DNA of 39,581 nucleotides from Fidelibacterota bacterium (GTDB taxonomy: Bacteria > Verrucomicrobiota > Kiritimatiellia > JAIPIQ01). Both the position numbers and the translations under genes were made by a program. Under the pieces are notes generated by a model that saw nothing but the letters and a program-made list of their open reading frames with translations, did no database searches and was not told where the DNA came from. The stretch covers positions 1 through 39,581 of the forward strand of contig JAIPIQ010000004.1 of the NCBI GenBank assembly GCA_021734645.1, in the 5' to 3' direction. This document shows positions 1 through 39,581 of the stretch, piece after piece. The stretch's first letter is position 1. Each line of letters opens with the position of its first letter.

Positions 1-3000
1 GCCTTGACACAATGCCGCCGCTCGCCCAGATAGGGTTCGGTCAAGACCAGATCGCAGCCGGTCAGTCGCCCCACTGCTTCGAGATGCGGCTCCTCCACGC
101 CGCAGACCAGCAGGGTGGCCCCGGCCTTGACCTGCGCGCTCACCCCCGTCACAAGGGCTTCCGCTGCGTGCGGGCCGTCTATGATCAGGACATTCGCGCC
201 CGCAATGGCGTCCTGCCGGACCAGGCCGACCTGATCAAGGCAGGCTTCCAGTTCGGGCGCCACCTGCACAGCGCACCGCCCGCCGGGCTCGGCCTGGTAG
301 GCGGCCAGATAGGCGATGATATTACCGAGCAGTCCGTGGGCGGCGGGCTCGCGGTCAAGGTCATCCAGTTTCAGCGCGGTGACCACCGCAAGTCCGGCGC
401 CGATCATGCGCTCATAAAGCGCGGCGCCCATACCATCCTTGTTGCCGGCCAACACCACCCGGTAGTTGCAGCGCTCCGGCAATTCCAGGATGCCGCGGCT
501 CGAGCCCCCGCGCCAGAAGCTCAAATCCTGCTGATCCACTCCTTCCAGCAGGCGGTGCCGCGGCCCGTTGAAGGGAATCAACGCGGTCGGCGCCGCGCGG
601 CCGCGCCACTCGATGCTGGCCAACCAGAAAGGCAAGCCCTCCTCCGGGACCCGATGTTGATACAGCCCCGCGCCCGTCACGATGGACAAGTCCGGCACGC
701 CGCCGACCCGCGTCTCGAGCGCGCCATAGGGCCGCCCCGCGCGCAAGCTCGTCACTTCCCGCCATTCGAGGGATGCCGGCGAAAACGCGGGCGCGCCCCC
801 CCGACCCAGCGCAAAGGCGCACGCCTCGTCGGACACAAACCAGCAGCCCTGGGCGTCACGCACCAACAGACCCACCTGGCGGTTGAACAGCCGGGCGGCT
901 CCCCGTGCCAACTGCTCGATATCGCGCAGCGGGGTCTGATACCGCAGCCGGAGCAGCCCTTCCTCGAAATGCGCCAGGGGCTGGTCAAACAGGGCGAACA
1001 CATAGGCGCCCGGTTCTGTCACGCGGTTGAATTCGAGCTGGCCCGCCAGCCCGTAGGTGGGGCTCATTGTCTCCGGTTGATTCAGCCGAATTTCCCCGGT
1101 CTGCGTCCAGCCATACCACACACAGCCGTTGGCCGACCTGAGGCCCCGATCCGGAGACAAGCCCCCGTTGGCCGTGGTAAAATCATCCATGATCCGGTTT
1201 TGGGGCGACAGCCCCTGCGCCGCGCCAGCCAGGCAGCACAAGGCCCGGCCACCACGCTCGATCCAAGCCCGCACATCCGCCCGCGCGAGCGCCCCCGGCT
1301 CGGCCAGCAGAAGGTCGCAATCGGGGATGCCACTCTCGCAGCGCGCGACCGCCACACCCGCCCGTTCCAATGCGACGGTCTCCGTATCCCCCAGCGCGCC
1401 GATTCGCGCCGCGGGGTGGCGCACCCGAGGGAATATCTTTCCGAGCCGCTCGTCCCGGTACCCCGGCGCGCCCCGGTAGCGGAACTCGCGCACGAGCCGC
1501 ACCGGGGTGGCGTGCGCCACGGCCGGAAACGAGAAGCGGCAGACCACGTTTTCCATGATCCGCCCGGGGGCTAGCTCGAGCGGCTGACCCTTCTCGCTCA
1601 AGGCCTCGCCCGCGAGCGTTTCGACCCGGCAAACCAGTTCGTCGGCCAGGCGCAGATCATCATAGATAATCCGCGCCGACGCTTCCCATTCCGCGTCGGC
1701 GAAGAAAGTGCGCTCGTCGCGATCGTCGAAAAAGCGCACCGGGCGCATGAAAGGGGCAAAGAGGGCAAAGCCCGGGTTCGGCTCAAGGGCCGGCAGGGTC
1801 GGATCCCAGGGATTGACCGGCGAAGCAACCGGGCGCACATGCTTGTGCTTGATGCCCGGTCCGCCCAGATCGTCGTGGCGCAGCTCCAGCAATTGATTGT
1901 TGTTCGTCGGCTGCCAACGGAAGAAATTGTAGGACAGGTCCCAGGGGATGAAGCCGCTGACCCGGTGGAGTTCGCCGTTGAACAGCTTGCCCTCGTGGTG
2001 CAGCAGAATATCCCTCAGGATCTGATCATGACCGTCGTGCCACAAACCGGTGGCGTAGTCCTGGGCCTGCGCTTCGTAGCCCGAGGTTCCATTATCGAGT
2101 GGCCGATCGTGCGCCCAGACGCTGCCCAACTCATCCCAGAGCATCGGCTTGTCGGGTCCATAACGTTGCCAGTCCTCGAAGACCGTCACGGGCGCATAGT
2201 GATGCCCGCAAAGATCACCGTGCCGCGATTCGAGGCTGAAGTCGGAAGCAAAAACCGGGCGCGTCAGGTCGAAGCGCTTGGCGTGGGCGATCATTTCCGG
2301 TTTCTCGCCGCCGCCACGCCAGCGCAGCTCATTGGAAACGCTCCAGATAATGACCGAGGGATGATTGCGCTGAGCCTTGATCAAGCGCTCGAGGTGACCC
2401 TGCCAGATGACCGGATCCGCCGGCACCTGGAAATGGCAGACCGCCTCGGCTTCGAGCAGCATCCCCAACTCGTCGGCAACTTCGTAGAGCTCGCGATGCT
2501 TCGGGCTGTCATGCAGGCGCATGAAATTCACGCCCAGGGCGCGCAGATTCCCCAGCCAGGTTTCCATATAGGCGCGCGTGCCCTGGATATCGCCGAAATA
2601 ATGCCCCCCGTGCCCGCGCAGGAACAGTTCACGCCCGTTCAGATACAGGTGGGGTCCGTGCCACGTGACTTCGCGGAAGCCGAAGCGAAGCCGCAGGTGA
2701 TCCAGCACGCCGCCCTGTGCGTCCAGCAGTCGGACATGCACATGATAGAGGTGCGGATCGTGCGGAAACCAGAGCCGCGGATTGCTCCAGGGCGCGGACA
2801 AGCTGAAGAGGGCGCGCGCACCGGCCGCCAACCGGTGCGACTGCGCACTCCCGAAGCGTTTCGCCACCGAGCCGTCCGGACCCGTGACGACACACTCGAT
2901 GGCGAAGACCGCCTCCGTGCCAAGACCGTTCTCGACCGGAATTTCGCAAACGATCTCGCCGCGCGCGACGGAGGTTTTCACGAACGGATCATTGCCAACG

Positions 3001-3491
3001 GCCACCCAGGGGCGCGCCTTCAGGAAGGTGTCCTGCCAGAAGCCGCGCCGGTGGGTGCCATAATCGTCAAAGAGATCATTCGGGCGGTCACTGACCCGAA
3101 CCTCGATGATGTTCTCGCCCACGATCAGCGCCGCGTTCAAGGGAAACTCAAACGGGGTATAGCCATCGTGCCATTCCCCGATTTTTTCTCCATTTAGCAG
3201 AAATTCAGAGTGATGCGCACAGGCATACCCGCCAAACCGAAGGTCCAGACCTTGCATCTCATCCGGCACCAGGAACGATCTGCGGTAGACCGCGGCTTTG
3301 CCTTCCCAAACCCTGGGATAGTCAAAGCAATCCCACTGCGCCCCGCCCCAGCTCTGCCGCACGCCCGCGTACGCGCCCGGCACCCGGATGCTCGTCCATT
3401 CGGCATCGGCCGCGCTGCGAAACGCCCACACCCCGTTGAGGGAGATCTCCCCCCGCCCGGCGGCCGCTGACGGCCTCTCCCGCTTTCGCAT
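1..3491 (-). CDS. Glycoside hydrolase family 2-like protein (beta-galactosidase/beta-mannosidase type), C-terminus runs off the left window edge
   Basis: Minus-strand frame is open from ATG at 3491 to base 1 (absent from the ORF track, probably because its stop lies outside the window). Translation includes ISLNGVWAFRSA, GFREVTWHGPHLYLNGRELFLRGHGGH, NHPSVIIWSVSNELRW (GH2 acid/base NE region) and MLWDELGSVWAHDRP. The + ORFs 12..1574 and 1839..3197 are antisense shadows. Confidence 0.85.
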   Translation of the reverse strand, partial: MRKRERPSAAAGRGEISLNGVWAFRSAADAEWTSIRVPGAYAGVRQSWGGAQWDCFDYPRVWEGKAAVYRRSFLVPDEMQGLDLRFGGYACAHHSEFLLNGEKIGEWHDGYTPFEFPLNAALIVGENIIEVRVSDRPNDLFDDYGTHRRGFWQDTFLKARPWVAVGNDPFVKTSVARGEIVCEIPVENGLGTEAVFAIECVVTGPDGSVAKRFGSAQSHRLAAGARALFSLSAPWSNPRLWFPHDPHLYHVHVRLLDAQGGVLDHLRLRFGFREVTWHGPHLYLNGRELFLRGHGGHYFGDIQGTRAYMETWLGNLRALGVNFMRLHDSPKHRELYEVADELGMLLEAEAVCHFQVPADPVIWQGHLERLIKAQRNHPSVIIWSVSNELRWRGGGEKPEMIAHAKRFDLTRPVFASDFSLESRHGDLCGHHYAPVTVFEDWQRYGPDKPMLWDELGSVWAHDRPLDNGTSGYEAQAQDYATGLWHDGHDQILRDILLHHEGKLFNGELHRVSGFIPWDLSYNFFRWQPTNNNQLLELRHDDLGGPGIKHKHVRPVASPVNPWDPTLPALEPNPGFALFAPFMRPVRFFDDRDERTFFADAEWEASARIIYDDLRLADELVCRVETLAGEALSEKGQPLELAPGRIMENVVCRFSFPAVAHATPVRLVREFRYRGAPGYRDERLGKIFPRVRHPAARIGALGDTETVALERAGVAVARCESGIPDCDLLLAEPGALARADVRAWIERGGRALCCLAGAAQGLSPQNRIMDDFTTANGGLSPDRGLRSANGCVWYGWTQTGEIRLNQPETMSPTYGLAGQLEFNRVTEPGAYVFALFDQPLAHFEEGLLRLRYQTPLRDIEQLARGAARLFNRQVGLLVRDAQGCWFVSDEACAFALGRGGAPAFSPASLEWREVTSLRAGRPYGALETRVGGVPDLSIVTGAGLYQHRVPEEGLPFWLASIEWRGRAAPTALIPFNGPRHRLLEGVDQQDLSFWRGGSSRGILELPERCNYRVVLAGNKDGMGAALYERMIGAGLAVVTALKLDDLDREPAAHGLLGNIIAYLAAYQAEPGGRCAVQVAPELEACLDQVGLVRQDAIAGANVLIIDGPHAAEALVTGVSAQVKAGATLLVCGVEEPHLEAVGRLTGCDLVLTEPYLGERRHCVK

Positions 3492-3664
3492 CAGCGCGCG
3501 CCCTCGGGAACGACAACGCGTTCCGGCGCAGTGGACAGATAGGGCCAGGCATCGCCACCCAAAGAGGCAACAATCCACTGACGAGGCCGACCTTCCCCAT
3601 CTCTGAAAGACTCGATCAACAGCAATTGCATCGTATTCTTTAAGCGCTTGGCTCTGAAGTCCAT
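3491..3664 (-). pseudogene. Short 57-aa ORF resembling the N-terminus of an IS1634/IS4-type transposase (remnant)
   Basis: MDFRAKRLKNTMQLLLIESFRDGEGRPRQWIVASLGGDAW...EGAR*; the 'LIES(F/Y)RDGxGRPRQ..VASLGD' pattern is typical of such N-termini. Its TGA overlaps the GH2 ATG (TGATG). Confidence 0.4.
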
Positions 3665-3963
3665 GTTGGCATATTCAGGATGAATCGCCGTCCTGTCAAG
3701 CCCTGGTCAAATAATCAGGCACTGCAAAACGCCCCCCCCCAACGCCAAGGGTATCTTGCATGTTTCCCCCAAATATGGCCGATAGGAATTCAAGGATACG
3801 CATATTCTCAGCACACATTGGGGCGCCTGGCCGCGCCCGCCGACAGCCAGGCATCCGGTGGACGACCACGGCGACGACTACGGATTACCCATCACAGGGT
3901 TGAAAATCGGCCGGGAGGGGGTAGGTTGAAGTTGACAATCTGACAATCCCGGAAAGGGCTTTC

Positions 3964-4317
3964 ATGAATCAGCCAGCAGACTATCGCGGCCGCCCGTTGC
4001 GGCTTGAAAACGAGATTGACTATGCGCCGGACGCCATCGTCAGCAAGACGCTGCTCAAGAATCCGGCGGGGAACCTGACCCTGTTTGCCTTCGATGCCGG
4101 GCAGGAGTTGAGCGAGCATACCTCGCCCTATGATGCGGTGTTGCAAGTGGTCAGCGGCCAGGCGCAGGTGGAGATCGCCGGCGAGCCGCGGGAGATTTCC
4201 GCGGGCCAATGGATCATCATGCCGGCCAATATCCCGCATAATGTCGTGGCGGCCGAACGGTTCAAGATGCTGCTGGTCATGATTCGCGGCCGACCGCCCG
4301 AAGCGCCGCCGGCGTGA
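3964..4317 (+). CDS. Cupin-domain protein
   Basis: 117 aa; SEHTSPYDAVLQVVSGQAQVEIAGEPREISAGQWIIMPANIPHNVVA is a cupin_2 pattern. Confidence 0.85.
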   Translation: MNQPADYRGRPLRLENEIDYAPDAIVSKTLLKNPAGNLTLFAFDAGQELSEHTSPYDAVLQVVSGQAQVEIAGEPREISAGQWIIMPANIPHNVVAAERFKMLLVMIRGRPPEAPPA

Positions 4318-4477
4318 TCCGCCAGCGGCGGTGGGGGAGTGTTCAGTGATTACTGCTCTACCTCATGCCGTCAACTTTACTGGCCCGCTCCCGCCAGGCG
4401 CTGCCGGTTCATTTTCTTCTTGGCGGCCGGGCGCGGTGGGGCTATTTTTTACCGAACACTGAATCAAGGAGTCTGCC

Positions 4478-5512
4478 ATGCCCGCAAAATGCCTGCTGTG
4501 CCTATTCGTCATTGTTTCCCTGCTGTTGCCCTTGTCCGCGCAAAGCCAGCGTCTCGCTTTGGATGCGCCCGTGCCGGCCAACGCGCAAGCCACCGCCGTG
4601 GTCGCAGCACCCGCGACCCTGCCGCCCCCGCCGACCGCCCGGCAGTTTCGTGTCTGGTCCGGCCTGGGTATGTCGGCCGGCGACGTCACCTATCAGATCG
4701 GCGGCAACATCAAGATGGGCGGGGAGTCCATGCGGATGCATTTCCCGATCAGCGAGCTCGAGTTCCCCATGGACGTGGCCCTGGTGACCCTGGGTGCGGG
4801 CCTCCAATTGCCAAGCGGCTGGGAGTGGTTGGGCGAGCTGGGCATGAACCTGAGCGATCCGTCCTCGAAGATGAAGGACAGCGATTGGACGATTCCCCAT
4901 GCGCCGAGGGTCAAGACGATTTATTCCGAGAGTGACGCGGATTTGGATGCCTTCACGCTGGATGCGCGCGGGCGGCGCTGGTTTTACCGTCGGCAGGATG
5001 CCAGCGGCATGCGCTGGGCGCTGGGCGCGGGGGCTGGCCTCTATTACGCCAAGTACGAATGGGAAGCCTACAATGTGGACCAATGGTATCCCCAGGAGCC
5101 TTGGCGCGCACATTTCCGCCATGCGGGCGTGGGCATCACCTATGAAGCCACGGTCTTGATGCCCTATGTCGAGTTGGCCGGCCAGCTTGAGCGCGGCCCC
5201 TGGCACATGACCTTCTCCCTCGGCCTTTCGCCCTACACCCAGGTCGAGGACGTGGATGATCATGTACTGCGTTCCATTCGCGCCGAAACCGATGCCGACG
5301 GCACCGGCTTCAAAATGGAATTCGACGTGCGCTACGCCTTCAGCGCCAACTGGCAGGCCTTCGGCCGCCTGAACCTGCTGGGCTTCAGCGTGGACGGCAC
5401 CGAGAAGGACCATGTCTATGCCGGACCCGACGCCGGGAATCGCTGGGAGATTGACCACGAAATCGAAAGTCGGCAGACCCAACTGGTCGCCGGCATCACC
5501 CGCTCCTGGTAA
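4478..5512 (+). CDS. Secreted / outer-membrane beta-barrel-like protein of unknown function
   Basis: 344 aa; N-terminal signal peptide MPAKCLLCLFVIVSLLLPLSAQS; alternating amphipathic strands. Confidence 0.6.
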   Translation: MPAKCLLCLFVIVSLLLPLSAQSQRLALDAPVPANAQATAVVAAPATLPPPPTARQFRVWSGLGMSAGDVTYQIGGNIKMGGESMRMHFPISELEFPMDVALVTLGAGLQLPSGWEWLGELGMNLSDPSSKMKDSDWTIPHAPRVKTIYSESDADLDAFTLDARGRRWFYRRQDASGMRWALGAGAGLYYAKYEWEAYNVDQWYPQEPWRAHFRHAGVGITYEATVLMPYVELAGQLERGPWHMTFSLGLSPYTQVEDVDDHVLRSIRAETDADGTGFKMEFDVRYAFSANWQAFGRLNLLGFSVDGTEKDHVYAGPDAGNRWEIDHEIESRQTQLVAGITRSW

Positions 5513-5587
5513 GGCCGGCCGCCGTTACCGCGGCGGTAAGGCCGCGGCGCTGCCGTCGCGGATGAAAGTGCGGGAAGCGTATATGAC

Positions 5588-5726
5588 TGCAGAGGCGCTT
5601 GCAAAACCTCCTGTTCATCGGTCGGGACGGAGCCCGACCCTCCAGAAATCAGTTCAAGACACGCGCGGTTCAAATGGAGGGACGACCTCCGTGTCGTCCG
5701 CAGGAGGTTTCGCAAGAGCCTCTGCA
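5588..5726. repeat. BIME/MITE-like element: 26-bp imperfect terminal inverted repeats enclosing two inverted REP-like hairpins
   Basis: Left arm TGCAGAGGCGCTTGCAAAACCTCCTG (5588-5613); right arm CAGGAGGTTTCGCAAGAGCCTCTGCA (5701-5726), reverse-complementary except 3-4 positions. Internal hairpins at 5620-5643 and 5676-5699. Confidence 0.8.
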
Positions 5727-6350
5727 ATGAACGGTTATTATTTCATCACCGAGTCGGCCCTGAGCCGGGCCGGCGTCATGAGCGATACGGCCAACGCGCT
5801 GAAAGCCGGGACGAATGTCGTGCAATATCGGCGGAAGACCGGCTCATCGGCGGCCTTGTATGCGGAAGCGCTGGCCTTGAAGGCCCTGTGCCGCCACGCC
5901 CTGTTCATCGTCAACGACCACATAGATATCGCGTTGGCGGTTGACGCCGACGGCGTGCATATTGGCAGCGACGACTTGCCGTTGCCGGTTGTCCGCGGGC
6001 TGCTCAAGCCCGGAAAGGTCATTGGGGCGACGGTCCGCAATTGGGAGGAGGCCGCCAGGGCGGTGGATGAAGGCGCCGATTATCTGGGGGTCGGCCCCAT
6101 TTTTGCCACCATGACCAAGCAGGACGCGGGCCGCCCCGTGGGCCTGGACCTGCTTCAGAAGATCAAACGAGCCTACTCGTTGCCGCTGGTGGCGATCGGG
6201 GGCATCACACTGGCCAATGCCCGCGAGGTGATCGCCGCGGGGGCCGACATGATCTGCGCCCTCAGTGCGGTCGTTGGCGCCCCGGACGTCGCGCAAGCCG
6301 TCCGGGATTTTCAGGGGCTGTTTGCCGCCAATGAAGAGATAACCGGTTGA
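5727..6350 (+). CDS. thiE: Thiamine phosphate synthase
   Basis: 208 aa from ATG 5727; GTNVVQYRRKTG, IVNDHIDIALAVDADGVHIGSDDLP, GADYLGVGPIFATMTKQDAG, LVAIGGITLANAREVIAAGAD. Confidence 0.93.
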   Translation: MNGYYFITESALSRAGVMSDTANALKAGTNVVQYRRKTGSSAALYAEALALKALCRHALFIVNDHIDIALAVDADGVHIGSDDLPLPVVRGLLKPGKVIGATVRNWEEAARAVDEGADYLGVGPIFATMTKQDAGRPVGLDLLQKIKRAYSLPLVAIGGITLANAREVIAAGADMICALSAVVGAPDVAQAVRDFQGLFAANEEITG

Positions 6351-6351
6351 T

Positions 6352-8124
6352 TCAGACCTTGGCGCGGCCGGCGTATTTGGTGTGGAGCAGTTCGTGGGAG
6401 GTATGGCTGCCGGGGGTTTTGAGGAAGTCCTGGTAGATTTTCTTGATCTGCTCGTTTTCGTGGGACTTTCGGAGGGTTTTGCCTTCGTCCTCGGCATAGA
6501 TGGCCGCGATGCGTTTGAGGCGCACGCTGTCGTCGGTGAAGCGGGGTTGTCCGCCGCCGCCGATGCAGCCGCCGGGGCAGGTCATCACTTCGACGAAGTG
6601 ATAGGGTGCTTCGCCGCGCTTGAGGGCTTCGAGGACTTTCCGGGCGTTGCTCAGGCCATGGGCGACGGCGACCTTGACTTCGACGCCTTCGAGGAAGGCC
6701 CATTCGGGCAGCAGGTTTTCGAGTTTGAGGGTGGCCTCCTTGACGCCGTCGAGCCCGGCGACGGCGGTCAGGTGCAGGTTCTTTACGGGCAGCTCGCGCC
6801 CGGAAATGAGTTCGTAGACCGTGCGCAGGGCGGCTTCCATCACGCCACCGGTATTGGCGAAGATATCGGCCGCGCCGGAGGACAGTCCCAGGGGATCGTC
6901 CATCTGGCCATCGGGCAGGTTGCGGAACTCGATGCCGGCCTGGTCAATCATGCGGCCCAGCTCGCGGGTGGTCAGCACGTAATCCACGTCCTGCACGCCG
7001 CTGGAATTCATTTCGGGCCGTTGGGCCTCGAATTTCTTGGCGGTGCAGGGCATGACGGAAACCACGACCATATTCTCGGGTTTGCAGCCGATTTTCTGGG
7101 CGTAATAGGTTTTGGCCACGGCGCCGAACATTTGTTGGGGCGACTTGCAGCTCGAGAGATTGGGCAGGTATTGGGGATAGTAGTATTCGGCGAACTTGAT
7201 CCAGCCGGGGCTGCAACTGGTGAACATGGGCAGGGCCACGGGTTCCTTCTCGACCAGGGCCTTTTTCAGGCGCAGCAGCAGCTCCGTCCCTTCCTCCATG
7301 ATGGTCAGGTCGGCCGTGAAATTCGTATCGAAGACGCCATCGAAGCCCAGGCGGCGCAGGGCGGTGACCATTTTGCCGGTCACGAGGGTGCCGGGTTCAT
7401 AATCGAAACACTCGCCGAGGGCCGCGCGAATGGCCGGCGCGGTCTGGACCACGACCACTTTGGTGGGATCTTCGATGGCTTTCCACACCTCGTCAATGTG
7501 GCTGCGCTCGGTAATGGCGCCCACGGGGCAGACCGCCGCGCACTGGCCGCACTGCACGCAGGCCACGCCATCGAGATCCTGGGTGAAAGCCGGGCCGATG
7601 ACCGTATCGAATCCCCGGCCCTGGGGAAAGAGCGCGCCCACACCCTGCATCTCGCCGCAGACCGTGACGCACCGGCGGCATTTGATGCACTTGGCATTGT
7701 CGCGAATCAGCGCCGGCGTGCTTTCGTCGCGGGCAGCCTTGGCCCGGACCCCTTCGTAGGGCACCCGCTCGATGCCCAGCTCGTGGGCCAACTCACGCAG
7801 CTCGCAGTCCTCGTTGCGGTCGCAAACCTGGCAATCGCCGTCGTGCTCGCTCAGCAGCAACTGCACGACCTGCCGCCGGGCCGCGCGCACGCGCCCGCTG
7901 TGGGTCTTGACGACCATGTTGGGGGCCAACACCGTGGCACAGGCCGCCATGAGGGTCCGGGCGCCCTCGACCTCGACCAGACAGACCCGGCAGGCGCCCA
8001 GGGGCGGCTTGCCTTCGAGGTGGCACAGGGTCGGGATCCGGATGCCCAGCCCGCGGGCCGCTTCCAGGATGGTGGTACCGGCCGGTACGGTGGTTTTCTC
8101 GCCGTTGAGGGTGACTTCGATCAT
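6352..8124 (-). CDS. hydA: [FeFe]-hydrogenase catalytic subunit (HydA/HndD type)
   Basis: Likely start ATG 8124 (MIEVTLNGEKTTVPAG). N-terminal 2Fe-2S, His-ligated and 2x[4Fe-4S] clusters; H-cluster motifs TSCSPGW, MPCTAKKFE and TCPGGCIGGGGQPR. Confidence 0.95.
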   Translation of the reverse strand: MIEVTLNGEKTTVPAGTTILEAARGLGIRIPTLCHLEGKPPLGACRVCLVEVEGARTLMAACATVLAPNMVVKTHSGRVRAARRQVVQLLLSEHDGDCQVCDRNEDCELRELAHELGIERVPYEGVRAKAARDESTPALIRDNAKCIKCRRCVTVCGEMQGVGALFPQGRGFDTVIGPAFTQDLDGVACVQCGQCAAVCPVGAITERSHIDEVWKAIEDPTKVVVVQTAPAIRAALGECFDYEPGTLVTGKMVTALRRLGFDGVFDTNFTADLTIMEEGTELLLRLKKALVEKEPVALPMFTSCSPGWIKFAEYYYPQYLPNLSSCKSPQQMFGAVAKTYYAQKIGCKPENMVVVSVMPCTAKKFEAQRPEMNSSGVQDVDYVLTTRELGRMIDQAGIEFRNLPDGQMDDPLGLSSGAADIFANTGGVMEAALRTVYELISGRELPVKNLHLTAVAGLDGVKEATLKLENLLPEWAFLEGVEVKVAVAHGLSNARKVLEALKRGEAPYHFVEVMTCPGGCIGGGGQPRFTDDSVRLKRIAAIYAEDEGKTLRKSHENEQIKKIYQDFLKTPGSHTSHELLHTKYAGRAKV

Positions 8125-11100
8125 GACTGTTTCTCCGTTCCGCAAGGGGACTTGCCGTAATCGCACCGCAGGCAGCGGCGCGCCTGGCGCACGGCGGCGG
8201 CTTCATTCCAGGGCTGTTCAACTTCCGCAAAGTTATGGCGGCGGCGTTCGAGGGGGATGGTATTGAGTCCTTCGCGCCGGTAGGGCACGGGATCGGCGTC
8301 GGGATCGTAGTCCGTCGCCACCGCCTGCTCCCGCTGCCAGAAGGCGTGGTTCGCGCCCGTGAGGGCCTCGTCAATCGCCACGGCCACGCGCTCGCCGTCG
8401 GCGATGGCGCTGACCACGGACCAGGGTCCGGTGGCGGCGTCGCCGCCCGCGTAAATCCAGGGCACGGACGTCCGGCCGGTGACCGGATCGGCCTTGATCC
8501 AGCCGTTGCCGGTCATTTCGAGCCCGAGGCCGGGATCGAGCGCCTTGGCATCCAGCCGCTGGCCGATGGCCAGGATCACCTGGTCGCAGTCGAGCACGAA
8601 GTATTCATCGCTGCTGGCTTCGGGGCGGCGGCGACCGGTGCGGTCGAAATCGCCCAGGGTCATGGCCCGGCACTTCACGCCGCTGGCGGCCCCGTCGGCA
8701 TCCACCACGATTTCCTCGGGGGCGGCCAGGGTTTTGAGTTCGACGCCCTCCTGAAGGGCCTCCTCGATCTCCTCGGCATAGGCGGGCATTTCCTCGCGGG
8801 TGCGGCGGTAGAGCACGGTCACGCTCTCGGCGCCGAGGCGCAGGGCGGTCCGGGCGGCGTCAATGGCGGCATTGCCGCCGCCGATGACTGCCACGCGCTT
8901 GCCGATGGGCACGGATCCGCGCAGATTATAGCGCCGCAGGAATTCCATGGCCTCGGTCACGCCCCGGGCCTTGCTGCCCGGAATATCCAGCCCGATGCCC
9001 CGGGGCGCCCCCACGGCCAGGAACACCGCTTCGTAGCCCTCGTCCCGCAGGCTCGCCAGGGTGAAATCCCGGCCCAGCGCCTTTTCGGTCACCAGGTCCA
9101 CGCCCAGGCCCTCGATCATGCGCACCTCGCGGGCCAGCTCCTCGCGCGGCAGACGATAGGCCGGAATGGCCTGCACCAGCATGCCCCCCGGCCGCGGCTC
9201 CGCCTCGAAGACCCGTGGCTTGTAGCCCAGGCGCGCCAGGAAATAGGCGCCAGCCAGCCCGGCCGGCCCGGCCCCCACAATCGCGATCTTCCGGCCGGCG
9301 TTGACCTCATTCTCGCGCACCTCGGGCACCTGGATGGTCACTTCCTGATCCACCATGAAGCGCTTCACGCCCCGGATGGCCACGCTGTCGTCCAGGCTCG
9401 CCCGGCGGCATTTTTCCTCGCAGGTATGAAAACAGACGCGCGCGCAGACCGACGCGAAGGGATTGCGTTCGCGGTGGAGTTTCAGCGCCTCGGCGTAGCG
9501 TTTTTCGCCCACGAGCGAGACGAAGCCGGGCACATCCACGTGGGCCGGGCAGGCCGTCTGGCAGGGCGCGCGCACCAGGGCGGCGCAGACCCCCGCGTCG
9601 CACTGGCGGTCGCGGATATGGCGAATGTACTCCTCGCGGAAATGCCGAAGGGTCGAGAGCACGGGATTCGGCGCGGTCTGGCCGAGGCCGCACAGGGAGG
9701 ACTCCTTGATGAAGTGGCCCAACTCCTCGAGCTGGTCGAGATCTTCCATGCGCCCCTGACCGCCGCAAATGCGTTCGAGAATCTCGAGCATGCGCTTGGT
9801 GCCCACGCGGCAGGGCACGCATTTGCCGCAGGATTCCTCCTGGACGAACTCGATGAAGAAGCGGGCCACATCCACCATACAGGTGTCTTCATCCATCACG
9901 ATCAGCCCGCCGGAGCCCATGATGGCGCCGAGCTCGGCCAGGGGTTCGTAATCCAGGGGCACATTCAGGTGCTGCTTGGGAATGCACCCGCCGGAGGGGC
10001 CGCCGATCTGGGCGGCCTTGAACGGCTTGTTGTTGCGGATGCCGCCGCCCAGGTCGTAGATGATTTCGCCCAGGGGCATGCCGATGGGCACCTCGACCAG
10101 GCCGGTGTTGCGCACGGCGCCGGCCAGGGCGAACACCTTCGTGCCCTTGCTCGCGGGCGTACCGTGGCTGGCGTACCAATCCGCGCCGCGCAGCAGAATC
10201 GCCGGCACATTGGCATAGGTTTCCACATTGTTCAGGACCGTCGGACAATCCCAGAGGCCCTTCTGGGCCGGGAAGGGCGGGCGCGGGCGCGGCTCACCGC
10301 GCTTGCCCTCGATCGAGGCGATCAGGGCGGTTTCCTCGCCGCAGACGAACGCGCCGGAACCCATGCGGATTTCCAGATCAAAATCAAAGGTCGTGCCCAG
10401 GATGCCCGCGCCCAGCAGCCCGTACTGCCGGGCCTGCTCGATGGCCCGTTCGAGCCGCGCCACCGCCAGGGGGTATTCGGCGCGCACGTACACGTAGCCC
10501 TGGTTCGCGCCCACCGTGTAGGCCGCGATCGCCATGCCCTCGATCACGCTGTGGGGATCACCTTCGAGCACACTGCGGTCCATGTAGGCGCCCGGATCGC
10601 CCTCGTCCGCGTTGCAGAGCACATACTTCTGCGTCCCCTCGGCATGGCGCGTGAAATTCCACTTCAGCCAGGTCGGGAAACCGGCCCCGCCCCGCCCGCG
10701 CAGCCCCGAGCGTTCCATCTCCTTGATCACCGCTTCCGAATCCATCTCCGTCAGCACCCGGGCCAGGCCCTGGTAGCCGTCGCGGGCGATGTACTCTTCG
10801 ATCTGCTCGGGATCAATCCAGCCGCAGTTGCGCAGCACAATCGGCACCTGGCGCTTGAAAAACGGCAGTTCCGCGCGCTGGGCGCTGGCCTTTTCCCCGT
10901 GGGCATCCCGCACCACCAACCGCTCGACGGTTTCGCCGTTGAGCACATGCTTGGCGATGATATCCCCCGCGTCCTCGGGCTTGACGCCCTGGTAGAAAGT
11001 CTGGTCCGCGCCCATGAGCAGCACCGGCCCGGCCACGCAGGGGCCCATGCAACCCGTGCAGACCACTTCGACCCGTTCGGTCAGGTTGCGGGACTTGATT

Positions 11101-11282
11101 TCTTCGAGCAGGGCATCCCGCACGGCGCCGGCGCCGGAGGCGATGCAACTGCCGCCCATGCAGACCAGAATGGGCTGTCGGGCGCCCGTGGCGCGGGCCT
11201 GCATGGCCGCCTGGGCCTGTTGCGCGGCGTGTTGCAACGCCGCCGGATTCGCAATACGCGCGACTGCTTTCGTAATCATCAT
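8121..11282 (-). CDS. NuoF/HydB-like flavoprotein fused to a C-terminal GltD/NfnB-like NAD(P)-binding FAD oxidoreductase
   Basis: 1053 aa. N-terminal Trx-like 2Fe-2S (CMGGSCIASGAG...CTGCMGPC), NuoF FMN/NADH region (GLRGRGGAGFPTWLKW, CNADEGDPGAYMDR) and CGKCVPCRVGTKRMLE, then CQTACPAHVDVPGF, CARVCFHTCEEKCRR, GRKIAIVGAGPAGLAGAYFLARLGY, GKRVAVIGGGNAAIDAARTALRLGA. ATGA overlap with hydA. Confidence 0.93.
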   Translation of the reverse strand: MMITKAVARIANPAALQHAAQQAQAAMQARATGARQPILVCMGGSCIASGAGAVRDALLEEIKSRNLTERVEVVCTGCMGPCVAGPVLLMGADQTFYQGVKPEDAGDIIAKHVLNGETVERLVVRDAHGEKASAQRAELPFFKRQVPIVLRNCGWIDPEQIEEYIARDGYQGLARVLTEMDSEAVIKEMERSGLRGRGGAGFPTWLKWNFTRHAEGTQKYVLCNADEGDPGAYMDRSVLEGDPHSVIEGMAIAAYTVGANQGYVYVRAEYPLAVARLERAIEQARQYGLLGAGILGTTFDFDLEIRMGSGAFVCGEETALIASIEGKRGEPRPRPPFPAQKGLWDCPTVLNNVETYANVPAILLRGADWYASHGTPASKGTKVFALAGAVRNTGLVEVPIGMPLGEIIYDLGGGIRNNKPFKAAQIGGPSGGCIPKQHLNVPLDYEPLAELGAIMGSGGLIVMDEDTCMVDVARFFIEFVQEESCGKCVPCRVGTKRMLEILERICGGQGRMEDLDQLEELGHFIKESSLCGLGQTAPNPVLSTLRHFREEYIRHIRDRQCDAGVCAALVRAPCQTACPAHVDVPGFVSLVGEKRYAEALKLHRERNPFASVCARVCFHTCEEKCRRASLDDSVAIRGVKRFMVDQEVTIQVPEVRENEVNAGRKIAIVGAGPAGLAGAYFLARLGYKPRVFEAEPRPGGMLVQAIPAYRLPREELAREVRMIEGLGVDLVTEKALGRDFTLASLRDEGYEAVFLAVGAPRGIGLDIPGSKARGVTEAMEFLRRYNLRGSVPIGKRVAVIGGGNAAIDAARTALRLGAESVTVLYRRTREEMPAYAEEIEEALQEGVELKTLAAPEEIVVDADGAASGVKCRAMTLGDFDRTGRRRPEASSDEYFVLDCDQVILAIGQRLDAKALDPGLGLEMTGNGWIKADPVTGRTSVPWIYAGGDAATGPWSVVSAIADGERVAVAIDEALTGANHAFWQREQAVATDYDPDADPVPYRREGLNTIPLERRRHNFAEVEQPWNEAAAVRQARRCLRCDYGKSPCGTEKQS

Positions 11283-11821
11283 GCCACCTCGGCTTGGGCG
11301 GCCTCATCGGCGGCCGCATACGCTTTCAATAACTCGCCCACCCGCGCGGGCTTGACGCGCTGATGCACGTCGTCATTCACCATAATCACCGGCGCCAACC
11401 CGCAGGCCCCGAAACACCGGCCCACTTCGAGCGAAAAATTGCGGTCGGCCGTGGTCTGGCCGACTTCAATCGCCAGATGCTTTTTGATGGCCTCGAGGAC
11501 TTCCTTGCCGCCCCGCACATAGCAGGCCGTGCCCAGGCAGACCCGCACGAGGCACTTGCCCCGGGGCTGGGTCGAAAAAAACGAATAGAAGGTCACCACG
11601 CCGGTGACCTCGCTGTAGGGCTTGTCGAAGAGCTCGCTGATGCGCCGCATGGCCTCATCCGGCAGATAGCCGATCAACTTCTGGGTCAGTTGCAGGGCCG
11701 GAATCAGCCCGCCGGGCTTGCCGATATAATCAGCCAGCAATTCATCCAGCCGGGCGATCAGGGCGGCTTCCGCCTCCGCCTCACCGACGCCCGCCTGGCA
11801 TGCGCATGTAGTTGTCGCCAT
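11279..11821 (-). CDS. hydC: NuoE/HydC-like 24 kDa 2Fe-2S subunit
   Basis: 180 aa; VRVCLGTACYVRGGKEVLEAI and EVGRCFGACGLAPVIMVNDDVH; overlaps the start of the HydB fusion. Confidence 0.93.
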   Translation of the reverse strand: MATTTCACQAGVGEAEAEAALIARLDELLADYIGKPGGLIPALQLTQKLIGYLPDEAMRRISELFDKPYSEVTGVVTFYSFFSTQPRGKCLVRVCLGTACYVRGGKEVLEAIKKHLAIEVGQTTADRNFSLEVGRCFGACGLAPVIMVNDDVHQRVKPARVGELLKAYAAADEAAQAEVA

Positions 11822-11981
11822 ACTCGTTCAATCCTTTCCGTGTGGAGCCGCCCAGCCCCCCCCCAAGGCAGCAAGTCCGGGCAAGATGCCCGAGAACCCA
11901 ACCCAAGTCAAAACTTTTCGGAGGCCATTTTTTTACAGTTGCGTTCGGGAGAACCCTGGCGTAGGGTAGCGCTAGTTTGAG

Positions 11982-12070
11982 GCCGAAGTGGCGAAACTGG
12001 CAGACGCACTGGACTCAAAATCCAGCGGTGCTTACACACCGTGTGGGTTCGAATCCCACCTTCGGCACCA
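11982..12070 (+). tRNA. tRNA-Leu (anticodon CAA)
   Basis: GCCGAAG...CTTCGGC acceptor, ctgga-ctCAAaa-tccag anticodon arm, class II variable arm, GGTTCGAATCC T-arm, encoded CCA. Confidence 0.95.
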
Positions 12071-12080
12071 GTCTTTTCTC

Positions 12081-12905
12081 ATGGATACTCCCCTGCCATT
12101 CGATAGTCACACGCATACGTGGCTGTGCAAGCACGCCCACGGGACACCGGCGGACTATGCCCGCATGGCACGGGCGCGCGGCCTGCCCGGCATTTACGTC
12201 ACCGACCATGTGCCCACCCCCAATGCGTTTCAGGGCGAGGTGCGCATGACCAACGAGCAGTTCACGCAATACTTGGACATGGTGGCCGCCGCCCAGGCCG
12301 AATTCGGCGCCGCGTACTGCCGGCTGGGCATCGAGGCGGATTACTATCCCGGCTGCGAGGACTGGCTGCCGGACTGGCTGGCGGCGCAGCCCTTCGATCT
12401 GGTGCTGGGCTCCATCCACTATGTCACGGGCTGGAATGTCATGGGCCAACCGCCGCCGACGGAGGACACCGCCGCGCTCTGGCGCGATTATTTCGCGCAG
12501 GTGGCCACGTTGGCCCGCACGGGGTGGTATGACGTCGTGGCTCACCTGGATGTGCCCAAGCGCTGGCGGGCGGCCCTGCCGGCCGATTGGATTACGACCC
12601 TGGCGGGACCGGCGCTCGAGGCCCTGGCGGCCAATGACATGGCCGTCGAGCTGAATACGTCCGGCTTCCGGCATCCCATCAACGAGATCTATCCGGCAGC
12701 GGATCTGCTGGCGGCGCTCCGCGCGCGTGGCATCGGCATTGTCTTCGGCTCGGATGCCCACCACCCCGAGCAGGTCGGGACTGGTTTTCAGCGCGCTCTG
12801 GCCCTGGCCCGCGCCGTCGGCTATCGCGAGTACCGCGTCTATCGCCAACGAACCTATACGCTCGAACCGCTGGCCCGGCCGGCGCCCCCGCCGCCCGGGA
12901 TCTAG
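12081..12905 (+). CDS. PHP-domain phosphatase (histidinol-phosphatase HisJ-like)
   Basis: MDTPLPFDSHTHTWLCKHAHGTPADYARMARARGLPGIYVTDHVPTPN; VVAHLDVPKRW; ELNTSG; IVFGSDAHHPEQVG. Confidence 0.88.
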   Translation: MDTPLPFDSHTHTWLCKHAHGTPADYARMARARGLPGIYVTDHVPTPNAFQGEVRMTNEQFTQYLDMVAAAQAEFGAAYCRLGIEADYYPGCEDWLPDWLAAQPFDLVLGSIHYVTGWNVMGQPPPTEDTAALWRDYFAQVATLARTGWYDVVAHLDVPKRWRAALPADWITTLAGPALEALAANDMAVELNTSGFRHPINEIYPAADLLAALRARGIGIVFGSDAHHPEQVGTGFQRALALARAVGYREYRVYRQRTYTLEPLARPAPPPPGI

Positions 12906-13521
12906 CCCGCCTCAGGGCGCCCGGTTCCGGGTTGGTCCTTCGGGGTTTTTGTAGGGATCATTTACTGCGTAATGTGCGGAATGAATGGAAAGATGGGTGT
13001 GTAGGAGTAGGTGTAGGAGTTCGTGGGGATAAACGCTCTCGCCGTTCCTCAATGCCCGCCCTGAATCGCAGATCCCGCCGCCGGTGCTTCGCGGGGATTG
13101 GCGCGAGGGCGCGCTGGATGAGGGAAGAAATCCGTACTCGTACACGTACTCCTACACTCGAATCTCTTGGAGGGGGGCGGGATGTTGGTTCTGCTCTTGA
13201 GCGATTCCTCGGATAGGTTTCGATGGAAGGCTATCGCGTAAGCGTATCCGAGCAAGGGTGGCGATTAAGTGTCGACGGTTAAGCGTTGCGATTAAGAGTT
13301 GGCCGCGCACGAACTGTTTCGTGAACTGCCTCGTAAACTCCGACGGTATAACTCCATCGTAATCTTTGCCGTACACTTCATCGAGCCGGGGGGCACGGGA
13401 TCCCACTTCATCGCCACATTTTATATCGAAACCGACAAGGCTCGCGAGAAAGATTGACGGACACAAATATGGGTCCCCAATGCCCCGCCGCCCGGGACCT
13501 AACCCGCCTCAGGGCGTCCGG
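12885..13521. repeat. Repeat-rich non-coding island bounded by imperfect ~39-bp direct repeats
   Basis: 12886-12924 ccccgccgcccgggatctagcccgcctcagggcgcccgg and 13483-13521 ccccgccgcccgggacctaacccgcctcagggcgtccgg, 3 mismatches. Low-complexity gtaggagtaggtgtaggag and tccgtactcgtacacgtactcctacac lie between. Confidence 0.7.
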
Positions 13522-14561
13522 CTGGCCCGCAGCAGCACCTCGCGCGGTTCCCCGCCCCGCAGCACCTTGAGGCGGATATCGCGCCGGGCCTGGCTGTGCA
13601 GCACCGCGCGCTGCACCTCGAGCATGCGCCCGACCGGCCGCTGATTGACCTCGATGATAATGTCGCCGGCCACGAGTCCCGCCGCGGCAGCCGGCGTCCC
13701 TGCCAGTACTTCGTTGATGACCACCGCCGCCGGCCGGTTGACCAGCCGCAGGGCGGTGGGCGCATCCAGTTCCGCCAGGGACACCCCGATCCGGGGCGGC
13801 TGGTAATCGCCTTTGGCAATCAACGCCTGGGCGATTTCCACCGCCAAATTCGCGGGCACCGCAAACCCAATGCCGATGTTGCCCGTGGCGAACGGCCCGG
13901 CCGTCTTGATGGCATTGTTCATGCCGATCATTTCCCCCTGCACGTTCACCAGGGGGCCCCCGCTGTTGCCCGGATTGATCGAGGCATCCGTTTGAATGAA
14001 ATCCTCGTAGGGCAACAGCCCCACGCTGCGCCCCTTCTGGCTGACAATGCCCAGGGTGACGCTGCTGTCCAGACTGAAAGGCGACCCCACCGCAATCGCA
14101 AACTGGCCCACCCGCACCTGATCGGAATCCGCCGCCGTGATCGGCTGCAGCGGCCGCTCCGGATCCGGCTCGATCCGCAACACCGCCAGATCGCTGGCTT
14201 CGTCGTACCCCACCAGCGTCGCCGGATACGCCGTGCCGTCGTGCAGCGCCACCTCGACCTCGTCCACCTGCCGCACCACATGATAACACGTCAGAATGTG
14301 CCCCTCCGTATCCAGAATACTGCCCGAGCCAATCCCCGCCCGCCGACCACTCGGCACCCGGAAAATCCGGCGGCTGAAATAATCCCGCGCCAACTGATAT
14401 TCCTGATTCTCCGTGCGGACCACCACCACCGACGGCATCACCCGCTCAACCGCATCCGCGATTTCCTCGCCAAACTCCGCCAAGCGCGGCGCCGCCGCCG
14501 CCACCCCGATACCCGCCACCCAGAGCAGGCCCGCCAACCCGTATCGCCTGTATGTTTTCAT
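13509..14561 (-). CDS. HtrA/DegP-like trypsin-type serine protease with PDZ domain
   Basis: Probable start MKTYRRYGLAGLLWVAGIGVAAAA; ILTCYHVV, DLAVLRIE, QTDASINPGNSGGPLVN; C-terminal PDZ. Confidence 0.93.
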   Translation of the reverse strand: MKTYRRYGLAGLLWVAGIGVAAAAPRLAEFGEEIADAVERVMPSVVVVRTENQEYQLARDYFSRRIFRVPSGRRAGIGSGSILDTEGHILTCYHVVRQVDEVEVALHDGTAYPATLVGYDEASDLAVLRIEPDPERPLQPITAADSDQVRVGQFAIAVGSPFSLDSSVTLGIVSQKGRSVGLLPYEDFIQTDASINPGNSGGPLVNVQGEMIGMNNAIKTAGPFATGNIGIGFAVPANLAVEIAQALIAKGDYQPPRIGVSLAELDAPTALRLVNRPAAVVINEVLAGTPAAAAGLVAGDIIIEVNQRPVGRMLEVQRAVLHSQARRDIRLKVLRGGEPREVLLRASRTP

Positions 14562-14624
14562 ACTCAAATATGACCGCCCCCGCCCGGAAATGTTCAATGT
14601 TCAGGCGCCCGCGCGCCGGAGGGG

Positions 14625-14652
14625 TTGACAAACCGCGCGCATCTGGTAGAAA
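14625..14652 (+). promoter_or_regulatory. Putative sigma70-type promoter of the ABC transporter operon
   Basis: TTGACA (14625-14630), 16-bp spacer, TAGAAA (14647-14652). Confidence 0.55.
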
Positions 14653-14659
14653 GCCATCC

Positions 14660-14680
14660 TGTTCGCAACAGTTGCGAACA
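14660..14680. promoter_or_regulatory. Perfect 21-bp palindrome, candidate LacI-family operator
   Basis: TGTTCGCAAC-A-GTTGCGAACA (10-1-10, no mismatches), just downstream of the putative -10 and 20 bp before the SBP-permease ATG. Confidence 0.7.
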
Positions 14681-14699
14681 AAGGAAGGCGCGGGCGCGG

Positions 14700-17564
14700 A
14701 TGCAAACCGAGCAGAATGGACGGGACAAGCGGGATTGGAGCGTCGGGGGCCGCGCGTGGCGGCGGGCCGGGTGGGCGGCGCTGCTGCTGGCGGCGCTGGT
14801 CTGGGGGGCGGGCGGCGCGCGGGCGGCGGCCGAAGCGGCGGACGAGGAGCTGGTCACCTTTACGGTGGAGGGGTTGCCGGGGCCTACGGATATGTCGGTG
14901 CCGGGGATGGCCGAGCGGGCGGTGGTGCGCGCCTTTCTGCGGCGGTATCCCCAGTACCGGATCGAGCCGTTCCTGATGCCTGCGATCGGGCATTCGGCCA
15001 TGGATTCCGGGCCGTTGATGGGGATTGCGGCGGGCGTGCCGCCCAACGCGGTGCGCATGTACTTCCGCATGAGTTCCACGTATATCGAGCATGGTTTTCT
15101 GGAACCGCTGGAGGAATTGCTGGCGCGGGTGCAGAGTGACGACCCCGGCCTGCGCGAGGCGGATGAGGAGGGCCGTTGGCTGACTCAGCCCCCGCCCGCG
15201 GAGGTGGCCTACTGGCGGGACCAGATTCTGGCGCGCGTGCCGCGGCCCGTCTGGCCAGTCATCTACCGGGAGGCTGGCGCCGCCAAGCGGGGCCTGTCGT
15301 CGGGCAAGCATATCTGGGCCATGCCCACGCGGGTCACCGTCAAGGCGCTGGTGTACCGCAAGGATATTTTTCAGGAGGCGGGACTGGACCCGGAACGGCC
15401 GCCCCAGACCTGGGACGAGGTGCTGGCGTATGCCCGGGCCATCCGCGCCCGGACGAACCGGCACGGCATTTTCATCCCCGCCGGGGAACTGATCAGTTGG
15501 GGATTTTATGATTACCTGATCGCGGACGGGGGGCGCTTTGTCGAGCAGGTCGCACCCGGCCGCTGGCGGGCCGCCTTCCATTCCCCGGAGATCGCCGAAG
15601 CGATTTACTTCCTCTGCCGCCTGGCCAACGAATCCTATGAAGTTGACGGCCAGACCTATACGGGCGCCGCGTTGCTGACCGCCACCGTCGAGGGCCGGCA
15701 ACTATTCAAGCAAGGGCAAGTGGGGATGACGACCACCTCGCTGGATTTAGACCGCATGACCGACATCAACCCGGAGACCACCGGTTTGGCGCCCGCGCCC
15801 CGCTCCCCCAAGGGCAACCGGGGCAGCGAATTGAACGCCCTCATGTATGGCGTCTTCAGCCAGATCACGCCGGCCCAGCGCCTGGCCGTCATGCGTTACA
15901 TCTGGTTCATTACCGGCGAGGAAGCCCAGGCGCTGCGCACGGAAATCTTCGTCAACAACGGGTTCGGCCATTTCGTCAATCCAGACTTGCTCGAGCGCTT
16001 CGGCTATCACGACGTGCTGCGCCGGGTGCCCCCGGCCTGGCGGGAAACCATAACCGCGGCCATGGAAAGCGGCGTGCCCGAGCCGTACGGCCAGAATACC
16101 CAGTTCATCTACGAATCCGTGTCCGCCCCCATCAACTGGGCCCTGCGGCAACCGTTGCTGGCGCTGCCGAAAGCGGTCGCCCTTGAGCGTATTCGCGAAC
16201 AACTCGCCGAGGCGGCCTGGCGCGTGGACCGTTTCATGCTGGGGGAGCTGTCCGCCAGCGAGTGGCGGCGGCGGCGCTGGATCGGCGGCGCCACGCTGGC
16301 CGTCATCATGACGTTGTTCGCGCTGTGCCTGGTCTTCGTCTGGAAGGCGTTTTCGGCTCAGGAGCGCCTGCTGGGCGACCGCCCGCACCTATGGCGCTTC
16401 CGGGTGGCCTACTGCATGATCGCGCCGGCCCTGCTGGTCGTGGTCTTCTGGCAGTACCTGCCCAAGCTGCTGGGCATGCCCCTGGCGCTTTTCAACTACG
16501 AACTGGTCCTGCCCAGTACGTTCGTGGGCATAGACAACTTCGCCACCGTGCTCTACGACGCCCGCTTCTGGCGCTCCCTCTGGAACACATTCTATTATGC
16601 CGCCCTGGTGGTCGGCCTCGGCTTCTGGCCCCCGATCCTGGTCGCGGTCCTGCTCGATGAAGTCCCCACCGATTTCTTCAAGTACTTCTTCCGCACCATT
16701 TTCTACCTGCCCATGATCGTCAGTGGCGTGATCATGATCTTCCTCTGGCTGCAACTGTTCAATCCCGCGGAAACCGGTTATCTGAATCAGGCCCTGTTGT
16801 CCCTCAACCGCCTCGGCCCGGTGGGGGCCACCCTGGTGCGGCTGCTCGGGCTCGGCTTGTGGTTCAGCTTCATCGGGGTCTTGCTGGCGGTGGTCTTTCA
16901 CTTGCGCGAGCTGACCTGGCCGGTGCGCGGCGCCGTGCTGGTTTTCGCCCTGGCGCTGCTGGGGGCGACCCTCTGGCCGCTGGTCAAGGCCTGGCGGGGG
17001 CCGACGGCCCTGGTGATCGATGCCCTGCATCTCGAAGCGTCCCAGGTGCGCGGATTCAACGGCGTGCGCGGTCTGCTGGCCGGCCTGATCGGGCGGTTTG
17101 ATCTGAAGCCCCTGGGCTGGGTGCAGGATCCCGGCCTGGCCATGTTGTGCGTGGTGATTCCCGGCGTCTGGGCCACCTCCGGTCCCGGCTGCATCATCTA
17201 CCTGGCCGCGCTCAAAACCGTGCCCTCGGACCTGGTCGAGGCCGCCACCATGGACGGCGCCAGCCTCCTCCAGAAGGTCAGCTATATCACCCTGCCGCGC
17301 ATCAAGTTCCTGATCCTGATTCAGTTGGTGGGCGCGGTGGTCGGCGCCATGCAGGGCGGCACCAACTTCATCCTGGCCATGACCGGCGGCGGACCCGACG
17401 GAGCAACACGCATCCTGGGCATGGATATTTTCCAGCGTTCGTTCATGGAGCTGAATTACGGCATCGGGGCGGCCATGGCCTGGATTCTGGGGGCGCTGGT
17501 CATCGGGTTGACCTCGATCCAACTGCGCCGCGTATCCAAAACCGAATTCGCCAACAAACAATGA
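14700..17564 (+). CDS. Extracellular solute-binding protein fused to an ABC transporter permease (MalF-like)
   Basis: 954 aa from ATG 14700. Signal/TM segment, SBP family 1-like region (SGKHIWAMPTRVTVKALVYRKDIFQEAGLDPERPPQTWDEVLAYARAI), TM at about aa 540, then permease with EAA loop EAATMDGASLLQKVSYITLPRIK. Confidence 0.9.
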   Translation: MQTEQNGRDKRDWSVGGRAWRRAGWAALLLAALVWGAGGARAAAEAADEELVTFTVEGLPGPTDMSVPGMAERAVVRAFLRRYPQYRIEPFLMPAIGHSAMDSGPLMGIAAGVPPNAVRMYFRMSSTYIEHGFLEPLEELLARVQSDDPGLREADEEGRWLTQPPPAEVAYWRDQILARVPRPVWPVIYREAGAAKRGLSSGKHIWAMPTRVTVKALVYRKDIFQEAGLDPERPPQTWDEVLAYARAIRARTNRHGIFIPAGELISWGFYDYLIADGGRFVEQVAPGRWRAAFHSPEIAEAIYFLCRLANESYEVDGQTYTGAALLTATVEGRQLFKQGQVGMTTTSLDLDRMTDINPETTGLAPAPRSPKGNRGSELNALMYGVFSQITPAQRLAVMRYIWFITGEEAQALRTEIFVNNGFGHFVNPDLLERFGYHDVLRRVPPAWRETITAAMESGVPEPYGQNTQFIYESVSAPINWALRQPLLALPKAVALERIREQLAEAAWRVDRFMLGELSASEWRRRRWIGGATLAVIMTLFALCLVFVWKAFSAQERLLGDRPHLWRFRVAYCMIAPALLVVVFWQYLPKLLGMPLALFNYELVLPSTFVGIDNFATVLYDARFWRSLWNTFYYAALVVGLGFWPPILVAVLLDEVPTDFFKYFFRTIFYLPMIVSGVIMIFLWLQLFNPAETGYLNQALLSLNRLGPVGATLVRLLGLGLWFSFIGVLLAVVFHLRELTWPVRGAVLVFALALLGATLWPLVKAWRGPTALVIDALHLEASQVRGFNGVRGLLAGLIGRFDLKPLGWVQDPGLAMLCVVIPGVWATSGPGCIIYLAALKTVPSDLVEAATMDGASLLQKVSYITLPRIKFLILIQLVGAVVGAMQGGTNFILAMTGGGPDGATRILGMDIFQRSFMELNYGIGAAMAWILGALVIGLTSIQLRRVSKTEFANKQ

Positions 17565-17596
17565 CCCGCCTTCCATAACCGGTAAGGAGCGACCTG

Positions 17597-19471
17597 ATGT
17601 CCATTTTAACCACGGTGGAAGCCCAGAGCCCCAAGGGGCGCCTTTTTCAGGCGGTGGTCTTCCTGCTGCTGATTGCGGGCGGCATTACGATGGTCTATCC
17701 CTTCGTCCTGATGGTCTCCGGCGCCCTGCGCAGTGAAATGGATGTTGCCAGTATGACGGCGGTCCCCGAGTATTTGCACGAAGACACCATGCTGGCCCGC
17801 AAGTTTCTGGAAGCCAAATACAATTTCAGCGTCGCGACCATGAACCGCGCGCGCCTGTCCCAGGGCTATGATTTTGCCCAGGTGGCCGTCCCTTTGCCCC
17901 CCGATCCGGCCCGCGTGGCCGCCCTGACCCGCTTCGTGGCCCAAGTCGAGATCCCGGACCACTGGTGGACGCTGGGCGGCACCCTGCTCTACCGCCAGGG
18001 ATCCACCCGGACCCTCCGGGAACTGCAGGCCCGCATCCGCGCACGCTACGATGATGATCTGGGCGCCCTGGCCGAGGATCTCGGCGCCCCCGTGCGCCAA
18101 TGGCGCCTCGTGCAGGTGATGCCCCCGGTCTGGACCGATGTGCGGCAGGCCTTCAGCAACAGTTCCCTGTTTCAAGAGTACTTTGCCCTGCTGCGCGAAA
18201 AGCCGCTGGCCTATCGGGCGTTCAGCACGCCCACCGGCAACTATCTCGAAAATATCATCTATCCCAACTACGGCCAATCCTCCGTGGACGCCTACAATGC
18301 GGCCCACCGCCGCGCTCTGACGTCCTTCGCCGACTTGCACCTCCCCCGCACCCTCCCCCCGCCCGACCAACCGCGCGCCCGCCAGGAATGGATTGATCAT
18401 GCCCGCACCATGCTCCATCCCGCCTTCATCCGCGTCGCGCAGCCCGCCCCCGTATTCCAAGACTTCCTGCGGGCGCGCCACCCCACCATCGCCGCGCTGA
18501 ACGAGCGCTGGCAGACCGCCTACACCGATTTCACGGAAATCGAAATGCCGGGCGAAAAAGAATGGCTGGCCGGCGGCCGCCGCCGGGACTACGACGCCTT
18601 TCTGGCCACCCGCCCGCCCGAAGAATTGTACCTCGTGGGGCCGGAGTACGCCTGGCAGGACTGGCTGCAAGCCGCGTATGGCTCCCTGACCGCCCTCAAC
18701 GCGGATTTCGGGACGGCGTACACCGACTGGGCGGAATGCCCGTTGCCGATTGACCATGCCGAGGCCGCGTTCGTCCTGGCCAACCGGGGCGTCCTGCGCC
18801 GCGAACTGGCCGCCAACAATTTCGTCAATGTGCTGGTCGCCGTCCTCCTGGAGGGCCGCCCCTTCATGAATACCGTCATTTATGTCGTGCTGGCCCTGAT
18901 TCTGGCCCTGACCCTGCAACCCCTGGCGGCCTATGCCCTCTCGCGCTTCTCCCCGCCCCATACCTGGCACATCATCCTGCTGTTCATGGCCGTCATGTCG
19001 TTCCCCCCCATGGTGGGCATGATCCCCCAGTTCCTGATCCTGCGCAAACTGAACCTCATGAACACCTTCGTGGCGTTGCTCCTGCCCGTGATCGTCAACG
19101 GCTACCTGATCTTCCTCCTCAAGGGCTTCTTCGATTCCCTGCCCAAACACCTCTACGACGCCGCCATGATTGACGGCGCCTCGGAACTGCGCATCTTCTG
19201 GGAAATCACCATGTCCATGAGCAAACCCATCCTGGCCGTGGCCGCCCTGCGCGTCTTCAACAACGTCTGGATGTCCTTCATGTATCCCCTGCTGGTGGCG
19301 CCGGACGAAAAAATGCAGATCCTGGCCGTCTGGCTCTACCAGTACCAGCGCCTGGCCGGCACCCCCATGGTCTTCGCCTCGATCCTGATCACCAGCATCC
19401 CCACCCTCGTGATCTTCATGTTCGCCCAACGCATCATCATGCGCGGCATCGCCGTGCCCGTGGAAAAATAG
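17597..19471 (+). CDS. Carbohydrate ABC transporter permease (MalG-like) with a large ~365-aa insertion after TM1
   Basis: 624 aa; N-terminal TM, repeat-rich insertion, then permease core (PLAAYALSRFSPPHTWHIILLFMAVMSFPPMVGMIPQFLILRKLNLMNT; EAA-like LYDAAMIDGASELRIFWEITMSMSKP). Confidence 0.9.
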   Translation: MSILTTVEAQSPKGRLFQAVVFLLLIAGGITMVYPFVLMVSGALRSEMDVASMTAVPEYLHEDTMLARKFLEAKYNFSVATMNRARLSQGYDFAQVAVPLPPDPARVAALTRFVAQVEIPDHWWTLGGTLLYRQGSTRTLRELQARIRARYDDDLGALAEDLGAPVRQWRLVQVMPPVWTDVRQAFSNSSLFQEYFALLREKPLAYRAFSTPTGNYLENIIYPNYGQSSVDAYNAAHRRALTSFADLHLPRTLPPPDQPRARQEWIDHARTMLHPAFIRVAQPAPVFQDFLRARHPTIAALNERWQTAYTDFTEIEMPGEKEWLAGGRRRDYDAFLATRPPEELYLVGPEYAWQDWLQAAYGSLTALNADFGTAYTDWAECPLPIDHAEAAFVLANRGVLRRELAANNFVNVLVAVLLEGRPFMNTVIYVVLALILALTLQPLAAYALSRFSPPHTWHIILLFMAVMSFPPMVGMIPQFLILRKLNLMNTFVALLLPVIVNGYLIFLLKGFFDSLPKHLYDAAMIDGASELRIFWEITMSMSKPILAVAALRVFNNVWMSFMYPLLVAPDEKMQILAVWLYQYQRLAGTPMVFASILITSIPTLVIFMFAQRIIMRGIAVPVEK

Positions 19472-19529
19472 GCGCCAGCCATCAAGCATCCGCTTGATTC
19501 CGCAACTCATCTATGGCACACAAACAACG

Positions 19530-19550
19530 GTTATCCGCGGCGGCGATAAC
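19530..19550. promoter_or_regulatory. Imperfect 21-bp inverted repeat upstream of lacI-like gene
   Basis: GTTATCcgcggcggcGATAAC, 29 bp before ATG 19580. Confidence 0.4.
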
Positions 19551-19579
19551 GCCTGAAACCGAACTGCGAGGGAAATGCA

Positions 19580-20599
19580 ATGGCCGGCAAGAAGCCCAGT
19601 GATGAATTGAATTTACGCCTGTTGGCCCGCACCCTGGGCGTGAACGTTTCCACCGTGTCCCGCGCCTTGGCCGGCAAACCGGGCGTCAGTCCCGCCCGGG
19701 CGCGGCAGGTCACGGAACTGGCCGCCTCCCTGGGGTACCGGCCCCGGCCCTACCGGGAAAAGTATGCCAACTGCATTGGCCTGATTGTCCCGGTCCACCA
19801 CCAATTGGTGGAAGATTACCTGATGAAGCTGATTACGCTGACGATCATCGAGGCGGACCGCCACGGCAAGCATGTGCACCTGGACTTCCTCCGCTACGAC
19901 GCCCGGCCGGCCCGCCTGCCGGCCGTCGTGCGCGAGAATCGCGTGGACGGCGTATGCCTGGCCGGCTCTTTCCCGGCCCGCTTCCATGCCGCCATGCGGC
20001 AGCATTGCCAGGCCGTGGTCTCCCTGAGCGAGACGATCGAACGCACAGGCAACGACAGCGTCCTCGCGTCCTCGCGCGAGGCCACCCGCGAGCTGGTCCG
20101 CGGACTGGCGGCCATGGGCCATCGCCGGATCGGCCTCGTGCTGACCGACCCGGCCTTCCCCTCCATGCGCCACAGGAAAGAGGCCTATCTCGCGGAATGC
20201 CACGCCGGCGGTCTCCCCCTCCACAAGGCCTGGTTGGTCGAGGGCGTTTCGGCGGCGCAGCAGGGCGGACAGGAAGCCGTCCGCCGTTACCTGCACGCGC
20301 GGCAACTGCCCACCGCCATTATCTTCGGTAACGACCAGATGGCCATGGGCGGAGCGTTCGAGCTGGCGCGCAGCGGCTACCGGATTCCCGAGGACGTCAG
20401 CATTGCCGGTTACAACAATACCGAGGCCATGCAGGAATTGTCGCCCGCCCTCACCAGCATCGACAACCAGGCCGAGGAAATTGTCCGCCAGGGTATGGAC
20501 CTGCTGATGGACCGCATCGCCCACCCGGGCGGACCGCCCCGCCAGATCGTCCTGCAGAACCAGGTCCACTGGCGCGCCAGCACCGCCCCCCTTGTTTGA
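19580..20599 (+). CDS. LacI-family transcriptional regulator
   Basis: 339 aa; LNLRLLARTLGVNVSTVSRALAGKPGVSPARARQVTELAASLGYRP HTH; periplasmic-binding-like effector domain. Confidence 0.95.
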   Translation: MAGKKPSDELNLRLLARTLGVNVSTVSRALAGKPGVSPARARQVTELAASLGYRPRPYREKYANCIGLIVPVHHQLVEDYLMKLITLTIIEADRHGKHVHLDFLRYDARPARLPAVVRENRVDGVCLAGSFPARFHAAMRQHCQAVVSLSETIERTGNDSVLASSREATRELVRGLAAMGHRRIGLVLTDPAFPSMRHRKEAYLAECHAGGLPLHKAWLVEGVSAAQQGGQEAVRRYLHARQLPTAIIFGNDQMAMGGAFELARSGYRIPEDVSIAGYNNTEAMQELSPALTSIDNQAEEIVRQGMDLLMDRIAHPGGPPRQIVLQNQVHWRASTAPLV

Positions 20600-20632
20600 G
20601 CGCCCAGGTGTCAGCAGGATAAACTTTACCGC

Positions 20633-20677
20633 TTGACACGGCGTGGCGTCCAATGTTAGATCCGCACACACTCTAAC
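20633..20677 (+). promoter_or_regulatory. Putative promoter with inverted repeat overlapping the -10
   Basis: TTGACA (20633-20638), 17-bp spacer, TTAGAT (20656-20661); GTTAGA-N11-TCTAAC at 20655-20677; AAGGAG RBS before ATG 20704. Confidence 0.6.
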
Positions 20678-20703
20678 AAATATCAACATAAGGAGTCAGA
20701 GCG

Positions 20704-22080
20704 ATGGCCAGACCAAGTGGACCGGATTATTGGGCGCATGTGGATTTGAACCGCTATCCGCAGATGGTGACGGAGGCCCCGGGGCCGGAATCAAAAAAAA
20801 TGCACGCGCGCTGCACGAAGTATTTCAAGGGGCTGAGCGGCCAGGTGAAGCTGTTCCCGGTGGCCTTCGAATCCGGCCACGGCTGCATATTGCGCGACGT
20901 GGACGGCAATGCCTACATTGATTTTTCATCGGGCATCTATGTCACCACGCTGGGGCATTGCCATCCGAAGGTGACCGAGGCCGTCCAACAGGCCGCCGGG
21001 CAACTGATGAACGCCCACGACTTCACCACGCCCATCAAAACCCGGCTGGTGGAAAAGCTGGCCGAGATTCTGCCGGGCGATCTGAACGGGTTTCAGTTCT
21101 ACGACTCGGGCACGACGGCGGTCGAGGCGGGCCAGCGGGTGCTGCGCGCGGCCACCAAGCAGCACGAGATGATCTCCTGTTTCTATGATTACCACGGCAA
21201 GACCTACGGCGGCGTCTCCCTGGGCCACATCCGCTCGACCGTGTACGGGCCGGCCCGCATGCCCGGCGCCCACATGGTGCCCCGCCCCGATGTCTACCGG
21301 CCGATCTGGAAAAAGCCCGACGGCACGATTGACACGGACCAGTACATCGCTTTTTACGAGGAATACCTCGACAAGGGCACCTGCGGCCAGGTGGCCGGCT
21401 TCGTGCTCGAGCCCATCCAGGGCTGGGGCGGTTCGGTCATGCCCCCCGATGATTTCTTCCCGAAGCTGCGGGCCTTGTGCGACAAACACAAGCTCCTGCT
21501 CATGATTGACGAAGTGCTGACCAGCATGGCCCGCACGGGCAAGTACCTGTGCATGGAGCACTGGAACGTCGTGCCGGATATTGTCACCATCGGCAAGGGC
21601 TTCGGCAACGGCTTCCCGGTGACCTGCGTGGCCGTGCGCGAACCCTACAAGGAGAGCTTCGAGTCCATCTCCGCCTCGAGTTCCTACGGCGGCAATCCCA
21701 TGGCCTGCGCGGCGGCGCTGGCCAGCATCGAAGCCATCGAGGCGGAGCAACTCAACGAGCGCTCCGCTTGGCTGGGCGAGGTGGCCAACAAGCGGATGCA
21801 GCGAATGCTCACCGAGCACAAGATCGTGGGCGATGTGCGCGCCAAGGGCTGCCTGATGGGCATCGAGCTGGTCAAGGACAAAGCCACCAAGGAGCCTTTC
21901 GACAAGGCGGGCGCCCTGGTTTATCAAAAAGCCTTTGCCAAGGGCCTGGCCTGGATTCCGGCCGGACACATCCTGCGCATGAGCCCCCCCGTGGTCATGG
22001 AGGAGGACGTCCTGCTTAAAGGCCTCGAAATCATTGACGAAGCCATCGGCGAAACCGCCCGTGAGCTCGGCTACGCCTGA
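20704..22080 (+). CDS. Class III PLP-dependent aminotransferase (4-aminobutyrate/dialkylglycine decarboxylase-like)
   Basis: 458 aa; DVDGNAYIDFSSGIYVTTLGHCHPKV, LLMIDEVLTSMARTGKYL, DIVTIGKGFGNGFPV. Confidence 0.9.
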   Translation: MARPSGPDYWAHVDLNRYPQMVTEAPGPESKKMHARCTKYFKGLSGQVKLFPVAFESGHGCILRDVDGNAYIDFSSGIYVTTLGHCHPKVTEAVQQAAGQLMNAHDFTTPIKTRLVEKLAEILPGDLNGFQFYDSGTTAVEAGQRVLRAATKQHEMISCFYDYHGKTYGGVSLGHIRSTVYGPARMPGAHMVPRPDVYRPIWKKPDGTIDTDQYIAFYEEYLDKGTCGQVAGFVLEPIQGWGGSVMPPDDFFPKLRALCDKHKLLLMIDEVLTSMARTGKYLCMEHWNVVPDIVTIGKGFGNGFPVTCVAVREPYKESFESISASSSYGGNPMACAAALASIEAIEAEQLNERSAWLGEVANKRMQRMLTEHKIVGDVRAKGCLMGIELVKDKATKEPFDKAGALVYQKAFAKGLAWIPAGHILRMSPPVVMEEDVLLKGLEIIDEAIGETARELGYA

Positions 22081-22139
22081 TGCGCGCCGGACGGCCGCGA
22101 CCGGCCCCTTGACAACCTGAACTGAATCCTGGGAGAACT

Positions 22140-23303
22140 ATGAAGACATACCGTTTTGGCATTATTGGCGCGGGCCTGATGGGCCGTGAATTCGCCAGCG
22201 CGGCCGCGCGTTGGTGCCACCTGACCGACCTGGACGCCCGCCCCGAGCTGGTGGCCGTCTGCGACATGAACCCCGCCCTGTTTCCCTGGTACACCGGCCA
22301 CTTCCCCTCCGTCCGGCAAACCACCACCGCGTACCAGGAACTGCTGGCCAACCCGGCAGTCGAGGCCGTCTACGTCGCCGTCCCCCATAACCTGCATCAA
22401 CAGGTCTACTGCGATGTCCTGGCCGCCGACAAACACCTCATGGGCGAAAAACCCTTCGGAATTGACCTGCCCGCCTGCGAGGCGATCATCGCCGCCACGC
22501 GGCAACGGCCGGATCAGCTCGTGCGCTGCTCCTCGGAATCGCCGTTCTTTCCGGCGCTGCAGCAGCTCTGCGGGTATATCGAGCAGGGCGCCTTCGGCCG
22601 CCTGATCGAAGTCAACACGGGCTTTCTGCATTCCAGCGACCTCGATCAGGACAAACCCATCAACTGGAAGCGCCGCATTGAGTTCAATGGCGAATACGGG
22701 GTCATGGGCGACCTGGGCATGCATGCCTGCCATGTGGTCTTCCGCGCGGGCTGGCAACCCCGCAACGTGCGCGCCCTCCTCAGCGATATCGTGAAGGAAC
22801 GACCCGATGGCCAGGGCGGCCGCGCGCCCTGCAAGACCTGGGACAACGCGACCCTCCTGTGTGAAACCCTGGATCCCCGGACGAGCGAGCCCTTCCCCTG
22901 GACCCTGAAACTCCAGCGCATCGCCCCCGGCCAGAAGAACAACTGGTACGTCGAGGTGTTGGGCACGCAGCTTTCCGCGCGCTGGTCGAGCGTCCAGGCC
23001 GATGTCCTGGAAGTCATGGAATACCACCCGGGCGTCCCCCAGGCATGGCAACAGATCCAAACCGGCTACGATACCGCGTTCAAAACCATCACCGGCGGCA
23101 TCTTCCAGTTCGGCTTCACCGACTCGATCCAGCAGATGTGGGCCGCCTATCTCCACGAACTGGCCCACGGCCAGCCGAAGAAACCGTTCGCGGGCTGCGT
23201 GACGCCGGACGAAGCCCTCCTGAGCCATCAGCTCTTCACGGCCGCCCTCGAATCCCAACGCCGCGCCGCCACCGTCGCCCTGGCCACCGACATTGCGTCT
23301 TGA
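22140..23303 (+). CDS. Gfo/Idh/MocA-family oxidoreductase
   Basis: 387 aa; FGIIGAGLMGREFA, AVYVAVPHNLHQQVYCDVLAADKHLMGEKPFGID. Confidence 0.9.
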   Translation: MKTYRFGIIGAGLMGREFASAAARWCHLTDLDARPELVAVCDMNPALFPWYTGHFPSVRQTTTAYQELLANPAVEAVYVAVPHNLHQQVYCDVLAADKHLMGEKPFGIDLPACEAIIAATRQRPDQLVRCSSESPFFPALQQLCGYIEQGAFGRLIEVNTGFLHSSDLDQDKPINWKRRIEFNGEYGVMGDLGMHACHVVFRAGWQPRNVRALLSDIVKERPDGQGGRAPCKTWDNATLLCETLDPRTSEPFPWTLKLQRIAPGQKNNWYVEVLGTQLSARWSSVQADVLEVMEYHPGVPQAWQQIQTGYDTAFKTITGGIFQFGFTDSIQQMWAAYLHELAHGQPKKPFAGCVTPDEALLSHQLFTAALESQRRAATVALATDIAS

Positions 23304-23367
23304 CGCCACCGCTGCGCCCTTTATGCTGGCCAGCGAGGTGTGAGTCAGCACCAGGGAGACGCGGATT

Positions 23368-24276
23368 ATGGCACTGACATTGGTGGTTTTGGCAGCGGGT
23401 ATGGGCAGCCGGTACGGCGGCTTGAAGCAGTTGGACGCCATGGGACCCAACGGCGAGACGATCATGGACTACTCGCTGTTCGACGCCCAACGCGCCGGCT
23501 TTGACCGCTTTGTCTTCGTAATCCGGCGCCACATGGAAGCCGCCTTCCGCGAACAGATTCTGAGCCGGTTGCCCGCCGCCTATGACACGGATCTGGCCTT
23601 TCAGGAACTCGACCAGGTGCCCGATGGCTTTTTCACGCCGGCGGAGCGGGTCAAGCCCTGGGGCACCGCCCACGCCGTGCTGGCGGCCGCCGAACAGGTC
23701 CACGGCCCGTTTACCGTGATCAACGCCGACGATTTCTACGGCGCGGGATGCTTCCGGACCGCAGCGGAATTCTTCGCCGCCCGGCCGCCGGCGACGAAGG
23801 TCCACGAATATGCCATTGTGGGCTACACCCTGCGCGACACGCTCTCGCCCCACGGCTCGGTGGCCCGCGGCGTCTGCCGGGCCGACGCGGCCGGCGATCT
23901 GATTGATATCGAGGAAATGACCGCCATCCACCAGGACGGCCCGGCGGCCTACAATCTCCGGCCCGACGGCGCCCGCCAACCCCTGACCGGCGATGAACCC
24001 GTCTCGATGAACACCTGGGCGTTCGACGATAGTATTTTCCCGCTGTTGCGCCAGTCCTTCGCGCGCTTCCTCAAAGACCACGGCCAGGAGCTGAAATCCG
24101 AGTTTTTCATCCCCATCATTGCCAGGGAATTGGTGTTTACCGGCCAGGCCCGCATCCGGGTGCTGCCCTGCGGCGAACGCTGGTTCGGCGTGACCTACCA
24201 GGAAGACAAACCCACCACCCAGGCCCGCATCCGCGAACTGATCGCCGCCGGGACCTATCCCACGCCCTTGTGGTAA
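23368..24276 (+). CDS. Sugar-phosphate nucleotidyltransferase family protein
   Basis: 302 aa; LTLVVLAAGMGSRYGGLKQLDAMGPNGETIMDYSLFDA; FTVINADDFYG. Confidence 0.88.
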   Translation: MALTLVVLAAGMGSRYGGLKQLDAMGPNGETIMDYSLFDAQRAGFDRFVFVIRRHMEAAFREQILSRLPAAYDTDLAFQELDQVPDGFFTPAERVKPWGTAHAVLAAAEQVHGPFTVINADDFYGAGCFRTAAEFFAARPPATKVHEYAIVGYTLRDTLSPHGSVARGVCRADAAGDLIDIEEMTAIHQDGPAAYNLRPDGARQPLTGDEPVSMNTWAFDDSIFPLLRQSFARFLKDHGQELKSEFFIPIIARELVFTGQARIRVLPCGERWFGVTYQEDKPTTQARIRELIAAGTYPTPLW

Positions 24277-24289
24277 ACAGCTGGCGGTC

Positions 24290-25714
24290 ATGACCGAAAT
24301 CACGAACATCCTGGCCGAACGCTACGCCACGGCCGCCCTCACCGCCATCTGGTCCCCCACCGGCAAAGTCCGCCTCGAACGCGAATTGTGGCTGGCGGTC
24401 CTCAAGGCCCAGCGAGAACTCGGCCTGCCCATCGCCGCTGAAGATATCGCCGCCTACGAAGCAGTCATTGATCGGATTGACCTCGAGGATATCGCCCGCC
24501 GCGAGCGCCAGACCCGCCACGACGTCAAGGCCCGCCTCGAAGCATTCTGCGCCCTTGCGGGCCGCGAACTGCTGCACCAGGGCATGACCAGCCGGGATCT
24601 GACCGAAAACGTCGAGCAGCTCCAGGTGCGGCGGTCGCTCGCCGCCATCCGCGTCAAGGGCGGCGCCACCCTGGCGGCCTTTGCGGCGGTCGCGGCCACC
24701 CAGCGCGATCTCCCGCTCACGGCCCGGACCCATAACGTGCCGGCCCAGATGACGACCGCCGGCAAGCGCTGGGCCCAATTCGGCGCCGAGCTGTTACGCG
24801 CCCTGCGGCGGCTCGACGCCCTCCTGGCCGACTATCCCCTGCGCGGACTCAAGGGCGCCGTCGGCACGCAAATGGATGAGCTGACCTTGTTCGCGGGCGA
24901 CGCGGAGCGGGTGGCCGCCCTCGAAGACGCGGTCCGGCGGCATTTGGGCTTCGCGGAATGCCTCGATTGCGTCGGCCAGGTGTATCCGCGCAGTCTGGAT
25001 TTTGAGGTGGTCGCGGCACTGTATCAATTGGGCGCGGCCCCGGCGAGTTTCGCCCGCACCCTGCGCTTGATGGCCGGCCAGGAGTTGGCCAGCGAGGGCT
25101 TTGCCAAGGGCCAGGTCGGTTCCTCCGCCATGCCCCATAAAGTCAATAGCCGCAGTTGCGAACGGATTGACGGCCTGCACGTGATTCTGCGCGGCCACGT
25201 CACCATGGCCGCCGCCCTGGCCGGCGACCAGTGGAATGAAGGCGATGTCTCCTGCTCCGTCGTCCGCCGGGTCGTCCTGACCGATAGCTTCCTGGCACTG
25301 GACGGCCTTTTCGAAACCACCCTGACCGTCCTCGGGCAAATGCAGGTTTCCCCCGCCGCCCTGGCGGCTGAATGCGCCCGCTATGCGCCTTTCCTGGCCA
25401 CCACGACGGTTCTGATGGAGGCCGTCCGGCGCGGCGTCGGCCGCGAAACCGCCCACGAAGCCATCAAGACCCACGCCGTGGCCGTGGCCCAGGGATTGCG
25501 CGAAGGCACGTTGACGGAAAACGATCTGCTCGAACGCCTGGCGCGCGAACCGCGCCTGGCACTCGCGCGCGACACCCTGCAGGCCCTCTTTGCCCAGGCC
25601 CAACGCGATACCGGCCGGGCCGGACCGCAGGTGGATGCGTTTGTCCAGGCCGCCGACGCCTGGCTGACCGACTGCCCCGCAGCCCGCGCCTACCAGCCCG
25701 GCGCCATCCTCTAA
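24290..25714 (+). CDS. purB: Adenylosuccinate lyase
   Basis: 474 aa; GRELLHQGMTSRDLTENVEQLQ, GQVGSSAMPHKVNSRSCERI signature. Confidence 0.92.
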   Translation: MTEITNILAERYATAALTAIWSPTGKVRLERELWLAVLKAQRELGLPIAAEDIAAYEAVIDRIDLEDIARRERQTRHDVKARLEAFCALAGRELLHQGMTSRDLTENVEQLQVRRSLAAIRVKGGATLAAFAAVAATQRDLPLTARTHNVPAQMTTAGKRWAQFGAELLRALRRLDALLADYPLRGLKGAVGTQMDELTLFAGDAERVAALEDAVRRHLGFAECLDCVGQVYPRSLDFEVVAALYQLGAAPASFARTLRLMAGQELASEGFAKGQVGSSAMPHKVNSRSCERIDGLHVILRGHVTMAAALAGDQWNEGDVSCSVVRRVVLTDSFLALDGLFETTLTVLGQMQVSPAALAAECARYAPFLATTTVLMEAVRRGVGRETAHEAIKTHAVAVAQGLREGTLTENDLLERLAREPRLALARDTLQALFAQAQRDTGRAGPQVDAFVQAADAWLTDCPAARAYQPGAIL

Positions 25715-25740
25715 CCCGAGCACGAGGCCCGCCCCCCCCC

Positions 25741-26766
25741 ATGAGCCGCACCGGCATGCACCAGCGCTGCTGGGAACATGACTACTGCGCGCCCTGCTTC
25801 TACATGATCACCCTGGTAACCCAGCCGCGGCGGGAATGCCTGGGTAAACTGTGTACCCCACCAGACGCGCCGCCCCACATCGAACGATCCGGCCTCGGCC
25901 AGGTGGTGCTCGAAGTGTGGCAGCGCACCTCCACCATCTACCCCGGCGTGGAAGCATGCGAAGCCGTCGTTATGCCCGACCATTTTCACGGCCTCCTGCG
26001 AGTGAAGGAACGTTTGCCTCGCCCCATGGGCCACCTGGTGAAGGCGTTCAAGCGCGTGAGCACGAACGAAGGCCGCAGCCACGGGCTCCTTGGCGGCAGC
26101 AGGGGGCCGGCCCGCGGCAGCAACGGGCCGGCACGCGGCAGCAAGGGGCTGCTGCCGCAACCAAACTGGGCAGCAGCCCCTGCTGCCGGCCCCTCCTCCC
26201 TCTGGCAACCCGGCTTTTAAGACAGCATCCTCCTGCGCCGCGGGCAACTCAAAGCCATGGTGAATTACATCGCCGACAACCCCCGCCGGCTGGCCGCCAA
26301 GCGGGCCAACCCGGAGCTGTTCACCGTCGTCACCCGGCGCGAAATCGCCCCGGGCCGCGCCTGCGCCATGATCGGAAACCGCTTCCTCCTCGAACACCCG
26401 TTGAAACGCCAAATCCAAATCTCACGCCACATCCCGCCCGCGGCGCTTCAATCAAAAAAGGAAGAACTCCTCTATGCGGCCCAACATGGCGCCGTGCCCA
26501 TTTCCCCCTGCATCAGCCCCGGCGAAAAAGAAATCGCCCGCGCCCTCCTGGCCGTCGGCGCCCCCCTGATCGTGCTTCTGGAAAACGGCTTCCCACCCGG
26601 CTATAAACCGCCCGGCCGGTACTTCGACGCCTGTGCGCAGGGACGCCTGCTCCTGCTCGCGCCGTTTCCCTACCACCGCCAAAGACGTCCCATCACCCGT
26701 GCCCAGTGCCTGGCCCTCAATGACTGGGCGGCCGCGGTTGCTGGGGCCACTGGTCCCCGGCCTTGA
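25741..26766 (+). pseudogene. REP-associated tyrosine transposase (RAYT, Y1/HUH)-like gene with in-frame TAA at 26218-26220 and a DprA/SLOG-like C-terminal region
   Basis: HUH motif VMPDHFHGLLRV, then SLWQPGF-TAA-DSILLRRGQLKAMVNYIADNPRR in the same frame (catalytic Tyr in YIADNP), then PISPCISPGEKEIARALLAVGAPLIVLLENGFPPGYKPPGRYFDACAQGRLLLLAP. Confidence 0.8.
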
Positions 26767-26786
26767 CTTGACAACCGGCACCGACC

Positions 26787-28466
26787 CTACCGACGTTTCG
26801 ACCGGAACGTACCGGGGCGCCACAGGCCATGAAGGCGCCTGGTGGTCATAGCGCGTCCCCAGGCCGCCACAAGCGGCAGATAGCCCAGCAAGGCGGCGCA
26901 GAAGCCGAACCAATCGCCCCAGCGACTGTACAGGGTCAAGGGCGCCTGGGGCGGACGCGGGCGCACAGGCACCACGCGAAAACCCGCCACGCGCCGTTCA
27001 CCGGCGGCATCGGTCAACAGATCATGCAGGCGCCCGGCCGCGTCAATGCCGCCGCTCATGCCGGTGTTCGCGGCGCGCACGGTCGGGATCCGGTTTTCGA
27101 TGCTGCGAAAAACCCCGTGCGACAAATGCTGGACGGCGGCCGCGGCGGGATCAAACCAGGCATCGTTGGTTTGGTTGATCAACACCTGGGCGCCGGCGCG
27201 CACAGCGCGGCGCGCCAGCCAGGGCACGGTGTCTTCGAAACAGATCAACACGCAGAACGTGAAGTCGTGTCCCGGCAGGCGCATGGGCACGGGATCGCGC
27301 CCCGCGCTGAAACTTTCGGGGATGGGCGCCAACCGCCGCAGCCAGGGCAGCCACCGTTCACCCGGCATGTATTCGCCGAAGAGCACCAGGTGCTGTTTAT
27401 CGTAGACCGCCGCCAGCGCCCCATCCGGCAGCACCAGCAGCGAGCTGTTGTAGTAGTGGACGCCCCCCGCGCCGCTGCCGTCGCTCTCGACTGTCCCCAC
27501 CAGCAAGGGCGTACCCTCGGCCGCCAGCGAACGCACCAGACTGGCGCTGGCGGGATCAACACGGACCTCATCCGGCACCGCCGTCTCCGGCCAGACGATC
27601 AGCGCCGGCGCGAGACGGGCCGCCAGACGCGTCCAGGTCTCGAGGGTGCGGTAAATCAAATCAAAATGTGCGGGGCTCCATTTTTCGACCTGGGGGATGT
27701 TGGGCTGGACCACGGCGATCGAGACATCGCCACCCGCGGGGGGCTGCGCGGCCAGGAGACGCGCGCCGCCGCGCTGGGCGGCCGCCAGCGTGATCAGCAA
27801 CACCAGCAGTTCCGGCTGCCCGCGCGCCCGGCCACCGGCGCGCCAACGCAGGATCAGGGCCGCCCAGCCGGCGCAGGCCAAAGCCAGCAAAGCGGATAGG
27901 ACGTACATCCCGCCCCAGCTCGCGTGCTGACAGAGCGCCAATTGCCGGTACTGGCTCACAGCCAGCGGATTCCAGGCAAACCCCGTGAACAACCGTCCCC
28001 GCAAATATTCACTGCCCGCCCAGAGCAACGCAAACCAGCACATGCCGACCAGGTTAGCCCACCCCGAACGCACGCCCCGCCGCCGCGTCCAAACACTCCA
28101 CGCCCAGACCGGCGGAATGAAATACAGGGCGCAATAGGCCGCCAGCGCCAACCAACCCAGGACCGTGACATGCCGAATCCAATGAATGGAAACCAACCAG
28201 AACACCAGCCCCGCCAGCGCCGCCAGCCGTACCGCCTCGCGCGCCCCCCGCCCCGCCGCCGCCAGCAGCAGCGGCGTCAAGGCAATCCACGCCAGCAGGC
28301 GCCACTCGAACGGCGGAAAGGCCAGCGCCAGCGCCAGCCCCGCCAACGACGCCAGCCAGCCCCGCCGGGACAACCCGTAACGCGGCCCCGCCTGCGCTGA
28401 AAAATGATCTGCCGCCACGATCCTCTCGCTTCCCTTTGCCCCGGCCACCCAACCGGAATCAACCAC
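26787..28466 (-). CDS. lnt: Apolipoprotein N-acyltransferase
   Basis: 559 aa; polytopic N-terminus; nitrilase domain with VWPETAVPDEV, VYDKQHLVLFGEYMPG and CFEDTVPWLARRAVRAGAQVLINQTNDAWF. Confidence 0.92.
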   Translation of the reverse strand: MVDSGWVAGAKGSERIVAADHFSAQAGPRYGLSRRGWLASLAGLALALAFPPFEWRLLAWIALTPLLLAAAGRGAREAVRLAALAGLVFWLVSIHWIRHVTVLGWLALAAYCALYFIPPVWAWSVWTRRRGVRSGWANLVGMCWFALLWAGSEYLRGRLFTGFAWNPLAVSQYRQLALCQHASWGGMYVLSALLALACAGWAALILRWRAGGRARGQPELLVLLITLAAAQRGGARLLAAQPPAGGDVSIAVVQPNIPQVEKWSPAHFDLIYRTLETWTRLAARLAPALIVWPETAVPDEVRVDPASASLVRSLAAEGTPLLVGTVESDGSGAGGVHYYNSSLLVLPDGALAAVYDKQHLVLFGEYMPGERWLPWLRRLAPIPESFSAGRDPVPMRLPGHDFTFCVLICFEDTVPWLARRAVRAGAQVLINQTNDAWFDPAAAAVQHLSHGVFRSIENRIPTVRAANTGMSGGIDAAGRLHDLLTDAAGERRVAGFRVVPVRPRPPQAPLTLYSRWGDWFGFCAALLGYLPLVAAWGRAMTTRRLHGLWRPGTFRSKRR

Positions 28467-28620
28467 CCCGCCCGCCGCTGCCCGTCAGTCGGGCGCCAGT
28501 ATGCGCCCCGCAGGCGGCGGGTCAATCAGATAATCCCCCCTCGAAAAAATGCGCTTGGCGGGAGGGCCGGGAGCAGCTATGGTGTCGAGGCTCGATGTCC
28601 GCCGGACGGCAAGCCTTGTT

Positions 28621-28708
28621 GCACGGGTGGTGAAATGGCAGACACGCTAGGTTGAGGGCCTAGTCCCCGCTTAAGGGGGTGCGGGTTCGACTCCCGCCCC
28701 GTGCACCA
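28621..28708 (+). tRNA. tRNA-Leu (anticodon GAG)
   Basis: GCACGGG...CCCGTGC acceptor, ctagg-ttGAGgg-cctag anticodon arm, long variable arm, GGTTCGACTCC, CCA. Confidence 0.95.
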
Positions 28709-28713
28709 GGCAG

Positions 28714-29244
28714 TTAAAGCGACAAGCGCAAGAGGGCGGCAAGCATGACGGTATCGCCGCTGACTTTGCGGTCGTCATCTTCCAGATCATCCCACTCTTG
28801 GAAACGGTACTGGGCATTGAGATCGAGGGCCAAGCCGGGCAGGATCTCGATCAATACCCCGGCACGGAGGAAGTAGAAGGGATCGTCCGCGAAGTCGCCG
28901 TCGGCGTAATTCACGCCGATGCCGACGCCCCCATACAGGCCGGTTCCCACCAGCAGGGCGGCCTGCGGGGCATACGACGTCTCCGTCTGTCCCGCAAAGC
29001 CTTCGGGAAAAACTTCCAGGGTCCCTTCAAGCTGGACCAGGTCGCCCAGGGGGAACTGGACGCTGGCCAGCCAGGCCAGGCCATCCTCGTCAATGTCGTC
29101 AATTTTGATGTCATTGACGGCTTTCCAATACTGCGCGCCCGCGCCGATGGTCTGGGCGGTAAGCGTCGGTACGCCTGCGCCCACACACAACAGCACGACC
29201 ACCGCCATCGCCACCAACCGCTGGAAACCCTGCGTCATGACCAT
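28714..29244 (-). CDS. Outer-membrane beta-barrel-like protein
   Basis: Signal peptide MVMTQGFQRLVAMAVVVLLCVGAGVPTLTAQ; strand-rich body; ends ...LLRLSL. Confidence 0.6.
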   Translation of the reverse strand: MVMTQGFQRLVAMAVVVLLCVGAGVPTLTAQTIGAGAQYWKAVNDIKIDDIDEDGLAWLASVQFPLGDLVQLEGTLEVFPEGFAGQTETSYAPQAALLVGTGLYGGVGIGVNYADGDFADDPFYFLRAGVLIEILPGLALDLNAQYRFQEWDDLEDDDRKVSGDTVMLAALLRLSL

Positions 29245-29270
29245 ACCTCCGGTTTTCAGTTTACTGTCTC

Positions 29271-32189
<2,919 letters not shown>

Positions 32190-32250
32190 TTCCTGTCCCC
32201 TTTATCCTGTTGAATGTCACTGCCTTACGCCACAAACCGCCCTGCCTCAT

Positions 32251-32306
32251 CCCCTAAATATGGTAGTAAAAGGCACTGTTGCTATGAATAACCCCATATC
32301 TTGTGG
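32251..32306. promoter_or_regulatory. Candidate pair of NrdR boxes upstream of nrdJ
   Basis: accccatatcttgtgg (32291-32306) and weaker cccctaaatatggtag (32251-32266) compared with acaCwAtATaTwGtgt; 40 bp apart. Confidence 0.4.
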
Positions 32307-32389
32307 GGCGCAAGTTTTTTTTGAGCCTTTTTTCCGGCCGCGTGAGCGCCTTATGGGCAACGGCTTACGGCCCGGCCGGGACGGAAGTG

Positions 32390-33751
32390 TCAGCCGACTT
32401 TGTCGTCTTCGGAGTTGGCCGCCCCTATGCTGGTCGCGGGGGGGCGGGTAACGGGAGCGCTGGGGGTCAGCAGAGCAGGGTCGAGAAGCACGCCCTGGCT
32501 GCGCAGTTGGCGCTGCAGTTCCGGTACGGCGATCCGATGCAAGTCACCGCCGGACGCCTGCAAGGCCACCGCCGCGGCAGTGCCGGCGGCCTCGCCACTG
32601 ACCACACAACCAGGGAGGGCGCGGGTGACATCCCAAATGGTCACATCGGCGGCCAGGCACCGCCCGACCGCCAGCAGGTTCACGGTGCGCTCCGCCACCA
32701 GCGCACCCAGCGGGACGGCGTAGACCGGGCCGGCGCGGCGCCAATCGCTGATGAGGCCCACCGTATCATCGAGCCAGGTGTGGCAAACCTGCGCGGCCTG
32801 CATGGCCCGCGGCACGCACAGGCGGCGGGTCATCCGCAAACAGGGCAGCGTGGGCGCCATGACCGGTTCGATTTCCTTCTGGGGATCCCGGGCGCGCAGT
32901 TCATCGAGCTTATGGCGGATCAACCCGCGGGAACCGAGGAGCTGGGCATTGACCTCGCGGGCGTCATCGCCCCGGAAGAAAGGTCCGGCCGCGCCTTCGC
33001 GGGCGCCTTGGGCATGATACCGGTGCGAGAGCGGCGCGCGGACCAGCTCGTCGCCGGTGAGATAGTAGAACCAGCCGGCGAGGACATTCGAATCCAGGGA
33101 TTCGGTCTCTTCCCCGGCCAGGAAACACAGATCGGCATCGCCGGACGCATCAACGAACATTCGCGCGGCCAGCGCGCTGCGGCCGCATTTGTTTTCGACC
33201 AGCACATGGGTCAGGCGCTGCCCCGACTTCAGCACCTGGCACACGCGGGTGTCGTAGAGCACATCCACGCCGGCGGCCAGGGCCCATTCCTCGAGGGCCA
33301 GCCAGTAGGCGCAGGGATTGAAATTCACGCGGTAGCGCACCTGCGCGCGGGCCGCGGGCGAGCCGCCGACTTTCCAGGCCGGGGGGATGCCCTCGAAGTG
33401 TGCGGAGGTTCGCCCGTGCCGGACATCGCGCACGGAGAGCTTGAGCAATTCCTCGGCCAGTCCCGCGCTGACCTGGCGCCCGTGGCCATCGCAGAGGGGC
33501 AGCCAGGTGGTGACCATCCCCAGCGTGGCCAAGCCGCCGAGGGCAAAACTCCGTTCGAGCAGCATGACGCGGGCGCCATTGCGGGCGGCCGCCACCGCCG
33601 CCGCCACGCCACTCAGACCGCCCCCCACCACCAGCACGTCGCAGGCCCGGCGTACCGGCAGGCTGCGAGCCGGCTCACGCACTTGTCCGGCGGGTGGGGC
33701 TTCCGCGCACCGCGCGTCGCCAGCGATCTTTTCCGGGCGCGTCCATTTCAT
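32390..33751 (-). CDS. FAD-dependent oxidoreductase
   Basis: 453 aa; CDVLVVGGGLSGVAAAVAAARNGARVMLLERSFALGGLATLGMVTTWLPL; FVDASGDADLCFLAGE. Confidence 0.9.
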   Translation of the reverse strand: MKWTRPEKIAGDARCAEAPPAGQVREPARSLPVRRACDVLVVGGGLSGVAAAVAAARNGARVMLLERSFALGGLATLGMVTTWLPLCDGHGRQVSAGLAEELLKLSVRDVRHGRTSAHFEGIPPAWKVGGSPAARAQVRYRVNFNPCAYWLALEEWALAAGVDVLYDTRVCQVLKSGQRLTHVLVENKCGRSALAARMFVDASGDADLCFLAGEETESLDSNVLAGWFYYLTGDELVRAPLSHRYHAQGAREGAAGPFFRGDDAREVNAQLLGSRGLIRHKLDELRARDPQKEIEPVMAPTLPCLRMTRRLCVPRAMQAAQVCHTWLDDTVGLISDWRRAGPVYAVPLGALVAERTVNLLAVGRCLAADVTIWDVTRALPGCVVSGEAAGTAAAVALQASGGDLHRIAVPELQRQLRSQGVLLDPALLTPSAPVTRPPATSIGAANSEDDKVG

Positions 33752-33783
33752 GGCTTGCTCTCTGTTGGCTCGGGTGTGGACAA

Positions 33784-34191
33784 TCAGCGGGTTTGGAGAA
33801 TGAGCATCAGTCGGCCTGTGCCGTCCGGGAAACCGCCCAGGATGATGGGCTGACCCCGGCGCAGGGCCACGACCGTGTTGAGCAGCGTGCGCCCGTCGCG
33901 GGCCACGGAAACGGACAATCGTTCGGCGCCGCCCTGGCAGCGGACTTCGAGGGGGCCCAGGCGCTGGGGCTTGTTCTCCGCGGGCAATCCGACGCGGGTG
34001 GCGCCAAGCAGGGCGAATCCCTGATAGGGTAGATTGGCCCGCAGGAGCCCTGCCACATCGCGCAAGCCCACGGCCACTTCCTGGTTGTCCTGGTGCGCGC
34101 GGGCCAGCCGGATGGTCACTTGGGCGGCGACCTCACCCGCCAGGGGACCGAGCAGCAGTCCGATCCAAAGCCATCCAATCATCTTGCGCAT
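33784..34191 (-). CDS. Small secreted hypothetical protein
   Basis: 135 aa; signal peptide MRKMIGWLWIGLLLGPLAGEVAAQ; immediately follows the sigma/anti-sigma-like pair. Confidence 0.65.
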   Translation of the reverse strand: MRKMIGWLWIGLLLGPLAGEVAAQVTIRLARAHQDNQEVAVGLRDVAGLLRANLPYQGFALLGATRVGLPAENKPQRLGPLEVRCQGGAERLSVSVARDGRTLLNTVVALRRGQPIILGGFPDGTGRLMLILQTR

Positions 34192-34194
34192 GGG

Positions 34195-34617
34195 TCAACC
34201 TCCATTGAGCGCGGGCCGCTCATCGGCCACGAGCCAAAGAATCATGCCCTGATGTTGCTCATCCCGCAATATAAAGAATGCCCCGCTCCGCGCGGCGACT
34301 TCGAGCACCTGGCTCGAGGTGGGCGCGGCGGCCAGGCCGGGTGCGGGCGCGGGCCATTGCCACCAGCCTAGCAGCGCCAGCAATAGAGCGGCACAGGCGG
34401 CGACCGCCGCCCATGGGCGGCTCGTGACGGGCCACCAGTGCGGTTCGGCCCAGGCCCGGCGCGCCGCGGGCGGCACGGTGACCGGCGCTTGCCGGGGCAG
34501 GTCGCGGGCCTGCGCCCGGAAGTCAGCCCAGAAGGTATCGGCGGGCGGGGCCGGCGGCAGCTTGTGACTTTGCGCCAGACGCGCCTGCCAAGACGGGCGT
34601 TTCTGTTTCTTTTTCAT
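34195..34617 (-). CDS. Single-TM protein, putative anti-sigma factor
   Basis: 140 aa; single TM WAAVAACAALLLALLGWW; starts with 4-bp overlap of the ECF sigma stop. Confidence 0.6.
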   Translation of the reverse strand: MKKKQKRPSWQARLAQSHKLPPAPPADTFWADFRAQARDLPRQAPVTVPPAARRAWAEPHWWPVTSRPWAAVAACAALLLALLGWWQWPAPAPGLAAAPTSSQVLEVAARSGAFFILRDEQHQGMILWLVADERPALNGG

Positions 34618-35180
34618 GCGACTGGTTCCTCACGCGGATCGGGGGTCAACAGGGCGCGCAGTTTCCGGCGGGCGTGAAACAGGCGGGACATGACCGTGCC
34701 CTGGGGCAGATCGAGGGCGGCGGCGATCTCGTGGTAGCGCAAGCCGTCCACGTAATGCAGCAGCACGATCTGGCGGTGCAGTTGCGGTAATTGGTCCAGG
34801 GCGCGCCGGACCCAAGCCTGGTCATCCGCGCGCGCGGCGGCCTCAGCCGGACTTTCGGCCTGGTGGTCCACCGTGCGGGGATCATGATCCTCATAGTCCC
34901 CCGCATCGAAGCTTTCGGCGGGCCGCGCCTGCTGGCGCCGCCGCCAGTCCAACGCCCGATTGCGGGCGATTCGGTATAACCAAGTCGCCAGGGCGCTGCG
35001 CCCGTCGAAACCAGGCAACGCCTGCCATGCTTTCAGAAAAGTATCCATTACAATGTCTTCCGCATCCGCCGGACCAACCAGCCGCCACGCGACGGCCCGC
35101 AGTTTGCCCCGCAAGGGCTCGAAAAGCGCCGCAAACGCATCCAGATCGCCCGCGCGGGCTCTGTCCAGCAGCTCATTCAC
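34614..35180 (-). CDS. ECF-type RNA polymerase sigma factor
   Basis: 188 aa; DAEDIVMDTFLKAWQALPGFDGRSALATWLYRIARNRALDWRRR; QIVLLHYVDGLRYHEIAAALDLPQGTVMSRLFHARRKLRALL. Confidence 0.95.
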   Translation of the reverse strand: MNELLDRARAGDLDAFAALFEPLRGKLRAVAWRLVGPADAEDIVMDTFLKAWQALPGFDGRSALATWLYRIARNRALDWRRRQQARPAESFDAGDYEDHDPRTVDHQAESPAEAAARADDQAWVRRALDQLPQLHRQIVLLHYVDGLRYHEIAAALDLPQGTVMSRLFHARRKLRALLTPDPREEPVA

Positions 35181-36058
35181 GGTCCGGCCATACTTTCATG
35201 GACGCCCCCCGCCACCGTCCTATTCACCGCCCCGGCCCCAGGCTCGACGATTTCCCCACTCCAAATGGCCTGAACCCGCCCCGGCGCGGTCTCGAGCAAC
35301 AGTTCGCCCGCGGGCCCGTAGCCCGCCACCCGCCCCCGGACAAGATCCGCCCCCTGATGAATCCCGATCGGTTGCCCGAGACTCTGGCTGCGCAGCTCCC
35401 AGGCGACGCGCAGCCCGGCGAACCCCAGGCGCGCCCAACGGGACAGCCACGGCGTCAAGGCCCGCAGCGCCTCTTCGAGTAACGGCGGCAGATCATAAAC
35501 CTGGCCGGTTTCCTCCCGCATGGAAGTGGCGGGCCGGCCAATGGCGGTCAGGGCTTCCGCCTCGAGATTGACATTCAATCCGATCCCCAGGGCCAGGGCC
35601 GCCGGTTCGCCGGGCAAGATCTCCGCCAGGATGCCGCAGATTTTCCGTTCTCCCACCAGGACATCATTGGGCCATTTGGGGCGCGATGGAATCCCGCGGG
35701 CCTGCAACAGGTCATCCACCGCCAAGGCCGCGGCAAGCGTGGCCGCGGCGGCGGGCGGACCGTCCGGCGCCAGCGGCCAGAGCAAAGAAAAACACAGATT
35801 CCGGTTGACGCCCGAAATCCAGGCGCGCCCGTGACGGCCCCGCCCCGCCGTCTGACGACGCGCCGCGAACACAGTCCCCGGCGCCAGATCCGGCCGTTGC
35901 GCCCACCGACGCTTCAACTCAAGCTGGGTGGAATCCACCTCCTCGAGCCAGGTGGGCGCCCACACGATATCCCCCCCCGTCTCTCGATCCGCCGTCACCC
36001 GCACAGTTGGCCACTCGTCCACGAGCCTACAGATGCTGACGCCGCCGCGCCCAGGCAC
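35177..36058 (-). CDS. birA: Biotin--[acetyl-CoA-carboxylase] ligase
   Basis: 293 aa; EEVDSTQLELKRRW, ARRQTAGRGRHGRAWIS, RPKWPNDVLVGERKICGIL, LGIGLNVN. Confidence 0.92.
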   Translation of the reverse strand: MPGRGGVSICRLVDEWPTVRVTADRETGGDIVWAPTWLEEVDSTQLELKRRWAQRPDLAPGTVFAARRQTAGRGRHGRAWISGVNRNLCFSLLWPLAPDGPPAAAATLAAALAVDDLLQARGIPSRPKWPNDVLVGERKICGILAEILPGEPAALALGIGLNVNLEAEALTAIGRPATSMREETGQVYDLPPLLEEALRALTPWLSRWARLGFAGLRVAWELRSQSLGQPIGIHQGADLVRGRVAGYGPAGELLLETAPGRVQAIWSGEIVEPGAGAVNRTVAGGVHESMAGP

Positions 36059-37448
36059 AGAGGAAGCCGCCGAACAGGATCAGAACCGCCACCCCCGGCT
36101 CCGGCACAAGCACCCCCGTCCAGGATAACGCGTAATCCGTACTGTCTCCGCCGCTGACCTGCAGCGCATACCGCCCCGACTGCAACTCCGTCTGGTAAAC
36201 ATACTCGACGTTATCCACGGCACTGTCGCTCGACCAGATCAAATCGCCCAGATCAAACCCGCCCGCTCCCACTTCGTACAGCCCTAAGGCCATGTCCGCC
36301 ACGGTGGCCCCGGTGATTGACCAATTCTGACCGACCTGACTGGTCTGTATATTCCGGTTCCAGTTCAACGATGCGGAAAACTCCTCCAGTTTCTTGTCCG
36401 CCTCGACATCAAAGTAATAGAAGCGCAATTGGTTGGTCAGGGCCGTGTCGAAATCCCAACCGCGCACGGCAACCGTGCTGTTGGTGCTGGCCTCCTGGCG
36501 CCCCTCGACCAGAATCAAACCACTGTTGTTGATATTCAGCGCCCCGGCCCCGAAGACTTCATCAATCGGCTGGCTTGCCGTCTGGCTCCAACTCGTCAGG
36601 TTGGTTTTCGTCGCCCCGGCCATGAGCATGGACTTGATGGCGACCGCATTGGTGGCCCGGTTCAGCTCGCTATCGTTCTGCGCCATTTCGAGCAGGAGGG
36701 CCGCCGCCGCGCCCACCACCGGCGTCGAGTAGCTGGTGGCCTGGAACGGGTAGGGTGAAGCCACGATGTCGGGCTTGATGCGGCCGGCCACGTCTCCGAC
36801 CGTGCCATCGCGACTGTGATTGCCGTTGGTCAATCCGACTACAATCGCATTGTAACTGTGGCCACCGAAATCAGGGACTTCGGTACCCGAACCGTTGTTC
36901 AAGCCGACGACGGCTATGGTCTGGTCGCGCTGAATCTGGAAATCGTACCGGCGAATAATTTCCGTGCGCACGGCTTCGGTTTGATTGGTTAGTATCCAGC
37001 TATGATTCTGAATCGAGCGCGACTCGACCAGCGGCGCCCGACTCTGGCCATAGCGTAGAAAACTATTTATCCAATCAGTCGAGTAATAGGAATGAATATT
37101 GTCCACATCCGGCGCGACGCTGGCGGTACCATACAAGGCCCGCCCGACGCGAGTGGCGTGGTCCGACGTCAAAGCCGTGCCCGAGGTCATGACCGTCACG
37201 GTCTTGCCCGCCAGTTCTACATTGTTCGTGTCGGGTACGAAACGATAGACTTCAGCGTAATACCCCTCGACCTGGCTGGCGGTTATCCCATCCCCCGTGG
37301 GCACGGCGATGCTCAGTTGCGCCAGGGAATTGGTGAACGCGCGATAACCGATATCGTCCTTGTAATCGGCCCGGGCCACCGCTGCGGCGACACAACACAC
37401 CGCCACGGTTCCCCAGCCGCGCAGCCCCAAACAACGCCCATTCTTCAT
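36027..37448 (-). CDS. Subtilase (S8)-like protein with C-terminal PEP-CTERM sorting signal
   Basis: Start MKNGRCLGLRGWGTVAVCCVAAAVARA (signal peptide); GRIKPDIVASPYPFQATSYSTPVVGAAAALLLEMA; ends VPEPGVAVLILFGGFLCAWARRRQHL. Confidence 0.8.
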   Translation of the reverse strand: MKNGRCLGLRGWGTVAVCCVAAAVARADYKDDIGYRAFTNSLAQLSIAVPTGDGITASQVEGYYAEVYRFVPDTNNVELAGKTVTVMTSGTALTSDHATRVGRALYGTASVAPDVDNIHSYYSTDWINSFLRYGQSRAPLVESRSIQNHSWILTNQTEAVRTEIIRRYDFQIQRDQTIAVVGLNNGSGTEVPDFGGHSYNAIVVGLTNGNHSRDGTVGDVAGRIKPDIVASPYPFQATSYSTPVVGAAAALLLEMAQNDSELNRATNAVAIKSMLMAGATKTNLTSWSQTASQPIDEVFGAGALNINNSGLILVEGRQEASTNSTVAVRGWDFDTALTNQLRFYYFDVEADKKLEEFSASLNWNRNIQTSQVGQNWSITGATVADMALGLYEVGAGGFDLGDLIWSSDSAVDNVEYVYQTELQSGRYALQVSGGDSTDYALSWTGVLVPEPGVAVLILFGGFLCAWARRRQHL

Positions 37449-37584
37449 AGCACCCGTTCTCCAGTGGCTCATTATGTGCTCACCAGCTACTGATACGCCA
37501 GGGATCTCAATTTTGCAAGCCCCAAATGCCCGATCCGCCAAGGCGCGGCGGAAGCGCCTGCCCCCCTCAATCAGTCGGTCTTGA

Positions 37585-38358
37585 CTACGCATCCGGGCCG
37601 TTACTTGGCGCCCGGGGCGGCATCGGCTCGACGGGCTCTTCGCCGAGGAGTCGGGCCAGGGTCGGTTCCATGGCCTCAGCCCAGAGGCGATAGCCTTCGA
37701 CCGTCAGGTGGACGCCGTCTGCGCGCAGCCCGCGATAGCCCTGCCCCGCCTCGAAAGGAAAACACTCGCGCAGGTCAAGAAAATGGATTGTCTGGCCATC
37801 GGCCCATTCTTTCAACTGCTGATTGACTTCCCGGAGCTTCCTGCCGCGCCCGTCTTCAAGCTGATTGCCGCGCGGGAAGATGCCCAGCAGCAAAATCGTT
37901 GTTTCCGGGAAAAGCGCTTTCGTCTTTTCCACGACCGCTTTCACGCCGGCAACGATTTCTGCCTGCGGTGAGCCGGAGTTGTTGGTGCCGATCATGATGA
38001 CGGCGAGCCGGGGCGCAAGCCCCTGCGTTGTCAGGTGATCCAACCGCCACAAAACATGCTGCGTCCGGTCGCCGCCAATGCCGAGATTGATCGCGTGGCG
38101 ATGGCCGTAGTAATGTGTCCAGATGTTCCGCGGGCGATGTTCCCAGCCCTGCGTGATTGAGTCGCCGATAAACAGCACCGCCGGCGCGGTCCCCGCCGCC
38201 ACAAGCCGTTCGTTCAACAAGGCGTTGCGCTGGTACCACTCATCCCCTTCCCTGGGCACGGGCGTCGTGGAAACAAATTCCGCCGACTGCGCGCGGAAAC
38301 AAATCGCCTGGACGCAGACGAAGCACAACAGGGCCATCCGGTAATTCATTCGATCCAT
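37585..38358 (-). CDS. SGNH/GDSL hydrolase, secreted
   Basis: Start MDRMNYRMALLCFVCVQAICFRAQS; block I AVLFIGDSITQGWE, INLGIGGDRTQHVLWRL, MIGTNNSG, GVHLTVEGYRLWAEAM. Confidence 0.9.
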   Translation of the reverse strand: MDRMNYRMALLCFVCVQAICFRAQSAEFVSTTPVPREGDEWYQRNALLNERLVAAGTAPAVLFIGDSITQGWEHRPRNIWTHYYGHRHAINLGIGGDRTQHVLWRLDHLTTQGLAPRLAVIMIGTNNSGSPQAEIVAGVKAVVEKTKALFPETTILLLGIFPRGNQLEDGRGRKLREVNQQLKEWADGQTIHFLDLRECFPFEAGQGYRGLRADGVHLTVEGYRLWAEAMEPTLARLLGEEPVEPMPPRAPSNGPDA

Positions 38359-38409
38359 CCTTTCTGCAAAATCATGAGCATTCAAACGTCCGTTCGGCTC
38401 CCCTTGGTC

Positions 38410-38551
38410 ATTCCAGCCGCTGTAACGGACGCGCTTTTCCATTCCAGCCGCTGTAATGGGCACGTTTTTCCATTCCAGCCGCTGTAATGGGCACCACATT
38501 TCGTTCCAGCGGCTGTACTGCGCGCCGTTTTTCGTTCCAGCGGCTGGAATG
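38410..38551. repeat. 31-bp tandem repeat array, about 4.6 copies
   Basis: ttccagc anchors at 38411, 38442, 38473, 38504 and 38535 (exact 31-bp period); unit attccagccgctgtaatgggcacgtttttcc. Confidence 0.92.
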
Positions 38552-38557
38552 GATACC

Positions 38558-39343
38558 TCAGGAGCCAAAGGGATCCATGAGGGCGCGCAGGGCGGGAAAG
38601 ACGGGGGGGGTGGCGGCCATGAACTGGAGGCATTCGCCGCCGAAGCGGGCCAGGACTTCGGTCTGGGCGCCGGCCTGGCGGGCGATGAGCTGAGCGGCGG
38701 CGATATCCCAATGATAGATGCGGGTCTCGAAATAGCCGTCCACACGGCCCCGGGCCACATGGCAGATATCCAGCGCGGCGGCGCCCATCATGCGCACCTT
38801 GCGCGCGTTCCGGCACAGCGTCTCCATCCGGCGGAAGCCATTGGGATCCGCCTCGATATCCTTGGAATGTCCCGTGCAGATCAGGGCCTGGGACAGGGAA
38901 CGGGTTTCGGCGGGCTTGATGGCCGCGCCATTGCACAAGGCCGGGCGCTCTTGAACCGCCGTGTATAAATCATCCAACTCCGGCGCATACACCACCCCCA
39001 CGACCGCCGCGCCCCGGTACTCCAACGCTACCGACGTACACCACTGGGGCAACCCATGATGGAAGTTGACCGTGCCGTCAATGGGATCTATGACCCACCG
39101 GTAGGGCGAACGGCTCGCCCGCGACCCCTCCTCGCCCAAAATCCCGTGCGCCGGATACCGCCGCGCCACCACCGCCGCCGCCCGCCGCTGGCACTCCCGG
39201 TCCAGCACCAGCTTGACGTCATGCGCATGTACGGCGTCCGTCTCGCCCCGCCGGTGCCGGTTGCGCAGGGCGTGCCGCCCCGCCGCCCGAGCCACCTCGA
39301 CCGCCCCGTCCAACAAATCATCCAGCGCAATGCCCTTTTTCAT
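38558..39343 (-). CDS. Inositol monophosphatase family protein
   Basis: 261 aa; GILGEEGSRA, WVIDPIDGTVNFHHGLPQW, DIAAAQLIARQAGA. Confidence 0.93.
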   Translation of the reverse strand: MKKGIALDDLLDGAVEVARAAGRHALRNRHRRGETDAVHAHDVKLVLDRECQRRAAAVVARRYPAHGILGEEGSRASRSPYRWVIDPIDGTVNFHHGLPQWCTSVALEYRGAAVVGVVYAPELDDLYTAVQERPALCNGAAIKPAETRSLSQALICTGHSKDIEADPNGFRRMETLCRNARKVRMMGAAALDICHVARGRVDGYFETRIYHWDIAAAQLIARQAGAQTEVLARFGGECLQFMAATPPVFPALRALMDPFGS

Positions 39344-39406
39344 AAACCATGGCTCTTAGCCCCGTTCCCGCCGGGAGGCGAGCCCAAAAATAATTCACCG
39401 GGGACC

Positions 39407-39434
39407 TTGCGGACTCGAAAACGGGGTGTATACT
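39407..39434 (+). promoter_or_regulatory. Putative promoter of the fur-like gene
   Basis: TTGCGG (39407-39412), 16-bp spacer, TATACT (39429-39434). Confidence 0.5.
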
Positions 39435-39445
39435 ACTGAATAAGA

Positions 39446-39460
39446 ATAATTACTAATTAT
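39446..39460. promoter_or_regulatory. Perfect 7-1-7 palindrome, Fur/PerR-type operator candidate
   Basis: ATAATTA-C-TAATTAT overlapping the fur-like ATG (39459-39461). Confidence 0.7.
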
Positions 39461-39581
39461 GAAGAATAGGGCAACACCCACGGAGATTGAGGGGCGCGTG
39501 GCGGATTTTGTGGCCGCCTGCCGCGCCCAGGGCTTGAAGGCCACGCACCAGCGCATGGAAATCCTGCGCGAGCTGGCCGCC
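39459..39581 (+). CDS. Fur-family regulator, N-terminal fragment (runs off right edge)
   Basis: MKNRATPTEIEGRVADFVAACRAQGLKATHQRMEILRELAA; 'GLKATxQRxxIL' is typical of Fur/PerR. Confidence 0.85.
   Translation, partial: MKNRATPTEIEGRVADFVAACRAQGLKATHQRMEILRELAA

Follow-up and report, generated by a model that had tools for sequence, protein, structure and literature searches.

The closest described relatives of the system considered here are the CUT1 type I importers, such as E. coli MalFGK2-MalE, AlgM1M2SS, and LpqY-SugABC. The MalG-side subunits of these importers are usually 270-300 aa long with a short P1 loop between TM1 and TM2 (a typical rather than strictly defining feature), and those that have been solved span 274-305 aa. 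In the maltose system, the binding protein MalE contacts loop P2 of MalF as well as P1 of MalG, according to the account of Daus et al. (2007) cited in PMC3150292. In the window analysed here, meaning the whole 39,581-nucleotide stretch of contig JAIPIQ010000004.1, an importer is encoded whose likeness to the CUT1 type is seen in a permease core that matches AlgM2, MalG, and SugB by both sequence and fold, in an EAA-like loop, and in one homologous locus (L038) with a MalK-type ATPase gene and a GH94 gene beside the permease gene. Unlike the usual CUT1 importer, it has a MalG of 624 aa, with P1 filled by a 350-aa repeat domain, and a MalF-side subunit that carries the substrate-binding protein (SBP) as a fusion.

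Covalent attachment of this kind is known from other importers, OpuA being, like GlnPQ, an importer with a binding domain fused to its membrane domain. To our knowledge, few systems have been used to study how a tethered SBP is kept in place above an ABC importer, most of them importers of amino acids or osmolytes, and we know of no GlnPQ/OpuA-type importer that carries a repeat array on the partner permease. In GlnPQ, SBDs are fused to the membrane domain (PMC8025302). GlnPQ and OpuA thus resemble the SBP-MalF fusion of the window in that binding domain and permease share one chain, but they import amino acids or osmolytes and belong to other permease families. Full-text literature searches found no description of repeat-bearing MalG proteins, of SBP-MalF fusions, or of GH42 domains in permeases, and the repeat domain in P1 is apparently undescribed.

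A MalG-type permease with an enlarged P1 loop

The gene occupies positions 17597-19471 of the forward strand and is an open reading frame with an ATG start and stop-free full-length homologues. The encoded protein belongs to a CUT1-type (maltose/UgpE-like) ABC sugar importer, of which it forms the MalG-side permease. Pfam places BPD_transp_1 at aa 462-618 (E = 4.7e-11) and detects this core in all 37 MalG homologues compared; an EAA-type loop is present, with D526-G527-A528 invariant in the homologues, and Foldseek matches the core to AlgM2 (4xtc_N) and MalG chains with E-values of about 1e-6. TM1 (aa 20-38, 17654-17710, +) was located by hydropathy and lies within a helix of the AlphaFold2 model (aa 12-44), while TM2-TM6 and the cytoplasmic EAA-like loop make up the permease core at aa 418-624 (18848-19468, +), as delimited by Foldseek and hydropathy. 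Between the two lies the insertion. The original prediction had described an oversized MalG with some 365 additional residues between TM1 and the core; the insertion is there, and its proper extent is somewhat smaller, about 350 aa (aa 46-395, 17732-18781, +).

Hydropathy of the 624-aa protein gives six hydrophobic segments, with the N-terminus inside and the EAA-like loop after TM4. This arrangement places the TM1-TM2 loop outside the cytoplasm, so that a cytoplasmic insertion is ruled out and the extracytoplasmic location first proposed for it holds. A sequencing or assembly artefact as the source of the insertion is likewise ruled out, because full-length homologues of this MalG occur in many genomes. 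Confidence in the anatomy of the protein is high.

The insertion contains five units, each found by a unit HMM that was itself built from the repeat-MalG family: unit 1 (17783-17944, domain E = 2e-11), unit 2 (18011-18199, E = 2e-8), unit 3 (18236-18409, E = 2e-10), unit 4 (18446-18610), and unit 5 (18641-18760, E = 4e-12), all on the forward strand. All five motifs first picked out by eye were recovered, within one or two residues of the positions then given; they start at aa 73, 149, 223, 293, and 359 (nt 17813, 18041, 18263, 18473, and 18671), so that motif-to-motif spacing is 66-76 aa. In the window sequence alone, units 4 and 5 are the sole clearly similar pair (z = 12.4 relative to shuffled sequences); among the remaining nine, z-scores are 1.7-3.6 for six pairs and about 0 for three. 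An automatic hhalign self-comparison of the insertion returned no repeats. Manually excised units were compared two by two as profiles built from the 37 homologues, and all ten pairs proved related, with hhalign E-values from 6e-5 to 7e-17, as against 0.01 or more for controls in which a unit was paired with TM1 or a permease-core segment; some spacer segments overlap the adjoining units and score for that reason. Chance repetition is ruled out by the profile comparison, though three of the ten pairs score nothing in the single sequence, and the proposed divergent five-unit repeat is borne out. Across 20 members, the closest relative of each unit in another species stood at the same array position in 100 of 100 cases, which indicates that the unit duplications are old. 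Judged by sequence, the five repeats are ancient and divergent.

The predicted fold agrees with a regular array. AlphaFold2, read here for secondary structure and confidence only, gave a pLDDT of 87 for the full 624-aa protein and a pLDDT of 94.6 with a pTM of 0.91 for the insertion alone, along which a helix-helix-loop-helix-strand element of three helices and a three-residue strand recurs. A Foldseek search of the PDB with the insertion model returned no global match (best E = 0.11), and a viral origin was rejected, BFVD having given no match. The insertion is thus confidently predicted to adopt a regular repeat fold that has no global counterpart in the PDB.

Relationship to glycosidase barrels and distribution of the family

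Local matches tell where the repeat may have come from. Pfam detects Glyco_hydro_42 at aa 286-335, in unit 4, the most GH42-like of the five (E = 1.6e-8), covering only profile positions 153-208 of 376, and the same family is present in 35 of the 37 homologues. Searched against PDB sequences, the insertion profile matched the GH42 entries 9ta3 (E = 4e-9 over 123 positions) and 1kwg (E = 6e-7), and a single-unit profile matched 1kwg with E = 1.7e-9; through these profile matches the helical hairpin segment of the GH42 barrel is recognised in the repeat units. Local Foldseek matches of the insertion fall in barrels of the GH50, GH42, GH14, and GH167 types, with superpositions of 34-36 residues at 1.0-1.2 Å to the GH42 entry 6ptm and to 7vkx. 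From these sequence comparisons, each unit holds a helical hairpin homologous to that of GH42-type glycosidase barrels. The resemblance to GH42 noted from the sequence at the outset is therefore well founded, while the resemblance to GH2 noted with it was not seen, the matches being to GH42 and, more weakly, to GH50, GH14, GH167, and related barrels.

The motif shared with GH42 beta-galactosidases (1kwg, 9ta3, 6ptm) and with the related GH50, GH14, and GH167 barrels is YG..eaLN..wgT..y.sf..i.lP. GH42 enzymes have it once, within the barrel, whereas the repeat-bearing MalG has it in tandem, without a barrel and without active-site residues: predicted secondary structure and the Foldseek search of the PDB gave no complete (beta/alpha)8 barrel in the insertion, and the invariant insertion columns of the homologue alignment do not include the conserved acid pair (the acid/base and nucleophile glutamates). 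A segment from the periphery of an enzyme fold seems to have been multiplied into a structural scaffold. Near one repeat-MalG locus, a GH42-like glycosidase (L064:440-2680, -) has its own barrel with one copy of the hairpin.

The repeat-MalG family is widespread in the phylum of the window and occurs in other phyla as well. The window's own genome encodes a paralogue at 50% identity, and a second pair of fusion and repeat-bearing MalG is seen there next to DNA gyrase genes (G000:C143:10712-12589; L002, L060). Within the class, 73 of 97 genomes gave protein matches, many of which cover just the permease core; some 30 are full-length. Across the phylum, 388 genomes were searched with the insertion profile and 239 gave matches, the weak ones among them being probably GH42-type enzymes. 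Relatives at 43-57% identity come from MAGs labelled Latescibacterota, Gemmatimonadetes, Phycisphaerae, PVC group, and Victivallaceae. By the unit profile, most members have five units, members of 553-617 aa have about 3-4 that can be detected, and one of 845 aa (L101) has up to eight matches, of which one is weak. In a scan of 38 related genomes with this profile, tandem matches, judged by eye among those listed, occurred only in MalG-type frames; the non-MalG matches listed were mostly single and in long frames, which are probably glycosidases, and one frame of 1370 aa had two matches about 2 kb apart.

Pairing with SBP-MalF fusions and possible roles of the array

Directly upstream of the repeat-bearing MalG lies the SBP-MalF fusion, a 954-aa single open reading frame (14700-17564, +) with a signal-peptide-like N-terminus, an SBP (SBP_bac_1, E = 5.6e-11), a transmembrane segment, and a UgpA/MalF-type permease (BPD_transp_1, E = 3.9e-8). 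Its best NCBIfam matches are UgpA, GlcT, MalF, and UgpB, a family other than that of GlnPQ; at about aa 715-800 a variable, partly hydrophobic segment of the MalF part breaks alignments in two. Downstream is a LacI-family regulator (19580-20599, +; Pfam Peripla_BP_3, 4e-33, and LacI, 1e-6), probably a sugar-responsive repressor. Elsewhere in the window, genes for a [FeFe]-hydrogenase large subunit and a NuoF/flavin-type subunit (6352-11282, -) suggest an electron-bifurcating hydrogenase, and an Omptin-family match (4478-5512, +; Pfam E = 4.3e-15), accompanied by a weak match to porins, is probably an outer-membrane beta-barrel.

The co-occurrence with SBP-permease fusions that the original prediction had proposed to examine is strict. 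A repeat-bearing MalG adjoins an SBP-MalF fusion in 51 of 51 distinct judgeable loci, which were drawn from search hits (53 unit-repeat rows minus two duplicates) and share ancestry, so are not independent, as against none of 11 short MalGs (275-319 aa), all 11 of which have an unfused MalF. Three unit-repeat rows were scored as lacking the fusion, two owing to frame breaks (L020, L114) and one to a contig end (L021). An apparent counter-example, a 680-aa MalF frame next to a short MalG (L130), was set aside, its N-terminal part having no Pfam or SBP profile match; this part reads like out-of-frame DNA, with MalF apparently starting at 'MRRDTLKGYL'. Frames of 661-769 aa elsewhere (L085-L089) match both MalF and MalG profiles and are likely MalF-MalG fusions. 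A second class of long MalG (L080-L084 and L137; 554-614 aa) has the SBP-MalF fusion as its neighbour in six of six cases. Its insert also follows TM1, and no relation to the repeats could be detected by hhalign (probability 0.1%); it is all-beta by appearance, and the two members scanned had no Pfam match in it. That an unrelated insert is paired just as regularly suggests that a large P1 domain, whatever its sequence, accompanies the tethering of the SBP.

The pairing with SBP-MalF fusions and the unrelated second insert in the same loop favour reading the array as a built-in docking scaffold for the tethered binding protein, the best of the explanations considered and one that we regard as about as likely as not. 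The P1 loop would have been enlarged into a tandem array of hairpins related to the GH42 barrel, and this array would guide the covalently tethered SBP and hold it above the mouth of the channel, as an extended form of the contact between P1 of MalG and the free binding protein known from the maltose system, while a MalK-type ATPase would power import as usual. The cargo may be an oligosaccharide: a sugar is suggested by the LacI-family regulator, by the GH94 and MalK-type genes at L038, and by GH95 genes near two other loci (L062, L036). The extracytoplasmic topology also speaks for a dock, as do the pairwise distances of the insertion, which over 22 loci follow the partner fusion protein (partial r = 0.54 for its MalF part and 0.21 for its SBP part) and not the insertion's own permease core (-0.08). 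Several observations count against a dock. The distance correlation is descriptive, comes from only 22 loci with insertion distances near saturation, and is weaker for the SBP part than for the MalF part. Unit number ranges from about 3-4 to eight, which a precise dock need not tolerate. Some fusions have no adjoining MalG (for example L118 and L122-L124).

Docking and glycan binding had both been suggested for the insertion from the start, and it is docking that the fusion linkage and the second insert speak for. Glycan binding is the main rival, a possible but unlikely one, by which the repeats would bind an oligo- or polysaccharide in the periplasm, either raising its local concentration or passing it to the SBP. 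It would fit the derivation of the hairpin from glycosidase-type barrels, the two tryptophans that are invariant in the insertion, the GH94, GH95, or GH42-like genes near some loci, and a unit number that varies as it does in multivalent binders. The hairpin is, however, a peripheral part of the barrel, from which sugar binding need not follow once the barrel is gone; the invariant residues, few and dispersed, may have a structural role, and both the strict link to the SBP fusion and the unrelated insert of the second class would be left unexplained. Very unlikely is a role, independent of the SBP, as a spacer or as an anchor in the envelope that sets the position of the importer with respect to peptidoglycan or an outer-membrane porin. 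A long periplasmic array of variable length would suit such a role but leaves the strict SBP-MalF pairing unexplained, and Pfam found no known envelope-anchoring domain. That the permease has taken up a working glycosidase domain, as the significant GH42 match might suggest, is rejected as extremely improbable, given the partial coverage of the profile and an insertion with neither barrel, global GH42 fold match, nor conserved acids.

We put forward a broader reading tentatively, with somewhat less confidence than the dock itself. On this view, importers that tether their SBP would have gained a large built-in periplasmic dock on the other permease more than once. In one case a hairpin related to the glycosidase barrel would have been multiplied to give a new repeat fold, and in at least one further case an unrelated domain would have been used; the number of units might adjust the reach of the dock or the size of the cargo. 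Short MalGs without the fusion, repeat inserts with it, and unrelated inserts with it form a natural comparison set. The proteins described here are a widespread sugar-importer family with a confidently predicted and apparently undescribed repeat domain at the very loop that touches the binding protein in the maltose system.
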